The notes below the pieces were generated by a model that was not told the origin of the DNA, searched no databases, and saw nothing but the letters and a program-made list of their open reading frames with translations. The position numbers and the translations under genes are program-made. A stretch of 64,000 nucleotides of DNA from Dehalogenimonas etheniformans (GTDB taxonomy: Bacteria > Chloroflexota > Dehalococcoidia > Dehalococcoidales > Dehalococcoidaceae): assembly GCF_014672715.2 (NCBI RefSeq), contig NZ_CP058566.2, positions 1,860,001 to 1,924,000 on the forward strand, in the 5' to 3' direction. Positions 1-64,000 of the stretch are shown one piece after another (the first letter of the stretch is position 1; each line of letters opens with the position of its first letter).

Positions 1-270
1 GTGGCATTTGTCATCGGGTTCTTCCGGCGGGATTTCGGCGCCGCCGGATTGTACGCCCTGGCGACCCAGGGGATTCTGACAGGCAACGCCCTCCTCGTCT
101 CGGCGGTGGTAATGACCCTTTTCGTGCCCTGTATCGCCCAGTTCAGCGTGATGATCAAGGAGCGCGGACTTAAAACCGCCCTGGCCATTGCCGGGTTCAT
201 TTTCCCGTTCGCTTTCCTGGTCGGTTTTGTCCTAAACCATGCACTTAATTTACTAGGGATTAACTTATGA
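1..270 (+). CDS. feoB: FeoB ferrous iron transporter, C-terminal end (partial)
   Basis: This is the last 89 residues of a membrane protein whose gene begins before the window; the GTG at base 1 is most likely an internal valine codon. The fragment carries about two hydrophobic helices with a short basic loop (KERGLK) between them, which fits the C-terminal membrane core of FeoB, the GTP-driven Fe(II) importer. Identification relies partly on context: the next two genes are a Cys-rich small protein and a DtxR/FeoA fusion, the usual companions of feoB. The stop codon overlaps the next gene by four bases, so the genes are translationally coupled. The GTPase domain is outside the window and cannot be checked. 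Confidence 0.8.
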   Translation: MAFVIGFFRRDFGAAGLYALATQGILTGNALLVSAVVMTLFVPCIAQFSVMIKERGLKTALAIAGFIFPFAFLVGFVLNHALNLLGINL

Positions 271-464
271 ACGAAACAGGCAATGACAAAATCAAATGCC
301 CTTTTTGCGGCTTCGAGTTCGATGCCGCCTCAGGCACCGGTTATTGCGGTTCCTGCCCCCTGGCCAAAAACTGCAAGCTGCTGCGCTGCCCCAATTGCGC
401 TTACGAGATGCCGGCCGAGACCAAAATCTTTGCGGCGATCAGGAAACTGAGGAGAAAACAATGA
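267..464 (+). CDS. small Cys-rich zinc-ribbon protein of the feo operon
   Basis: A 65-residue protein with seven cysteines: CxxC pairs at residues 11/14, 27/30 and 41/44 plus Cys36. This is a double zinc-ribbon or metal-binding layout. It overlaps feoB by four bases (ATGA) upstream and the DtxR/FeoA gene by four bases downstream, so it sits in the middle of an iron-uptake operon. Small Cys-rich proteins beside feoB are common and often replace FeoC, but the exact role here is not established. It could bind Fe(II), zinc or an Fe-S cluster. The gene is real on the strength of its coupled overlaps and conserved-looking cysteine spacing. Confidence 0.75.
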   Translation: MNETGNDKIKCPFCGFEFDAASGTGYCGSCPLAKNCKLLRCPNCAYEMPAETKIFAAIRKLRRKQ

Positions 465-1123
465 ACATAGACGAACATGGCGAAGAAATCCTGGAAACGA
501 TGTGGATTCGAACGCAGGAGGAAAAGGCTCCGGTGAAGGCTGACGAATTTCAAGCTCACAAAGCCCTTGAGCAACTGATCGAAGGAGGCATGATAATCTC
601 AGCCGGCGATGGTTCACTCGCTCTAACGGAAAAAGGATTGCCCGAGGCCCGCAGCGTCGTGCGCCGCCACCGTCTGGCCGAGAGGTTGCTTTACGACGTC
701 CTGGGCACGCGGGACCGTTTGATGCACGACAAGGCCTGCAAATTCGAGCACTTGCTCGACAAAGGGCTAGACGAAAATATCTGCATCCTGCTCGGTCATC
801 CGAAGGTTTGCCCGCACAACAAGCCGATCCCCGCTGGCAGATGCTGCCAGGAAGCCGCCGGGAAGCCGCAAAAACTGGTGTCCCCGCTTTCCGAATTGCG
901 GCCGGGTCAACACGGAACCGTGGCATACCTCTATGCCCCGGAAGCTGGCAAACTGCAAAAATTGATGGCGATGGGGGTTTTGCCGGGGGCGCCGGTCAAA
1001 CTCATCCAGAGCTTCCCCTCTTACGTGTTCCAGGCTGGCATGAGCCAGTTCGCCACCGACCGCGAGATGTCTGACGCTATTTACGTGCGCCTGACCGAGG
1101 AGCAGCGCCCGATTGCGCGATAA
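461..1123 (+). CDS. DtxR-family metal-dependent regulator fused to a FeoA (SH3-like) domain
   Basis: A 220-residue protein. Residues 1-65 form a winged-helix-like segment, residues 66-135 contain the DtxR-type helical metal-binding/dimerisation region (RHRLAERLLYDVLG, CKFEH, a Cys-rich stretch ending GRCC), and residues about 140-215 form a FeoA-like SH3 domain (LSELRPGQHGTVAYLY; MGVLPGAPVKLIQS). DtxR-type proteins sense Fe(II) or Mn(II) and repress uptake genes, so this protein probably autoregulates the feo operon while its FeoA part contacts FeoB; that dual role is inference. The ATG at 461 overlaps the previous stop (ATGA) and follows GAGGAGA; the longer open frame upstream is in the wrong frame to be coding. 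Confidence 0.85.
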   Translation: MNIDEHGEEILETMWIRTQEEKAPVKADEFQAHKALEQLIEGGMIISAGDGSLALTEKGLPEARSVVRRHRLAERLLYDVLGTRDRLMHDKACKFEHLLDKGLDENICILLGHPKVCPHNKPIPAGRCCQEAAGKPQKLVSPLSELRPGQHGTVAYLYAPEAGKLQKLMAMGVLPGAPVKLIQSFPSYVFQAGMSQFATDREMSDAIYVRLTEEQRPIAR

Positions 1124-1142
1124 CGGAAACGGCTGATATAAT
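1113..1142 (+). promoter_or_regulatory. putative promoter of tRNA-Ala
   Basis: TTGCGC at 1113-1118 and TATAAT at 1137-1142 are separated by 18 bases and lie 16 bases before the tRNA. The -35 box sits inside the end of the preceding coding sequence. Confidence 0.5.
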
Positions 1143-1157
1143 TCAGGCGTCTTTTAT

Positions 1158-1233
1158 GGGGCTGTAGCTCAGCTGGGAGAGCGCCGCCTTTGCAAGGCGG
1201 ATGTCAGGGGTTCGAGCCCCCTCAGCTCCACCA
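1158..1233 (+). tRNA. tRNA-Ala (anticodon TGC)
   Basis: A full cloverleaf: acceptor GGGGCTG pairs with CAGCTCC, the anticodon arm GCCGCC-TTTGCAA-GGCGG gives anticodon TGC, and the T arm is AGGGG-TTCGAGC-CCCCT. The 3' CCA (1231-1233) is encoded. Confidence 0.97.
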
Positions 1234-1319
1234 ATAGTTCAACAGGAAGATCCTTCCATCCCGATTTCTCTAGACCGTACCCGGTATCCTTTTTCCGCCG
1301 ATTTCGTTAATATGGTTGG

Positions 1320-1829
1320 ATGAAATCCAAACGATTCTTACCCCTATTGGTATCTCTGACGCTAGTCTTGGGCTTGATCGCCTCCGGTTGCGCCGGACGA
1401 GGGGGGGAGGGATTCGCCATATACCTGACCGGTCGGGACCCTGCCGGCACCTGGTCCCCGGCTTCATCGCCTGAGATTAGCGGCGCGCCTGTCATCACCC
1501 TAGTGGATATTCAATCGTATGACAGGAACCACCACTGGTTGACGCTGACCAGTACCGCCATCGAAAGGTTAGCTGGACTCGACGTGCCGGTCGGCGGTAA
1601 GGGATTTGCCGTCTGTGTCGATAAGGAAGTGATCTACACCGGGGCGTTTTGGACGCCGATGTCGTCGCTGTCTTACAACGGCCCGGTGATAGTACAACCG
1701 ACAAAAGGCCAGGATTCGAGAGTTTTGACGATTGAACTCGGTTACCCCTCCAGTGCCTATGTCACAGCTTCAGATCCGAGGTCGGACCCCAGGGTTCTGG
1801 AGGGTCTGGCGGGGAGATTGGTCGGGTAG
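1320..1829 (+). CDS. predicted lipoprotein of unknown function
   Basis: A 169-residue protein with a lipoprotein signal peptide: basic start MKSKR, a hydrophobic core and the lipobox IASGC with Cys at residue 24, so it should be anchored outside the cytoplasmic membrane. The mature part has no motif that I recognise; a segment around residues 80-105 (TSTAIERLAGLDVPVGGKGF) could be part of a small alpha/beta substrate-binding or SecD-like domain, but this is a guess. It stands alone between tRNA-Ala and the antiporter gene with its own spacing on both sides. Confidence 0.7.
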   Translation: MKSKRFLPLLVSLTLVLGLIASGCAGRGGEGFAIYLTGRDPAGTWSPASSPEISGAPVITLVDIQSYDRNHHWLTLTSTAIERLAGLDVPVGGKGFAVCVDKEVIYTGAFWTPMSSLSYNGPVIVQPTKGQDSRVLTIELGYPSSAYVTASDPRSDPRVLEGLAGRLVG

Positions 1830-1915
1830 CACCAGCCGGCGTTTCAAACCTGCTTCTGCCGTGACATTCTTCGTGATAGAATGAGACACTTCTGGGCTTC
1901 ACCGGAGATGTCTCT

Positions 1916-3613
1916 TTGGAAAACCTTGGCCTTGGATTTGAACTCATCATCGTGTTGGTGGCCGCGGTAGCCGGAGGCATCCTTGCCCACCGTCTAAAAC
2001 TACCGGTGCTTCTCGGCTACCTTATCGCAGGTATCCTTGTGAGCCCCCATGGCCTGGGATTGGTCCAGGACACGGACGCCATCGAAAACCTGGCGAGCCT
2101 CGGCGTCATCCTGCTTCTTTTCACCCTGGGTCTCGAGTTTTCGCTCGACGAGTTGAGGCGCATCGGCCGGGTGGCGGTGCTGGGGGGAATCGCCCAGATA
2201 TTATTGACAGCCGCCGCGGGTTTCATCCTGGGTAAAGTGCTGGGCTGGCCCACTCCCGAAGCCATTTTCTTCGGTTTCCTCATTTCGCTGTCGTCTACTC
2301 TTATCGTTTTGAAACTGCTCCTCGAACGCGGCGAACTGGATACAATCCACGGACGGGTCATGACCGGCATACTCCTGATGCAGGACCTTTCCCTGGTGCC
2401 GTTGATGATCATCCTGCCTACCCTGGGCAAATCCGGCTCCGAAATCGGCCCGGCTCTTCTCGATGCCGGTGCCAAAGCGGCCGGGTTCGTCGTGGTTATG
2501 GCCGGTTTGGGATTGTTTTTGCTGCCCAAGATCCTCGATAAGGTGGCTCAAGCTCGTTCACGCGAACTGTTCTTGATTACCGTGGTATCGTTGTCTTTGG
2601 CAGCGGCGATCACCGCCCAATTTTTCGGGGTTTCCGCCGCGGTCGGGGCATTTATCGCCGGGTTGCTTATCGGCCGCTCGATCTTCGCCCGCCAGGCTTT
2701 AGCAGACATCGTCCCATTCCGGGATGCCTTCGGCGCGCTGTTCTTCGTCTCACTGGGTACTCTGGCGGATCTATCGTTCATCACCAACAACCCCGGTTTG
2801 GTCATTGGCGTCGTCGTCTTCATAATGGTAGTTAAGTTCATTATTTGCGGCGGGGTGCCTTTCGCTTTCGGATACAATGCCCGTACCGCTATCTTCACCG
2901 GGTTCGGATTAACACAAATAGGTGAATTCAGTTTCGTTTTGGCCGGGGTTGGGGTCGCGGCGGGCATATTGCGAGACTCAACATATGCCCTTACTCTTGG
3001 CGCAGCCATCACCACTATGGTATTGACTCCATTCGCTCTAAGCTTGGCTAATTTTTCTTACCGGCAACTTGAACGTTTCCCGCTAGGCCAGAGGCTGATC
3101 AGCTTTCGGGCTTCGACCGATGAAAAGCGCGCAATCCAACCTCTTTCAGGCCATGCCGTGATCTGCGGGGGAGGCCGGTCTGCAGAATCGTTGATAAAAG
3201 TCCTCGGGCGGCGCAATCTATCGCACCTCATTATCGACCTGGACCCCCAGGTCATTACGCGGTTCCGAAAAATGGGCATCCCATGCATTTACGGAGATGC
3301 GTCTAATCCCGATATCCTCGACCGGGCCAGCCTCGAAAAAGCCAAGCTTTTAATCTGCACCTTCCCGAGCTTCCTCGACGTGGAGCTAACGGTGAAGAAT
3401 GCCAGAAACATCAACCCAAAGCTGGATATCGTCGCCAGGGTAGAGCGGGACCGTGACGCCGATTCTCTTCGTAACATCGGGGTGAACGAACTGGTAAAAC
3501 CGGAGTTCGAGTCCAGCCTCGAAATCACCCGCCACTGCCTCCATCGTTACGGGCTGTCAGCGACGGAAATCCAATACCTGTTAAACAGCCTCCGCCAGGG
3601 GACAATGAGCTGA
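1916..3613 (+). CDS. CPA2-family cation/proton antiporter with TrkA-N domain
   Basis: A 565-residue KefB/KefC-like protein. Residues 1 to about 385 hold some 12 hydrophobic helices of the Na+/H+ exchanger fold, and residues from about 413 form a Rossmann-type TrkA-N (RCK) domain that starts HAVICGGGRSAESL and contains a GDASNPDIL-type loop. Proteins of this family exchange K+ or Na+ for H+ and are gated by NAD(H) or another nucleotide at the RCK domain; the ion is not readable from sequence. The start is TTG at 1916, eight bases after GGAG; the ATG at 1908 is in another frame. It appears to be a single-gene unit. Confidence 0.88.
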   Translation: MENLGLGFELIIVLVAAVAGGILAHRLKLPVLLGYLIAGILVSPHGLGLVQDTDAIENLASLGVILLLFTLGLEFSLDELRRIGRVAVLGGIAQILLTAAAGFILGKVLGWPTPEAIFFGFLISLSSTLIVLKLLLERGELDTIHGRVMTGILLMQDLSLVPLMIILPTLGKSGSEIGPALLDAGAKAAGFVVVMAGLGLFLLPKILDKVAQARSRELFLITVVSLSLAAAITAQFFGVSAAVGAFIAGLLIGRSIFARQALADIVPFRDAFGALFFVSLGTLADLSFITNNPGLVIGVVVFIMVVKFIICGGVPFAFGYNARTAIFTGFGLTQIGEFSFVLAGVGVAAGILRDSTYALTLGAAITTMVLTPFALSLANFSYRQLERFPLGQRLISFRASTDEKRAIQPLSGHAVICGGGRSAESLIKVLGRRNLSHLIIDLDPQVITRFRKMGIPCIYGDASNPDILDRASLEKAKLLICTFPSFLDVELTVKNARNINPKLDIVARVERDRDADSLRNIGVNELVKPEFESSLEITRHCLHRYGLSATEIQYLLNSLRQGTMS

Positions 3614-3751
3614 GCCGCTGCATCACCTCAATCCTTGCGCCCACCGGGAAAATTCTATCAAGTAGAGTCCAAACTTCCAGTCGGCATTACTGTGCAGTGT
3701 AAAGATTTCAATGTAACATGTACTTGTTGAAACATTAGGAGAAAACAAGGT

Positions 3752-4891
3752 ATGTCAACGCGTTGGAAAGTGGCTCTCGGCAGCCTGGTATCGGTAATAC
3801 TCCTGTCCGCCTCTTTCGGCCTGGGCTACATTACCGCGGCTTTCGCTCCTCCCAAGGACAATTATCTCAACCGGGTCGTCGAAGCTTGGGATACCATCAC
3901 CAATCATTACGTAGACCCGACCAAAGTAGCTGAAAACGCACTGGCCGAAGCTGCTATCAAGGGGATGATGGGGTACATCGATGATCCCTATTCCGCTTAT
4001 CTGGATGCCGAGGGTTTTATTGCCTTACAGCAAAATTTCGAGGGTACCTATGTTGGCATTGGCGCCGAAATGGCGGTACGCGACGGCATAGTGATCGCGT
4101 TGACCGTATATCCCGATTCGCCGGCCGCCCGAGCCGGAATTATTCCGGGTGACCACATTACCACCATCGACGGAAAATCGACCGAGGGGTTGACGATCGC
4201 GGAACTGGTACCCCTGGTCCGGGGCGACACCGGCACCCCAGTGACCCTCGGAGTCGATCGGGATGGGACTAATCTGACTTTTACGATGACACGTGAAAAA
4301 ATCACCCCGCCCTCGGTTACCATAGAGCTGAAAGGCACGATCGCTTATATCCAGATCTCAAGTTTTACCGAACACGCCGATGAAGACATGCTCCTGGTCA
4401 TTCAGCAAATAGCCGCCAGCGGCGCTACCGGCATCATCCTGGACCTGCGGGGAAACCCGGGAGGACTTGTAACCACCGTGATCAATATCGCCAGCTATTT
4501 CATCACCGATGGCGTTGTCCTGACAATCCGCGACCGCGACGGCAATACCACAACCTACGATGTAGTGAAGCAGGCGGACACGACGAACCTGCCGATGGTT
4601 GTACTTGTGGACGGTTACTCGGCTTCGGGATCCGAGGTCCTCTCGGGAGCGTTGCAGGACCACCACCGGGCGACGATCGCCGGAGCGCAGACATTCGGCA
4701 AGGGCAGTGTCGACCAGCTATTCGAGCTTCCTGGAGGAACCGGCATTTACCTGACTATCGCCCGTTGGCTGACCCCTGACGGGAATTTGATCGAAGGCCG
4801 GGGGATCACCCCAGACTTTCCATTAGACCTTTCCGGTGCCGAGCTCCTAAATTGGGCGATCGATTTTCTGAACGGGACTAATGTCCCGTAA
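3752..4891 (+). CDS. S41-family C-terminal processing peptidase (CtpA-like)
   Basis: A 379-residue exported serine protease. Residues 5-33 are a signal anchor, residues about 98-180 form a PDZ domain (GTYVGIGAEM; SPAARAGIIPGD), and the S41 catalytic core follows. The Ser-Lys dyad is visible as Ser292 in SASGSE and Lys317 in FGKGSV, and the LRGNPGG motif is at about 232-238. Such proteases trim or degrade proteins with hydrophobic C termini outside the cell membrane. GGAGAAAA just before ATG supports the start. The reading frame ends in its own small hairpin (4871-4888) followed by a strong terminator. Confidence 0.93.
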   Translation: MSTRWKVALGSLVSVILLSASFGLGYITAAFAPPKDNYLNRVVEAWDTITNHYVDPTKVAENALAEAAIKGMMGYIDDPYSAYLDAEGFIALQQNFEGTYVGIGAEMAVRDGIVIALTVYPDSPAARAGIIPGDHITTIDGKSTEGLTIAELVPLVRGDTGTPVTLGVDRDGTNLTFTMTREKITPPSVTIELKGTIAYIQISSFTEHADEDMLLVIQQIAASGATGIILDLRGNPGGLVTTVINIASYFITDGVVLTIRDRDGNTTTYDVVKQADTTNLPMVVLVDGYSASGSEVLSGALQDHHRATIAGAQTFGKGSVDQLFELPGGTGIYLTIARWLTPDGNLIEGRGITPDFPLDLSGAELLNWAIDFLNGTNVP

Positions 4892-4894
4892 AAT

Positions 4895-4926
4895 AAAGAG
4901 GGGAGACCAAATGGTCTCCCCTCTTT
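4895..4926. terminator. bidirectional rho-independent terminator
   Basis: A perfect 14-bp stem (4895-4908 with 4913-4926) around the loop AAAT, rich in A on one side and T on the other. It can end ctpA from the left and the minus-strand gene at 4939-5214 from the right. Confidence 0.85.
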
Positions 4927-4938
4927 AACTGCGCCGCC

Positions 4939-5214
4939 TCAATTGACTGCTGTGTTTTTCAAAACGGAATCCACCAGATCAGCGGTGGTATCCAGGCTAT
5001 CGAGATCTAGAGCGAGGCCGAGTGCCCTAAGTTCGGGGTATCCCATTCCCCTGAACCGTTTTTTGGCGGCCGACCGGCACATCTCGTCGTAAAGATCGGG
5101 CCAATGACTCCCGGCACGATGCGCGCAGGAGAGGATGAATTCGTGGAGTTGGGGGTGGGTCATCACGGCGCGTATTATAACCGACTCCGTTGATACCGAT
5201 TCAAGGCGATTCAC
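4939..5214 (-). CDS. conserved hypothetical protein (91 aa)
   Basis: A small helical-looking protein with no domain that I recognise. It contains HEFILSCAH and a basic KKRFRGMGYPELRALGLAL segment. The longest start is GTG at 5214; an ATG at 5163 (MTHPQLHEF) is equally possible and would give 74 residues. It is convergent with ctpA across a shared terminator and lies downstream of rnpB on the same strand. Coding status is supported by the codon pattern and the terminator placement only. Confidence 0.6.
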   Translation of the reverse strand: MNRLESVSTESVIIRAVMTHPQLHEFILSCAHRAGSHWPDLYDEMCRSAAKKRFRGMGYPELRALGLALDLDSLDTTADLVDSVLKNTAVN

Positions 5215-5399
5215 AACAATTTAACGGCATCGGCACAACCATGTCACGGTTGATGTACAGTATGCCACGTCAGAAAGCCGCAGATTTTTGCACCTGCCAC
5301 ACTGTGACAGGGTAGACATTTAGTCCTGCCAGGCTTGATACTGAATATTGTCGAGGCTGTGTTGACGATGACAAGGGGGAAAGGAAACTAACAAATAGA

Positions 5400-5769
5400 G
5401 CCAAGCAGAGCTATAAGCCGAGTTCTGTATCCCGACGTAATCGGGACGGCAGCCATCTATCTAGTCCTGCCGTTACCGGCAGGCTCATGCGGCCAACCCG
5501 GGGACAGCGCGGACTCGCCTTTATGTCCCCCTATTTGGCCTTGCTCCGGGTGGGGTTTTCACGGCCAAACGGTCTCCCGCCTGCCGGTGAGCTCTTAACT
5601 CGCCATTTCACCCTTGCCCGCATCCCGATATTATCGAGACCGCTGGCGGTATGTTTCTGTGGCACTTTCCGTAGGGTCGCCCCTCCCGGGTGTTACCCGG
5701 CACCCTGTCCGGCGGAGCTCGGACTTTCCTCCCCGATAGATATCGGGGCGTCTGCCCGCTCTGCTTGGC
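5400..5769 (-). ncRNA. rnpB: RNase P RNA (bacterial class A)
   Basis: The minus strand contains the universally conserved 5' element GAGGAAAGTCCGAGCTC (plus-strand positions 5715-5731) and the conserved 3' element ACAGAACTCGGCTTATAG (near 5411-5428). The outermost twelve bases, GCCAAGCAGAGC at the 5' end and GCTCTGCTTGGC at the 3' end, are exact complements and form helix P1, which fixes both ends and a length of about 370 nt. RNase P RNA is the catalytic subunit that matures tRNA 5' ends. Open frames on the plus strand here (for example 5487-5786) are antisense to this RNA and not genes. Confidence 0.96.
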
Positions 5770-5817
5770 AAAATACTCTATTATAAACAGGTTATTATGT
5801 CAATTGAGATAAAAGGG

Positions 5818-6042
5818 CTACTCAACTTTGATCCGGGTCTTCTCTTCTGAGGGTGCACCGGCAGCTTCGGTCTTAGTGATGGCTTCATCAAGTAGGCTGC
5901 GAAGCGCCATGAGCATCTCTCTTTTAGCCCCGATTATGTGCTGGGCCGTTTCACCCTTCATCATCTTAAGATTAGGCGCACGGAGACGGATGACTACCTC
6001 CTCCCCCGGCTGGAAAGAAATCTCGAACATACTGTCACTCAT
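5818..6042 (-). CDS. small hypothetical protein linked to the ArsA-like ATPase
   Basis: A 74-residue acidic/basic mixed protein beginning MSDSMFEISFQPG, with a C-terminal helix rich in Lys and Glu. It starts 12 bases after the stop of the ArsA-like ATPase and is on the same strand, so the two are almost certainly cotranscribed. The first half (EVVIRLRAPNLKM) could be a short beta sheet. I do not recognise a family; a role as partner or adaptor of the ATPase is inference from position only. Confidence 0.65.
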   Translation of the reverse strand: MSDSMFEISFQPGEEVVIRLRAPNLKMMKGETAQHIIGAKREMLMALRSLLDEAITKTEAAGAPSEEKTRIKVE

Positions 6043-6054
6043 TTGTTTCCCTCC

Positions 6055-7266
6055 CTATTGATGTTTTTGTTTCTTGGGAGCTGCACCCTCGACGGCAGGC
6101 GATTCACTCAAAAAATGGATGCGTAGGATGTGGTCATCCATTTTGGCTTCGGAAACCTTCAGGTTGATCAGAACATGGGGTAGAGTAACGGTGCGCCGGT
6201 ACGACCCGACCTTGACATTCAACTCATCCCGGCTGTGGATCAAGGATACCTGTTCTTTGCTAGCAAACGGGAGTTCAAGGTTAAGAACGTATCCATCCTC
6301 GACTTTATCAATCGTTTGGACATGACCCTTATAATAAAACTTAGTAGGGTCTGAATCGCCATAAACCGCCGCCGCCATTCGGCGCAGCATAGCCAAACCC
6401 ACGACTTCCTGGTCCAATAGCGGCATGTTCAGGATCGGCAACGGCGAGAAGGCTTCGTCGATGTATTCGATGTATTTCCGCTGGCTTTCCTTCCAACCGG
6501 TAAAATAAGCGTCGCTGAGAGATTGTGGCAATATGCGGTTGACGATCACCGAATCGGTGGAATAGCCGAATAAGTTGAGGTAGGTCAGAGTCCTCTGCGC
6601 TTCCTTGATAACCATCTTTTCCGGATTGACCACTAGTCTTATTGAAGTTTGTTCTCCATCAAGGAGGAGTTTATGGACATCTTCGAGTTCGGCGTATAGT
6701 TCCACCACCGCATCCATTACTGAATTCGAGGGCAGCGGGATATCCGAAATGGCGCCGACTACAGGCCGCACGACAGCCGCCACTTTGCGTTGCAGCGGGA
6801 ATAGCCGGTTCATCCACCAGTGGAGCATGTCCGGGAACGAAAGCAGCCTCAGTGTCTCCCCGGTTGGCGCAGAATCAACGATAACAACGTCGTAGGTGCC
6901 TTCCCGGCGGTAGCGTTCGATATACAAGAGGTTCGCCAGTTCCTCCATCCCCGGCAGAATGGCTACTTCGTCCGCCACGATGCCGCTCATACCCCGCCAG
7001 GACATCAGGGCGGCAATGTAGCGTTGGATCACGCCCCAGTAGGTCTCCAAAGTCTTGTATATCTCGGTTTCCTGGCCCCAAAGGTTGGGGATGACCTCGC
7101 GAGGTTCGTTGGCCAGTTCAACATCGAGCGAATCAGCCAGGCTGTGGGCGATATCGGTGGAAAGAACGATGGTGCGCTTGCCCATGTCAGCGGCGCGGAC
7201 GGCGGTGGCTGCGGCGAGAGAGGTCTTGCCCACGCCGCCTTTGCCGGTGAAAAGGATGACCCGCAT
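6055..7266 (-). CDS. ArsA/Get3-family ATPase with C-terminal HSP20-like domain
   Basis: A 403-residue P-loop ATPase. The deviant Walker A GKGGVGKT is at residues 8-15, switch I is in STDIAHSLAD and switch II is in VDSAPTGETLRLL. The C-terminal 80 residues (YKGHVQTIDKVEDGYVLNL and onwards) look like the beta-sandwich HSP20-like domain found on many bacterial ArsA homologues. The family includes arsenite pump ATPases and Get3 tail-anchor targeting factors; there is no ArsB gene here and no obvious Cys triad, so an arsenite role is not supported. The ATG at 7266 is preferred because GGAGGG lies six bases before it; a TTG two codons upstream has no spacing for ribosome binding. Confidence 0.87.
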   Translation of the reverse strand: MRVILFTGKGGVGKTSLAAATAVRAADMGKRTIVLSTDIAHSLADSLDVELANEPREVIPNLWGQETEIYKTLETYWGVIQRYIAALMSWRGMSGIVADEVAILPGMEELANLLYIERYRREGTYDVVIVDSAPTGETLRLLSFPDMLHWWMNRLFPLQRKVAAVVRPVVGAISDIPLPSNSVMDAVVELYAELEDVHKLLLDGEQTSIRLVVNPEKMVIKEAQRTLTYLNLFGYSTDSVIVNRILPQSLSDAYFTGWKESQRKYIEYIDEAFSPLPILNMPLLDQEVVGLAMLRRMAAAVYGDSDPTKFYYKGHVQTIDKVEDGYVLNLELPFASKEQVSLIHSRDELNVKVGSYRRTVTLPHVLINLKVSEAKMDDHILRIHFLSESPAVEGAAPKKQKHQ

Positions 7267-7336
7267 AGCCAACCCTCCGATTGACTTTAGAATTCTAAAC
7301 TAAGTATAATTGACACTTGCCTGTAATCAAAACCGC

Positions 7337-7422
7337 GCCGAAGTGGCGGAACGGCAGACGCGCTACGTTCAGGGCGTAGTGTCCGTAAGGGCATGAGAGT
7401 TCAAATCTCTCCTTCGGCACCA
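7337..7422 (+). tRNA. tRNA-Leu (anticodon CAG)
   Basis: A class II tRNA with a long variable arm. Acceptor GCCGAAG pairs with CTTCGGC, the anticodon arm CTACG-TTCAGGG-CGTAG gives CAG, and CCA is encoded at 7420-7422. Confidence 0.95.
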
Positions 7423-7440
7423 ATCGTTCAGGTTTCCCGG

Positions 7441-7517
7441 GCGCTTGTAGCTCAGTTGGATAGAGCGCGGCCCTGCGAAGGCTGAGGTCGTGGGTTCGAG
7501 CCCCGCCAAGCGCGCCA
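7441..7517 (+). tRNA. tRNA-Arg (anticodon GCG)
   Basis: Acceptor GCGCTTG pairs with CAAGCGC; the anticodon arm CGGCC-CTGCGAA-GGCTG reads anticodon GCG for CGC/CGU codons; the T arm is GTGGG-TTCGAGC-CCCGC and CCA is encoded. Most bacteria use an ACG anticodon here (see findings). Confidence 0.92.
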
Positions 7518-7589
7518 TTTCTCCGCCCATCCACGGGCAACTATATTCGAACACCTCCTCGGATCCCATCCTTCTTCATTGCCAAAAAG

Positions 7590-7641
7590 ACACGAGACGC
7601 TTGACAGTACAAACGTACACGTGTGCTATAATATCGCGATG
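7590..7641 (+). repeat. promoter-like repeat element, copy A
   Basis: This stretch reads GACACGAGACGCTTGACA, then 20 bases, then TATAAT (7627-7632), and ends in an ATG six bases later. An inverted second copy lies at about 14984-15034 and shares the left block exactly, the 20-base gap and the CTATAATAT block. The following small frame (7639-7851) contains a degenerate dispersed repeat (VVLNRVKDL-type translation) and is probably not a gene. The rest of 7518-7935 holds nothing else that I can support except the dnaE -10 box. Confidence 0.6.
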
Positions 7642-7913
7642 TTTTCCATTTCTGTCGTCCTGAACAGAGTGAAGGACCTCCATGCAGCATTGTCGACGAC
7701 CACTCTGAAGGATAACAATATCTCTGATCGATGCAGCCCTAGCCGGATTTGTTTCAAGCGAGGTACTTCGGTGAAAGCCGAAGTTGAACGCAAACTCCTA
7801 GTCGTTCCAGTCGATTATCGCAAAAGCGAAAATTCAAAAACAATCTTATGATGATAACCGCTGAAAGCTGATAACCCATGCCTCGTCATGGGACGGATTA
7901 CCGCCCCCGATGG

Positions 7914-7919
7914 TATAAT
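7914..7919 (+). promoter_or_regulatory. putative -10 box of dnaE
   Basis: TATAAT 16 bases before the dnaE ATG would give a leader of only about ten bases. No convincing -35 box is seen. Confidence 0.4.
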
Positions 7920-7935
7920 AAGCCCCGGATTTTTG

Positions 7936-10900
7936 ATGTTTACCCACCTGCACGTTCATACAGAATTCAGCCTTCTTGACGGCATGTGCCGCATCAGGGA
8001 TATCGTGTGTCGTGCCAAAGAATTGGGTATGACCGCCTTGGCCATCACCGACCATGGCAACATGTACGGCGCGCTCAAGTTTTACAAAGAGTGCAAGGCG
8101 CAGGGAATCAAGCCTATCATTGGCTGCGAGGTTTACGTGGCTCCCGGGTCCAGGCTGGACAAAGCCGCCGCAGACAAGAACCACCGTCACCTGGTGCTTC
8201 TAGCGAAGAACAAAACCGGCTACCAGAATCTATTAAAACTGGTATCCATCGCGAACACCGAAGGCTACTACTACAAACCCCGCGTCGATAAAGAAATTTT
8301 GGCGAAATATCGAGAAGGATTGATAGCCCTCTCCGCATGCCCCTCGGGCGAAGTGCCGCGCTTTATCCTCGAAAACCGCCTCGACGACGCCAGGAAGGCG
8401 GCAGCCTGGTACCGTGACAATTTCAACGGCGAGTTCTACTTCGAGATTCAGCGCCACCCTATGCCTGAGTTCGATCGGATCAACGGCGCTCTGGTCAGAA
8501 TCTCAAAGGAATTGAATATTCCCCTAGTGGCTACCGGCGACGTCCATTATCCGCGCAAGGAAGACGCCACCATCCACGACCTGCTTCTATGCATAGGCAC
8601 CAGCACCACCGTGCAGGACTCTTCCCGGATGCGGATGCAGGCGGATTCTTTCTATCTCAAAACAGAAGCCGAAATGGCGGAACTTTACCGAGACCTCCCC
8701 GAGGCTTTGGCCAATACCAACAAGATTGCCGACGCATGTGACCTGACACTGGAATTCGGCCGGCTGCACCTGCCGCAGATCGATCGTCCTAGCGGATTTA
8801 GTTCATTCCAATATCTAACGAATTTATGCCAGGAAGCTTTACCGAAATACTATGCTAATCCGTCCGACGCGGTTAAGGATAGGCTGGCTTACGAGCTCGA
8901 CGTCATCGATAAAACTCAATTCGCCGACTACTTCTTGGTGGTCTGGGACATTATTCGCTTCGTCAAAGAGCGTGGCATCTACTACGGCGTACGCGGCTCG
9001 GCCGCGGCTTCCATCGTTCTCAGGTGCCTTGGTATAACCGAGGTCGATCCACTGGAATACTCACTGGTATTCGAGCGTTTCCTGAATATCGAGCGTAAGG
9101 AAATGCCTGATATCGACATGGACTTCCAGGACGACCGCCGCGAAGAAGTTATCGAATATGTGTCCGAAAAGTACGGCATCGACCATGTCGCCCAGATCAT
9201 CACCTTTGGCACCCTCGGCGCACGCGCGGCCATCCGCGACGTCGGCCGCGCGCTGGGCATGAACTTGCCGGATGTCGATAGGGTGGCACGACTAGTACCC
9301 TTCGGGCCTCATATGACTCTTGAAACTGCCCTCGAAGAAAACTCGGAACTCAGAGATGCTGTTGGCAACGATGGCACAGTGCAAAGATTGGTGTCGACTG
9401 CCCAGCAGGTATCCGGTTTATCGAGGCACGCCAGCACCCACGCCGCGGGGGTAGTGATATCAAAAGAACCACTCGCCTTGCATGCACCGCTGCAGCGCCT
9501 TAACCGCGAGAGCGCCGCTGGCGGCAAGGTGGAACTGGTCATGACCCAGTACACCATGGAGGATATCGCCCTCATCGGCTTGCTCAAGATGGATTTCCTG
9601 GGGCTGGCCAACCTCACAATCCTGTCGAGAGCGCAGGAAATCATACGTGAACGAACTGGGATACCGCTGGATGTCCACAAGCTTCCGCTGGATGACAAGA
9701 AAACCTTCGCGCTACTTTCAGCCGGCGAAACAATGGGGGTGTTCCAGCTTGAAGGCGTTGGCATGCGCCGTTACATCAGGGACCTGAAGCCAACTCATTT
9801 CACTGACATCGCCGCCATGGTCGCCCTTTACCGACCCGGTCCGATGGAGCAGATCCCGCGCTTTATCCGGAGCAAGCACGGCGATGAGCCAATCACCTAC
9901 CCACATCCTGCGCTGGAGCCGATCCTCCGGGAGACGTACGGCGTAATCGTCTACCAGGAGCAGGTGCTGTTCATTGCCCAGAAATTCTCCGGCTTCTCCC
10001 TGGGCCAGGCCGACATCCTGCGAAAAGCCATGGGCAAGAAGAACGCCGAGGTGATGCAGAAGCAGAAAAAGAACTTCATCGCCGGCGCGGTCAAAAACGG
10101 CTACACCGAAGACATGGCAGAGCAAATCTTTGCCCTCATCGAACCCTTCGCGGGATACGCCTTCAACAAAGCACATGCCGTGTCCTACGCCCTCATTGCT
10201 TACCAGACTGCCTACCTCAAAGCGAACTATCCCGTGGAGTACATGGCGGCTTTTATGGCCACCCAGCGCGATGATGCCGAAAAAGTAGCCGTCGCCGCCG
10301 CCGAAGCCCGCCGCCTTGGCATTGAATTGCTTTCACCAGATATCAACGCCTCAGAGGTCAACTTCACTATCGAAGAAAATGATAAAGGTTCGGCCATCCG
10401 CTTCGGTCTCGCCACGGTCAAAAACGTCGGCGAGCAGGCAGTGGCGCCTTTGGTTGAAGAACGGCACAAGAACGGGGCTTATCGTTCGATCGAAGACTTC
10501 TGCCGGCGCGCGGAGGCCTCGGTGTTGAACCGTCGCGTGCTTGAGAGCCTGATCAAAGCCGGAGCTTTTGATTCCTTGGGAGACCGTGGCACTCTGCTTC
10601 ACAATGTCGGCAGGCTGCTCGATTTTGCAGCAAGGGAGCTGCGCATCCGTCAGTCTGGACAGGGCACCCTTTTCGACCTTTTTGGTGGCGTTGCCGAAGT
10701 GCCCTCCGCCCCATTGGAAATGGAAACGATGGCCGTGCCTCAAAAAGAGCAGTTGATTTGGGAAAAGGAACTGCTCGGCGTTTATGTCTCAGCGCATCCC
10801 TTCTGCCAATTTGTTAACAAGATCGGGCGAGATACCACTGCTCTTTGCGGTGAGATCTCTGAGGAACTCGACGGCCAGTTGGTTACCATTGCCGGCTTGG

Positions 10901-11589
10901 TCGCTTCAGCGAGAACATCGCAAACCCGGGATGGAAAAACGTTTGCCACCGTTGAACTGGAAGATCTGAACGGACGGACCGAAGTAGTCGCCTGGCCCCG
11001 GCTTTACGAACAGACCAAAGACTTCTGGCAGGAAGGCAAAGTTCTTCTCATCGAAGGAAAAGTGTCCTTCCGCGGCGATCGGGGTTCGATCCACGCGGAC
11101 GCGGTGCAGGTCTATCAGCCAAACGCTGAAACTGAAACCGTCGAGGCCGGACAAATGGTCAGGATCAAACCGCAGGGTACCAACTTCCATCAAGGCAGAG
11201 GGGACTTTTCATCCAGGCCTCCCGCTCCTCCGAAAGTTCAATCTAAACCGGCGACCCCGCCTCAACCCAAGATCGAATCCGCGCCCGTTGTCGCAATGGA
11301 AACCAAAGTTCAAGAGAAGGAAACACCGCGTCAAATGTCACGTCGCATGCTGATCTCCCTGACTCAATCCGATAATGTCGAAGCTGATTTGAAGGTCTTC
11401 AACCGCTTAATGGATGTCCTTGCGGTTTACCCGGGTCCTGAAAGCCTGACGCTTCAGATTACCTGCCCGGATAAGATGTACCATCTGAGGCTTCCACAGG
11501 TTAAAATAACGTGTAACGACGCTCTTTTGGAAGAGGTCGAATCCATTCTCGGTGAAGGTTGTGCCAGATTCGAAAACAACGGACATTGA
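7936..11589 (+). CDS. dnaE: DNA polymerase III alpha subunit
   Basis: A replicative DNA polymerase of 1217 residues. The PHP domain opens the protein (THLHVHTEFSLLDG, then TDHGNMYG), the palm carries the catalytic acidic motif PDIDMDFQDDRR near residue 392, GVFQLEG and GLANLTIL segments of the fingers follow, and an OB-fold (TVELEDLNGRTEVVAWP) lies near residues 1010-1030. The C terminus continues past the OB fold with a proline-rich linker and a small domain, typical of DnaE1. The ATG at 7936 is chosen because it directly begins the conserved PHP motif; the frame is open 16 codons further upstream but without homologous sequence. The next gene overlaps its 3' end. Confidence 0.97.
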   Translation: MFTHLHVHTEFSLLDGMCRIRDIVCRAKELGMTALAITDHGNMYGALKFYKECKAQGIKPIIGCEVYVAPGSRLDKAAADKNHRHLVLLAKNKTGYQNLLKLVSIANTEGYYYKPRVDKEILAKYREGLIALSACPSGEVPRFILENRLDDARKAAAWYRDNFNGEFYFEIQRHPMPEFDRINGALVRISKELNIPLVATGDVHYPRKEDATIHDLLLCIGTSTTVQDSSRMRMQADSFYLKTEAEMAELYRDLPEALANTNKIADACDLTLEFGRLHLPQIDRPSGFSSFQYLTNLCQEALPKYYANPSDAVKDRLAYELDVIDKTQFADYFLVVWDIIRFVKERGIYYGVRGSAAASIVLRCLGITEVDPLEYSLVFERFLNIERKEMPDIDMDFQDDRREEVIEYVSEKYGIDHVAQIITFGTLGARAAIRDVGRALGMNLPDVDRVARLVPFGPHMTLETALEENSELRDAVGNDGTVQRLVSTAQQVSGLSRHASTHAAGVVISKEPLALHAPLQRLNRESAAGGKVELVMTQYTMEDIALIGLLKMDFLGLANLTILSRAQEIIRERTGIPLDVHKLPLDDKKTFALLSAGETMGVFQLEGVGMRRYIRDLKPTHFTDIAAMVALYRPGPMEQIPRFIRSKHGDEPITYPHPALEPILRETYGVIVYQEQVLFIAQKFSGFSLGQADILRKAMGKKNAEVMQKQKKNFIAGAVKNGYTEDMAEQIFALIEPFAGYAFNKAHAVSYALIAYQTAYLKANYPVEYMAAFMATQRDDAEKVAVAAAEARRLGIELLSPDINASEVNFTIEENDKGSAIRFGLATVKNVGEQAVAPLVEERHKNGAYRSIEDFCRRAEASVLNRRVLESLIKAGAFDSLGDRGTLLHNVGRLLDFAARELRIRQSGQGTLFDLFGGVAEVPSAPLEMETMAVPQKEQLIWEKELLGVYVSAHPFCQFVNKIGRDTTALCGEISEELDGQLVTIAGLVASARTSQTRDGKTFATVELEDLNGRTEVVAWPRLYEQTKDFWQEGKVLLIEGKVSFRGDRGSIHADAVQVYQPNAETETVEAGQMVRIKPQGTNFHQGRGDFSSRPPAPPKVQSKPATPPQPKIESAPVVAMETKVQEKETPRQMSRRMLISLTQSDNVEADLKVFNRLMDVLAVYPGPESLTLQITCPDKMYHLRLPQVKITCNDALLEEVESILGEGCARFENNGH

Positions 11590-11842
11590 ATTTGTAACCG
11601 CAGGGCTGGCGCCCAACGAGTTCACCGCGACGCTTTGGCGCGACATACTGGCCGATGCCGGTATTCATGCATATCTCAGACCGATCGACGCGGCAACCTT
11701 TCTGATCGCCGCCGCGATCTTGCCCGTAAATGTTATGGTCCCGAAGGACCGTTTGGGGGAGGCGAGATCTATTCTAGCGGATGTTTCGGTGGTTGAATCG
11801 GCTTCAGCGGAGCCGAGCGATGAGTCTGAGCCGGGGGAATAA
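11561..11842 (+). CDS. DUF2007-type putative signal-transducing protein
   Basis: A protein of 93 residues resembling the DUF2007 fold: a small alpha/beta domain with LAPNEFTATLWRDILADAGI and a later VMVPKDRLGEARSIL segment, ending in an acidic tail. These proteins are annotated as possible signal transducers, without a known ligand. The GTG at 11561 is preferred behind GGTGAAGG; another GTG at 11552 is possible. Either start overlaps the end of dnaE by some 30-40 bases in another frame, so it is cotranscribed and translationally coupled with dnaE. Confidence 0.72.
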   Translation: MPDSKTTDIEFVTAGLAPNEFTATLWRDILADAGIHAYLRPIDAATFLIAAAILPVNVMVPKDRLGEARSILADVSVVESASAEPSDESEPGE

Positions 11843-11883
11843 TCCAGTTAACGACCTCTCCAAACAGAGGCATTGGTGAAATC

Positions 11884-12546
11884 TTGAAAATTTTTGGATG
11901 GCTTTTTGTCTTCATTACCCCGCTTTTGATCATCAGCGGGATCATCGCGTTTGCCTTCAATTTCCAACCCCTGTATGAATACGGATTTCAGCGTTACGAA
12001 GTTTCCAAGACAACCGGCTTAACTGATAGCGAGTTATCAAAGGCTGCCCGGGGCCTCATCAATTACTTCAACTCTGATCAAGAATTCATTGACGTCACTG
12101 TCCAAAAAGATGGGAACCCCTTTCCGTTATTCAACGATCGCGAAATCCAGCATCTGAAAGACGTAAAGGGTTTGGTTAGACTCGATTACCAGGTCTTGAT
12201 CTTTTCTTTGCTCGGTGCGGCGATAGTCTCGGCAATCGCTATCTACCGAAAACAGATACAACTTCTAGCGACACCGATGTTTGTGGGCGGATCGACGACG
12301 CTGGTAGGCTTGATGCTGATAGCATTAGTCGCCGCCACTAATTTCGATGCTTTCTTTACGAAGTTCCATCAATTAAGTTTCGCCAACGATTTGTGGCTGT
12401 TAGATCCGTCGAGGGATTACCTGATCATGTTGTTCCCTGGGGGCTTCTGGGAAGATGCTTCGATTTTTATAGCGGCTTTGATCGGTGTATTCGCGGCCGG
12501 GGTAACATACATCGGCTGGAAGAATTTACGAGCCGTTCACTCTTAG
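11884..12546 (+). CDS. DUF1461 / TIGR01906-type integral membrane protein
   Basis: A 220-residue membrane protein with four hydrophobic segments (about 5-27, 100-120, 133-152 and 190-212) and a large extracytoplasmic loop after the first. The loop carries a motif typical of the TIGR01906 family (LINYFNSDQEF, then LFNDREIQHLKDVKGL). No biochemical function is known for the family. It starts with TTG at 11884 after a weak AGAGG and lies 41 bases after the DUF2007 gene, so it may be the last gene of the dnaE unit. Confidence 0.8.
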   Translation: MKIFGWLFVFITPLLIISGIIAFAFNFQPLYEYGFQRYEVSKTTGLTDSELSKAARGLINYFNSDQEFIDVTVQKDGNPFPLFNDREIQHLKDVKGLVRLDYQVLIFSLLGAAIVSAIAIYRKQIQLLATPMFVGGSTTLVGLMLIALVAATNFDAFFTKFHQLSFANDLWLLDPSRDYLIMLFPGGFWEDASIFIAALIGVFAAGVTYIGWKNLRAVHS

Positions 12547-12609
12547 CTTCAAAATGAATTGAGTCTCAATCGAACTGGATTGTCCCTTCTCAACCCGGTT
12601 AAACTCGAA

Positions 12610-13200
12610 TTACGAAAGAGGGAACCGGGCGAGTTCGGTGTAAACTGCACCGGTCGGGAATAGAGTACTTTGCATCAAGCTGACCGAACCAACCTGAATG
12701 GTGAGATCAGGATCGACCTTTGTTCTGGTGATTTTAAGGGCAAGCTTTTGTTTTACTTCGGAGGTCACTTCATCTCGCAGCCGAGCCAGGGTCAAATGCG
12801 GAGAGAAGGCGCGGCTCTCCGTGGGAAAACCCAACAGTGACACCCATTTTTCGATCGATTGCTGGAGCATGTTAAGCTTGGGTAAATCACCTGAAAGACC
12901 GCACCAGACCACATTCATCCGCTTCATGCTTGGGAATGCTCCGAGGTTGCTTAATCTGAGCTCAAAGGGCCCGGTTCCGGCAATCGATTTGGCGATGGCA
13001 GATTTAATCTGTTCAATGCGATCCGGGGCGACCCAGCCGAAGAATTTGAGAGTCAGATGGATACCTTCCGGGGCTACCCACTTTATACCCTCCGAAGGCT
13101 GGACCTGCAATTGGCGCTGCAAACTCGATAGTTCGCGTTTTACGCTTTCGGCAAGTTCAATAGCGATAAAAGCCCGAATCGGCGAAACCCGCTCAATCAT
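12610..13200 (-). CDS. thpR: RNA 2',3'-cyclic phosphodiesterase (2H family)
   Basis: A 196-residue protein of the 2H phosphoesterase superfamily. Both catalytic HxTx motifs are present: HLTLKFFG near residue 54 and HLTLARL near residue 135, and the N-terminal RAFIAIEL strand is typical of ThpR/LigT. The enzyme opens 2',3'-cyclic phosphates on RNA, and the family was first described as a tRNA 2'-5' ligase. The ATG at 13200 overlaps the end of the upstream amidohydrolase by eight bases, indicating an operon; the frame stays open far upstream but that part is the shadow of the amidohydrolase gene. Confidence 0.9.
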   Translation of the reverse strand: MIERVSPIRAFIAIELAESVKRELSSLQRQLQVQPSEGIKWVAPEGIHLTLKFFGWVAPDRIEQIKSAIAKSIAGTGPFELRLSNLGAFPSMKRMNVVWCGLSGDLPKLNMLQQSIEKWVSLLGFPTESRAFSPHLTLARLRDEVTSEVKQKLALKITRTKVDPDLTIQVGSVSLMQSTLFPTGAVYTELARFPLS

Positions 13201-14041
13201 GCCCGAGCTCCAACAACGAAGCCGCATTACCCCCGGTGATCTTTGACATATCGGTACCTGCAAGACCTGAGGAAACCAACTCATCGAGCCCGCGACGGGG
13301 TGATAGCAGAGGGAAATCCGAGCCGAAGAGTATCTTGTCCACCCCCGACAATTCGGCAACCCGCTTGTAAACGGGAGGTAGGTAGAGGAACGGGGATGCG
13401 GCACTATCGAACCAAACGTTATAAAAAGCTTTTCTGACCTCCGGCATGAGGGAGTAGAAAGGTAATCCGCCCCCCCAGTGCGCCAGGACCAGTTTCAGGT
13501 CCGGATAACTTTGGATGAACGAGTAAAAACTCGAAGGTGTGGCCTTTCCTTTGCCCGGATAGTGGTGGCCGACTGGTTCATCAACATGGGAAAGCAAGAT
13601 CAATTTATTTGAGACAAGCGATTCGATCATTGGCGACATGATTGTCTGGTCATCGAGATTCAGTCCCTGGACATCGGGCCGGATTTCGCCGACACCTTTT
13701 GCCCCAGCTTGTACGCATCGTTCAATTTCGTTGAGAGCTTTCTGGCTTGCCACGGGTTGGACTGCGATGAAGGGGATTATTCTCTCCGGGTATTTGGTGG
13801 CGGATGCCAGGATATAGTCGTTCGATTCGACACATAACTCGTGTGAAGACCAGCCAATGTTGAGAACTACAGATTTATCAATACCGCATCTGTCCATCTC
13901 CGCGATTAGCTGGTCGGCGGTAGTTAGCTTCGCTTTCGGGTTATTGTACAGCGTGGCGAAACAGGGATCGGCGGCGACATACCGGTCGCGGTTGGCGATG
14001 ATCTTGGGCGAGAAGGCGTGAGTGTGGAAGTCAATGATCAC
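13193..14041 (-). CDS. metal-dependent amidohydrolase (amidohydro_2 family)
   Basis: A TIM-barrel amidohydrolase of about 282 residues. The metal-binding HxH is in IIDFHTHAF at the very start, further metal or active-site ligands appear in LLSHVDEP, VLAHWGGG and FGSDFPLL. Relatives decarboxylate or hydrolyse aromatic or lactone substrates; the substrate is not readable. The GTG at 14041 gives the family-typical start; a TTG at 14095 overlapping the upstream stop (TTGA) would add 18 residues. It is followed by thpR with an eight-base overlap and preceded by an AHSA1-type gene, forming a three-gene unit. Confidence 0.85.
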   Translation of the reverse strand: MIIDFHTHAFSPKIIANRDRYVAADPCFATLYNNPKAKLTTADQLIAEMDRCGIDKSVVLNIGWSSHELCVESNDYILASATKYPERIIPFIAVQPVASQKALNEIERCVQAGAKGVGEIRPDVQGLNLDDQTIMSPMIESLVSNKLILLSHVDEPVGHHYPGKGKATPSSFYSFIQSYPDLKLVLAHWGGGLPFYSLMPEVRKAFYNVWFDSAASPFLYLPPVYKRVAELSGVDKILFGSDFPLLSPRRGLDELVSSGLAGTDMSKITGGNAASLLELGHD

Positions 14042-14091
14042 GCTCCGATTGTAACAAGCGAACAGAGGCGCCGCAACCGATTGTGCCTCAG

Positions 14092-14523
14092 TCAACCCTG
14101 TTCGGCGACGCGCCTTAGCTCCTCGAGCATTATCTTCCAGCCTGACTCGAGGTATTTCTGCTCGGCTTCTGTCGTAATATTCTCGTTCAGGAGGACGAGT
14201 TCCGTGGCATTACCTCGATCAGAAAGAGAATACGTAAGTACGTGGTAGTTTTCCGGCCGGTCGGGCAGTCCGGTCGCGGGGGCATAATGGGTGTATTTTA
14301 CCCGGCTTTCAGGCTCGAAGATGATTACTTGGCCTTTATCTCTATAGGGTTGACCTTGCCACAAGCCCTCCCAAAAAATCGTCCCGCCTGGTTTCCATTC
14401 GGTGACGACTTGCGCACCGCCCATGTACTCCTTTATCAGTTCCGGATCAACAAGCGCCCGCCAGACCCTGGCGATGGGCGCCTTAATGGTTATGGTTACT
14501 GTGATCGAGCGGTCGTTAGACAT
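14092..14523 (-). CDS. SRPBCC / AHSA1-domain protein
   Basis: A 143-residue START-like protein: ITVTITIKAPIARVWRALVD is the classic first strand and helix, WKPGGTIFWEG and the C-terminal long helix complete the fold. AHSA1-type proteins bind small hydrophobic ligands; some act in stress response and their partner is often unknown. It is the first gene of the run that continues with the amidohydrolase and thpR. The ATG start is followed by a normal N terminus. Confidence 0.85.
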   Translation of the reverse strand: MSNDRSITVTITIKAPIARVWRALVDPELIKEYMGGAQVVTEWKPGGTIFWEGLWQGQPYRDKGQVIIFEPESRVKYTHYAPATGLPDRPENYHVLTYSLSDRGNATELVLLNENITTEAEQKYLESGWKIMLEELRRVAEQG

Positions 14524-15106
14524 TTGATTGGGTTCTCATCTGTTTGTAAAAACGACTGAAACGACTCGTTGATGCGTACAGAGTTTCGAGTCGCAAGTCT
14601 CGAGCATTTTTGCTTTTCGGGCGGCCGCCGCGAAAACAAAGGAAACGATTCCCCGGGGGCTTTTGCTGATCCCTCGACCCCCTGGATTCCTGCCTTCGCG
14701 GGAGTGACAAAAAATGTCGGATCCGATTCGTTTTTCGTTTTTTCCCGACAAGTTTTTATTGCGAAACGAATCCCCAAAATTCAGCTTTGGCGCAATCGTA
14801 AGATTTGTGTCGAAAAACGAACCATAGGGAACCCTAAACCAATCGCTGGCAGTCGAGATCGAAAACCCGGAATAGCATCGGAATGACATTAGGGGTGCGC
14901 CAGTTTGATTCATGGCAGGTATCATTCGACAGGTTCCCGTCAAAACTATGCCTCCTGGTTGTACAGGCGTGCTAACATTCATGGCGGATATTATAGCACG
15001 AGTGTTCCTTGGGTTTGTCAAGCGTCTCGTGTCGTTTTTGACAACATATTTTATTATGTCAATATGACGAAGTTTGTTTCGCTCAAGAACGAGATTTACT
15101 TTGGGG
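14524..15106. other. non-coding, repeat-rich interval
   Basis: No convincing gene. On the minus strand the interval holds the second promoter-like repeat near 15000 and, near 14680-14710, a sequence CACTCCCGCGAAGGCAGGA of the kind dispersed in many bacterial genomes. The long minus-strand frame 14536-15114 runs through both repeats and has no recognisable domain, so I read it as decayed or spurious. Confidence 0.55.
14982..15034 (-). repeat. promoter-like repeat element, copy B
   Basis: Reading the minus strand from 15034: GACACGAGACGCTTGACA, a 20-base spacer, TATAAT, then seven bases and ATG. The outer blocks match copy A at 7590-7641 almost base for base while the spacer interior differs, which suggests that the box positions are what is conserved. 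Confidence 0.6.
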
Positions 15107-15898
15107 TCAATCACGTTTGCCGAAGGTAAATGCGGCCGTGGTCATGAATACCAACCCGATAGCGGCAATTACCAAAAGATCATCGCTGAAATTAAGACTC
15201 CGCCCGAAAAGCTGAACACCCAGCGCGCCGGCTGCTTCATTTCCTAGGAAGAGATGACGTACGGCATCAACTCCGTAGGTCAAGGGGTTGATCTTAGCCA
15301 GCGCGCCGAGCCAGGCAGGAACGTTGTTCAGAGGGAAAAAAGCCCCCGAAGCGAACATCGAAGGGAACACAACCAACTGCGTAGCCATCTGGAAACCCGA
15401 CATGCTCCTCATCCGTGAAGCTATCAAGAGACCAAGACCCGAGATCGAAAGAGAGATCAGCAGCAGAACCGGCATCAGTTCTAGGACCGTACCGAGATTG
15501 AGGTCGACCCCCACGATAGGGGCCAGGATCAGCATCACTAATCCCTGGAACAGAGAGATAATAGCCGTACCCAGGGCTTTACCGAAGACGATACCCGGGC
15601 GCGGCAAGGGAGCCACGAGTACTTCTTTTAGGAAACCGAACTCCCGGTCCCAGACAATCGAAAGGCCGCTCTGGAGCGAGGTCTGGAAGGCTATCAGAGC
15701 TACAATGCCCGGGAACATGAACTGCAAGAAATCGACTCCTGGCAATAAAGCCCCGATGGTCCTCGAAAAGCCCGAACCGAAGACGAAAAGGAACAACACC
15801 GGCATGGCAAAAGAGGAAAAGACGCGGGTGCCATCCTGGTAGAAACGCACCAGCTCGCGGTAGGAGGTTACAGCGATGGCCCGGAACAGATGATTCAT
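15107..15898 (-). CDS. ABC-2 type transporter permease (DrrB-like)
   Basis: A 263-residue permease with about six hydrophobic helices and the ABC-2 signature region (LVFPSMFASGAFFPLNNVP) before the last helices. An FLKEVLVAPLPRPGIVFGK coupling segment lies in the middle. It partners the ATPase encoded immediately upstream, whose stop shares base 15898 with this ATG. DrrAB-type exporters expel drugs, antibiotics or lipid-linked molecules; the substrate is unknown. It is the last gene of the PadR-controlled operon. Confidence 0.9.
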   Translation of the reverse strand: MNHLFRAIAVTSYRELVRFYQDGTRVFSSFAMPVLFLFVFGSGFSRTIGALLPGVDFLQFMFPGIVALIAFQTSLQSGLSIVWDREFGFLKEVLVAPLPRPGIVFGKALGTAIISLFQGLVMLILAPIVGVDLNLGTVLELMPVLLLISLSISGLGLLIASRMRSMSGFQMATQLVVFPSMFASGAFFPLNNVPAWLGALAKINPLTYGVDAVRHLFLGNEAAGALGVQLFGRSLNFSDDLLVIAAIGLVFMTTAAFTFGKRD

Positions 15899-16902
15899 CA
15901 GCGGCGCCTCCCCATCCAGGCGGTATGCCTGGCTTTCATGGCGTCCATAGGACTCATCTCCTCCGACCGGATCTCACGGCCGGTGTATTTCAGGAATACG
16001 TCGTCGAGGGTCGGACGGCGCAAAGAGATTCCCTGGATCTGACCTGAGAAGCTTTTAACGAATTCGGGAAGAAATGTCTCTCCCCCTTGAACCGAAAAGG
16101 TGACCTGGTCGTTCTTGGCGAGGGCTTCGATATTGTAACGCCGGCGGATCTCTTCCAATGCAGCAGAGTTGTCTGTTGTCCTGAGCGTAATGACATCGCC
16201 GCCCACGGCATCCTTGAGGCATGTCGGCGTATCAAGAGCGATAATCTTGCCATGATCGATGATGCCGATTCGATCGCAGTTGAGGTCGGCCTCGTCCATG
16301 TAATGGGTGGTCATGAAGATGGTCAGCCCGATCTGCTTGCGCAGTTCGTGAATATAGCCCCAGATCTTATTGCGGGTTTGGGGATCCAAACCGATAGTCG
16401 GCTCATCGAGGAAAAGGACTTTGGGTTGATGCAGCAAGCCGCGGGCGATCTCAAGCCGCCGTCTCATGCCGCCGGAATAGGTGCGGGTGCGGTCCTTACG
16501 CCGAGGCCAAAGTTCGACCATTTCCATCAGCGATTTCAGGCGGGAGTCTCGGACCTCGGGCGGTACACCGTAGGCCAGGGCATGGAAGCGCAGGTTTTGC
16601 TCGGCGGTCATATAGTCGTCCAGGGTCGTATCCTGAAAAACAAGGCCGATAGAGGCTCGCACCAGGTCCGTCTGAGAATCGACATCATATCCGGCGACGG
16701 TAGCCTTGCCGGAGGTAGGTCTGAACAGAGTGCAGAGCATGTTGATGGTGGTGGTTTTTCCGGCGCCGTTTGGTCCGAGAAAACCAAATACTTCGCCTTT
16801 TTTCACATCGAAAGAGATGCTGTCAACCGCAGTAAGTGTTTTGAATTTCCGGGTGAGGTCTTTGACCTCAATGACGTTTTCAGAATTTGTTTCTTCAGAC
16901 AT
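15898..16902 (-). CDS. ABC transporter ATP-binding protein (DrrA-like)
   Basis: A 334-residue ATPase with Walker A GPNGAGKTTT near residue 44, the signature TYSGGMRRRLEIARG, Walker B VLFLDEPTIGLDP, and the switch histidine in TTHYMDEAD. The C-terminal extension ends in the DrrA-type PTLDDVFLKYTGRE motif. It should power the ABC-2 permease encoded directly downstream (one-base overlap). Upstream it overlaps the ferredoxin-like gene by eight bases, so all four genes from padR to the permease are coupled. Confidence 0.94.
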   Translation of the reverse strand: MSEETNSENVIEVKDLTRKFKTLTAVDSISFDVKKGEVFGFLGPNGAGKTTTINMLCTLFRPTSGKATVAGYDVDSQTDLVRASIGLVFQDTTLDDYMTAEQNLRFHALAYGVPPEVRDSRLKSLMEMVELWPRRKDRTRTYSGGMRRRLEIARGLLHQPKVLFLDEPTIGLDPQTRNKIWGYIHELRKQIGLTIFMTTHYMDEADLNCDRIGIIDHGKIIALDTPTCLKDAVGGDVITLRTTDNSAALEEIRRRYNIEALAKNDQVTFSVQGGETFLPEFVKSFSGQIQGISLRRPTLDDVFLKYTGREIRSEEMSPMDAMKARHTAWMGRRR

Positions 16903-17269
16903 AGTGGAAGATATTATGCCTCTTTATGTTCGTTTTCGCCAACGTAGAACAGACTCCGGTATCAGGCGCGCTGCATTTGACGGCGTGTACCGGGCAGGCT
17001 TTAACGCAGTCGCCGCAGCCATCGCAGACTCCGGGATTTACTACGACAGCCTGCCGGTTTTTGTGTACCCAGATCCTCAGCCGTACGCCAAAACGGAGGC
17101 CGACTTTGTCATTTCCGCTGAGTGCCCGAACTTCGAGCACGGAATTTGTGCAAGCGGCCAGGCAGGGCATCCGATTTTCCTTGCACTCATTGTGGAAGCC
17201 GCCTTCACAACGAGTGCGATCAACCATCGGTCTTAGAATGCCAACCCGTACTTTAACTCCCGTCGTCAA
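16895..17269 (-). CDS. 4Fe-4S ferredoxin-like protein
   Basis: A protein of up to 124 residues with two cysteine groups. The second, CDGCGDCVKACP, is a canonical [4Fe-4S] motif; the first is irregular, CEGG...NEC...MPCLAAC, with longer gaps than the usual CxxCxxC. Such layouts occur in electron-transfer subunits and iron-sulfur sensors. It is wedged between padR (four-base TTGA overlap) and an ABC ATPase (eight-base overlap), which is unusual company. The start may be TTG at 17269 or ATG at 17227 (MVDRTRCEGG), which would drop a basic 14-residue N terminus. Confidence 0.8.
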   Translation of the reverse strand: MTTGVKVRVGILRPMVDRTRCEGGFHNECKENRMPCLAACTNSVLEVRALSGNDKVGLRFGVRLRIWVHKNRQAVVVNPGVCDGCGDCVKACPVHAVKCSAPDTGVCSTLAKTNIKRHNIFHYV

Positions 17270-17796
17270 CCTTCGACGATTTTCCGGATGTCCGCCGAAG
17301 CCCTGGAAACGACGTCGTGGATCTTGGCCAATTGATCGTCGGTCAGATTGCGGACCCGGCCCCTGAAGTAGCGTCCAAGACCGTGAAGTTCGACAAGCGT
17401 TTCCTTCAAATGGGCTTTGCTTTCGAAAGGCCAGTGATGGCGGGCGAACTCTCGAAGGTGGTCGATCTGCTCCTTGTTCTGGCGCAGGTGCTCAAGGCCG
17501 GCTTCGGTGATGGTGTAGGTTTTCTTGCCCTCAGATTCGCTGGCAACCAGGAAGCCCATATCGGTTAGCATCTGCAGTATGGGATATATGCTGCCGGCAG
17601 AAGGGGTGTAAAAACCGTGGGAGCGCTCCTCAAGGGCTTTGATGAGTTCATAGCCGTGGGCGGGCTTATCCTTCAGGAGATCGAGGATGACCAACTTGAG
17701 AGCTCCTCTCTCGAACGTGCCTTCAGGAGCACGACCATGACCGAATCCCCAATCCCCACGTCTCATACCCATGAAACCCAAATGATGATGCAACAT
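17266..17796 (-). CDS. PadR-family transcriptional regulator
   Basis: A 176-residue regulator. The winged helix (ALKLVILDLLKDKPAHGYEL, then PSAGSIYPILQML and EGKKTYTITEAG) is diagnostic of PadR, followed by the usual long C-terminal dimerisation helices. The N terminus is Gly/His-rich (HHHLGF, GFGHGR), which could bind a metal, but this is speculative. PadR proteins repress exporter genes until a toxic ligand binds. A near-perfect 28-base palindrome covers its own promoter, so it should repress the padR-ferredoxin-ABC operon. Confidence 0.93.
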   Translation of the reverse strand: MLHHHLGFMGMRRGDWGFGHGRAPEGTFERGALKLVILDLLKDKPAHGYELIKALEERSHGFYTPSAGSIYPILQMLTDMGFLVASESEGKKTYTITEAGLEHLRQNKEQIDHLREFARHHWPFESKAHLKETLVELHGLGRYFRGRVRNLTDDQLAKIHDVVSRASADIRKIVEG

Positions 17797-17814
17797 GTTT
17801 TTCTCCTTTTACAT

Positions 17815-17858
17815 GATATAACGCGATATATCGTATTATATCGGCAAATCAATGTCAA
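17815..17858 (-). promoter_or_regulatory. promoter and PadR operator
   Basis: On the minus strand, TTGACA (17853-17858) is 17 bases from TACGAT (17830-17835). Bases 17815-17842 form a palindrome in which 24 of 28 positions match the reverse complement, centred on CGATATATCG. The -10 box lies inside the palindrome, the expected arrangement for an autorepressing PadR. Confidence 0.75.
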
Positions 17859-17878
17859 TAAGGACGAGGATGCCAATT

Positions 17879-19288
17879 TCACTCGGATCGAGGGGCGGGT
17901 TTGGTGGCTTTCATGGATTCCGCCGCATCTTCGTCATGGATGGTCGAAGCGAAGATGATGGCGATAACTCCCATAGCGGCGGCGACGATGAAAGAGACAT
18001 GATAAGCCAGGAGCTGCCCGGCAGTGTCCATCGAGCCCTTAAGCATCTCAAAAAGTACTGTTCCGAGAAGTGCTGTGCCGAACGACGAAGCAACCTGGCG
18101 GTTAGTATTGAAAATCGAAGACGCCCTGCCTGTTTCAGGACCTGAGATATTGGCGAAAGCCGCCGCCTGGATGGGAATCACGGCAAAAGCCATCGACGCG
18201 CCCCTCAAGAATAAGGCACCCCTGACCGTCCACAAATCAACGCTGGTATTCATGAAAATAAAACCAAAAGTCATTATGGTGGTACCGAGCAATCCGAACA
18301 TGACCATCCTTCTCGGTCCGACCTTCTTGTAGAGCCTGCTAGCCACAGCGGCCATGGCGATCCATCCCAGCGCCTGGGGTCCGGTGGTCAATCCGGACTC
18401 AAACGCGGTATGACCCAATTGGAGTTGTAAAAATAGGGGCAATACAAACAAAAAACCGATCCACAGGGCAAAGGCGAAGAACATTACCAGGTTCGATGTC
18501 CGGAACAACCGCTCCTTATAAAGCGAAAAATGGAGGATAGGGTCTTTGATCCTGGACTCGACGATCAGCGCGGCCGTCAAGAGCCCGGCACCAAGGATCG
18601 CGGTCACGATAACCCTGAATGATCCCGGTCCATAAACCGGTACCGTAGAGAGGGCGTACAGCAATAATGCCAGACCGACGCCAGCCAGCAAAAAACCGGT
18701 GAAGTCGAATTTCCCCGCGTTTTCCTCTTTGTGTTCCTTGAGGACCTTCGAGGCGAAAAGAAAGGCGAAAATTCCGATCGGAACGTTGACCAGGAAAATC
18801 CATCGCCAACTGGTGAAATCGACGAGAAATCCTCCTAGCACCGGGCCGATCGCCGGGGCTGCCGCTGCCGGGATCGACAGGATCGATGAAGCCGCCGCCC
18901 TTTCTTCCGGAGGGAAGGTTCTGAACAGCATGGCTACGCCGACAGGAGTCATCATACCACCGCCGACGCCTTGCAAAATCCGTGAAAATACCAGTTTTTG
19001 AATACTGGAAGACATGCTGCAGAGAGCCGACCCCAGGGTGAAAACCGCAAGAGCGAAGAGAAAGGTCTTTTTGGTGCCGAATTTGTCGCCGATCCAACCG
19101 GAGGCAGGTATCCAGATCGCCAGGCTCAGCAGGTATCCAGTTACAACCCATTCAAGGGTGGTTTGGGAGGCATTAAGTTCTTTGGCCAGGGTCGGCAAGG
19201 CGACGTTGACGATGGTGATATCCATGAGATCCATGAAAAAACCGGCGACAAAGGCAATGGCGACGAGCCACTTGTATTGGAGCTTCAA
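17879..19288 (-). CDS. MFS multidrug exporter, DHA2 (EmrB/QacA) type
   Basis: A 469-residue transporter with about 14 hydrophobic helices. The DHA2 motifs are visible: LMDITIVNVALPTLA in helix 1, the motif C region GPVLGGFLVD in helix 5, and WIPASGWIGDKFGTKK between helices 2 and 3. It should export drugs or other amphiphiles using the proton gradient. Its start is TTG at 19288. The gene reads towards the PadR operator and stops 83 bases before padR; the two could be read together, though padR has its own promoter. Confidence 0.92.
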   Translation of the reverse strand: MKLQYKWLVAIAFVAGFFMDLMDITIVNVALPTLAKELNASQTTLEWVVTGYLLSLAIWIPASGWIGDKFGTKKTFLFALAVFTLGSALCSMSSSIQKLVFSRILQGVGGGMMTPVGVAMLFRTFPPEERAAASSILSIPAAAAPAIGPVLGGFLVDFTSWRWIFLVNVPIGIFAFLFASKVLKEHKEENAGKFDFTGFLLAGVGLALLLYALSTVPVYGPGSFRVIVTAILGAGLLTAALIVESRIKDPILHFSLYKERLFRTSNLVMFFAFALWIGFLFVLPLFLQLQLGHTAFESGLTTGPQALGWIAMAAVASRLYKKVGPRRMVMFGLLGTTIMTFGFIFMNTSVDLWTVRGALFLRGASMAFAVIPIQAAAFANISGPETGRASSIFNTNRQVASSFGTALLGTVLFEMLKGSMDTAGQLLAYHVSFIVAAAMGVIAIIFASTIHDEDAAESMKATKPAPRSE

Positions 19289-19451
19289 AGATGCACCGAT
19301 CCTGCGATTTACACTTTTCCCAGTACAATCAAACCATTTTCATCCCGATAGTCCCCAAGCGCAATTAGTAACCATACGTAATTTTCACGCAGGGCGACCC
19401 CATGGATTACTTTGTGAAATCAGAGGGCCGGTGGGAAGGTGAGTGAGATAT

Positions 19452-20264
19452 TCAAATCGAAGAAAGCAATTTTCTTATCGATGGGACACTAGCTTCGGCG
19501 GCTGTCTCACCCCGCTGGATAGCATCTGAGGCCATTCCGAAATCCGCCAGGTGAATGCCGGTCATGTCCGGCTCGATAGCGACGTCCGCCTGTTTGAGTC
19601 CGGCTTCCGCAAGGTGTGCTGAAGCGATGTAGATGACCTGAGTCGCCACCCTGACGAAATTCGGCGCGTGTTTCGGGATTTCGTCCATCGATTTCGAGCT
19701 TGTCGGGATGATGCCAAGCCCTCTAAGGACGTTAACGGCGATAATTTTGTCGGCTCCGAGGTCTTTTAGAGGTGCCACCGGCAGAGGATCGGATATCCCG
19801 CCATCCACAAGATACCGGCGGCCGAGCCGTGGTACCTTGAACACCAATGGCAGCGCCATGCTGGCAAGAACGGCGTCAAGGACCGATCCGCGTTTGAACA
19901 CTACCTCTTCACCTGAAATTATGTCGGTGGCGACGCAGACGAAGGGTTTTTGCAGTTCGGAAAAGTCGCGGTCACCGATGATGCTTTTCAATTTCTCTCT
20001 GACCCGGCGGGTGCCGGTAAACCCGCTGGTCCTCAAAGGGTTAAACTCAAAAAGCCTGACAAGCTTAGGCCAGCTCAAATCGAGGGCATGGTGTCTGAGT
20101 TCCGCGGCCGACATTCCGCCGGCGTAAGCCGCCCCGATAATGGCGCCCATGCTGGCGCCGGCAACCATGTCGATCCGGATATTCTCACGTTCGAGCACTT
20201 CAATGACGCCGACGTGGGCCAGCCCTCTCGCCGCGCCCCCGGAAAGCGCCAGGCCGATTTTCAT
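19452..20264 (-). CDS. rssA: patatin-like phospholipase (RssA/YchK-like)
   Basis: A 270-residue cytoplasmic patatin. The oxyanion-hole GGAARGLAHVG is at residues 9-19, the nucleophile Ser is in GASMG near residue 39, and the second catalytic residue is the Asp of VDGGISDPLP. These are lipid acyl hydrolases; RssA-type members lack known substrates in most bacteria. The ATG at 20264 overlaps the stop of the upstream GNAT gene by four bases. The interval between it and the MFS start (19289-19451) contains no gene. Confidence 0.9.
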   Translation of the reverse strand: MKIGLALSGGAARGLAHVGVIEVLERENIRIDMVAGASMGAIIGAAYAGGMSAAELRHHALDLSWPKLVRLFEFNPLRTSGFTGTRRVREKLKSIIGDRDFSELQKPFVCVATDIISGEEVVFKRGSVLDAVLASMALPLVFKVPRLGRRYLVDGGISDPLPVAPLKDLGADKIIAVNVLRGLGIIPTSSKSMDEIPKHAPNFVRVATQVIYIASAHLAEAGLKQADVAIEPDMTGIHLADFGMASDAIQRGETAAEASVPSIRKLLSSI

Positions 20265-20905
20265 TTAAGGATCCCCGGCGGTTCGACGTGGGGTACCAGG
20301 CGGACCGAGCAAGGTTCGACGTGCGATTCCAGCCATTCTTCAGCCAACAGAGTCATGAAGAAGGTGTCCTGCCACTGGCCGAATTTGAGGACATCCCTCC
20401 GCAACCGGCCGTCGGTGTTGAAGCCGTTTTTTTCCAAAGCCCGGCGGCTGGCGAAATTATCGGCGAAAACGGTTGATGACACCCTCACAGCGTCAAGGCA
20501 GGTGAAAGCAAAGCAGCAGGCCAGGCCGATAGCTTCGGTCATATAGCCCCGGTTCCAGTAGGGTAATCCCAGCCAGTAGCCCAGTTCCACCGAGTCAGGG
20601 TGGTAAGGCAACTTGATGGTGATGGCCCCGACGAATCCCGGCGTTTCCAGCGGCTCAATGGCAAAATGATAACTCAAGCCCCGGCGCATCTCCTCCGGCC
20701 AGCGCTCCTGCCAGGTTCTGGCCAGTTCGGCTTTGTCCGATGGCCCGTCCCACAACAGCCATTTCAGGATTTCGCGGTTGTCATGGATAAGTTCCCAAGC
20801 CGGTTCAGCGTCGGCTTCGGATAAAGGGCGCAGTTTTACACTCTGGCCGCATATCTCGACGTCTTCAAAACCAAGATTGTGGACGGATTCCAGGGGGATG
20901 CTCAT
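20261..20905 (-). CDS. GNAT-family N-acetyltransferase (RimJ/RimL-like)
   Basis: A 214-residue acetyltransferase with the RimL-like opening (VKLRPLSEADAEPAWELI), the WLGLPYWNRGYMTEA segment that includes the acetyl-CoA loop, and the terminal ALEKNGFNTDGRLRRDVL motif. It transfers an acetyl group from acetyl-CoA to an amine; whether the target is a ribosomal protein or a small molecule cannot be told. It overlaps rssA downstream by four bases and lies 64 bases after herA on the same strand. Confidence 0.9.
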   Translation of the reverse strand: MSIPLESVHNLGFEDVEICGQSVKLRPLSEADAEPAWELIHDNREILKWLLWDGPSDKAELARTWQERWPEEMRRGLSYHFAIEPLETPGFVGAITIKLPYHPDSVELGYWLGLPYWNRGYMTEAIGLACCFAFTCLDAVRVSSTVFADNFASRRALEKNGFNTDGRLRRDVLKFGQWQDTFFMTLLAEEWLESHVEPCSVRLVPHVEPPGILK

Positions 20906-20969
20906 TTAAAATACCCCTCCTTCATCGACTTCGCTCTGGGGCAGGCTACAGGGAGAGGAAGGTTGGAGA

Positions 20970-22547
20970 TCATTTCCAGAGGTCTTCGATTTCTTCGGTC
21001 GTTACTTTGGTGGCAGTCTCTCCCCAATCACCGTAGGTCGTGCCATAATCCCTCGGCACGAAGGCGACAGGCATGGGAACAGCGTGACCGAAAATAAGCG
21101 CCTGCTGGCGGGCCGACAGCTTGGCCAGGACGTTTTTCAGCTCGCCTTTGCCGGAGACACCCGAAAGCACGGCGTCGATGTCCTTCTCGGAATCGAGGAG
21201 ACAGGTGATCTTGGTGCCCAGCTGGGACATGATGTCTTCGTCGATACCTGAGGGTCGCTGATCGATAACGAGCAGAGTCACCGAATATTTCCGCATCTCG
21301 CGGGCAATGGTGCCGAAAATCGTCTGCCCTGCCACAATGGGGTTTAAAAACTTGTGCGCCTCTTCGATGGTGATGACCAGCGGCATAGGATAACCGGAAT
21401 CGGAGGCGATGGCTTTCTCCGTCCGGTCGCGGTAGCGGGCGTAAATGCGGCGGGTAAGCATGTTGGCCACCAGGATGTAGGCGGTGATATCCGTATAGCG
21501 GCCGAATTCCAGGACGACATGCTTACCGGTTTCGAGGTAGGCCAGGATGCGATCGACAACATCGCCGGGTGCGTTCGACGAAATAAACGGTAGCCGCTGG
21601 ATGGTGTTCAGGCCGCGTTTCAGATTCTGGAAGGTACTCTCGTGGATGGATAATTCGGCCAGCGTCTCTTCGTCCTCCAGGTTGGCGGCGGCCACAAACC
21701 AACTCTTGCCAAAATGCTTCCTCAGCTGGTAGACGGCTTCGACGGCGGCATCGGTAAGATTCAATGTTTGACGGAGGAGCGAGATATCCTCGGGCTCGAT
21801 TTCCTCATAACCGATCTTGACGACGTAGTCGGTGGAGACGCCACGGCGCCTGGAGTTCTCCTCATCCAGGGTGAATACTGCCACCTTTGAAGGGAACAGT
21901 TGCTTCAGTGCCTTGACCTGGCGCTTTTTTTCGCTGGTGCCGGCCCAACCGTACTCCGAATGCATGTCGAAGACGAGATTGACCGCGGCCGATTTCTGGA
22001 GCATGCCAATTAACAGCATCCTGGTCAGGAAGGTCTTGCCAGTGCCGCTCTTGCCGAAGATGCCGTTGGAACGTTTGACCAGAGTCGGCAAGTCGAGGCA
22101 AAGTTTCACTTCCATATCCAGCGGGTTGCCAATCCAAAAACGCTCTTTGTCCTCTTTACCGAAAACAACTTCGATGTCGGTGGCGGAGGCTTCCTTGACC
22201 GCCGAGAAATGGCTGGGGATGGTCTTGACCGGCTGCGGTCCCTCGATCATCGTTTTCTCATCGCCGCCAATAGTCAGGTAAGGCGCGACGTGAAGTGATC
22301 CATACGCTGAAGTGCCGGAAAGAACCTCGGTCAAAAAGTCATCGCCGGAAGGCGGAGAAACCGTCAGGTTTAAATCTGTGACCCCGAGTGAAACATCGGT
22401 GATCATTCCGAAAAATTTGCGCTTCCTTCCCTCGATAGTGACATAGCGGCCGACGGCCATGTCTTCAATGGAGGCGTTGCCTTCGAGCTTGACTTCAATG
22501 CCTTTATTAAGCGAACCGGCGGTGACGATACCCAGTTTTTCGGTCAT
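20970..22547 (-). CDS. herA: HerA-type DNA translocase (DUF87 ATPase)
   Basis: A 525-residue hexameric FtsK/HerA-type ATPase. An N-terminal HAS-barrel (residues 1 to about 130) is followed by Walker A GIFGKSGTGKTFLT near residue 163, Walker B LVITIEEAHKFLN, and the family motif LLVIDQRPSGIDEDIMSQL with the arginine finger region. HerA works with the nuclease NurA to resect DNA ends; the nurA-like gene lies upstream in the same operon. Its ATG overlaps the preceding 200-residue gene by four bases. HerA-NurA is best known from archaea, with bacterial examples in Thermus-Deinococcus, Chloroflexota and others. Confidence 0.92.
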   Translation of the reverse strand: MTEKLGIVTAGSLNKGIEVKLEGNASIEDMAVGRYVTIEGRKRKFFGMITDVSLGVTDLNLTVSPPSGDDFLTEVLSGTSAYGSLHVAPYLTIGGDEKTMIEGPQPVKTIPSHFSAVKEASATDIEVVFGKEDKERFWIGNPLDMEVKLCLDLPTLVKRSNGIFGKSGTGKTFLTRMLLIGMLQKSAAVNLVFDMHSEYGWAGTSEKKRQVKALKQLFPSKVAVFTLDEENSRRRGVSTDYVVKIGYEEIEPEDISLLRQTLNLTDAAVEAVYQLRKHFGKSWFVAAANLEDEETLAELSIHESTFQNLKRGLNTIQRLPFISSNAPGDVVDRILAYLETGKHVVLEFGRYTDITAYILVANMLTRRIYARYRDRTEKAIASDSGYPMPLVITIEEAHKFLNPIVAGQTIFGTIAREMRKYSVTLLVIDQRPSGIDEDIMSQLGTKITCLLDSEKDIDAVLSGVSGKGELKNVLAKLSARQQALIFGHAVPMPVAFVPRDYGTTYGDWGETATKVTTEEIEDLWK

Positions 22548-23146
22548 GCGGACAACCTTTCGAGGATGGTCTTGAGACGACTGTAGTCAGCTGACAAAAG
22601 CTGCGCCAGAGCCTTGCCGGCGGTGAGCAGATATTTCCGGCGTTCCTTGCCTTCATAGCTGGCGGCTATCCAGCGCAACACTGCCGATGTCATTTCTTCC
22701 GGCGAGACGTTGCCCTGGGCCGATAGAAGCAGGGTGATAAAGCCGGTTTTTTGCGAAAAAGCCCTAACCTCGACGTCGTCGCAAGCGTACACAAAACCAT
22801 GGAGACGGGCGGGGCGGGGCGGCAGATAGTGGCGGATCTCGTCGTCCGACTGATGTCCGACAATAACCGCCTCAACCTCGCATCTCAGAAGTTTTTCCAG
22901 TTGGGGATTAGCGGCGAAGACAGCTTCCTCCGATGCTTCGTCTTTGCCGCGAGCAACCGGTCGACGGCCGGGTTCCAGTGAGGTCGTAGAGACGTGGCCG
23001 ACGGCGGCGTAAATCATCGTACCGTCGATCGAGGTCTTAACGAGAGACCCCAACGGCGGCGGCGCATTCAGGTCGTAACATTGGGCGGTGAAGCCGGTTG
23101 ATGAAGTCTCGATGACCTCGGCAAGTTTTGTTTCTATTGCTGGCAA
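22544..23146 (-). CDS. HerA-associated protein with possible HAS-barrel
   Basis: A 200-residue protein without a recognised catalytic motif. The first 75 residues (IETSSTGFTAQCYDLNAPPPLGSLV) resemble the HAS-barrel found at the N terminus of HerA, suggesting a stand-alone barrel partner or clamp; the C-terminal half is helical. The TTG start at 23146 is well supported by AAGGAG six bases upstream. A four-base overlap with herA indicates tight coupling. The function as a HerA accessory is inference from fold and position. Confidence 0.75.
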   Translation of the reverse strand: MPAIETKLAEVIETSSTGFTAQCYDLNAPPPLGSLVKTSIDGTMIYAAVGHVSTTSLEPGRRPVARGKDEASEEAVFAANPQLEKLLRCEVEAVIVGHQSDDEIRHYLPPRPARLHGFVYACDDVEVRAFSQKTGFITLLLSAQGNVSPEEMTSAVLRWIAASYEGKERRKYLLTAGKALAQLLSADYSRLKTILERLSA

Positions 23147-23173
23147 TTTTTACTCCTTGGTTGACCGTAATGA

Positions 23174-23482
23174 TTATTCCATTTTGGCTTGTTTCGTTTG
23201 AGGTTTCAGGAATGGATTATTGTCCATGATTGCAGCCGGATAAAAAAGGACCTTTGAACCAGCGCGAGAGTACACGTACCTGTCTTCAATCGGGTTTGAG
23301 TCGTCGACGAGCATCTTTTTAAGCGTCCACTGAGCACGTCCGCCGTGGATGGGCTGGAGTTTTTTCTTGATGATGAGCTCTCGCAGGTAGTCATTGAAGT
23401 CGGAATAGGTAAGGAAGCCGCGTTTAGCGGAAACTTCTCGGGCGACCGCCAACACCCTGGCTTTATCGAGTTCACGCATCAT
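23174..23482 (-). CDS. small hypothetical protein of the herA-nurA operon
   Basis: A basic protein of 102 residues with a winged-helix-like outline: VAREVSAKRGFLTYSDFNDYL helices, then ARAQ/QWTLKKMLV and a two-strand YVYSRAGSKVLFYPA hairpin. It may bind DNA, but no family is recognised. The ATG at 23482 follows AAAGGAG five bases earlier; the longer frame starts in a low-complexity repeat. It lies between the nurA-like and HAS-barrel genes, both on the same strand, with 27 bases to the next. Confidence 0.68.
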   Translation of the reverse strand: MMRELDKARVLAVAREVSAKRGFLTYSDFNDYLRELIIKKKLQPIHGGRAQWTLKKMLVDDSNPIEDRYVYSRAGSKVLFYPAAIMDNNPFLKPQTKQAKME

Positions 23483-23489
23483 CTGGACT

Positions 23490-23570
23490 CCTTTCGGGGG
23501 TTGCCCCCTCACCCTCTTATCCCTCTCCCTCCTTCGCCTTCGCGTAGGATGGGGAGAGGGAAGTTGGAAA
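23490..23570. repeat. pyrimidine-rich dispersed-repeat-like interval
   Basis: The space between the nurA-like stop and the next gene holds CCCCCTCACCCTC and TATCCCTCTCCCTCC followed by GGGGAGAGGG, which can pair as a hairpin. This composition is that of dispersed intergenic repeats. Confidence 0.45.
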
Positions 23571-23575
23571 TCAGA

Positions 23576-24781
23576 CTAGATCCACCTCGCTTGTTTGGAG
23601 AAACTCTTAGCTGAGCCGCTAACCGGCAACCCGCGTTCAGCCAGATACGTATCTACCACTTCATAAAAGAGTTCCCGGTCAGCGCCGGTAACAACTGCCT
23701 GCTCGTGGGCTTCGGACAGAGCTACAGGATAGCCCTTGCCCTTTTTCACCTGTTCGAGGACGAGGGTATGAATCAAGTTCACCAGCTCATTATTTGTCGC
23801 CAACCAGATCGGCAGCTCGACGCGGGCGATTTCGCTCTCGAGTTTCAGATAGAAGAAGCAGATGCGGTGCTCTCCGTAATATTGACCAATCACTTTAGAG
23901 GTGCTCTCAAAGATGGCGGAACGCTCACCGAGACTCAGAAACCGGTCGAACAGCGCAGCATCCGACACACCTGACACCGGATCACAGGGGCGATCTCCGG
24001 ATTTCAATTCGCCGCAATAGCGGTCGCAGTTTGCAGGTTCATGGGGGCAGAGCGTGAGGCGGAGGGTGTTGACCACTTCGTTGCCGCCCGGCTGCGAGAT
24101 ATAACTGGCGACCGCGAGTGGTCTTTCGGCACAAAGCTGTTTGAAAGCCGAAAGACATTTCAGGTAACCGTCATCGAGCAGTTCGCGGAGGACGTAGGCA
24201 TCATAGTTTTGGGTCGTCAGGTTCCAACGGATCAGCGTGCCATCGGCCAGGGCCAAGGCAGGACGTTCGGGTGGAAGAGAGGCCGAGAGGGCGACCAGGG
24301 CGGAACATTCCTCGACGTCGCGCTTGATGCCCAAGAGTGCCCCTTGAAGAGGCGTCTCGCGGTTGCCCGCCGGATCATGGATGAAGAGGTCAGCATCATC
24401 GGACAGGAGGCGAGGGTGGCTATCGAGCATTGCACCAGAATTTTCCCCATAGTCCAATCGTACTTCGCCGATATTGATCAGGCTGCATGGAGCGGCGTGG
24501 TGGCGGTCGATGTCTATATGAGAGCCGTCGGCAGCGACAACGGAATAAGTGGTGGGTGGAGGTGCTGGCAATACCCTTTCGTCAAGGGGTGTCAAGGGGG
24601 CGGCCAACAGAAAACTGGTTTTTGAACGACGAACTTTGTCCAGCAGTGGGAACGGATCACCGGCGTTTTCAAGGCTTTCGACCGAAGCCGCCACGTGAGC
24701 CTGGTGCTCAGAGCCGCTTTCAGCCAGCTTTTCGGCCATGGCACCGATCTGACCGGCGACCTTGGTGATGTCAAGCGACAC
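23576..24781 (-). CDS. nurA: NurA-domain 5'-3' nuclease
   Basis: A 401-residue protein of the NurA family. The RNase H-like core opens with SVVAADGSHIDIDRH, whose first Asp is the conserved metal ligand; a second acidic strand, ALALADGTLIRW, and a later acidic segment in the C-terminal third complete the site. With HerA it should process double-strand break ends. The GTG at 24781 follows GGAGGAAAAAGA; the upstream TTG at 24805 lies at or before the predicted transcription start and is unlikely. It is the first gene of the nurA-small-HAS-herA-GNAT-rssA run. Confidence 0.9.
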   Translation of the reverse strand: MSLDITKVAGQIGAMAEKLAESGSEHQAHVAASVESLENAGDPFPLLDKVRRSKTSFLLAAPLTPLDERVLPAPPPTTYSVVAADGSHIDIDRHHAAPCSLINIGEVRLDYGENSGAMLDSHPRLLSDDADLFIHDPAGNRETPLQGALLGIKRDVEECSALVALSASLPPERPALALADGTLIRWNLTTQNYDAYVLRELLDDGYLKCLSAFKQLCAERPLAVASYISQPGGNEVVNTLRLTLCPHEPANCDRYCGELKSGDRPCDPVSGVSDAALFDRFLSLGERSAIFESTSKVIGQYYGEHRICFFYLKLESEIARVELPIWLATNNELVNLIHTLVLEQVKKGKGYPVALSEAHEQAVVTGADRELFYEVVDTYLAERGLPVSGSAKSFSKQARWI

Positions 24782-24809
24782 TCTTTTTCCTCCGCCGAAA
24801 TTCAAGCCT

Positions 24810-24838
24810 AGTATAGTTTATGAAGGCGACGGCCTCAA
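24810..24838 (-). promoter_or_regulatory. promoter of the nurA-herA operon
   Basis: On the minus strand, TTGAGG (24833-24838) is 17 bases from TATACT (24810-24815). Transcription would begin near 24803, about 22 bases before the nurA GTG. Confidence 0.65.
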
Positions 24839-24848
24839 GGATTTTTGC

Positions 24849-24880
24849 TAACAGCTATCAGCCCTCAGCTATCAGCTTAA
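24849..24880. repeat. short direct repeat AGCTATCAG
   Basis: AGCTATCAG occurs twice, 15 bases apart (near 24852 and 24867), between the MBL-hydrolase stop and the nurA promoter. A related GCTGAAAGCTGATAA string lies near 7860. These look like copies of a small dispersed repeat. Confidence 0.45.
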
Positions 24881-25551
24881 ACCGGACTGCAGGGAAGCAT
24901 AGCCATCATATCGCGCAGCTTGGCTGAGGCATCGCTGATAACCGGCGGACCGTGACCGCCAAAAAGGGAATTGAAATCCAACCTGGCAATTTTCTTCATC
25001 GAATCCATCGCTCGGGGCATATCTATTGCGGTCGGTCGGGAAGGAGTCATCAACCTGTCTCGGGCATGCGTGCGTAGGGCGTCGCCGGTGAAGATGATCT
25101 CTCCAGGTTTCCATAGACAGATACTGCCCGACGTATGTCCAGGGGTATGGACAACCTGGAAGCTACCGACTTGGTCAAATTCATTAAGCAAGATATCAGG
25201 TTTAAAACGGGCAAAACGGCCCAAACCCGGGATCAGCCGGGAGATCCAGCGGAAGGGAAAGGGAAGCTCCGTTCGAGTGGTCATATAGTGTGCCTCGATG
25301 TTGTGGACAGCGATCTTAGCCCCGGTGAGTTCCCTGAGTTCAGAGGCGCTGCCGGCATGGTCGATATCAGTGTGGGTAAGGATAATGTAGCTGATTTTGG
25401 AGACGCCGAGTTTTTTGGCGTAATTGTCTATGCGGCGGGCATTACCCAGCAAACCGGTGTCGATGACAATGGAGGATTCCGGCTCGACGACAAGCCAACA
25501 GTTGCAGCCAATGACGCCTCGAATCCAATGAATGCCAGGTATGACTTCGAT
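24877..25551 (-). CDS. MBL-fold metallo-hydrolase with apparent ATC start
   Basis: A metallo-beta-lactamase fold hydrolase of 224 residues if it starts at ATC 25551. The metal motif THTDIDHAG (HxHxDH-like, first His replaced by the TH-T form), the HTPGHTSGS strand and GGHGPP near the end are all present. The N-terminal strand IHWIRGVIGCNCWLVVEP, essential for the fold, is encoded upstream of the first in-frame TTG (25452), but the frame from the upstream TAA (25567-25569) to that TTG has no ATG, GTG or TTG. ATC at 25551, preceded by AGGA nine bases before, gives the expected start (M)EVIPG. The substrate is unknown. Confidence 0.8.
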   Translation of the reverse strand: MEVIPGIHWIRGVIGCNCWLVVEPESSIVIDTGLLGNARRIDNYAKKLGVSKISYIILTHTDIDHAGSASELRELTGAKIAVHNIEAHYMTTRTELPFPFRWISRLIPGLGRFARFKPDILLNEFDQVGSFQVVHTPGHTSGSICLWKPGEIIFTGDALRTHARDRLMTPSRPTAIDMPRAMDSMKKIARLDFNSLFGGHGPPVISDASAKLRDMMAMLPCSPV

Positions 25552-25665
25552 GTTGTACCGTCCTGTTTACAACATGATAATCCTCGATGCAACGGTAAAC
25601 AATGGCAAGAACAAAGTTTTGGGTTCGTGCTAAAATAATCGTCAACTTCTGAAGGAGGCAAACTA

Positions 25666-26157
25666 ATGCCGTCAATGGATGTGGTCAGCGCCGTCGACCT
25701 GCAGGCGTTGGATAACGCTATCAACAATGTCAAACGAGATATTACCAGCCGATACGATTTTCGCAATATCAAATCCGAGATAAGTCTTAACCGCAAGGAA
25801 AAGACGATTCATCTCCAAAGCGGAGATGACGTAAAAGTTAAAGCAATGACCGAAATGCTGATCGGTCACGTGGTGAGGTTCGGCCTGGATCCCAAGTGCC
25901 TCGATTTCGGGAAGATGGAAGCCACCGCTCAAGGCGGCGCCGAAATGGATGTGAAAATCAAAGAGGGGATTCAGAAAGAGACCGCCCAGAAGATGGTGAA
26001 GTTCATCAAGACTTTTAAACTCAAAGTCGAGCCAGCCATTCAGGAAGACCAGTTGAGGATCACCGGCAAGCAGATCGACGACCTGCAGGAAGTGATGCGG
26101 CAGCTTAAAGCCCAGGATTACGACATCCCTCTGCAGTTCGTGAACCTGAAGCGCTAG
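25666..26157 (+). CDS. yajQ: YajQ-family nucleotide-binding protein
   Basis: A 163-residue protein with the full YajQ signature: SMDVVSAVDLQALDNAINN at the start, RYDF, and the repeated beta-alpha-beta units ending in QDYDIPLQFVN. Some YajQ proteins bind cyclic di-GMP and co-regulate transcription; others bind tRNA or rRNA. GAAGGAGG eight bases before ATG gives an excellent ribosome binding site. It leads a plus-strand run with a LysE transporter six bases later and an immunity-like gene. Confidence 0.95.
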   Translation: MPSMDVVSAVDLQALDNAINNVKRDITSRYDFRNIKSEISLNRKEKTIHLQSGDDVKVKAMTEMLIGHVVRFGLDPKCLDFGKMEATAQGGAEMDVKIKEGIQKETAQKMVKFIKTFKLKVEPAIQEDQLRITGKQIDDLQEVMRQLKAQDYDIPLQFVNLKR

Positions 26158-26163
26158 ACAGCA

Positions 26164-26775
26164 ATGCTGGCATTACTAGCCTCGGTCTTCGTCATATCGT
26201 TGTCCGGCGCCCTGATGCCCGGTCCGGTGTTTGCAACCGTTTTGGTTAAAAGCTGCAAGTCGCAGTGGGCAGGCGTCCAGGCTTCGCTTGGGCACGCCGT
26301 TATCGAAGTGCCATTGATCATTCTCATCTACTTCGGCGCCGCCGCATTTTTTGCCCATACCGCAGTCCAGTTTGTTCTGGGCGTGCTCGGCGGCGGCATG
26401 GTGGTGTGGATGGGAATCGGGATGTTCCGCGCCCGGAAGGCTATCGCCACCGGGCAGAAGGATACGGCGTACAGCGCATTTACCGCCGGCATAGTCCTCT
26501 CAGTGGGCAATCCGTTCTTTCTTTTATGGTGGGCGACCGTTGGCGCGCTCTTGGTGTCAAAAGCGGCTGAATTTGGCGCAGGGGGGCTCTGGGGGCTGAT
26601 TCTGACCCATTGGCTGACCGACCTGATATGGATGTCCTTTGTATCGTTTGTGGTGTATAGGACACACCGTCTCTGGGCTCCCGTAGTCCAGGAAGGAGTT
26701 TTCATCCTGTGCTCATTGCTTCTGGTGGGGTTCGGTGGGTGGTTTATCGTGTCAGGTGTTCAATCGGTAATCTGA
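26164..26775 (+). CDS. LysE-family translocator
   Basis: A 203-residue membrane protein with six hydrophobic helices. The family motif LSGALMPGPVFATVL lies in helix 1 and GIVLSVGNPFFLLWWATVG in helix 4. LysE/RhtB proteins export amino acids or small amphiphiles; the substrate is not readable. It begins six bases after yajQ stops and ends one base before the next gene begins, so the three are cotranscribed. Confidence 0.9.
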   Translation: MLALLASVFVISLSGALMPGPVFATVLVKSCKSQWAGVQASLGHAVIEVPLIILIYFGAAAFFAHTAVQFVLGVLGGGMVVWMGIGMFRARKAIATGQKDTAYSAFTAGIVLSVGNPFFLLWWATVGALLVSKAAEFGAGGLWGLILTHWLTDLIWMSFVSFVVYRTHRLWAPVVQEGVFILCSLLLVGFGGWFIVSGVQSVI

Positions 26776-26776
26776 A

Positions 26777-27268
26777 ATGTATAAAAAGTACTCCCGGGAA
26801 GACCAGAAAGCGTTGGCAACCTGGGCTGCGAACTGCGCCGAACGGGTGTTAACGCTATTCGAAAAGACTGTCCCGAGCGACAACAGACCTCGAAAAGCCA
26901 TCGAGCAGTGCCGGGAGTGGGTAGGAACCGGAATTTTCAGCATGGCAGTGATCAGATCAGCATCGCTTTCCGCCCATGCCGCTGCGCGTGAGGCGCCAAT
27001 TGAGGCAGCAAGATACGCCGCCCGCGCCGCCGGACAGGCTGTGGCAACCGCTCATGTTCCCCAGCATGCCTTTGGCGCTGCGTACTACGCTCTCAAGGCG
27101 ATGGCGGCGGCCGATTCGGCTAATGCCAAAGCTAACGTGGCGAGGGAATGGGAATGGGAGGCGGGGCAGGTGCCCGAGAACTTGAGGGATGAGGTGTTAA
27201 AGAGGGTTGTGATCCAGCCCACTAAAAAGGGCATCTCGATTAAGATAGACAAAAGCGGAGATTTTTAG
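26777..27268 (+). CDS. putative immunity protein (Imm5-like, Ala-rich helical)
   Basis: A 163-residue all-helical protein with the motif set of the Imm5-like family: WAANCAERVLTLFEK, PRKAIEQCREWV and an Ala-rich core ending in HAFGAAYYALKA. Members occur both beside polymorphic toxins, as immunity factors, and on their own. No toxin gene is visible here, so the function remains open. It follows the LysE gene by one base and faces a convergent YdeI-like gene five bases away. Confidence 0.8.
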   Translation: MYKKYSREDQKALATWAANCAERVLTLFEKTVPSDNRPRKAIEQCREWVGTGIFSMAVIRSASLSAHAAAREAPIEAARYAARAAGQAVATAHVPQHAFGAAYYALKAMAAADSANAKANVAREWEWEAGQVPENLRDEVLKRVVIQPTKKGISIKIDKSGDF

Positions 27269-27273
27269 ATTCT

Positions 27274-27723
27274 TTAATCGGTGGCTAATTCGCCTATAGT
27301 TTTTTGTATCCGCCGTGACCGGGTCTCCGGTTTTTTGGCTTCTGTGATGTACTCGACGTATTCTTTCCTATGGCTATAGGAAAGCTTATCGAATCGATCG
27401 CGGGAGACGGGGTTCTTGTCCAAGGCTGTCGAGAGGTCAGCCGGAATTACAACAGTTCTTTCCTCGGTGTCTTTTTCCATCATTACATGGATGGAGTCGC
27501 CGGCGTTCTTTCCCAATGATTTGCGCATCTCGGCGTCAATACCGATAACGTGTCCGCCGGTCATTGGTTGAATGGTGCCGCGGTATGGGCGGCCGTCGAA
27601 GGTGCCTTTGACAGCGACGCGGGCTCTGGTACCGAAAACCTCTTCAACATCGAAGGGGACGCAGATATAGGCGGCGCGGGGGGCATCGGGGGGACTCTGG
27701 ATGACGGCTTCGAATTCAGGCAA
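27274..27723 (-). CDS. DUF1905 plus YdeI/OmpD-associated domain protein
   Basis: A 149-residue two-part protein. Residues 1 to about 85 fit DUF1905 (FEAVIQSP..., ICVPFDVEEVFGTR, VAVKGTFDGRPYRGTI), and residues about 90-149 fit the YdeI C-terminal domain with the motif FDKLSYSHRKEYVEYITEAKKPETR. YdeI-like proteins have been linked to bacteriocin or peptide resistance, mostly by genetics. It is convergent with the immunity-like gene, and the GGCT-like gene lies 28 bases upstream on the same strand. Confidence 0.87.
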   Translation of the reverse strand: MPEFEAVIQSPPDAPRAAYICVPFDVEEVFGTRARVAVKGTFDGRPYRGTIQPMTGGHVIGIDAEMRKSLGKNAGDSIHVMMEKDTEERTVVIPADLSTALDKNPVSRDRFDKLSYSHRKEYVEYITEAKKPETRSRRIQKTIGELATD

Positions 27724-27750
27724 GGGATTTCACCCTTTCCAAAAAGAGAG

Positions 27751-28155
27751 TTAGATCAAACCCCAATCATGGTATCCCTGTTGTAAAAGAGCTAAGTACT
27801 CAGGTGCGGGTTTGGATTCCTCGGCGGGGTGGGCTGGAACGTATGTGAAACAAGAGAGCGACTCCCCAGTTTCGGTGTTAACTATTACATTGAGTTTGGT
27901 GTTTTGGGTGGGGAATCCCTCGGCAATGTCCAGTTTCTTCAGAGCTGAATCGGGGACGTCGTAAACACCCCCTTTGACACGTGCGCCGCGGAGGGGTTTC
28001 AGGGCGGCGGTCCCGCCGTGGGAAATCCGCGACCATCCGGTGAATACCAGTTGATAGTTTGAAAGAGTGGCGGAGACTCTGGGCTTGCACTCCGGGCAGC
28101 GCTGGGCCATGTATTTTCTGGACAGGGAGGCGCCATAGGCGAAGTAAAGCGGCAT
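27751..28155 (-). CDS. gamma-glutamylcyclotransferase-like (AIG2/GGCT) protein
   Basis: A 134-residue GGCT-fold protein: MPLYFAYGASLSRKYM carries the YGxx substrate loop (YGASL rather than the usual YGSNL), and the catalytic Glu is likely in DIAEGFP near residue 78. Such enzymes cyclise gamma-glutamyl amines to 5-oxoproline. The cysteine pair CPECKP in an early loop is unusual for the family. It forms a small minus-strand unit with the YdeI-like gene. Confidence 0.85.
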   Translation of the reverse strand: MPLYFAYGASLSRKYMAQRCPECKPRVSATLSNYQLVFTGWSRISHGGTAALKPLRGARVKGGVYDVPDSALKKLDIAEGFPTQNTKLNVIVNTETGESLSCFTYVPAHPAEESKPAPEYLALLQQGYHDWGLI

Positions 28156-28297
28156 ATCGGCATTATAGCACAGGCCGATGCGAGGCTTTAGAGGTTAATT
28201 TCAGGTTGGATTTCGTAACAAAACGTTTGTTTTGGGTTTGACTTTTAGCTAGGGGCGTCTTATATTGGCATCGATTTTTGGGAGGGTGGTTAGCCGT

Positions 28298-29319
28298 ATG
28301 CGGGCTGCCGATGAACCGATTGTAATCGAGAGCCTGGGCCGGCTGAATGAGTACGGCGCGGATGACCTCCTTGTTTGTTGCGCCTCCTTTGAAGAACGGT
28401 GCGTGTCAGCCATCCAACGGATGAGCGCCAATTTCAGAGTAAGATATTCAATCATCTTCGTAATCGAAGAACCGCGTTACCAGGACGCCATAGACTTCAA
28501 CCTCACCAAGATCCAAACCATGCTTTCGCGTAAAACGTCCGAGGGTGTTTTCGTCATTCGTTGCCAGCGCGACGACCCGTGGAAGGCGTAGCCCAGTTAA
28601 AGACGATTTGGAAGCGATGCCGGCCGAAGGATGCCGAAGAACCGTACATCACACTTGATATTTCCGGCTTTTCGAAGGTGTACCTTTTAGGTCTGCTGCA
28701 CTATCTGGTGGCGGAACTCAACATGGGTTTGCCTAGGATCGTCCACACCACCCAGACGTACGCCCCTTCACGGCTGACACAGGGCGTGCATCAGATCACC
28801 ACGGTGGCCAATTTCTTCGGTTCTTTTTCGGTTGAAAAAGAGACGGTGCTCGTCCTCTTCCTGGGTTTCGAGGCCGAACGATCTCTTTCTGTTTGGAAAC
28901 AATTCAATCCCAGCCGCACGATCTGTCTTGTAACCGCTCCCCGCGACGGCAATGAAGAATACCTTCGATATGCCGAAAAGAACAATGATGTCCTTCTCGC
29001 CCAGCCGAACGTGGAAGTCAGGCGGGTGGCGGCGGATTCACCCTATCACATCCGCAACACCCTGGAGTCTATCTGGGAGGAATTCAAGGCTTCGGCTAAC
29101 ATGATCATCGGTCCGTTCGGGACTAAACCCCAAACGGTGGGTATTTTCGTGTTCTGGCTGGAGCATCCGCGGGTTCAGATCGTCTACTCTTTCCCGAGCG
29201 AGTATACCAAGAGCTATTTGAACCGAAAGCCAGGAAAAACTATCGTACTTCCCCTGACCAACGTTAATAGGGGCACCATCGATCCAAAATTCCAATTCTC
29301 CAGAACGGGAGATCTTTGA
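28298..29319 (+). pseudogene. frameshifted gene of unknown function with CARF-like motifs
   Basis: Two adjoining plus-strand frames read as one protein of about 340 residues interrupted once. The first frame (from ATG 28298, possibly TTG 28265) ends at TAG 28591; the second continues in the -1 frame through VEGVAQLKTIW to 29319. Loss of one C in the CCC run at 28576-28578 would explain the break. The first part has DDLLVCCASFEERC, then the second ITLDISGFSKVYLLGLLHYL and IIGPFGTKPQTVGIFVFWLEHP, both resembling the Thr/Lys-rich nucleotide loops of CARF-type Rossmann domains. I cannot assign a family. Whether the shift is real, or a sequencing artefact, is open. Confidence 0.6.
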
Positions 29320-29411
29320 TCCGGTCGAACAGCTTTTAAAGCTGCGGCATTGATTCTGCCGAATTATATTTGAACTAAAATATATTTGTGGCATTTCGGG
29401 GATCTTGTGCC

Positions 29412-29417
29412 TATAAT
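29412..29417 (+). promoter_or_regulatory. putative -10 box of marC
   Basis: TATAAT preceded by TTGTGG at 29386-29391 with a 20-base gap, longer than usual. The gap equals that in repeat copies A and B. Confidence 0.4.
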
Positions 29418-29456
29418 GGCTTCAATATCCCAATTGAAAGGCCGCCCGCAAGCTTG

Positions 29457-30062
29457 ATGTCCAACTTTTGGCAAGATTTCCTGCTGACCTTCGTTCCCCT
29501 GTTCATCGTCATCGACGCTGTCGGCAACCTTCCGTTTGTCATCGCTCTGACCGAGGATTCCACCAAGGAAGAGCGGTGGCGCATCATCAATTTGGCGACT
29601 ATCACGGCCGCCGCGGTCGGCCTGTTCTTTTTATTTCTCGGCAGTTTCATCCTGAAAGCCATGAACATAAGCGGCGGCGCCTTTGCCATCGCCGGCGGCA
29701 TCATCCTGATGGTTTTCGCCATCCGCTATATGACCACCGGACACATGGTGGAAGTCATCAAGGAGGAAATGGTGGCGGTGGTCCCGATAGGCACACCCCT
29801 CACGGTCGGTCCAGCAACGATCACCACCTTGCTGCTGCTTTCAAACCAATACCCAGTTTATATCGTATTCATCGCATTCGCGGTTAACATATTCATTGCA
29901 TGGCTGACCTTTGTCGCCGCCGGATTTTTCATGCGTTTGATGGGCCGGGGCGGCCTGAGGGCCATTTCCAGGGTTTTCAGCCTGCTGCTGGCGGCACTCG
30001 CGGTGAGCATGGTCATTCGCGGGCTGGAACTGATCAACGTCCTGCCCACGGCCCCGGCGTAG
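29457..30062 (+). CDS. MarC-family integral membrane protein
   Basis: A 201-residue protein with six hydrophobic helices and the MarC features FIVIDAVGNLPFVIALT in helix 1 and VVPIGTPLTVGPATITTLL in the re-entrant central region. Function of the family is unknown; the early link to antibiotic resistance was not upheld. The ATG at 29457 is preferred; a frame open upstream begins at a TTG/GTG before the predicted transcript start. A TATAAT at 29412-29417 suggests its own promoter. Confidence 0.9.
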   Translation: MSNFWQDFLLTFVPLFIVIDAVGNLPFVIALTEDSTKEERWRIINLATITAAAVGLFFLFLGSFILKAMNISGGAFAIAGGIILMVFAIRYMTTGHMVEVIKEEMVAVVPIGTPLTVGPATITTLLLLSNQYPVYIVFIAFAVNIFIAWLTFVAAGFFMRLMGRGGLRAISRVFSLLLAALAVSMVIRGLELINVLPTAPA

Positions 30063-30124
30063 CTTTATCAGTTACCCTAAAGTCCCGGCTTTGTTTAGCT
30101 TTAAAAATAATTGGTTCCAAACGC

Positions 30125-30158
30125 TTGACAATCGTGTTAGCTTGGGCTATCGTATAAT
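30125..30158 (+). promoter_or_regulatory. promoter of the DUF5679 gene
   Basis: TTGACA (30125-30130) is followed by TATCGT at 30149-30154 (18 bases) and TATAAT at 30153-30158 (22 bases). Either could serve as the -10 box; a GAAGGAGGG ribosome site follows. Confidence 0.5.
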
Positions 30159-30182
30159 TCAAATTTACGAAGGAGGGTATTT

Positions 30183-30323
30183 ATGGAAGGTTATTGCATG
30201 AAATGCCGGACCAAGAGAGTTATGAAGAACGCCAAGGCTATCACCATGAAGAACGGCCGGCCGGCCACCCAGGGCGTCTGCCCCGTCTGCGGCACCAAGA
30301 TGTTCAAGATCGGCAAAGCCTAA
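30183..30323 (+). CDS. DUF5679-type zinc-ribbon small protein
   Basis: A 46-residue protein with CxxC pairs at residues 5/8 and 33/36 (YCMKCR; VCPVCGTKM), a classic zinc ribbon, and a basic middle (KNAKAITMKNGRPATQG). It matches the pattern of the small DUF5679 family common in Chloroflexota; function unknown, possibly nucleic-acid binding. GAAGGAGG eight bases before ATG, a consensus-like promoter and an immediate strong terminator show that it is a monocistronic and probably well-expressed gene. Confidence 0.88.
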   Translation: MEGYCMKCRTKRVMKNAKAITMKNGRPATQGVCPVCGTKMFKIGKA

Positions 30324-30348
30324 ATTCATCAACACGTTTGATTAAATG

Positions 30349-30381
30349 AGACCGGGCCACAGCGCCCGGTCTTTGTTTTTT
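30349..30381 (+). terminator. rho-independent terminator
   Basis: A 9-bp G+C-rich stem AGACCGGGC/GCCCGGTCT around CACAGC-type loop bases, followed by TTGTTTTTTT. Confidence 0.9.
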
Positions 30382-30406
30382 TCCGAAAATTATTAAACAA
30401 TTAGTC

Positions 30407-30435
30407 TTGACAGCCTATCTGGCCGCTAATATAAT
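30407..30435 (+). promoter_or_regulatory. consensus promoter of the TetR gene
   Basis: TTGACA (30407-30412), exactly 17 bases, TATAAT (30430-30435). The ATG begins eight bases after the -10 box, so the transcript should be leaderless. Confidence 0.8.
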
Positions 30436-30442
30436 CCAACCG

Positions 30443-31069
30443 ATGATTGAACATTCAGTGAAAGCTGAAAAAACGCGCCGGCCTACCTGGCGCGACGAAA
30501 AAGCCGAAGAGCGCCGCCTTCAGCTCATCGATACGGCGCTGGAGGTTTTTGCCCGAAAAGGCTTCGACAAGACCAGCGTGCGGGAACTTGCAGCCGCGGC
30601 CGGGGTGGCCCAAGGGCTCATGTACCACTATTTCAAAAGCAAGGACAAGCTCCTTGAAGCTGTAGTCGAGAGGCACAGTTTCCTGCCGCAACTCAAGAGC
30701 CTGCTGGCAACCCTCCATAACGAGCCGGCGGCCAAGGTATTGAAAGCCGTCGGACGGCAGTTCTACGATCTCCTCGGGCAAAAAGAAAGCCTGATGAACA
30801 TATTTTTCCACGAAACGCAGAGCCATCCCATCGTCCCTCGCATCTGGCGCGGCATCATGAACGAAGGCATCTCGCTGTTTCAGAACTACCTCGATGAACG
30901 GGTCAAGGCCGGAGAACTAAGAACCCACAACACCGACGTGACCGCGCGTACCCTGGCTTACACCATCGTTTTGCTACGCGCCGGCGGCGTCGCCTTCCAC
31001 CAGCGGACCCGCCCTGAAGCCTTCATCGACCAGATGGTGGACAATATTCTCAGTGGCATAGCCGCTTGA
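30443..31069 (+). CDS. TetR-family transcriptional regulator
   Basis: A 208-residue regulator. The TetR helix-turn-helix is complete (LQLIDTALEVFARKGFDKTS, then VRELAAAAGVAQGLMYHYFKSKDKLLEAV), and the C-terminal two-thirds is a helical ligand-binding domain. The ATG at 30443 is chosen because the consensus promoter boxes lie directly upstream; the longer TTG frame would begin within the -35 box. No divergent or adjacent target gene is obvious: tRNA genes follow and a zinc-ribbon gene precedes. The ligand is unknown. Confidence 0.93.
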   Translation: MIEHSVKAEKTRRPTWRDEKAEERRLQLIDTALEVFARKGFDKTSVRELAAAAGVAQGLMYHYFKSKDKLLEAVVERHSFLPQLKSLLATLHNEPAAKVLKAVGRQFYDLLGQKESLMNIFFHETQSHPIVPRIWRGIMNEGISLFQNYLDERVKAGELRTHNTDVTARTLAYTIVLLRAGGVAFHQRTRPEAFIDQMVDNILSGIAA

Positions 31070-31178
31070 CTTACCAAAACTAAACACTTTGGGCAGCTCC
31101 CCGGACCTCGATCGGATTTCCGTTTCAAAGACAGTTTGATAGGTCCCGGCGCCGGCGAACCCAACTGACAATATCCCG

Positions 31179-31208
31179 TTGACAATGCGGAACGGCATAC
31201 GGTATGAT
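31179..31208 (+). promoter_or_regulatory. putative promoter of the tRNA cluster
   Basis: TTGACA near 31179 is followed 18 bases later by TATGAT (31203-31208), 22 bases before tRNA-Trp. Confidence 0.55.
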
Positions 31209-31229
31209 TTTAACCCGCGCCTACTCTGT

Positions 31230-31305
31230 AGGAGTGTAGCTCAGTTGGTAGAGCAGTGGTCTCCAAAACCACTGGCCGAGGGTTCGAATCCTTCCACTCC
31301 TGCCA
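31230..31305 (+). tRNA. tRNA-Trp (anticodon CCA)
   Basis: Acceptor AGGAGTG pairs with CACTCCT; the anticodon arm GTGGT-CTCCAAA-ACCAC gives CCA; the 3' CCA is encoded. First of four tRNAs in a row. Confidence 0.96.
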
Positions 31306-31308
31306 GCG

Positions 31309-31395
31309 GCCGAGATGGTGGAATGGTAGACACGCTAGCTTGAGGGGCTAGTGAGTGATGAGCTCGTGGGAGTTCAAATCTCCCTCTCGGCACCA
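31309..31395 (+). tRNA. tRNA-Leu (anticodon GAG)
   Basis: Class II tRNA. Acceptor GCCGAGA pairs with TCTCGGC; the anticodon arm CTAGC-TTGAGGG-GCTAG gives GAG; long variable arm; CCA encoded. Only three bases separate it from tRNA-Trp. Confidence 0.95.
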
Positions 31396-31428
31396 TTAAA
31401 AACTTATGGTATAATCCCGGTTCATCGG

Positions 31429-31503
31429 GCGGAAGTAATTCAGTGGTAGAATGCCTCCTTGCCAAGGAGGATGTCGCGAGTTCGAGTCTCGTCTTCCGCT
31501 CCA
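31429..31503 (+). tRNA. tRNA-Gly (anticodon GCC)
   Basis: Acceptor GCGGAAG pairs with CTTCCGC; the anticodon arm CCTCC-TTGCCAA-GGAGG gives GCC; CCA encoded. A TATAAT just upstream (near 31410) may add a second promoter. Confidence 0.96.
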
Positions 31504-31547
31504 TTTTTGTTCTCTGGCGGACATACCCCGAGTCCGAGGCGAAAAAC

Positions 31548-31622
31548 GGCGACGTAGCCAAGTGGCAAGGCGGGGGTCTGCAAAACCCCTATTCACCGGT
31601 TCGAATCCGGTCGTCGCCTCCA
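31548..31622 (+). tRNA. tRNA-Cys (anticodon GCA)
   Basis: Acceptor GGCGACG pairs with CGTCGCC; the anticodon arm GGGGT-CTGCAAA-ACCCC gives GCA; CCA encoded. Confidence 0.96.
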
Positions 31623-31646
31623 ATTCTTTCCCCCTTGAACCCCCTC

Positions 31647-32033
31647 CTACACTTTTTTCAGATGAAAACCCCACGTCGCCAGCAGCGCGGTCAGAATGAC
31701 CACACTCCAGAGCATCAGGTCCGAGTTTGAGTTCAGGTTCAGCGGTTCCGCCAAGCCGAGAATAATGATCATTCCCGCCAGCGCCCCAAGCGCCGCCAAC
31801 CATATCGATCCCCGATATTTAAAAGCTTTGCTGAACACCAGCACGCCGAATACCACGCCTAACGCATAGCCGATGATCATGCCCGCGATAGCGCCAACCA
31901 GCCCCCCGAACCCGCCGTAGCTGTTCCAATCAATCAGCTTGGATCCGAGGAGCGCGCCCACGATTGCAAAAACATAACCGCCGAAAGCCGAAGCCAGCGC
32001 CATCCCGATGAAAGATTTTACCGTTCTTTTCAC
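31647..32033 (-). CDS. small integral membrane protein, unknown function
   Basis: A 128-residue protein with four predicted hydrophobic helices, the first three rich in Gly and Ala with GxxxG spacing (GGYVFAIVGALLG; GGLVGAIAGMIIGYALG), which favours tight helix packing. No family is recognised. It is convergent with the tRNA cluster and diverges from the HTH gene, standing alone. Confidence 0.7.
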   Translation of the reverse strand: MKRTVKSFIGMALASAFGGYVFAIVGALLGSKLIDWNSYGGFGGLVGAIAGMIIGYALGVVFGVLVFSKAFKYRGSIWLAALGALAGMIIILGLAEPLNLNSNSDLMLWSVVILTALLATWGFHLKKV

Positions 32034-32124
32034 GTTTTGATCGAGCCCCCTTCTACTTTGGGTAATTGTATCCTAAAAGATGCGGCAGTTAGTAATAATT
32101 CGGTTGATTACGTTTGGAGACCCC

Positions 32125-32153
32125 TTGACACCCCTAGTCACGGACGTTACACT
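32125..32153 (+). promoter_or_regulatory. promoter of the HTH gene
   Basis: TTGACA (32125-32130), 17 bases, TACACT (32148-32153). Transcription should start near 32160, leaving only about four bases before the ATG at 32164. Confidence 0.7.
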
Positions 32154-32163
32154 ATGACCGTTC

Positions 32164-32655
32164 ATGAATACGCAGAATTTCACTATTGCCCAGGCTGCCG
32201 AAAAACTGGGCGTTTCTACGCGCACCATCCGCCGCTACATCAAGGCCGGCAAACTAAGAGCGGACCTGGTTAACGGGCCATTTGGAGAAGAATACCGCAT
32301 TCGCGAATTGCCGGAAGACCTCAAAAAACTCGAGCCCGCCGAACCCTGGACAGCCCTCGAAAAGCGGGATCCTCTGGCCGGGGCATCACAGGACGCGATG
32401 GCTGTTCTACGTGATTTGCAGGAGAAGAACTTGGCCCTGGCTGCTCAACTGGGCGCCGCAACCGAGCGCATCCGCCAGCTCGAGAGCCAGCTTAAAACCA
32501 AAAACATCACCGACGGCAAAGCATCCAGTGTCCCGTGGTGGCAGAAGCTTTTCTCCGGGATACGTGCGCTGTTTTCTAGTAAGTCGGAACAACCTATGAC
32601 CGTTCAATCAACTGAAACGGACGGCGTGTCTAAAACTGTAGAACCCGCCGCTTGA
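32164..32655 (+). CDS. excisionase/MerR-type helix-turn-helix protein
   Basis: A 163-residue protein. Residues 6-55 form an excisionase-like winged helix (FTIAQAAEKLGVSTRTIRRYI, then AGKLRADLV and GEEYRIREL), residues about 80-115 a coiled coil (LRDLQEKNLALAAQLGAATE), and the C terminus is basic with a short hydrophobic stretch (WWQKLFSGIRALF). It should bind DNA; the target is unknown and there is no nearby integrase. Promoter boxes predict an almost leaderless transcript. Confidence 0.82.
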   Translation: MNTQNFTIAQAAEKLGVSTRTIRRYIKAGKLRADLVNGPFGEEYRIRELPEDLKKLEPAEPWTALEKRDPLAGASQDAMAVLRDLQEKNLALAAQLGAATERIRQLESQLKTKNITDGKASSVPWWQKLFSGIRALFSSKSEQPMTVQSTETDGVSKTVEPAA

Positions 32656-32671
32656 AAATGGCATCCCGCAA

Positions 32672-32971
32672 TCACCTCCGGCACGCCGCCCTGGCGCTCC
32701 CACCGAAGGCGATGCTGATTCCGAACAGGAAGCCGAAATCGTACCAGCCGCCATTATTGTGGACTTCGTAGATATTCACGTTGTTGGAAAACAGCGAGAT
32801 TATGAACGTTATGGGGGATATTATTCCCTGCCAGAGCCCTGACCAAAAACCGGCGATATGATCGGCTCCATCAGGCGTGTTCAATGCGGGATTGGCTCCT
32901 GCCGCGCACCCGGCAAGTAGCAAAACCGTTACCAAAGTCGCGGCGGTGAGTAGTAGTCTCATCTTCATCAT
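32672..32971 (-). CDS. small predicted lipoprotein
   Basis: A 99-residue protein with signal peptide and lipobox LLLAGCAAG (Cys at about residue 22). The mature part has a well-conserved pattern seen in a widespread short lipoprotein family: GFWSGLWQGIISPITFIISL, NNGGWYDFGF. The role is unknown. It lies downstream of tRNA-Leu on the same strand, with the HTH gene convergent 16 bases away. Confidence 0.75.
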   Translation of the reverse strand: MMKMRLLLTAATLVTVLLLAGCAAGANPALNTPDGADHIAGFWSGLWQGIISPITFIISLFSNNVNIYEVHNNGGWYDFGFLFGISIAFGGSARAACRR

Positions 32972-33022
32972 TTTCCCTCGCTAATTTCCGCAACGATGCG
33001 ATGAGGTGGCCAATTGAATCAT

Positions 33023-33107
33023 TGGTGCCGGGAGAGGGGATCGAACCCACACGACCGAAGTCGGCGGATTTTAAGTCCGCTGCGTCTGCCAGTTCCGCCA
33101 TCCCGGC
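33023..33107 (-). tRNA. tRNA-Leu (anticodon TAA)
   Basis: Class II tRNA on the minus strand: acceptor GCCGGGA pairs with TCCCGGC, the anticodon arm GCGGA-CTTAAAA-TCCGC gives TAA, and CCA is encoded (plus-strand TGG at 33023-33025). Confidence 0.95.
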
Positions 33108-33181
33108 GCCGGAACAGATTATAGCATAAGGCGTCGGGATTTTGGCGAAACGGAAATCCGGGCGGTTTCGACGTTGAACAG

Positions 33182-33820
33182 CTATGTCACCGATGACACA
33201 ACAACTGCGAAATGGAGCGACGCCCCGATAATTATCCAGATGTGGAAAATGTCGTGGAAACCGAACAACCCTGGTACCGGATTGGGACGTTTCAGAGCAT
33301 AGATGACGGCGCCGATGCTGTAGGCAACGCCGCCGGCCACTACCCCCCAAAATGCGAGCCGCGGCATCGAGAGCCACAATTGCCGCATCGGCGCCAGCGC
33401 CAGCCATCCCATGCCCAAATACAGGATTGGCGACAGGATTCTCGGGGCGTGCATCCAGAACAGCTTGTAGAAGATACCTATAGCCACGATGACCCACGGT
33501 ATAGCGATCATGAAAACCCGCCACAAGCCGTCAAGGTAGATATAGACAAGCGGCGTGTAGCTGCCGGCGATCATGATGAAAATGGCGATATGGTCCAGTT
33601 TCCGCCAGACAGAGGTTTCACCATCCCGGCGTTTTAGCGCGTGGTATAAGGCGCTGAAAGAAAATAAAGCGGTGATCGACAAGCCGTAAATGACAACAAC
33701 GGTAAGGAGGTCCCATCTGCCCCAGGTCAAAATAAGCAAGGCGACTAATCCTGCGCCTCCGGCGACAGCCCCGCCAAGGTGAGAATAGCATGAAAAAGCT
33801 TCGGCGCGCTTAGCTACGAT
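33182..33820 (-). CDS. hemolysin III / YqfA-family membrane protein with apparent ATC start
   Basis: A protein of 212 residues with seven hydrophobic helices and the PAQR-like motifs SALYHALKRRD, LDHIAIFIMIAGSYTP and HDIFHIWIIIGASLHF, whose His residues form the presumed metal site. Function in bacteria is unclear; the name hemolysin is historical. The frame has GTG and TTG codons only at 33874 and 33865, both upstream of a TATAAT (minus strand, within 33841-33854) that should be the promoter. ATC at 33820, seven bases after GAGGA, gives a family-typical N terminus (M)VAKRAEAFS. Confidence 0.85.
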   Translation of the reverse strand: MVAKRAEAFSCYSHLGGAVAGGAGLVALLILTWGRWDLLTVVVIYGLSITALFSFSALYHALKRRDGETSVWRKLDHIAIFIMIAGSYTPLVYIYLDGLWRVFMIAIPWVIVAIGIFYKLFWMHAPRILSPILYLGMGWLALAPMRQLWLSMPRLAFWGVVAGGVAYSIGAVIYALKRPNPVPGLFGFHDIFHIWIIIGASLHFAVVVSSVT

Positions 33821-33890
33821 GTTACATTCCTCTTCTTTCGCGGTATTATAACCGGACGGAGGCAAAACTGCCACCTTAGGTCGATATTTA

Positions 33891-33920
33891 TTGACTTTAA
33901 TGAGGCAATTCTGTTTTAAT
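33891..33920 (+). promoter_or_regulatory. putative promoter of rplY
   Basis: TTGACT (33891-33896), 18 bases, TTTAAT (33915-33920). It lies back to back with the promoter of the hemolysin III gene. Confidence 0.5.
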
Positions 33921-33957
33921 TAGCATTTGTTTGCTGAATAAACAAGGAGAAATCTGT

Positions 33958-34626
33958 ATGGATAAAATCGCCGTTACTTTATCGCCGCGTACCGTGACCG
34001 GCAAGAAAACCCGCTTCCTGCGTCGCGCCGGCGTTACCCCCTGCCATGTTTTCGGCCACAACCTGGCCTCGGAAACCCTGCAGGCAGCAACCGCCGATCT
34101 GGAAAAGGTTGTCGCCATGGCCGGTACCACCCGGTTGGTAGCACTACAGACCGAAGGCCAGAAGAAGGCTCGCATGGCTTTCATCCGCGAAGTCCAGCGT
34201 ACTCCGGTTGGCGGCGGTCTTTTTCATGTGGACTTCTACCAGGTCAATATGAACGAGCCCATCACTGCTGAGATCCCGCTACGGCTTGTCGGTGAAGCCC
34301 CGGCCCTCAAGACCAAAGGCCGCATCCTGGTCCATCCGATGGCGCACGTCGAGGTCGAAAGCCTGCCCGGTGATCTGCCAGCGAGCATTACCGTCGATAT
34401 CTCGGTACTGAACGAACTTCATGACGCCATACACGTCAGGGACCTCAAAGTCGAGCCTGAAGTTACCGTCTTGTCCGAGCCCGATCAGCTTATTGCCAAG
34501 GTCAGCGAGATCACCGTCAAGGCCGAAGAAGTCATCATCGCCGCCCCGGTTGCCGAAGCTGCCGCTCCTGCCGAGGGTGCCGCTCCTGCCGAGGGTGCCG
34601 TCCCGTCCGCTCCCGAAACAAAATAA
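33958..34626 (+). CDS. rplY: ribosomal protein bL25 (CTC form)
   Basis: A 222-residue bL25 of the long CTC type: the RNA-binding N domain (LSPRTVTGKKTRFLRRAGVT, then VFGHN) and the TL5-like beta domain (VDFYQVNMNEPITAEIPLRL, LNELHDAIHVRDL). It binds 5S rRNA in the large subunit. The acidic, alanine-proline C-tail contains an EGAAPAEGA tandem repeat. The ATG at 33958 follows AAGGAGAAA. A strong terminator follows, so it is monocistronic. Confidence 0.95.
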   Translation: MDKIAVTLSPRTVTGKKTRFLRRAGVTPCHVFGHNLASETLQAATADLEKVVAMAGTTRLVALQTEGQKKARMAFIREVQRTPVGGGLFHVDFYQVNMNEPITAEIPLRLVGEAPALKTKGRILVHPMAHVEVESLPGDLPASITVDISVLNELHDAIHVRDLKVEPEVTVLSEPDQLIAKVSEITVKAEEVIIAAPVAEAAAPAEGAAPAEGAVPSAPETK

Positions 34627-34646
34627 TCGTACAACATCGAAAAACA

Positions 34647-34689
34647 GAGGCTCATACTGGTCAACCGGCCAGTATGAGCCTCTTCTTTT
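34647..34689 (+). terminator. rho-independent terminator
   Basis: A perfect 14-bp stem (34647-34660 with 34669-34682) around an eight-base loop, then TTCTTTT. Confidence 0.9.
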
Positions 34690-34755
34690 AGCTATTGTCA
34701 TTTCAGCATTTACACGCTAAGATTGCGGGAATATTCCGACGATAAGGTTTGTGCG

Positions 34756-35646
34756 TTGTTAGCAGTAAAAATATCTGAAGTCTCAAAGATCTACGGCGAA
34801 AAGAAGGTCGTGGACGGAGTTTCCTTCGAGGTCAACACCGGGGAGATTTTCGCCCTGATAGGTCCCAACGGCGCCGGTAAAACCACCACCATCCGCATGA
34901 TGATGGATATCATCAAACCGGATGGTGGCGATATCCTGATAATGGGACAGCATCTTGGAGAAGGGTCCAAAAATTGCATCGGTTATCTGCCCGAAGAACG
35001 GGGACTCTATCGCAAACTCCGCATAATGGACACTATCGTCTATATGGCCTCTCTGAAGGGAGCGGCGGTCGAGACCGCGGTTTCTCGTGCAGAGGCTCTT
35101 CTCAAAAAATTCGGTCTTTATGAGCACCGCTACAAGAAGATAGAGGAACTTTCCAAAGGTATGGGGCAACTTATCCAGTTCGTTGTTACTGTGGCTCACG
35201 ATCCCGGGTTGATCATCCTCGATGAACCGTTCGCCGGCCTCGACCCTGTCAACACCCGACTTCTGAAAGACACCATCAAGGACCTTCGAGGGGAAGGCAA
35301 AGCAATAATTTTGTCTACTCACCGCATGAATGAAGTGCAGGAAATGTGCGACCGGTTGTTCATGATTAACAAGGGTCAGCGTGTTCTCTACGGCGCTCTT
35401 AACGACATTCGAAGGCAGTTCCGCTCTAACTCGGTCATCGTCGAATCGGAATCGCCGTTGCCGGCTCTTGCAGGCGTGACCGGGATTGAATCCAAAAATC
35501 ATTCATCGATATTGAAGCTTGGAGATGCGGCAACGCCTCAATCGGTACTTGCTCAACTCGTCGCTGCCCAGGTGCCGGTAGAGCGGTTCGAGGTGGCCTT
35601 GCCTTCATTGGACGATATTTTCGTACAGGTGGTAAAGAAGTCGTGA
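34756..35646 (+). CDS. ABC transporter ATP-binding protein (NatA-like)
   Basis: An ATPase of about 296 residues. Walker A GPNGAGKTTT, the signature ELSKGMGQLIQF (unusually KGMGQ in place of SGGQ) and Walker B LIILDEPFAGLDP are present, with the switch His in STHRMNE. The C-terminal half has the LDDIFVQVVKK ending seen in NatA-type proteins. It is coupled to the permease by a four-base overlap. The preferred start is TTG at 34756, eight bases after AAGG; a TTG at 34723 would add 11 residues. Substrate: sodium, a drug or a peptide. Confidence 0.92.
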   Translation: MLAVKISEVSKIYGEKKVVDGVSFEVNTGEIFALIGPNGAGKTTTIRMMMDIIKPDGGDILIMGQHLGEGSKNCIGYLPEERGLYRKLRIMDTIVYMASLKGAAVETAVSRAEALLKKFGLYEHRYKKIEELSKGMGQLIQFVVTVAHDPGLIILDEPFAGLDPVNTRLLKDTIKDLRGEGKAIILSTHRMNEVQEMCDRLFMINKGQRVLYGALNDIRRQFRSNSVIVESESPLPALAGVTGIESKNHSSILKLGDAATPQSVLAQLVAAQVPVERFEVALPSLDDIFVQVVKKS

Positions 35647-36866
35647 ACAAAACGGCCCTCATCTTTAAACACGAATTCACCACTCTGATCCGACGGACCG
35701 GCTTCATTATCATGACCGTCGCAATACCGCTTATCGGGCTCATCCTTATCCTGGGTGGCCAGATTTTTTCCGGCAACCAGGGCGGTGGCGGGCCGGTCGA
35801 ACAGGTCAAGATCGGATACGTCGACCAGGCTTCGCTCATCACCGGCCATCAACAGGAGGGCAATTTCGATTTTGTCGCTTTTGATTCTGCCGAGGCGGCC
35901 AACCAGGCCTTGATCGGCAAAACCGTGTCCGAATATATCGTAATCCCGCCGGACTACATCAACACCGGCGCTCTGGCCAGATTCACCACCGAACGTCAGT
36001 TGGAAGTGCCGGGCGATCGGCTGTACGCCATTCAGAACTTCATGCTGGACAATCTGCTATCACCCACTGTGGGGGCTGCTGTCATCGACCGCGTCAAGGC
36101 CCCGGCCAACCTTTCAAGCATAATCCTCGATCCCGTCACCGGCTTACCGGCCGAAAATCAGGGAGGCGTGGCGGCTTTCCTGCTGCCTTACCTTTTCAGC
36201 ATTCTCCTGGTGATGTCGATCTTCACGTCCTCGGGCTACCTGTTGCAGGGACTGGCCGAGGAAAAAGAAAACCGCATCATGGAAGTCCTGCTTTCCAGTG
36301 TTTCGGCCAGGCAACTCATAACGGGAAAGGTCCTCGGGTTGGGCGCTGCCGGATTGGCGCAGATGGCGATCTGGCTCTTTTCAGCCCGGTTCCTGGCTAA
36401 CCTGGCTTCGGCTAACTTTTCGGCTATACTGGGTTCGATCGAGCTATCGGCCAGCTTTGTGATCCTTGGCCTGGCTTATTTCATTCTTGGGTATCTGTTG
36501 TTTGCCATACTCCTGGCAGCGATCGGCAGCATTGCTTCGAGCATGCGTGAGAGCCAGCAATTGGCCGCCATTTTCAGCGTCCTGGCGGTCTCACCGCTCT
36601 GGGGCCTCGTTTTCATCATTGAAAATCCTCAACACCCGGTGAGCGTTTTCCTTACCATTTTCCCGTTTACCGCCCCCATCACCACGATGATCCGGGTGGG
36701 TACCGCGGAAGTGCCGTTCTGGCAGATAGGCTTGAGCATGATGGTGATGGCGGTATCCATTTTCGGGTTCCTGCTGCTTTCGGCCAAGGTCTTCAGGACA
36801 TTCCTGTTGATGACCGGTAAAACGCCCAAGATCGGCGAGATCCTGCGTATGCTTAAGGAAGCCTAA
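35643..36866 (+). CDS. ABC-2 type permease (NatB-like)
   Basis: A 407-residue permease with an N-terminal helix (IIMTVAIPLIGLILILGG), a large extracytoplasmic domain of about 140 residues, and five or more C-terminal helices. The EEKENRIMEVLLSSVSARQL coupling motif before the helices is diagnostic for NatB/YhaP. It works with the ATPase encoded just upstream (GTG start overlapping its TGA). Both genes read toward an M16 peptidase on the opposite strand. Confidence 0.92.
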   Translation: MNKTALIFKHEFTTLIRRTGFIIMTVAIPLIGLILILGGQIFSGNQGGGGPVEQVKIGYVDQASLITGHQQEGNFDFVAFDSAEAANQALIGKTVSEYIVIPPDYINTGALARFTTERQLEVPGDRLYAIQNFMLDNLLSPTVGAAVIDRVKAPANLSSIILDPVTGLPAENQGGVAAFLLPYLFSILLVMSIFTSSGYLLQGLAEEKENRIMEVLLSSVSARQLITGKVLGLGAAGLAQMAIWLFSARFLANLASANFSAILGSIELSASFVILGLAYFILGYLLFAILLAAIGSIASSMRESQQLAAIFSVLAVSPLWGLVFIIENPQHPVSVFLTIFPFTAPITTMIRVGTAEVPFWQIGLSMMVMAVSIFGFLLLSAKVFRTFLLMTGKTPKIGEILRMLKEA

Positions 36867-36903
36867 GCGGGCGACCTTTGTCGTTGCGTTAAGAATGCAG
36901 AGA

Positions 36904-38172
36904 CTAACCCGCGCCGATAAGGTTCTTGAGAGGCTTTTCGTCCGCTACCGGGCCGACCAGCGATAACCGCATCCTGTCTTCCCGGATCAGGTCGTCCGCC
37001 AGGTCCCTGAGGTCGTCAAGGGTCACCTTTTCGATCCGTTTGATGACCTCTTCAGGCGTCAAGACCTCAGCGGTGAGTATCTCCTGACCTCCCAGCCAAG
37101 ACGCCACGTGCCTGGAATCTTCCAGGCGCAAAGCCAGCCGTCCTTTAGAGAGTTCCTTGGCTTTAGCCAGTTCCTGGGCGGTCAACGTCGATTTGAGCAG
37201 GTTGAGTTCCTTTATCACCGCTTCGATTGCCTTGAGCAGGTTATCTGGGTCCACACTGGCGGCCACGGTAAGCGCCCCGGTGTCTTTCAAAAACTCGGCG
37301 TAGCTGTGTATGGCATAGGCCAGACCCATCTTGTCGCGAATCTCGGAAAAGAGCCGGGAACTCATACCCTCTCCGAGGATCACGTTCAAAAGGCTCTCGG
37401 TGTAACGCCTGGGGTCAGCTATCGACAGGGCGGGCAGGGCCAGCAGGAAATGGTCCTGTTCGATATCCCTCGTCTCAGCGATCAGACGCTCGCCGTCAGT
37501 GCGGATGAACGGGGGAAAAGGCGGCGCGACGCTGGAACCCGGTTGCCAATCCCCGAATTTATCGTTGATCGCCGATAAAATATCTTTCCGGGCAACCCCG
37601 CCGGCGATGGCGACGACGGTGTTCTGCGGCAGGTAGTGTCGCGCCATATAACCGCCCATGTCATCGCGGGTAATCGCGCCTACCGATCTTTCAGTCCCGG
37701 CAATGTCGCGCCCCAGGGGGTGATCCGGCCACAGCACGGTGTCGATAAGCTGGCAGGCTTTCTGGTCGGGCTGGTCTTCCGACATGTGGATTTCCTCCAC
37801 TATGACCTGCCGCTCTTTTTCGATGTCCGAAGGATCGAATTTTGAATGCAGCAACATATCGGAGAGCGTGTCAAGGGTAGACACAAAATGGTCGCGCGGC
37901 GCCTTGGCCCAATATACGGTTGTCTCCCGGTCGGTGCCTCCGTTCAAGATGCCGCCGATCCCTTCTATAGATTCCGAGATGGCGCGGGAGGTCGGTCTCT
38001 TCTCCGTTCCCCGGAACAAGACGTGTTCGATAAAATGGGAAATCCCGGAAATAGGCTCGGTTTCGTAACGCGAGCCGGTGCCGACGAAAAGGCAGATGGA
38101 CACCGATAAAGTTTGCGGCATCTCCTGTGACAGCAATCTTAAACCGTTGGGCAATACAGTTTTATGGTACAT
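36904..38172 (-). CDS. M16-family zinc peptidase
   Basis: A 422-residue pitrilysin-type peptidase, with the inverted zinc motif HFIEH at about residues 46-50 and the downstream Glu some 75 residues later. The GISHFIEHVLFRGTEKR context is that of the processing-peptidase-like M16B group; the C-terminal half is the inactive homologous domain. Role: probably processing of peptides or secreted proteins. Its end faces the NatB gene, and tsaD lies 61 bases upstream on the same strand. Confidence 0.94.
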   Translation of the reverse strand: MYHKTVLPNGLRLLSQEMPQTLSVSICLFVGTGSRYETEPISGISHFIEHVLFRGTEKRPTSRAISESIEGIGGILNGGTDRETTVYWAKAPRDHFVSTLDTLSDMLLHSKFDPSDIEKERQVIVEEIHMSEDQPDQKACQLIDTVLWPDHPLGRDIAGTERSVGAITRDDMGGYMARHYLPQNTVVAIAGGVARKDILSAINDKFGDWQPGSSVAPPFPPFIRTDGERLIAETRDIEQDHFLLALPALSIADPRRYTESLLNVILGEGMSSRLFSEIRDKMGLAYAIHSYAEFLKDTGALTVAASVDPDNLLKAIEAVIKELNLLKSTLTAQELAKAKELSKGRLALRLEDSRHVASWLGGQEILTAEVLTPEEVIKRIEKVTLDDLRDLADDLIREDRMRLSLVGPVADEKPLKNLIGAG

Positions 38173-38233
38173 CTCTAACCTCTGGAAATGATTGTACCCC
38201 GTTTATCGCGGAGGCCAAAACGGTATTGACCGG

Positions 38234-39250
38234 TCACGGCCGGGCGAAATTCCGGATTAGTCCGTTTACCCAGGCAAAGGGCATGCTGGGATAAACGTCC
38301 AGGTCAAGGTTCGAGCGTTCGCCTTTAACCATATGAAAATAACCGCAACTGGCGATTATGGCGGCATTATCGGTGCATAATGAAAGCGGCGGAATCGACA
38401 CAGGGATTGGGGAATCTTCAATCATCTTCTCCCTTAGTCGGCTGTTGGCGGCGACACCCCCGGCAAGCAGGATCTGATTAACTCCGTGTTCTTCAGCCGC
38501 TGCCAGGGTCCTCTTGACCAATATTTTAACCACCGCCTCCTGAAAACTGGCGGCGGCATCGTTCGGAGAGGCAACCTGACCGGTTTCGGCCAACCGGTAC
38601 AGCGCCGTTTTGAGCCCTGAGAAGCTGAAATCGAAGCTGCCCGGGATGATCCCCTTTGGCAATTTCAGCGTTACTTTCCCCGATTTGGCCGCCTTCTCGA
38701 TAACCGGCCCGCCCGGATAGCCCAGGTTCAGCAGCCGGGCGGCTTTGTCGAAAGCTTCTCCGGCGGCGTCATCCCTGGTTCTGCCGATGAGTTGATAATC
38801 GCCGTGGTCTCTCATCAACACCAGGTCGGTGTGACCACCGGAAACGATAAGCGCCAGCGCCGGGAACCTCGGGGTTTGGCCGGGGGTCAACCAATTGGCA
38901 TAAATGTGGCCTTCGAGGTGGTTGATCCCGATCAACGGTTTACCGGCGGCCATCGCGATGGATTTGGCGAAATTGACGCCGACCAGCAGGGATCCGGCGA
39001 GTCCGGGACCGCAGGTTACCGCCAATGCGTCGATCTGTTCCATTGTCAGAGAAGCGTCCCTCAGGCACTCTTTGAGCACCGGCACAATGGATAAGAGGTG
39101 CTGCCGGGAGGCGACTTCGGGCACTACGCCGCCGTAGCGGGAATGGATGTCCACCTGGGAAGCGACCTTGTTGCCTAGGATTTTGATCCCGTTCTCGACC
39201 ACTGCAGCGGCTGTCTCGTCGCAGGAGGTTTCTATACCCAAAACTCGCAT
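38234..39250 (-). CDS. tsaD: tRNA N6-threonylcarbamoyladenosine synthase subunit TsaD
   Basis: A 338-residue ASKHA-fold enzyme. [18 protein letters not shown] is the classic start; the metal-binding NHLEGH motif is at about residues 109-114, with [10 protein letters not shown] and the terminal [11 protein letters not shown] also intact. TsaD completes the universal t6A37 modification on ANN-reading tRNAs together with TsaB, TsaC and TsaE, none of which is beside it here. The M16 peptidase gene follows on the same strand. Confidence 0.97.
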
Positions 39251-39452
39251 TGCATGATTATAACAGACCGGCGATAAACGTTTCAGTCAGGCATGCGCAA
39301 TGCGAATAATGGTAATAATGAATATAAATACAAGAAATGAAGAGTAATACCTCGAAATATTTGTCATGGATCTACTAGAATCAGTTAGGAGATAGCCCCA
39401 GAATCGATAAGAATGGATGAGGATCAATTTGCTGATATTTAGGTTGGTGGGT

Positions 39453-39493
39453 TATTATAACTGGTGTTAGCAGTCTCGTGGTGAGACTGCTAA
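39453..39493 (+). promoter_or_regulatory. groESL promoter region and CIRCE element
   Basis: TTGCTG (39429-39434) and TATTAT (39453-39458) form a likely promoter. Bases 39467-39493 are TTAGCAGTC, nine bases, GACTGCTAA: a perfect inverted repeat with the CIRCE layout that differs from the consensus TTAGCACTC-N9-GAGTGCTAA by one position in each arm. HrcA should bind here and repress groESL at low temperature; hrcA is not in the window. Confidence 0.9.
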
Positions 39494-39530
39494 AATAATG
39501 AGGAAGAAAGACACTAAGAAGGAGGTATTC

Positions 39531-39824
39531 ATGGCAATCAACGTGCAACCGCTGCAAAACTTCATCCTGGTGAAACCCGGTAAGAAGGAAGAAAGTCGCA
39601 GCGGCATCATCATCCCGGACACAGCCCAGGAAAAAGCCCAGGAAGGTGAAGTCGTCGCCGTAGGTCCCGGCCGACTGGGCAAAGACAACACCCGTGAGGT
39701 CATGGACGTAAAGGTCGGCGATTTCGTGATCTATCCCAAGTTCGGCGGCACTGAGGTCAAGGTTGACGGCATGGACATGGTTATCATGCCCGAAAATCAA
39801 GTCCTGGCCAAAAAAGTCTACTAA
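39531..39824 (+). CDS. groES: co-chaperonin GroES
   Basis: A 97-residue GroES: VQPLQNFILVKPGKKEE at the start, the mobile loop SGIIIPDTAQEKAQEG, and VGDFVIYPKFGGTEVKV near the end. It caps GroEL during folding. The ATG at 39531 is preceded by AAGAAGGAGG; a GTG-type start further upstream is not needed. It is cotranscribed with groEL, 30 bases downstream. Confidence 0.97.
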   Translation: MAINVQPLQNFILVKPGKKEESRSGIIIPDTAQEKAQEGEVVAVGPGRLGKDNTREVMDVKVGDFVIYPKFGGTEVKVDGMDMVIMPENQVLAKKVY

Positions 39825-39827
39825 TAA

Positions 39828-41465
<1,638 letters not shown>

Positions 41466-41485
41466 ACCTAACTGGTCTCCTTTCG

Positions 41486-41521
41486 GAAGAGAGCCGCCTT
41501 CAAAGGCGGCTCTCTTCTTTT
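41486..41521 (+). terminator. rho-independent terminator after groEL
   Basis: A stem of 13-14 bp (GAAGAGAGCCGCC with GGCGGCTCTCTTC) followed by TTTT. Confidence 0.9.
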
Positions 41522-41600
41522 GACCGGTTTCCCAAATTGCCCAATCGTGGCAATCGCGGTATAATTTTAAATTGTACTTTAGTATTAGGACTGTGCCTTA

Positions 41601-41960
41601 ATGCATGAAATGGCGGTAACTCAGAGCCTCCTGGAAATCGTGCTGAAAGAAGTCGGCAAGGTTGGAGCCAAGAAAGTGAACGGCGTTAACCTGGTCATCG
41701 GCGAACTTTCGGGATTGGTGGATGACTCCATTCAGTTCTATTTCGATTTCATGACTAAAGAAACCATCGCCGAGGGGGCGAAATTAAAGTTTACCCGTAT
41801 TCCCGCAAAAATGAAGTGCCGGGCTTGCGGCCAGGAGTTCATCACCGCTCCGGATGAATGGATTTGTCCCAAATGCGGAGAATGGCAGGCTGAGGTGATC
41901 GCCGGCAAAGAATTTTACATCGATTCGATCGAGGTGGACGATGCAGATAAAGGTCCTTAA
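41601..41960 (+). CDS. hypA: hydrogenase nickel-insertion chaperone HypA
   Basis: A 119-residue HypA. The N-terminal MHE is the nickel site (His2) and the zinc site is two CxxC pairs, Cys73/76 and Cys89/92. It delivers Ni to [NiFe]-hydrogenase large subunits with HypB. hypB overlaps its 3' end by 20 bases. It opens the operon hypA-B-F-C-D-E; a TATAAT at 41560-41565 lies upstream. Confidence 0.96.
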   Translation: MHEMAVTQSLLEIVLKEVGKVGAKKVNGVNLVIGELSGLVDDSIQFYFDFMTKETIAEGAKLKFTRIPAKMKCRACGQEFITAPDEWICPKCGEWQAEVIAGKEFYIDSIEVDDADKGP

Positions 41961-42588
41961 AGACATCATGGCAGCCAACACCCAGAACGCCGGCGCGAAT
42001 CAGGCGAGGCTGGATGCACAGGGCATACTGGGGATTAATATCATGGCTTCTCCGGGCGCCGGCAAAACCACCTTTATATTGGCCACCATTGACAGCCTTG
42101 GACAGGATGCTCGCGTCGGTGTCATCGAGGGCGACATTGCCTCGCAGATCGATGCCGAGGAGGTGGCTCAGAAAGGCGCCCCGGTAGTTCAGATCAACAC
42201 TGGAGGGGGCTGTCATCTCGATGCGGGGCAAGTAGCCGCCGGGCTTGATAATCTACCGCTGGAAGAGATTGATATTCTCTTTATTGAGAATGTCGGCAAT
42301 CTTGTTTGTCCCTCCGAGTTCAAACTTGGCGAGCATCTGAGAGTTGTCCTCCTGAGCGTTCCCGAGGGGGATGACAAGCCTTTCAAATACCCGGGCATGT
42401 TCGCCTCGGCTGATGTGGTCGTTGTTACCAAAATCGATATCATGCCCTATTTCGATTTTGACCTGGATAAATTCACTAAGGCCATCGAAGGTCTCAAGCC
42501 GGGAATTCGAGTATTTCCACTGTCTGCTCGAACCGGGGAGGGTTTTTCCGGCTGGACGGACTTTTTGAAATCGCAGTTGAGGCGGTAA
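41941..42588 (+). CDS. hypB: hydrogenase maturation GTPase HypB
   Basis: A 215-residue SIMIBI GTPase. Walker A is MASPGAGKTTF at about residues 35-45, and the metal site region QINTGGGCHLDAG is present. It lacks the His-rich N-terminal nickel store of some HypBs. The ATG at 41941 begins inside hypA (20-base overlap), implying coupled translation. HypA and HypB act together in nickel insertion. Confidence 0.96.
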   Translation: MQIKVLKDIMAANTQNAGANQARLDAQGILGINIMASPGAGKTTFILATIDSLGQDARVGVIEGDIASQIDAEEVAQKGAPVVQINTGGGCHLDAGQVAAGLDNLPLEEIDILFIENVGNLVCPSEFKLGEHLRVVLLSVPEGDDKPFKYPGMFASADVVVVTKIDIMPYFDFDLDKFTKAIEGLKPGIRVFPLSARTGEGFSGWTDFLKSQLRR

Positions 42589-42597
42589 CCAGAGCCT

Positions 42598-44898
42598 GTG
42601 GCTGTGAATTTGGCTGTTGAACGCCTGGCAATCTCTGTCAAAGGAGTTGTTCAGGGTGTGGGTTTCAGACCGTTTGTGTACCAACTGGCACATTCTCACC
42701 ATCTATCCGGTTGGGTAACCAATACCTCGGGCGAGGTACGAATTGAAGTCGAGGGTCCACGAACGAATGTGGATGCCTTTCTGCTCGAGATGGAGAAAAA
42801 AACTCCCCCTCAAGCCCATATCACCGGCGTTATGTCAACTAGACTCGAGCCGTGCGGGTACCAAGACTTCGAAATCAAGGAAAGCCTGGCCGAACCGGGA
42901 AAATACCAGCTGATCTCGCCGGACCTGGCAACTTGCCCCGAATGCCGGGCTGAGATATTCGATCCGGCCGACCGGCGATACCGCTATCCATTTACCAACT
43001 GCACAAATTGTGGCCCAAGGTTCACCATCATCGAAGACATCCCCTATGACCGACCGCTGACCACGATGAAAATTTTCCCGATGTGCCCCGACTGCCGAAA
43101 GGAATATGAAGACCCTTCGAACCGGAGGTTTCACGCCCAGCCTAACGCATGCCCTGTATGCGGACCACGGCTTCGATTGGTCGATTCTGCCGGGAGACAA
43201 CTCGAAAGCCAGGACGTCATCGGTGATGCCGGAGAATACCTCAAAGAGGGCAAGATCATTGCCATCCGGGGGTTGGGAGGGTTCTTGCTGGCCTGCGACG
43301 CCACAAATGAATTGGCCGTCGCCGAACTCAGACAGCGGAAGCATCGTCCTGCCAAGCCATTAGCGGTGATGATGGAAGATATGGGTGAAGTAGAAACGAG
43401 GTGCGGCGTATCGCCCGATGAAAAAGACCTGCTGAATTCATCAGCGGGGGCTCCCATCGTTCTGCTGAAGATGAAAGATTGCACCGACATCGCGCCGTCC
43501 GTAGCCCCCGGTTTGAAATATTTGGGTGTGATGCTGCCTTACACCCCCCTTCACCACCTCCTGATGTCCGAAGTGAACCGGCCGCTGGTCATGACCTCCG
43601 GCAACATGTCCGAAGAACCCATCGCCAGGGACAACAAGGAGGCGCTTTCCCGCTTAGGTAACATCGCCGATTATTTCATTCTGCATAACCGGGATATCTT
43701 CTCCCGTTACGACGACAGCGTGACCATGTTCGAGGCTGGTTCCAAGAGGATGCTGCGGCGCGCCCGCGGTTTCGCTCCTTCTCCGGTTCGTTTAACTTCC
43801 CCAGCACCGCAGATGCTCGGCGTCGGCGCCCAGGAAAAGAACACCTTCTGCCTAACGCGTGACGATAACGCGTTCATTTCCCAGCATATCGGTGACATGG
43901 AGAACGAGGAAACCTTCGAACACTTCGAGAAAACGCTGGACCTCTACAAAACTATGTTCCGCGTTGAACCGCAACTCATCGCCTGCGATATGCACCCGGA
44001 ATATTTCGCCACGAAGTGGGCTGAGGTCGAGGCCTCCCGGTCGGGATTACCTGTGATTAAAGTTCAGCATCACCATGCCCATGTCGCGTCCTGCCTAGCC
44101 GAGAATGGAATCGACGAAAAAGTTATCGGCGTTGCCCTGGATGGTACAGGTTTTGGTGCCGATGGTAAGATCTGGGGCGGTGAATTCCTCGTAGCCGATA
44201 CAACGGATTACGAGCGGATGGCTCACCTTGAATACCTCCCACTCGCCGGCGGCGAGGCCGCCATAAAGAAGCCGTATCGCGTGACTGCGGGCTATCTCTA
44301 CCGACTTTTTGATGACCAGGGGTTGACAATAGCAACCCGATGTCTACGGGATGTCGAGGGGGCAGAATTCGGATTAATCAAGCAATTAGTGGATCGCGGA
44401 CTTAACTCACCGGTAACATCCAGCGCTGGGCGGCTATTCGACGCCGTTTCATCGCTGCTTGGAATATGCCGGGAAATTAAGTACGAAGCCCAGGCAGCGA
44501 TAGAACTCGAGATGGCGGCTGAAGGGGTCGAAACTCGGGCTAGTTATCCGTTTAACCTTGAAACCGACAGCGGGCACAAAGTCATACGTCTGAGCCGCTT
44601 ATTCGAAGGCCTCATCGCGGATATCGACGCGGGTATTCCGGTCCCGGAAATCGCCGCCAGGTTTCACAACGCAATTGTTGACATAATCATTAGGACATGT
44701 GACATTATTAGGAGCGAAAGGCGATTAACCAAGGTGGCTTTGTCCGGCGGTTGCTTCATGAACCGGCGACTGCTGAGGCTAAGCATCGAACGCCTCTCCG
44801 CCCGGGGATTCGAGGTTTATGCGCACCGGGAGGTGCCGACCAACGATGGCGGCATTTCACTTGGACAGGTTGCAGTGGCAAAACATTATGTCAAATAG
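42598..44898 (+). CDS. hypF: carbamoyltransferase HypF
   Basis: A 766-residue multidomain enzyme. Residues 8 to about 95 are the acylphosphatase-like domain (VQGVGFRPFVYQLAH), then four zinc-finger CxxC pairs (CPECRAEIF, CTNCGPRFT, CPDCRKEYE, CPVCGPRLR), a YrdC-like domain (RGLGGFLLACDATNELAV) and a Kae1-like domain with the metal motif HHHAHVASCL. It converts carbamoyl phosphate to the carbamoyl group that HypE turns into the cyanide ligand. GTG start at 42598. Confidence 0.96.
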   Translation: MAVNLAVERLAISVKGVVQGVGFRPFVYQLAHSHHLSGWVTNTSGEVRIEVEGPRTNVDAFLLEMEKKTPPQAHITGVMSTRLEPCGYQDFEIKESLAEPGKYQLISPDLATCPECRAEIFDPADRRYRYPFTNCTNCGPRFTIIEDIPYDRPLTTMKIFPMCPDCRKEYEDPSNRRFHAQPNACPVCGPRLRLVDSAGRQLESQDVIGDAGEYLKEGKIIAIRGLGGFLLACDATNELAVAELRQRKHRPAKPLAVMMEDMGEVETRCGVSPDEKDLLNSSAGAPIVLLKMKDCTDIAPSVAPGLKYLGVMLPYTPLHHLLMSEVNRPLVMTSGNMSEEPIARDNKEALSRLGNIADYFILHNRDIFSRYDDSVTMFEAGSKRMLRRARGFAPSPVRLTSPAPQMLGVGAQEKNTFCLTRDDNAFISQHIGDMENEETFEHFEKTLDLYKTMFRVEPQLIACDMHPEYFATKWAEVEASRSGLPVIKVQHHHAHVASCLAENGIDEKVIGVALDGTGFGADGKIWGGEFLVADTTDYERMAHLEYLPLAGGEAAIKKPYRVTAGYLYRLFDDQGLTIATRCLRDVEGAEFGLIKQLVDRGLNSPVTSSAGRLFDAVSSLLGICREIKYEAQAAIELEMAAEGVETRASYPFNLETDSGHKVIRLSRLFEGLIADIDAGIPVPEIAARFHNAIVDIIIRTCDIIRSERRLTKVALSGGCFMNRRLLRLSIERLSARGFEVYAHREVPTNDGGISLGQVAVAKHYVK

Positions 44899-44916
44899 AT
44901 TATTGGGGGTTTTGTT

Positions 44917-45144
44917 ATGTGCCTAGCGGTTCCGGCCAAGATAGTGAGGATCGATGACACGATAGCCGAGGTCGATATGGCGGGTACCACGGTGCGCGCC
45001 AGCCTGGTGATGGTGCCTGACGCCAAGCTTGGCGACTATGTTCTGCTCCACACCGGTTTTGCGATACAGGTCCTCGATGAGCATGAGGCGCTTGAGACTC
45101 TGGAGCTTTTCAAAGAAATGGAAATGATTCCGGAGACAACATGA
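44917..45144 (+). CDS. hypC: hydrogenase maturation chaperone HypC
   Basis: A 75-residue OB-fold protein starting MCLAVPAKIVRI; Cys2 carries the iron-cyanide intermediate with HypD. It overlaps hypD by four bases (ATGA). Confidence 0.96.
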   Translation: MCLAVPAKIVRIDDTIAEVDMAGTTVRASLVMVPDAKLGDYVLLHTGFAIQVLDEHEALETLELFKEMEMIPETT

Positions 45145-46232
45145 AGTTTGCCACTGAATTCCGGGATTCGGCGCTTGCCAAAAAGCTCCTGGAAGATATC
45201 CGGCGCAAGTCTACCAAACCCGCCAATATAATGGAGTTTTGCGGCGGGCACACAGTAGCCATTTTCCGGTACGGTCTTCGCGATCTTTTGCCCAAGCATC
45301 TGAAATTGCTTTCGGGACCCGGTTGTCCGGTGTGTGTCACCTCGACCGCCGACCTGGACAGGGTCATGGCTTTGGCCAGGATGCCGGGGGTTATCATCAC
45401 CACCTTCGGCGATCTGATTAAGGTGCCGGCGAGTTACGGCAGTCTGGACAGAGCCAGAGCCTCTGGTGCCGATGTCCGCACCGTCTACTCTACCCTTGAC
45501 GCCTTGGACATCGCACGCAAAAACCCTGAAAAAAAGGTAGTCTTCGTCGGCATCGGTTTCGAGACCACAGCACCAACCATCGCCGCCGCAATCCTGCAGG
45601 CGGATTCCGAAAAACTCACGAATTTCCTGGTTTTATCCCTTCACAAAGTCACGCCTCCGGTGACCAAAGTGCTGCTGGATGCCGGGGAAGTAAAGATTCA
45701 GGGCATCATCGCTCCAGGGCATGTCTCGGCTATAATCGGAGCCGACGCTTGGAATTTCATCCCCGAGCGCTACGGGATCGCCTGTGCCGTTTCAGGGTTT
45801 GAACCCCTGGACATTCTGTATTGCGTAGACCTGATCATCGATCAGATCGAGGCCGGGAAACCAAAGGTGGAAACCGCCTACAGCCGCGCTGTGAAGAGTG
45901 AGGGCAATCCGGTCGCACTTGCAATGCTTGACCGGGTGTTTGCGCCCGCTGCGGCCAACTGGCGGGGCGTCGGCATCATTCCCGGAAGCGGGCTGGTCAT
46001 AAGGCCGGAATTTTCAGCCCACGATGCCGAAAAAGTTATTGACATAAAGCTGGACAAACTGCCACGCGAACCGACTGGATGTCTTTGCGGCGAGGTCATC
46101 CGCGCCGTCAAAACCCCGGAGGAGTGCAAGCTGTTCCGCAAGGTCTGCACACCGGAGAACCCCATCGGCCCATGCATGGTTTCCAGTGAAGGTTCCTGCG
46201 CCGCCTACTACCATTTCGCCGAAGCAATCTAG
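45141..46232 (+). CDS. hypD: hydrogenase maturation protein HypD
   Basis: A 363-residue Fe-S protein. Key motifs are intact: MEFCGGHTVAIFRYGLRDLLP, GPGCPVCVT and, in the C-terminal half, the Cys ligands CLCGEVIRA and CKLF...VC that hold a [4Fe-4S] cluster. HypCD assembles the Fe(CN)2CO unit. Four-base overlap with hypC; hypE follows after 23 bases. Confidence 0.96.
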   Translation: MKFATEFRDSALAKKLLEDIRRKSTKPANIMEFCGGHTVAIFRYGLRDLLPKHLKLLSGPGCPVCVTSTADLDRVMALARMPGVIITTFGDLIKVPASYGSLDRARASGADVRTVYSTLDALDIARKNPEKKVVFVGIGFETTAPTIAAAILQADSEKLTNFLVLSLHKVTPPVTKVLLDAGEVKIQGIIAPGHVSAIIGADAWNFIPERYGIACAVSGFEPLDILYCVDLIIDQIEAGKPKVETAYSRAVKSEGNPVALAMLDRVFAPAAANWRGVGIIPGSGLVIRPEFSAHDAEKVIDIKLDKLPREPTGCLCGEVIRAVKTPEECKLFRKVCTPENPIGPCMVSSEGSCAAYYHFAEAI

Positions 46233-46255
46233 CGCCCAACGAATTCGGAGGCATC

Positions 46256-47269
46256 TTGGAAAAATCCAAACAGGTACTGCTTGCTCACGGCTCCGGCGGC
46301 AAACTAAGCCAGGAACTGGTGCGCAACATGTTCATCGGCGAATTGGCCAACGAAGCCCTCTGCCGGATGGATGATTCCGCCTGTCTGGACCTTGGCGGCG
46401 GTCGGCTGGCGTTCACTACAGATAGCTATGTGGTCAGCCCGATCTTTTTTCCAGGCGGAGACATCGGGAAGCTGGCGGTTTGCGGCACGGTGAATGATTT
46501 ATCCACCTCCGGAGCTGTACCCAAATATTTGAGCCTGGCCATGATCATTGAAGAAGGCTTGCCCTTTGAAGATCTGTCCAGGGTTGTCCAGAGCATTAAG
46601 GCAACCGCCGCCGAGGCTGGCGTCTGCATCGTTACCGGCGACACCAAGGTGGTTAATCGAGGCAAAGCCGACAAGTTATTTATAAATACCGCCGGGATCG
46701 GAGTCGTTCCGCCGGGAGTTAATATTTCCGGGAGCAACGCCCGGCTTGGTGATATAGTTATGTTAAGTGGAAGCATTGGGGACCACGGCATGGCCATCAT
46801 GGCGCAGCGGGAGGGATTTACTTTCAAAGTGCCCGTTGAGAGCGATTGCGCTCCCCTAAACGGCCTTGTCGCCGGGATGTTGAAGGCATCCGGCAATATT
46901 CATGTGCTTCGAGATCCGACCCGTGGCGGACTGGCCAGTACTTTGAACGAAATAGCCGCCCAGTCAGGTGTGGGCATCGAAATCGATGAATCGAAGATTC
47001 CGGTGAAAGACGCCGTCCGCAGCGCCTGTGAACTGCTCGGCTTCGATCCACTGTATGTGGCCAATGAAGGTAAGATGATCGTTATCGCCACCCCCGGTGA
47101 CGCCGAAAAGGTTCTGGCAGCCGTGCGGTCCAACCGGTATGGGGCTGATGCCGCCGTCATCGGTGAAGTCACGTCAGAACACAAAAACCGAGTCGTTTTA
47201 AGGACAGCCCTCGGCGCAAGACGCATCGTCGACATGCTTTCAGGCGAACTTTTACCACGGATCTGTTAG
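46256..47269 (+). CDS. hypE: hydrogenase expression/formation protein HypE
   Basis: A 337-residue PurM-like ATPase. The start LLAHGSGGKLSQELV and DPTRGGLASTLNEIA belong to the ATP site, and the protein ends with the required ...LLPRIC tail whose last Cys becomes the thiocyanate that supplies cyanide. TTG start at 46256 behind GGAGG. It is the last gene of the hyp operon. Confidence 0.96.
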   Translation: MEKSKQVLLAHGSGGKLSQELVRNMFIGELANEALCRMDDSACLDLGGGRLAFTTDSYVVSPIFFPGGDIGKLAVCGTVNDLSTSGAVPKYLSLAMIIEEGLPFEDLSRVVQSIKATAAEAGVCIVTGDTKVVNRGKADKLFINTAGIGVVPPGVNISGSNARLGDIVMLSGSIGDHGMAIMAQREGFTFKVPVESDCAPLNGLVAGMLKASGNIHVLRDPTRGGLASTLNEIAAQSGVGIEIDESKIPVKDAVRSACELLGFDPLYVANEGKMIVIATPGDAEKVLAAVRSNRYGADAAVIGEVTSEHKNRVVLRTALGARRIVDMLSGELLPRIC

Positions 47270-47383
47270 CCCCTGACATCCTATGGCCAATCCGGCCTGG
47301 ACATGTCAAAGGTAGTGCAACCCCTCCCGGACTGTGTTATCATCAAGTTACGATGAATCCGAAAATTCTCCCCAGGTACAATC

Positions 47384-48709
47384 ATGTCAACTGAGTCCAT
47401 TTATCTGATACTTCTTTTAGCCTGTCTCCTTCTGTCGGCTTTTTTCTCGAGTTCTGAGACGGCATTTATCTCATTATCGAAATACCGTCTGCAAAACATG
47501 CTCGATGAAAAAGTAAGAGGCGCCGACCATGTCGCCAAATTGGTTGAGAAACCCGAGAGGCTGTTGTCGACGGTGCTGTTGGGCAACAATTTCGTTAACA
47601 TCGCGGCTTCAGCTCTAGCAACCGTCCTGGCGATTTCAGTTTTCGGCGAGGAATATGGCGTCATTATAGCCACTATCGGTTCGACCGCGATCATTCTGAT
47701 TTTCGGTGAAGTGACTCCCAAGACCGCGGCAACGCGACATCCCGATCGCATTGCGCTTACTTTTGCCAGGCCGATCGCCTTCTTGGCCTGGTTGTTCACA
47801 CCCCTGGTCACCGCTCTCTCGTGGATCGCCTCAGGATTTATGAAAGTTTTCGGCGGGGGCGTAACCTATCACCGCTCTCTGTTCAACGAGGACGAAATAC
47901 GCACCATGATCGACGTGGGCCACAAAGAAGGCGCTGTAGGGCCGGTTCAAGCCGAGATGCTTCAAGCTGTATTCGATTTTCGCGACCGTCCGGTCTCAGA
48001 AGTCCTGGTGCCGCGTCCGGAGGTCGTAGCTGTCGAAAAAGGGACAGCGCTGCAGAACTTTTTTGACATCTACCAGAAATCTCCGATGTCACGTTTTCCC
48101 GTGTTTGAAGAAAACATGGATAACGTTGTCGGTATTCTGTCGATAAAAGACGTCCTCATGGCGCAAGCCCGAGGGGAGATCAAAACCGAAGAACCCATCG
48201 ACAGCCTGGTTCGGCCGGCTTATTTTGCCCCAGAATCTAAACCCATCGGCGCCCTTTTCAATGAGATGCGCGATAAAAATTTCCGGATGTGCATCGTCAT
48301 CGACGAACACGGCGGCACCGCCGGCATCGTCTCGTTGTCCCGCCTGATGGAAGAAATAGTCGGTCCTGTCGGCGATGAACTTTCTAAGGTTGAAAAAGAA
48401 TACGAGCCCATCAACGAGTTTACCTTCCAGGTCGACGGCGGTATGAGGGTTGCCGACGCCAATGAAGAACTCGATCTTGGTTTACCTGAGGATCCAAGCT
48501 ATGAGACGGTTGCCGGTTTCATTATGAAACGTCTGGGCCAAATTCCACGCCAGGGACAGGTTCTTAAATACCAAAACCTTAAAATGGTAATCAGCGGGAT
48601 GCGTGGGCGAAAGATCGAGGAGATTCTTATCACCAAAGAAAAACCTCCGGAAATCACCGGACCCGAAGCGCCCAAGCCGGAAACGGTTACCGGTATCAAA
48701 GCTAGCTGA
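47384..48709 (+). CDS. CNNM/CorB-type membrane protein with CBS pair (hemolysin C-like)
   Basis: A 441-residue protein: a DUF21 transmembrane domain (residues 1 to about 190, beginning LILLLACLLLSAFFSSSETAF), a CBS pair (RPVSEVLVPRPEVVAVEKG; VVGILSIKDVLMA; CIVIDEHGGTAGIVSL) and a C-terminal CorC_HlyC domain. Related proteins transport Mg2+ or sense nucleotides. The ATG at 47384 is preceded by a run of pyrimidines without a clear ribosome site. It leads a plus-strand run of five genes to tilS. Confidence 0.92.
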   Translation: MSTESIYLILLLACLLLSAFFSSSETAFISLSKYRLQNMLDEKVRGADHVAKLVEKPERLLSTVLLGNNFVNIAASALATVLAISVFGEEYGVIIATIGSTAIILIFGEVTPKTAATRHPDRIALTFARPIAFLAWLFTPLVTALSWIASGFMKVFGGGVTYHRSLFNEDEIRTMIDVGHKEGAVGPVQAEMLQAVFDFRDRPVSEVLVPRPEVVAVEKGTALQNFFDIYQKSPMSRFPVFEENMDNVVGILSIKDVLMAQARGEIKTEEPIDSLVRPAYFAPESKPIGALFNEMRDKNFRMCIVIDEHGGTAGIVSLSRLMEEIVGPVGDELSKVEKEYEPINEFTFQVDGGMRVADANEELDLGLPEDPSYETVAGFIMKRLGQIPRQGQVLKYQNLKMVISGMRGRKIEEILITKEKPPEITGPEAPKPETVTGIKAS

Positions 48710-48728
48710 GATTCTATTATTGCCTCCT

Positions 48729-49370
48729 ATGAAACGTCTTCGTTTTCAGTTTAGCCGCGGGGAGAAACTCAAGTTCCTATCCCACCTGGATATGATGCGG
48801 CTTTGGCCGCGGCTTTTTCGACGCGCCGGGATCGATCTAGCCTATTCCGAGGGCTTCAACGCCCATCCCCGCCTGGCCGTAGCCGCCCCATTAGCCGTGG
48901 GTTGGACAGGGCAGGCAGAGCTCATGGAAGTCTGGCTCGACAGCCCTTTGCCCGCGGATTCAATACTAGCGTGCCTTGCACGGAAGCTGCCTGAAGACCT
49001 GACGCTTGGACAGGGGATGTTTGTAAACGACGAAGAATCCTCTCTGCAATCACAAGTACGTTTTGCTGAGTATAGGGTTTCGTTACCTCTTAACCGACCT
49101 TCTCCCGAGATCGAAAAATCTATAATTGACCTGCTTGGAATGTCTACCCTGGACTGGAGCCACCGCAGAGATGACGAGACCAAACATTACGACCTTAGGT
49201 CCCAGATCGAGAACATCTCGATTGAAAATGCCGGCGAAGAAACCGTTTCGATGGTGATGCTTCTCAAAAACGATCCATCAGGTTCCGGCCGTCCCGAGCA
49301 GGTCAGCCTGGCACTGGGATTCAAAGAACATCCCCTCAAGATCCATCGTACCCGTTTGGTGTTGGCTTAG
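48729..49370 (+). CDS. DUF2344 / TIGR03936-type radical SAM-associated protein
   Basis: A 214-residue protein of the TIGR03936 family: RLRFQFSRGEKLKFLSHLDMM, then YSEGFNAHPRLAVAAPLAVG. It is usually fused to, or next to, a B12-binding radical SAM protein; here it stands alone with no such gene in the window. Function unknown. The ATG at 48729 lies 19 bases after the CBS gene's stop and the frame continues without it, so the start is a choice. Confidence 0.88.
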   Translation: MKRLRFQFSRGEKLKFLSHLDMMRLWPRLFRRAGIDLAYSEGFNAHPRLAVAAPLAVGWTGQAELMEVWLDSPLPADSILACLARKLPEDLTLGQGMFVNDEESSLQSQVRFAEYRVSLPLNRPSPEIEKSIIDLLGMSTLDWSHRRDDETKHYDLRSQIENISIENAGEETVSMVMLLKNDPSGSGRPEQVSLALGFKEHPLKIHRTRLVLA

Positions 49371-49380
49371 GACCGAGCCG

Positions 49381-50526
49381 ATGGCCGAATTGGACCCGGA
49401 ACGGCAGAGACAAGCCAGCGAATACGCCAGAAAAAGACGTCGACTCGGGTTCGTCAACTTTGGATTAACGATCTTTCTCATCCTGGTTCTACTGCTGACG
49501 CCTTTTTCAAAAGAGATCGCGAGCCATTTACCCGGGGCTTCACCGGTCGCCGCGGCTCTCTACCTCGTGTTGTTGATGGTCGCGTATGATCTCCTGACGC
49601 TTCCGCTGTCCTATTTCTCGGGGTACAAGCTGCCGAGGGATTACGGACTGCTACACCAAACGGTGAACGGATGGTTAACGGACCATTTCAAGTCTCTGCT
49701 ACTCGGGACAGCTTTCGGCGCAGGGGTGGTGGCTGTCTTGTTTTTCTTAATCGGGACCTCGCCCGGTTGGTGGTGGTTGATTGCCTGGGGCCTACTACTG
49801 ATCGTGACCGTAGTTATGACCATTCTAGCCCCGATCGCGTTGATCCCGTTGTTCTACAAGATACGGCCGATCAGTGAAGGTGAACTAAAGGATCGGCTGA
49901 TTGCAGTGGCAATAAGCGCTGGAGTAAAAATATCGGGGATATACATAATCGAATTTTCTGAAAAGACGACCCTCGCCAATGCCGCTGTAATGGGTTTGGG
50001 CCGCACCAAGAGGATCGTGATATCGGACACGCTGGTCAACGCCTATACCCAGGAAGAGATGGATGTCGTCATGGCTCATGAACTGGGGCATCAGCGGCAC
50101 CATGACGTGTGGCGCCTGTTCGGTTGTCAATCTGTGATTTATCTAGGGGTGTTTTGGCTGGCTTCTTGGCTCTTTGCCGTACTGGTGAACCAAATGGATT
50201 ATGTAAACCAGACCGATCCGGCCGCTTTGCCTCTACTGCTTTTTTGCATCACCGTTGCCGGCGCGCCCAGTGTGCCGCTTTTAAGCTGGTTCAGCCGAAG
50301 AATTGAAGCCGGAGCGGACGCTTTCGCCCTTCATTCGAGCGGTAAACCTGACGTTTTTATCTCCGCGATGACGAAACTGACCGATCAGAACCTGGGTGAA
50401 GCCAGATCCTCAAATTTTCTCGAACGGCTGGGACAGGATCATCCAAGTTATGTTGATCGTGTTAAAATGGCGGAGAGATTTAACACGAGAAGCCGGCCAG
50501 ATAATGGCCAGTCTGGACAAACATGA
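49381..50526 (+). CDS. M48-family zinc metalloprotease (Ste24-like)
   Basis: A 381-residue membrane protease. HELGH in VVMAHELGHQRHHD is the zinc motif, with the third ligand in EAGADAFAL downstream. Several hydrophobic helices flank it, the layout of CAAX prenyl protease 1 and HtpX-like enzymes. The function is quality control or processing of membrane proteins. It overlaps the next gene by four bases (ATGA). Confidence 0.9.
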   Translation: MAELDPERQRQASEYARKRRRLGFVNFGLTIFLILVLLLTPFSKEIASHLPGASPVAAALYLVLLMVAYDLLTLPLSYFSGYKLPRDYGLLHQTVNGWLTDHFKSLLLGTAFGAGVVAVLFFLIGTSPGWWWLIAWGLLLIVTVVMTILAPIALIPLFYKIRPISEGELKDRLIAVAISAGVKISGIYIIEFSEKTTLANAAVMGLGRTKRIVISDTLVNAYTQEEMDVVMAHELGHQRHHDVWRLFGCQSVIYLGVFWLASWLFAVLVNQMDYVNQTDPAALPLLLFCITVAGAPSVPLLSWFSRRIEAGADAFALHSSGKPDVFISAMTKLTDQNLGEARSSNFLERLGQDHPSYVDRVKMAERFNTRSRPDNGQSGQT

Positions 50527-51149
50527 CTCGGATTTTCATCGCCCGGCACGCAGAAACCGAATGGAACCGTATCCGGCGCATCCAGGGTGGAGGTTCTGAT
50601 ACTCCGCTTAACGAGACTGGCCTGAGGCAGGTTAAATGCCTGGCGGGGCGCCTGGCTACTGAAAAGTTGGAAACCATCGTATCCAGTCCTCTCGGTCGGG
50701 CAAGGGTCACCGCAGAGGCCATCGCCACCGAGCATGGACACATGCCGGTAGAACTGGAACCTGACCTGAGAGAGATTGATGCCGGCGAACTCGAAGGCAA
50801 GGCAGTCGCTGAGGTTGGTGGCGGGTTGGGCTTATTGCTAACCGCCGTGACCGAAAATGGACTGCCTAGATTGCCGGGTGGAGAATCGCTTGCCGATGTA
50901 AGGGAGCGAGCCTGGCGGGTCGTGCAGACGCTGACCAACAGGTTTCCGGATGGTGAAGTCTTAATCGTTACCCATTATTTCGTGGTGTTATCTTTGATCT
51001 GCCGGGTTTTAGGATTGGAGGAGTCCAGTATAAGAAAATTCCGGCTAAATACGGGAAGTCTTTCGGTCGTTGAAGTTGATCAAAACGGCAACGCCAAGCT
51101 TGTGGTTTTTAACGAATCCTGTTTTCAGGTAGACAGTCACCCCTGGTAA
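50523..51149 (+). CDS. histidine phosphatase family protein
   Basis: A 208-residue protein with the phosphohistidine motif ARHAETEWN at its N terminus (RHG variant RHA), VSSPLGRARVTAEAI, the second conserved His in VTHYFVV and a central catalytic segment. Possible roles are phosphoglycerate mutase-like, alpha-ribazole phosphatase or another phosphatase. It is translationally coupled to the M48 protease. Confidence 0.88.
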   Translation: MTRIFIARHAETEWNRIRRIQGGGSDTPLNETGLRQVKCLAGRLATEKLETIVSSPLGRARVTAEAIATEHGHMPVELEPDLREIDAGELEGKAVAEVGGGLGLLLTAVTENGLPRLPGGESLADVRERAWRVVQTLTNRFPDGEVLIVTHYFVVLSLICRVLGLEESSIRKFRLNTGSLSVVEVDQNGNAKLVVFNESCFQVDSHPW

Positions 51150-51160
51150 AAACTTACGGC

Positions 51161-52606
51161 ATGAACAAAACGGAAAATAAAGTCCTGGCATTCATTAAGG
51201 CTAACCATCTAGTGTCCAGGGGTAGTGAGGTGATTGTCGCCGTTTCCGGCGGCGCCGATTCGGTCGGTTTGCTTCATATATTACATAATATCAGTTCCGA
51301 GCTCGATATCAGCCTGCATGTTGCCCATCTTGATCACATGTTGCGAGGCGAACCCTCAAGGCAGGACGCTGAATTTGTCAAAAAACTGGCTGATCGGCTG
51401 TGTCTCCCAGCCACCCTCGGATTAGAGGATGTGTCCGCTTACCGACAGCAGCATCGCCTTACCCTCGAAGAAGCCGCGAGAGAGGTACGCTACAAGTTTC
51501 TCGAGGAGGTGGTCAAGGCGACCGGGGCGACCTGTGCTGCGGTAGCTCACACCATGAATGACCACGTGGAGACCGTCCTCCTGCACCTGTTAAGGGGAAG
51601 CGGTCTAACGGGTTTGGCGGGGCTACAAGCGAAAAGCGTTCTTCGCTACAAACGCGTGGGCCCCCTCACCCTGATCCGCCCGTTGTTGTGCCTAAATCGA
51701 GGTGACATCGAAGAATATTGTCGCGACTCTAATATCGAATTTCGAAATGATGCCTCCAATGAATCATTGTCGTTCACCCGCAACCGTATTCGCCGAAAGC
51801 TGTTGCCGAGCCTTCGCCAAGATTTCAATCCAAGCATAGATGAAGCGTTGGATCGGTTGTCAAAATTAGCCGTTGAAGAAGTTGATTTTAAAAACCGTGA
51901 GGCTGCTAAAGCTTCTGAATCGATAATACGTACTGAAGGGCCGCTGGTAAAAATCGACAGGAAGGGCTACTTAGGGCTTCACCCCGCGCTAAAGCGCGCC
52001 CTGCTGCGGCAGGCGCTCGTTTCGGTCCTGGGGAGCCCTAAAGACATTGAGGCAGTCCATATCGAAAAGATGGTCGATCTCGCCGAGGGTGAAACCGGCC
52101 GGAGCGTTAACTTGCCGGACGGGATAAATTTTATCTCAAGCTACTCCGAACTGGTTCTCGGACGTGACGTTTCGGCGGACATCCCTCTACCCGAAATAAC
52201 TGGAACATATGCCATAAACGTACCAGGCGTGACCGAAATGCCAGGGTGGAATATCACGGCATCGGTTATCGAATATGGCCCTGATTTAATCACTGGCAAG
52301 GAAAATGACGGTTTTTCTCAGTTATTTGATTTCGATGCCGTTGGTTCAGAACTTAAGGTCAGGACGCGTAAGCCCGGCGACCGCTTTATCCCCCTTGGCG
52401 AAGTCGCCGAAAAATCGGTTAAGGACTATTTCATCGATGCCAAAGTACCCAGGCTCTGGCGGCCCCGGGTACCGGTGGTTGTCAACCATGGTCAGATCGT
52501 ATGGTTGGCAGGATACCGGCTCGACGATCGGGCGAAGGTTACACCGGCAACGAAAAACGTTTTAAAGCTGGTGTTCAGGCCACAATCTACTATTTTGCCG
52601 GTTTGA
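51161..52606 (+). CDS. tilS: tRNA(Ile)-lysidine synthase
   Basis: A 481-residue TilS with the N-type ATP pyrophosphatase loop VIVAVSGGADSVGLL, the HLDHMLRGEPSRQDAEF segment and both C-terminal substrate-binding subdomains. It converts C34 of tRNA-Ile(CAU) to lysidine so that AUA is read as Ile. The ATG begins 11 bases after the phosphatase stop. Its 3' end overlaps the convergent arsM by 17 bases. Confidence 0.95.
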   Translation: MNKTENKVLAFIKANHLVSRGSEVIVAVSGGADSVGLLHILHNISSELDISLHVAHLDHMLRGEPSRQDAEFVKKLADRLCLPATLGLEDVSAYRQQHRLTLEEAAREVRYKFLEEVVKATGATCAAVAHTMNDHVETVLLHLLRGSGLTGLAGLQAKSVLRYKRVGPLTLIRPLLCLNRGDIEEYCRDSNIEFRNDASNESLSFTRNRIRRKLLPSLRQDFNPSIDEALDRLSKLAVEEVDFKNREAAKASESIIRTEGPLVKIDRKGYLGLHPALKRALLRQALVSVLGSPKDIEAVHIEKMVDLAEGETGRSVNLPDGINFISSYSELVLGRDVSADIPLPEITGTYAINVPGVTEMPGWNITASVIEYGPDLITGKENDGFSQLFDFDAVGSELKVRTRKPGDRFIPLGEVAEKSVKDYFIDAKVPRLWRPRVPVVVNHGQIVWLAGYRLDDRAKVTPATKNVLKLVFRPQSTILPV

Positions 52607-53417
52607 CCGCCTGAACCTTAACGCTCACGATTGTCTCGGAGATGTGCTGGATCATTCCCTCGGTTATACCCAAGGCTTCCGCGTCTTTCATAAGTTCCGG
52701 CGCCATATCGATGAAATCGAGGTCGAAGATATTTTCTCCCACCACTTCGATATCATCGAATCCGGCTCGTTTTATGGCACCCAGATACTCTTCCTTGAGG
52801 TTAGCCCCGGAGACGCAGGCGGTGTAAGCCGCCACGGAGTCTCGGACATAATCCGGTAACGGCTCCAGGAGGACGATGTCGGATACGGCTATGCGGCCGC
52901 CCGGTTTAAGGACGCGGAAAGCCTCTTCGAACACCTTCGGTTTGTCAGTCGATAGATTGATCACGCAGTTGGATATGATCGTGTCGATCGTGTTCGATTC
53001 CACCGGGAGATTTTCAATTTCACCCTGACGAAATTCAACATTCGTGATATTGCCTTTTTTAGCGTTATCCCTAGCTCGCTCCAGCATGTCGGGGGTCATG
53101 TCCACGCCGATGACTTTGCCGGTGGGGCCGACTTTCCTCGATGCCAGGAAGGCGTCGAAGCCGGCACCAGAACCGAGGTCAACGACAGTTTCCCCCGGTT
53201 TGAGGGCGGCGATGGCAGTAGGATTACCGCAGCCCAGGCCGAGGTTAGCGCCCTCCGGTACTGCTGCCAGTTCATCTTCCGAGTAGCCGACCACCTTGGC
53301 GATGGTATCCACGGGCACCGGGCCGCAACATGTGGAGCCGCAGCCACACCCGCCACCGCTGCGGGCGATGCCGCCATAGCGTTCCTTGACATAACTCTTG
53401 ATTTCGGTGTCTTTCAT
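52590..53417 (-). CDS. arsM: arsenite methyltransferase
   Basis: A 275-residue SAM methyltransferase. The N terminus has the ArsM Cys-rich tag GGGCGCGSTCCG; the SAM site is VVDLGSGAGFDAF; the later catalytic Cys residues appear in ISNCVINLSTDKPKVF and AYTACVSGANLKEEY. It methylates As(III) to less toxic or volatile species. It is the second gene of a two-gene operon behind an HgcC-like gene, 16 bases downstream. Confidence 0.95.
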   Translation of the reverse strand: MKDTEIKSYVKERYGGIARSGGGCGCGSTCCGPVPVDTIAKVVGYSEDELAAVPEGANLGLGCGNPTAIAALKPGETVVDLGSGAGFDAFLASRKVGPTGKVIGVDMTPDMLERARDNAKKGNITNVEFRQGEIENLPVESNTIDTIISNCVINLSTDKPKVFEEAFRVLKPGGRIAVSDIVLLEPLPDYVRDSVAAYTACVSGANLKEEYLGAIKRAGFDDIEVVGENIFDLDFIDMAPELMKDAEALGITEGMIQHISETIVSVKVQAVKPAK

Positions 53418-53433
53418 CGTGTTATCCTTTCGC

Positions 53434-53700
53434 TCAAATTTCTTTGATCAATGGTCCGAGTAGGTCGCGCGCGCTCTTGGCCAAGTTTTCCGCCTTGGTC
53501 ATCACAAGGCAACAGGGCTTTCCACCGCGAGACAGGGTGACCAAAGCCAGTTTGTCCCCGGCGGCGATCCCCATGCCATCACGGATTTCCTTGGGTAGTA
53601 CCACCTGACCGCGGGCATCTACTGATACCACCGCCTCGACGCGGCAGCATTCAGTTGTTTCGCAACACGCGCCTTGTTGGGACTTTGAATTTTCGGGCAT
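53434..53700 (-). CDS. AbrB/SpoVT-type protein, HgcC-like
   Basis: An 88-residue protein: a Cys-rich N terminus (CCETTECC) followed by a SpoVT/AbrB swapped-hairpin barrel (VEAVVSVDARGQVVLPKEIR) and a helical C terminus. It matches the HgcAB-associated HgcC pattern, though there is no hgcAB here; its partner is arsM. The CC pairs could bind As(III), Hg(II) or another soft metal and the fold binds DNA, so a metal-sensing repressor of its own operon is plausible but unproven. Confidence 0.85.
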   Translation of the reverse strand: MPENSKSQQGACCETTECCRVEAVVSVDARGQVVLPKEIRDGMGIAAGDKLALVTLSRGGKPCCLVMTKAENLAKSARDLLGPLIKEI

Positions 53701-53721
53701 ATACCCTCCGCAAAAGCAGAT

Positions 53722-53755
53722 ATATCAGTATAATCAGAATATACTGATATGTCAA
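53722..53755 (-). promoter_or_regulatory. promoter and perfect palindromic operator of the arsM operon
   Basis: On the minus strand, TTGACA (53750-53755), 17 bases, TATACT (53727-53732). Bases 53722-53750 form a perfect inverted repeat, ATATCAGTATA, seven bases, TATACTGATAT, covering the -10 and spacer. This is a repressor operator by position. Confidence 0.85.
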
Positions 53756-53792
53756 GGTGGAAAGGGACTGCATATTATCGGATAATGTGGCC

Positions 53793-54797
53793 ATGGTCAG
53801 CCAAGTCGGACTGCTCGTGTTCAACGATGCCGGTGAATGGCATGCCTGGTTAGCTGACAACCATGACAAAGCTAAGGATGCCTGGGTGGTCCACTATAAA
53901 AAGAACAGTAAAACACCGGGATTGCGTTATGACGAGGCTCTGGAACAGGCTATTGCCTTTGGCTGGATTGATGGCAAGCTCAAGAGCCTCGATGACAATA
54001 GGTTCATGCTTCGTTACAGCCCCAGAAAGATGAACAGCGTGTGGTCGAAACGAAATAAGGTGATCGCTGAGAGATTGATAGCCACCGGGAAGATGGAAAT
54101 CCCGGGGAAGGCCTCTGTTGAAAATGCCAAGTCTAATGGTAAGTGGGATGCCGCGTATTCTGACGATGCGCCAATCGAGCTTCCCGAAGACTTTCATCGA
54201 GCTCTATCTTCGGACAGAACCGCCAGCGAAAACTTCGAACGGTTTTCGGTCAGTTCTCGGAATATGTATGTTCGGTGGATCGAAAACGCAAAAACTGCCG
54301 CCACACGCCGCGCCAGGATTATGTCTGGCGTGGAAAGATCTCGCCAAAATCTTAAACTTGCAAGCGACGATGAGTTCATGACCGATATGGCGGGCGCCAA
54401 GGCGAACTCAGTCAACCAAAGTCCCGAAGCGCTTTTTCAAGGTCGCCCGGTTTCATTGATGCTATTTGAAACAGTGCGCAGTTATATTGAATCCCTCGGA
54501 CGGGTAACCGTCGAGTGTCTGAAAACGCAGGTATCCCTCGGTTCGAAGGGAAAATTCGCCTGGATCTGGCTGCCGCAGATGTGGATCAAAAAACAGCCCG
54601 AGAATAGCATTGTATTAACCATAGGTATTGATCATAGGATCGAAAGTCCGAAGATAAAGGAAAGTGTCCAGCCTTATCCCGGTCGCTGGATTCACCACAT
54701 TGTCATCGGCAAAGAATCAGACTTCGACGAAGAAATGAAAAAGTGGCTAAAATCAGCTTATGAGTTTGCACAAAAGCAAGACATTCTGGAGGCGTGA
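53793..54797 (+). CDS. YdeI/OmpD-associated protein fused to a DUF5655-like domain
   Basis: A protein of 334 residues. Residues 1 to about 190 are the YdeI family (EWHAWLADNHDKAKDAWVVH, FGWIDGKLKSLDDNRF, PRKMNSVWSKRN, NAKTAATRRARI), and residues about 215-334 resemble DUF5655, a domain often found in restriction or transport-linked proteins (YIESLGRVTVECLKTQVSLG). Function is unknown; YdeI members affect resistance to peptides. The ATG at 53793 is chosen; GATAAT at 53781-53786 would make the transcript leaderless. It is the second YdeI-type gene in the window. Confidence 0.82.
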   Translation: MVSQVGLLVFNDAGEWHAWLADNHDKAKDAWVVHYKKNSKTPGLRYDEALEQAIAFGWIDGKLKSLDDNRFMLRYSPRKMNSVWSKRNKVIAERLIATGKMEIPGKASVENAKSNGKWDAAYSDDAPIELPEDFHRALSSDRTASENFERFSVSSRNMYVRWIENAKTAATRRARIMSGVERSRQNLKLASDDEFMTDMAGAKANSVNQSPEALFQGRPVSLMLFETVRSYIESLGRVTVECLKTQVSLGSKGKFAWIWLPQMWIKKQPENSIVLTIGIDHRIESPKIKESVQPYPGRWIHHIVIGKESDFDEEMKKWLKSAYEFAQKQDILEA

Positions 54798-54798
54798 A

Positions 54799-55227
54799 TT
54801 GACTCGTTCTGAAGAAGCCCGAATGAATATGGTCGAATCTAAAATGAACTGCGCTCAATCGGTTTTGACTGCTTTCTGTGAAGAGCTTGAACTGGACAAA
54901 GCGACAGCTTTGAAGTTGTCCAGGGGATTCGGCGGAGGGATGGGGCGAACCGGAAAAACGTGCGGCGCGGTAACCGGTGCTTTCATGGTCATTGGACTCT
55001 CGGAATCAAAGACAGCCCGTGAGGGGGTTGAGGCCGTTTACGCCTGGATCCAGGAATTCACAAGGCGGTTTAATGGGCGATACGGCTCAACCGAATGCAC
55101 CGAACTGATTGGCTGTGACCTTAGTAATGCTGAGGGTTTATCTAGGGCGAGGGGTGAAGGTGTATTCACAAAAATCTGCCCGGATATTGTCAAAAGCGCC
55201 GTGGAAATACTGGAACAAATCAGATAA
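54799..55227 (+). CDS. C_GCAxxG_C_C-family redox protein
   Basis: A 142-residue protein with the defining Cys pattern: NCAQSVL, RTGKTCGAVTGA, CTELIGCDLS and CPDIV. The family is predicted to be redox-active, possibly disulfide or metal linked, without known substrate. The TTG at 54799, two bases after the previous stop, is preferred because GGAGG precedes it by seven bases; the longer frame overlaps the YdeI-like gene. It reads convergently toward pncB, two bases away. Confidence 0.85.
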   Translation: MTRSEEARMNMVESKMNCAQSVLTAFCEELELDKATALKLSRGFGGGMGRTGKTCGAVTGAFMVIGLSESKTAREGVEAVYAWIQEFTRRFNGRYGSTECTELIGCDLSNAEGLSRARGEGVFTKICPDIVKSAVEILEQIR

Positions 55228-55229
55228 GG

Positions 55230-56255
55230 CTACAGAACGCGTTTTAGCCGGGGATTAGCGGTTAATCCAGGTATCCTGCCTCGTTTGGCGATCGGTTTTC
55301 CGTCAATCTCGTGAAGATCGGCGGTGTAATCGATAGGTTTGGCTCCGGAAATGTAGCTGCCGATACCGAAACCGGTTACCGGCGCGCCCCGGTCGATAAA
55401 ATACTTGATGCGCTCCGGCGTTATGCCTCCGCTTACAAAAACACCCACACCGGGATGTCCAGCCTGGTCAAGCCGGGCACGGACCTCTTTGACTAGCTCA
55501 GCGGTTACCCTGCCGCGTTCAACCGGGGTATCCAAACGGACTGCTTTTAACTTTTCTCCCAGCGCATCCGCCACCCGCAGACTCTCTTCTGCCTCGTCTT
55601 TGAAGGTGTCCACCAGTGATACTCTGGCTACTGATGGATCAATATATTTATCGAAGGCCAGGGTCGCTTTCACGGTGTCGCCCATGACGATGATGAGGGC
55701 GTGCGGCATAGTGCCTGAAGGTTCGATATCGGCCAAACGAGCGCCTTCAACGCTGGAGCAACCGGAGCAGCCGCCGACAAAAGCGGCGTAGTCCATTCGT
55801 CCGGAGACAAAGGGGTGGACATGCCGTGCCCCGAAACTGATGCAGGGAATGTCGCCCGCGGCTTGAAGGCATTCGCGTGCAGCGGTAGCCCAACCTGTGC
55901 CCGAAGCCAGAAAACCGAGGATCGCTGTTTCATAAAGGCCGAAGCTCTGATAAGGAGCCTTGGTTCGCAAGGCGACTTCTTTGGATGCGACAGTGTCGCC
56001 GTCAGACAGCGCCCAGACTTCCCGATTGTCTTTTGGCAAAACCCGTTCCAATAGCGCGAGGGTTTCATCGAGCCCGCAAATGATCCCGGATCCGTTGGGG
56101 AATGCTTCCATGACGGCTACCGGGTTCAGGCGCTCCTTTTTAAGGATCTCAATAGTCCTGTGAAAGTAAACGTCGGCCGAATCGCCGAGGATTACTGACT
56201 CAGGCGTCCTGAACTTGGCCAGGCGATCATTGATATTCTGAGAGTCTTCGATCAT
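55230..56255 (-). CDS. pncB: nicotinate phosphoribosyltransferase
   Basis: A 341-residue NAPRTase of the short type. Conserved segments SVILGDSADVYFHRTIEIL, ISFGARHVHP with the active-site His, and VSGGITPERIKYFIDRGAPVTGFGIGSYISG, the phosphate-binding part, are present. It makes nicotinate mononucleotide from nicotinate and PRPP for NAD salvage. It lies 18 bases downstream of purH in one operon with purM, all requiring PRPP- or purine-related metabolites. Confidence 0.93.
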   Translation of the reverse strand: MIEDSQNINDRLAKFRTPESVILGDSADVYFHRTIEILKKERLNPVAVMEAFPNGSGIICGLDETLALLERVLPKDNREVWALSDGDTVASKEVALRTKAPYQSFGLYETAILGFLASGTGWATAARECLQAAGDIPCISFGARHVHPFVSGRMDYAAFVGGCSGCSSVEGARLADIEPSGTMPHALIIVMGDTVKATLAFDKYIDPSVARVSLVDTFKDEAEESLRVADALGEKLKAVRLDTPVERGRVTAELVKEVRARLDQAGHPGVGVFVSGGITPERIKYFIDRGAPVTGFGIGSYISGAKPIDYTADLHEIDGKPIAKRGRIPGLTANPRLKRVL

Positions 56256-56273
56256 AGTTTCGAATTTCGATAT

Positions 56274-57809
56274 TTAGTGCAAGAAATGCCGGACGCCCGT
56301 GAAAACCATGGCGATGCCGTTCTCGTCTGCTGCCTGGATCGAAGCATCATCCCTAATAGAACCGCCGGGCTGGATAATGGCGGCGACACCCGCGGCCGCG
56401 GCTTGCAACACACTGTCGTTGAAGGGGAACATGGCGTCGGAGGCGAGGACGCTGCCCTTCGATTTTTCACCCGCCCGTTTGACCGCGATGTCCACGCTGG
56501 TAACCCGGTTGGGTTGGCCGGCGCCCATGCCCAGCAATGTCCTGTCTTTGACCAGGGCTATGGCGTTGGACTTGATGTGCTTGACCGCCCGGAAGGCGAA
56601 TAACATGTCGGCGATTTGAGCTTCCGTCGGCTCTTTTTTGGTCACCGTCTTAAGCGTTAAAGCCGAATTTGGCATGATGTCGGTCCGTTGCACCAGCAGT
56701 CCGCCTTTGACCCGTCGGTAATCCAACGGCGGCTGGGCTTCGGGCACGGGCAATTTGGCTTTCAGGATACGCAGATCCTTCCTCTTTTTGAGAATCTCGA
56801 GGGCGGCATCTTCGTAATCGGGTGCGATAGAGATCTCGTAGAATGTGCCTCTCATGGCCTCAGCCATTCCGGCGGTGAGCGTATGATTGACGGCCACGAT
56901 ACCGCCGTAAGCAGAAACAGGGTCACCTTCAAAAGCTTTTTTGTAGACCTCGACGAGATCATCGCCGCTGGCAAGGCCGCACGGATTAGTGTGCTTGATT
57001 ATGGCGACCGTAGGATCTGGAAAATCGGTCGCCGTGGACCATGCGGCGTCGGCATCAAGGATGTTATTGAATGAGAGTTCTTTGCCCCAGAACTGCTCCG
57101 CCCAGGTGATACCGGTGTTCTGTCCGGCGCCGACGCGTTGTTCCGCGTAAAAAGCGGCGGGCTGGTGCGGATTCTCGCCGTAGCGCAGGCCGTAGCGTTT
57201 CTTGAGGGCGATTGTCATGTTATCCGGGAAGCCTTCGTTACCTTGCCACAGGTATTGGGCGATGGCGGTATCGTACATTGCGGTGTGCTGGAAGGCTTTT
57301 TGTGCCAGGCGTTTGCGTTCATCGAGTGACAGGCCGGAGCCTTTGAGTTTTTCGATGACCATCGCATAGTCCGCTGGGTCGGTCACAATGATCACGCCCG
57401 GGAAGTTTTTGGCCGAAGCGCGGATCATGGCGGGCCCGCCGATGTCGATGTTCTCCAGGGCGGTTTCGAGGGTAACATTACCCTTTGACACGGTTTGGAC
57501 AAATGGGTAGAGGTTGACCACCACCATGTCTATGGGCGTGATTCCGTTTTGGGCTAGTTGGGTCATGTGGTCTTCCTTGTCCCTCCTGGCCAGGATGCCG
57601 CCGTGAACCATGGGATGGAGGGTCTTAACCCGGCCGTCGAGGATCTCGGGAAAGCCGGTAATATCGGAAATCGAATGGACGGGAACACCGGCTTCAGAGA
57701 GCGACTTTTTGGTGCCGCCGGTCGAAAATATCTCCCAGCCCAGCTTGGTGAGATCAGCGGCGAAGGATTCTAATCCGGTTTTATCGGAGACACTGAGGAT
57801 GGCCCGCAT
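56274..57809 (-). CDS. purH: bifunctional AICAR transformylase/IMP cyclohydrolase
   Basis: A 511-residue PurH. The MGS-type IMP cyclohydrolase domain begins AILSVSDKTGLESFA and includes TGGTKKSL; the AICAR transformylase part has KHTNPCGLA and the SDAMFPFNDSV motif. It performs the last two steps of IMP synthesis. GGAGG five bases before the ATG at 57809 fixes the start. purM lies 92 bases upstream on the same strand. Confidence 0.97.
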   Translation of the reverse strand: MRAILSVSDKTGLESFAADLTKLGWEIFSTGGTKKSLSEAGVPVHSISDITGFPEILDGRVKTLHPMVHGGILARRDKEDHMTQLAQNGITPIDMVVVNLYPFVQTVSKGNVTLETALENIDIGGPAMIRASAKNFPGVIIVTDPADYAMVIEKLKGSGLSLDERKRLAQKAFQHTAMYDTAIAQYLWQGNEGFPDNMTIALKKRYGLRYGENPHQPAAFYAEQRVGAGQNTGITWAEQFWGKELSFNNILDADAAWSTATDFPDPTVAIIKHTNPCGLASGDDLVEVYKKAFEGDPVSAYGGIVAVNHTLTAGMAEAMRGTFYEISIAPDYEDAALEILKKRKDLRILKAKLPVPEAQPPLDYRRVKGGLLVQRTDIMPNSALTLKTVTKKEPTEAQIADMLFAFRAVKHIKSNAIALVKDRTLLGMGAGQPNRVTSVDIAVKRAGEKSKGSVLASDAMFPFNDSVLQAAAAGVAAIIQPGGSIRDDASIQAADENGIAMVFTGVRHFLH

Positions 57810-57901
57810 GGTTCCCTCCTGCAATTTTGGTGTTCACGGACGAGTTTGCCTCATCCAATTGATAATTTCAGTGTTGGCGAGAAAAGTTACTCGACATAAT
57901 G

Positions 57902-58915
57902 TTATTCGATGATGACGCGGCCTTTGCCGGTATCAGCAACTACTTCGCCGACGATTCTGGCATCGGGCATTGCATTCAACAGCGCAGGGACTTTGGCTTG
58001 ATCGGCAAAAATCACCATCCCGATCCCCATGTTGAAAACCCGGTACATCTCTGCGTCGGCCACATTACCCATTTCCTGGATGAGTTCAAAAATGGGCAGG
58101 ACATCCCAGGAGCCTTTTTTAATGCGTGCTGAAGTGCCCACCGGCAGGGTGCGAGGGATGTTATCGGTGAATCCGCCACCGGTGATGTGCGCCAGGCCTT
58201 TTATCTCGGACAGAACTGGTTTGAGATCTCCGAGATAAGAGCGATGTGGAGCAAGGAGGGCTTCGCCGACGCTTTCGTCCAGGGGAGGATAGCGAATGAC
58301 CATGGCGGACGAACTCTCCCCGAGGACCCTCCGGGCAAGAGAATAGCCGTTGGTATGGAGTCCGGTCGACGGAAGTCCGAGGATGGCGTCGCCGGGGTTT
58401 ATCGATTGTCCGTTCAGGATATTGTCTTTTTCAACGATACCGACGATGAAGCCGGCGAGGTCGTAGTCATTGCCATGATATAATCCGGGCATCTCGGCTG
58501 TTTCGCCGCCGATCAATGCGCATCCCACCTGTTGACACGCCGTGGACAATCCTTTGACAATATCGGCAACAAGGACGGGGTCGAGCTTGCCCATGGCAAT
58601 ATAGTCAAGGAAGAACAGCGGTGTGGCGCCGCAGGTAAGAATGTCGTTGACGCTGTGATTGACAATGTCGATACCAACGGTATCATGTTTGCCCATCGCC
58701 GACGCGATGCGGAGCTTGGTGCCGACGCCATCGCAACTTGAGACTAATACCGGTTTACTATAACCGGTCGGAATCTCGAACATCCCGCCGAAGAATCCCG
58801 GGCCTGCCAGGACGTTTGAGTTGAAGGTCGCTTTTGCAAGCTTTTTGATCTGTTCCTTGGCGATCGCGGCCGAATCGATAGAAACGCCGGCAGCGGCGTA
58901 CGAGTCCTGTCTGAT
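57902..58915 (-). CDS. purM: phosphoribosylformylglycinamidine cyclo-ligase with apparent ATC start
   Basis: AIR synthetase of 337 residues. The N-terminal DSYAAAGVSID, the ATP site SCDGVGTKLRIA, GGETAEMPGLY and the GGGFTDNIPRTLP motif are all intact. The first in-frame ATG (58783) would cut away 44 residues of conserved sequence. No ATG, GTG or TTG lies upstream in this frame; ATC at 58915 stands six bases after a perfect AAGGAG and gives (M)RQDSYAAAGVS, as expected of PurM. The gene leads purM-purH-pncB. Confidence 0.95.
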   Translation of the reverse strand: MRQDSYAAAGVSIDSAAIAKEQIKKLAKATFNSNVLAGPGFFGGMFEIPTGYSKPVLVSSCDGVGTKLRIASAMGKHDTVGIDIVNHSVNDILTCGATPLFFLDYIAMGKLDPVLVADIVKGLSTACQQVGCALIGGETAEMPGLYHGNDYDLAGFIVGIVEKDNILNGQSINPGDAILGLPSTGLHTNGYSLARRVLGESSSAMVIRYPPLDESVGEALLAPHRSYLGDLKPVLSEIKGLAHITGGGFTDNIPRTLPVGTSARIKKGSWDVLPIFELIQEMGNVADAEMYRVFNMGIGMVIFADQAKVPALLNAMPDARIVGEVVADTGKGRVIIE

Positions 58916-59101
58916 GGGATTCTCCTTGGAGTTGATGCAGAAATGATAGCATCTGCTGCTGGTTGACGCAATCGGTAATCCGCGATAACCGCGATATCGA
59001 TTTCTTTTTTGAACTCGGGAACTGGCGGCTTACAATATGAGTGAAGTTGAACCGACGATCAACAAAGTTAATACCAGAATGTCAAGAAAACTTACAGCAA
59101 C

Positions 59102-59152
59102 TCGACAGAAAACCTTAGCCGCTGATATAATGAACTATCTTGTATTTACAAG
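59102..59152 (+). promoter_or_regulatory. dnaJ-hspR-clpC promoter and palindromic operator
   Basis: TCGACA (59102-59107), 18 bases, TATAAT (59126-59131). Just downstream, 59139-59152 is the perfect palindrome CTTGTATTTACAAG, whose outer CTTG/CAAG match the ends of the HspR HAIR box (CTTGAGT-N7-ACTCAAG) at a shorter distance. It is a plausible HspR operator. Confidence 0.65.
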
Positions 59153-59160
59153 AGGACGAT

Positions 59161-60096
59161 ATGGCCGCTAAGGATTACTACGCTACCCTTGGGGTGAGCC
59201 GCACCGCTACCGAAGACGAGATCAAAAAAGCCTTCCGCAAACTGGCTCGGAAGTATCATCCGGACGTGAACCCGGGAGACAAAGCTGCTGAAGCTAAGTT
59301 CAAAGAAATTAATGAAGCCCATGAGGTTCTTTCGGACAAGGACAAACGCGCCAAATATGACAAATACGGGGAGAACTGGCAGCACGCCGAAGCGTATGAG
59401 AAGGCTGGTGCCGGATTCCGGCAATACAGTGGCGGCGGCACGCCGTTCGAAGGGTTTGATTTCCAGCAGGGAGGCGGCTCTTTTGGCGGCTCGTATGGCG
59501 GGGAAGACGTCGGCGATTTATTTGACCAGATACTGAGGGGTGGTGGTAGACGCCGGCCGCACCGGGGTCAAGATGTCGATTACGAGGTCGAGGTTTCTCT
59601 TGAAGAGGCTTATCACGGCACCAATCGCATGCTGACTATGCAAGGGGCTAAGCCCGAAAAACTTGAAGTCAAAATTCCAGCCGGGGTGAATACCGGTTCC
59701 AGGGTAAGACTCGCCAGCAAGGGCGGCGAGGGCGTTGCCGGCGGTCCCCGCGGCGACCTGTACCTTGTAGTCAAGGTCCTGCCCAACACCCGCTTTGAAC
59801 GAAAAGACGATGACCTTTATACCACCGTAGACGTGCCGTTGACGGTAGCCGTCCTGGGCGGCGAGGTTCATGTGCCGACGATCAAGGGCAGCAGGCTGGC
59901 GCTTAAGATCCCGGCAGAAACCCAAAATGGCAAGACTTTCAAATTGACCGGCCAGGGGATGCCCCATTTAGGTAAGAACGGCAATGGCGACCTTATCGCT
60001 AAGATAAACGTGACGTTACCGACCAAATTGAATGAAAAAGAAAAAGAACTATTCGCTGAGCTGGCCAAGATCCGGCCTGCCGGACATGCCAGTTAG
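59161..60096 (+). CDS. CbpA-type DnaJ co-chaperone
   Basis: A 311-residue type II J protein. The J domain ([23 protein letters not shown] in [11 protein letters not shown]) is followed by a Gly/Phe-rich linker (residues about 85-135) and two C-terminal substrate-binding domains. The zinc-finger CxxCxGxG repeats of DnaJ type I are absent, as in CbpA. The ATG at 59161 follows AAGAGGACG. It leads the operon with hspR 18 bases downstream. It stimulates DnaK, which is not encoded in this window. Confidence 0.93.
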
Positions 60097-60114
60097 AAAC
60101 TATAGGAGCATGTG

Positions 60115-60429
60115 ATGGACGAAGAACGCTACCGGCCCCGTTATGTGATCCACGTTGCCGCCGAACTCATCGGTGTCAAAACGCATACCTTGCGCTATTA
60201 CGAAAGATCCGGCCTGGTCAAACCCCAGCGGTCGCCGGGGAACATCCGGCTATATTCCGAGAGCGACATAGAAATCCTGCGCCGCGTCAGGAGCCTGATG
60301 GATGACCTGGGGGTCAATATGGCGGGAGTCGAAGTGATCACAAATATGTTGGAGAAGATGACAGAAGTAATGCGTGAAAACGAGAAGCTTCGCGCTGAGG
60401 TTCTGCGTTTACAGAGAGGAAAAAGTTAG
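60115..60429 (+). CDS. hspR: heat-shock repressor HspR (MerR family)
   Basis: A protein of 104 residues: MerR winged helix (VIHVAAELIGVKTHTLRYYE, RSGLVKPQRSPGNIRLYSE) and a C-terminal coiled coil. HspR represses heat-shock operons. The ATG at 60115 follows AGGAGC by five bases; a GTG directly before it adds one residue. It overlaps the downstream GTG by one base. Confidence 0.92.
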   Translation: MDEERYRPRYVIHVAAELIGVKTHTLRYYERSGLVKPQRSPGNIRLYSESDIEILRRVRSLMDDLGVNMAGVEVITNMLEKMTEVMRENEKLRAEVLRLQRGKS

Positions 60430-62921
60430 TGCGACAGGAAAAATTTACTGAACAAGCCCAGGAAGCGGTCGCCGCTTCCCAACAATTGGTAAGGGAATAC
60501 CGGCACAACCAGTGGGATGTCGAACATCTGCTGATGGCACTGCTGACTCAAGACAAGGGTCTGGTCGGTGAGATCGTCAAAGAGTTCGGTGTTGATGCCG
60601 ATGCCGTTAAAACTGAGGTGGATGCCGCCTTGTCCAGGGTACCCAAACTGGATCACGACGCCCAACAGATATTTCCGACCCCCCGCATCATCCAGGTCGG
60701 GCAAGAAGCTTCCCAGGAAGCGCAACGATTAAAAGACGAGTTTATTGGCACCGAACATCTTTTTATCGCCATCGTCGGCGAACCCAAAGGTCTGTCTGCG
60801 TCAATCCTGAAGAGCTTTGGGATAGATAAGGAGAAGGTATATTCGGCTCTGCAGAAGATCCGCGGCAGCCACCGGGTCACTGATGCCCGAGCTGAGAGCA
60901 AGTACCGCTCGCTGGCCAAGTACTCCCGTGATCTAAATGAAATGGCTGAACAGGGTAAACTTGATCCTGTTATCGGTCGGGAGCTTGAGATCCGGCGTGT
61001 GATGCAGATTCTGACCCGAAGAACCAAGAACAATCCGGTCATCGTGGGCGAAGCCGGCGTCGGTAAGACCGCCATCGCCGAAGGTGTTGCTGAAAAGATT
61101 GTCGCCGGCGATGTACCCTCGTCCCTCAAAAACCGGCGTGTCATGGCATTGGACATGGGTTCGCTCCTCGCCGGCGCCAAGTTCCGCGGTGAGTTCGAGG
61201 AGAGGCTTAAGGCGGTCATGGATGAAGTCCGCTCGTCGCAGGGAGAGGTTATTCTTTTCATAGACGAGATTCACACCCTTGTCGGCGCCGGGGCTGCCGA
61301 AGGGGCTATCGACGCTTCCAACATGCTCAAGCCGTCTTTAGCCCGGGGCGAGATGCAGGTCATCGGCGCCACCACTTCTGACGACTACCGCAAGTACATC
61401 GAAAAAGACAAGGCGCTGGAACGTCGTTTGCAACCGGTCTTTGTTGATGAACCAAGCGTCGAAGACACCATCGAAATATTGAAAGGCCTGCGCCCCAAGT
61501 ACGAGGCCCATCATAAGATCAAGATCACCGACGAGGCTTTGGAGGCTGCCGCCCGCCTGTCGCAGCGCTACGTCACCGACCGCCATTTGCCTGACAAAGC
61601 CATAGACCTGATCGATGAGGCCGCTTCCAAGATAAGACTGGATTTGGAAAGCACCCCGGAAAATGTGCGCGACCTGGAAAAGAAGCAGCAACAGCTCCAG
61701 ATGGAAGAAGACGCTGCCTCTCAGCGCAACGATTACGCAGCGGCAGCTTCTTTAAAGAGTGAACGCCTGCGGACTGAGGAGGAGTATAAGAAAGAACGGG
61801 ATGCCTGGATGGCCAGCAAAAAGATAACTGGCGAAGTATGCGCCCCGGATATAGCCGCCCTGATAGCCGCTTCCACCGGTATTCCGGTAAGCCAGATGCT
61901 GGAAGGGGAGGCTGAAAAGCTTGTCCACATGGAAGAGCGGATTCACGAGCGATTTGTCGATCAGAATGAAGCCTTGATCGCCGTGGCTGATGCCATCAGG
62001 CGCAGCCGGGCCGGCTTGAAAGATCCCCGTCGGCCAATCGGCAGCTTCCTTTTCCTGGGACCCACCGGCGTCGGCAAGACCGAACTCGCCCGGTCCCTCG
62101 CCTGGTTCATGTTTGGCGATGAGACCGCCATGGTCCGCATCGACATGTCGGAATACCAGGAACGGCACACCGTATCCCGCATGATCGGGGCGCCGCCTGG
62201 CTACATCGGGTTTGAAGAAGGCGGCCAGTTGACCGAAGCGGTGCGGAAACGCCCATATCGCGTCATCCTGCTGGACGAGGTCGAAAAAGCCCACCCGGAG
62301 GTGTTCAACGTCCTGCTCCAGCTCCTCGATGATGGTCGCCTGACCGATGGGCACGGTCGTACGGTAGACTTCAAGAATACGGTTGTGATCATGACCTCCA
62401 ACGCCGGTGTCGAGACGATCCGTCGCGAATCCCGCCTGGGCTTTGCCACCGGCGGCGCTGACGGGCGTGAAGGTTACGAGAAGATGCAGGAAAAGGTCCT
62501 GGGCGAGGTCCGGAAGATGTTCCGGCCGGAGTTCCTGAACCGCGTCGATGAGATCATCGTCTTCCATGAACTCGGCGAGGAACAACTGAGGCACATCGTA
62601 GACCTGATGGCCAGAGAAGTTGAGCAGAGGCTTGAGGATATGTCGATCGGCATTGTCATTACCGAGGCGGCCAAGGGGTGGTTAGCTAAGGTCGGCTACG
62701 ATCCTGTTTACGGCGCCCGGCCACTACGGAGGGCGATCGAAAAATTCGTCGAGAACCCGCTGGCCACCCGGATACTGAAGGGTGATTTCAAGGAAGGATC
62801 GACCGTGGTCGTCGACCTCGAAGGAGATGAACTTACCTTTACAGCCAAACGAGAGGAAGCTCCAACCGGCAACAGCCATCGGAAAGGCAGAAAGCCGGCA
62901 GCCAAGGTCGAGGTTTCCTAG
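60429..62921 (+). CDS. clpC: ClpC-like AAA+ unfoldase
   Basis: An 830-residue Hsp100. The N domain (residues 1-150), AAA1 Walker A GEAGVGKT and AAA2 Walker A GPTGVGKT are complete. The middle region between the two ATPase domains is short (about 60 residues), unlike the long coiled-coil M domain of ClpB, and AAA2 has LGF in SRLGFATGG, the position of the ClpP-binding loop. So ClpC is more likely than ClpB, although the dnaJ-hspR context is that of a ClpB gene. The extension after AAA2 is Lys-rich. It starts with GTG one base after hspR. Confidence 0.94.
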
Positions 62922-62933
62922 TCGCAAAGGGAC

Positions 62934-62968
62934 AAAAAAGAAGGGAGGTGTAAACCGCCCTTCTTTTT
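62934..62968. terminator. rho-independent terminator
   Basis: AAAAAGAAGGG (62935-62945) pairs with CCCTTCTTTTT (62958-62968), with a GG/CC extension inside. It lies between the convergent clpC and cytochrome genes and can end both. Confidence 0.85.
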
Positions 62969-62983
62969 ATTAACGAGCTGGGG

Positions 62984-64000
62984 CTAGCGTTTCAGCCATT
63001 GGAACATGTGGGGCCATAGGCTCGTGTTAGTGGTGGTGACTGCGGTATGGCACACGTTACATCCATTGAAACGCTCCGGGTTGGTGCCGCCGTGGGCCTC
63101 CACGTATTCTCCCAAGCTCCCATTATTTCCCCCTCCCTTTGACGTCGAATGGCAAGTCTCGCATGCCCCGATAGGTAATGCCTTACCCTGGTATTGCAGA
63201 GCCTGGTAGTTGTCGGACATGACGGAGGTTGGCACCATTGCGTGTGGACTTGAATGACAACTGGCGCAGTACAAGCCGCCGTGACCGGCCGAGTTGCGGT
63301 AGAGTATCGAACCGGTATCGGCTCCTGATACTCCCGGATGGCATTGCGAACATTTCGGTTCACTTAACCAGGGCACTCGGCCTGACGTGATCGAACTCCC
63401 TACGTTAGCCAGTGTTCCGTGGCAGGCGGTGCAGTTGCCGTCCGCTGTGGTGTGGGCGATGCTGCGGCTGCAGTTGGTGTTGGCTCCCGGGTGGCAGTCG
63501 TAACAGTTCGGCTGCGGGGAGACCGTTGAATGCTTGGTGTGCATAGCCTGGGAGAGGAAGGTGCCGGCAGACCCGGGCTGGGTCAGCCCCAGCACCGGCG
63601 AACCGTGGCAGCTGGCGCATAGCACCGGTTTTTGGCTTACCAGGTTGGTGTTCTCATTCTTGTCATGGGTTGTCAAAATGTTATCGAAGGTGTTGGCCGT
63701 TCCGTGGCATTTGGCGCAGTTCATCTCTTCCGAGGTCGGCGCCGTGGCGTAGGTAGAAGCAACCACCAGACCGGCGGAGTTTTTGACCGTAATTTCGGCT
63801 ATCTGATACGGTGTCCATGCGCCGTTGTCCAGGATCGGGGTCAGCGGGATGCCGTCGACCTCAAAGTGGTCGGTCTTGTTGACCATGGAACCGGATAGTC
63901 CGTTGCTGATCGATGGATCGACGAGGTTCAGACCTTTATTCTTATCGACGTTGACCCCGAACAGCTTGAGCACGTTATCCCAGAACTGGCTGAAAACGCT
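62984..64000 (-). CDS. multiheme c-type cytochrome (partial, at least eight hemes)
   Basis: The C-terminal 338 residues of a protein that continues past base 64000 with no start in view. Eight CxxCH heme sites are visible in order: CAKCH, CASCH, CYDCH, CTACH, CSQCH, CASCH, CETCH and CNVCH, with further His residues as likely distal ligands. No transmembrane segment is seen, so it is probably secreted or attached outside the membrane. It should carry electrons, for example in extracellular reduction. The exact family and electron partner are unknown. Confidence 0.93.
   Translation of the reverse strand, partial: SVFSQFWDNVLKLFGVNVDKNKGLNLVDPSISNGLSGSMVNKTDHFEVDGIPLTPILDNGAWTPYQIAEITVKNSAGLVVASTYATAPTSEEMNCAKCHGTANTFDNILTTHDKNENTNLVSQKPVLCASCHGSPVLGLTQPGSAGTFLSQAMHTKHSTVSPQPNCYDCHPGANTNCSRSIAHTTADGNCTACHGTLANVGSSITSGRVPWLSEPKCSQCHPGVSGADTGSILYRNSAGHGGLYCASCHSSPHAMVPTSVMSDNYQALQYQGKALPIGACETCHSTSKGGGNNGSLGEYVEAHGGTNPERFNGCNVCHTAVTTTNTSLWPHMFQWLKR

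Follow-up and report, generated by a model that had tools for sequence, protein, structure and literature searches.

The start of purM at an AUC codon is well supported in Dehalogenimonas etheniformans, and weak start codons at the homologous position recur across the order Dehalococcoidales. The gene is probably a second order-wide weak-start gene repressed by initiation factor 3 (IF3), an arrangement that would keep PurM low and link it to the level of the initiation factor.

The purM locus and its start codon

The purM frame is located on the minus strand of the window (the whole stretch of 64,000 nucleotides analysed) and stays open from 59029 as far as its stop at 57902 (Table 1). The minus strand from 58930 to 58907 reads TCC AAG GAG AAT CCC ATC AGA CAG. 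The first ATG, GTG or TTG in the frame is the ATG at 58783, which lies within the conserved protein, 44 codons past the ATC. The initial annotation had reported that no canonical codon precedes the conserved N terminus of PurM and that the ATC at 58915 stands six bases after AAGGAG (58927-58922); both statements are correct in coordinates and wording. Translated from 58915, the protein scores 383 bits against TIGR00878 (cut-off 236), with residues 5-325 aligned to positions 2-329 of the 332 in the profile. The domain is full-length, and its score above the curated cut-off places it in the family.

Table 1. Features of the purM region, in coordinates of the window
Feature	Positions	Strand	Remarks
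purM, phosphoribosylformylglycinamidine cyclo-ligase	57902..58915	-	337 residues including the initiator; TIGR00878
ATC (AUC) start codon of purM	58913..58915	-	no canonical codon in frame before 58783; conserved in relatives
Shine-Dalgarno sequence AAGGAG of purM	58922..58927	-	6 nt before ATC; 8/8 congeners at 6-7 nt
Predicted 21-nt 5' leader of purM	58916..58936	-	promoter geometry and conserved ATCA
Extended -10 element TGCTATCAT	58943..58951	-	hexamer 58948-58943; TGYTATCAT in 8/8 congeners
-35 element TTGCGT	58966..58971	-	17-nt spacer; TTGCG invariant in 8 species
purH, ATG start	56274..57809	-	next downstream on the same strand as purM; TIGR00355, 637 bits

Substitutions among eight species of the genus mark the onset of coding. 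In codons 2-45 of purM, 14 of 44 first, 11 of 44 second and 37 of 44 third positions are variable, and the 36 nt upstream of the ATC display no codon period (5, 7 and 8 of 12 positions variable). The third-position bias is confined to the sequence 3' of the ATC, which indicates that coding begins at this codon. In two of the congeners (L005 and L006) the frame is closed by a TGA 13 codons upstream of the ATC, and the interval contains no canonical start. The start codon itself has the same third base in all eight species of the genus; the third base is fixed in none of the 13 conserved Ile columns and in 22 of the 182 conserved columns of the gene.

Transcription likely starts at the A at 58936, 7 nt below the -10 hexamer, and the predicted leader of about 21 nt would lie behind a conserved promoter predicted from the sequence. 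In the genus of the window purF lies at another site, and purM is the first gene of a separate unit that diverges from dnaJ-hspR-clpB. In many other genomes of the order purF, purM and purH are adjacent (for example, G110:C19, G038:C1 and G021:C20).

Conservation of the weak start in the order

The alignment of purM starts proposed in the initial annotation finds ATC conserved at this column in all eight Dehalogenimonas genomes, with AAGGAG 6-7 nt before it, and in all three genomes of the sister genus, with GAGGTG 5 nt before it, or 11 of 11 genomes of the family. Across Dehalococcoidales, purM starts were typed in 87 genomes relative to the conserved motif YxxAGV: 50 are non-canonical, 36 canonical (ATG, GTG or TTG) and one is unclear. 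The non-canonical codons at the homologous place are ATT, ATC, ATA and, rarely, CTG. In 39 of the 50 genomes the open frame upstream of YxxAGV contains no ATG, GTG or TTG at all; these comprise 24 genomes with ATT, 10 with ATC, three with ATA and two with CTG. Non-canonical starts were found in 23 of the 31 families, spanning dozens of genera and most of the order.

The typing rule is conservative: three genomes (G071, G124 and G130) were scored as canonical on account of a TTG or ATG that lies before or within the Shine-Dalgarno sequence, and these nonetheless carry ATT or ATC at the usual place. In four genomes (G013, G073, G151 and G154) a TAG codon immediately precedes the ATT, which is preceded by (A)GGAGG 7-8 nt upstream; because the frame opens with ATT, this codon must be the start. 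The homology of the start position is confirmed by the presence of ATG at exactly the same column in several relatives (families f16 and f35, and G100, G104, G116 and G129). Outside the family of the window the start is mostly ATT and in some cases ATA, and its third base may be T, C or A. Judging by these codons, the class conserved at this position is AUH rather than ATC as such. Shine-Dalgarno sequences of at least 6 nt accompany 29 of the 39 non-canonical starts against 7 of the 36 canonical ones, in raw counts that ignore kinship.

Other genes and the initiation machinery

The preponderance of weak starts in purM does not extend to purH and purF of the same pathway. A canonical start is available at all 27 purH loci and all 30 purF loci of the order, and among the three pathway genes examined the non-canonical start is specific to purM. 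Among approximately 71 window genes with homologues, purM was the sole gene found without a canonical start in all relatives, and the base rate of weak starts was gauged on 344 kb of genome G000 and homologous stretches, covering 214 genes. The general lineage habit suggested in the initial annotation is not supported by the window genes or by purH and purF. Of the two other window genes said to share the pattern, at most one does, a metallo-hydrolase gene at 25551; the other was not located. The former gene, of the metallo-beta-lactamase fold (25551-24877, minus strand), shares its ATC with G002; the corresponding codon is ATG in G001 and G006. In the window an upstream ATG TTG is separated from the ATC by TAA. 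This may be another case of an AUC start, limited to one lineage, or a start in decay.

Several further weak-start candidates were rejected. G000:2018585 and the window regions 12610-13494 and 35490-36866 proved to be overlapping-frame artefacts, and an ATA at G000:2022111 was dropped as its selD-like frame runs upstream through an in-frame TGA. This gene (L152, G000:C1:2022096-2023109) appears to have the TGA at YSG-U-AAKIGPGDL, which suggests that it encodes a selenocysteine-containing SelD.

The IF3 gene is present and itself has a non-canonical start. At the infC loci compared (L218-L228 and L296-L325), ATA stands behind a Shine-Dalgarno sequence in nearly every Dehalococcoidales genome with a readable start, with the exception of G064, in keeping with its classical autoregulation by IF3; in G008-G010 an in-frame TAG precedes the ATA by three codons. 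The genome encodes an initiator tRNA with the anticodon CAU and normal features, and a tRNA-Ile(GAU) is present.

Probable maintenance of the weak start and alternative explanations

In the PurM tree the non-canonical sequences fall within one supported clade (SH-aLRT 96), where they are mixed with canonical ones. At least six start-codon changes are required, against 23.5 with shuffled labels, and a single clade of non-canonical sequences is rejected (p-AU 2e-6). ATG occurs at the same column inside the non-canonical clade (L021 and family f35), so that selection against AUG cannot be claimed by counting; the change counts on this tree do not separate gains from losses and demonstrate no depletion of AUG. 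Canonical starts in 36 of the 87 typed genomes imply that some lineages can do without the weak codon. The persistence of the weak start in many families, its genus-constant third base and the stronger Shine-Dalgarno sequences of non-canonical genes point to a maintained feature of Dehalococcoidales as the best explanation. A switch from AUG to AUU has been recorded for 1 of 61,358 ancestral AUG starts (PMC5622118).

The foremost alternative is that the AUC or AUU start is real and has no regulatory role: the codon would have drifted, with the Shine-Dalgarno sequence compensating and a low need for PurM tolerating a weak start. The occurrence of ATG, GTG or TTG in several lineages, the stronger Shine-Dalgarno sequences of non-canonical starts and the variable third base outside the family are all consistent with drift. 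Drift accounts less readily for the retention of the weak start by 23 of the 31 families when a single substitution would give AUG, which is generally favoured (PMC5622118), for the invariance of the third base within the genus, and for the restriction of the weak start to purM, to the exclusion of purH and purF. We regard drift as possible, though unlikely.

Far less probable is a start of translation elsewhere, whether at the internal ATG at 58783, at the upstream AUC at 58936 in a leaderless transcript, or by a frameshift from another frame. The codon at 58783 is the first ATG, and that at 58936 is in frame at the likely 5' end of the transcript. However, initiation at 58783 would drop 44 conserved codons with a coding substitution pattern, the stretch from 58936 to 58915 shows no conservation at the protein level and contains the Shine-Dalgarno sequence, and relatives carry an in-frame TAG directly before the ATT. 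A start at a position other than 58915 is thus largely refuted. AUH starts could in principle have full strength in this lineage through a special initiator tRNA or a recoding of initiation, as the occurrence of such starts in both infC and purM, each a conserved gene, might suggest, but the initiator-type tRNA found is an ordinary one and AUH starts are not general, which makes this explanation very improbable. A sequencing error hiding a canonical start, a mutated start or a decaying gene, the first two of them entertained in the initial annotation, are refuted by the same codon in eight congeners and three sister-genus genomes, by homologous codons throughout the order and by the intact PurM domain.

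Proposed mechanism and known systems

The reading we favour is repression of a weak start by IF3. The purM AUC would be read by the ordinary initiator tRNA with a third-base mismatch, and the strong Shine-Dalgarno sequence on a short leader would make initiation possible yet weak. IF3 would destabilise the mismatched initiation complexes and thereby hold PurM output low; a fall of free IF3 relative to ribosomes would let PurM rise, as happens with infC, pcnB and the sigR gene of Streptomyces. The weak start would set PurM below PurF and PurH, which are often encoded side by side with it. Damping of a biosynthetic gene, as the initial annotation had proposed, would be the likeliest role of the AUC.

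The infC genes of E. coli, B. subtilis and Streptomyces have AUU, AUA or AUC starts with IF3 autoregulation. IF3 destabilises initiation complexes at any codon outside the set AUG, GUG and UUG (PMC5472188), and third-base mismatches in initiation are tolerated but disfavoured (PMC10158994). Non-canonical starts repressed by IF3 include ATT or ATC in infC, where the AUU start results in autoregulation of IF3, and GTC in Streptomyces sigR, where the GUC is combined with an extended Shine-Dalgarno sequence (PMC5472188). Like purM, infC has an AUH start (AUA in these same genomes) and a strong Shine-Dalgarno sequence, conserved over large distances; unlike purM, it encodes the discriminating factor, whereas purM is metabolic and the effect on it would be one-way. 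The sigR gene resembles purM in having a non-canonical, taxon-conserved start with an extended Shine-Dalgarno sequence in a gene other than that of IF3. The two differ in the codon (GUC versus AUC), in breadth (one genus versus an order) and in that regulation is experimental for sigR and proposed for purM. The pcnB gene of E. coli has an AUU start that restricts the translation of one enzyme (Binns and Masters 2002, cited in PMC1780047), as proposed for purM; the enzyme and lineage are unrelated, and no order-wide conservation is described for it in the literature searched.

A near-cognate start, a strong Shine-Dalgarno sequence, a conserved codon and an IF3 gene with a non-canonical start of its own are all found for purM. 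Its anatomy fits the IF3-repressed class in every feature readable from sequence, and we infer from it the repression itself, a low dosage of PurM and any benefit.

Significance

Characterised non-canonical start codons in bacteria are very few (PMC5472188). A weak start under IF3 is of a known kind, while the gene, purM, and the order-wide breadth appear new: literature text searches, mostly outside subscription papers, returned no report of a weak start in purM or in Dehalococcoides. Gene finders ignore non-canonical starts, and purM is likely mis-started or truncated in genomes of the order. With its AUH start conserved across the order, purM, a gene of central metabolism, provides a clean natural test of whether IF3 discrimination regulates genes beyond its own, and the natural ATT, ATC, ATA, CTG and ATG variants of purM form a set for comparison. 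More tentatively, purM may, like infC, serve in Dehalococcoidales as a dedicated IF3-sensing gene, with purine supply tracking the ratio of IF3 to ribosomes. If true, an IF3-sensing purM, of which the literature searched held no description, would link the level of an initiation factor to nucleotide synthesis.
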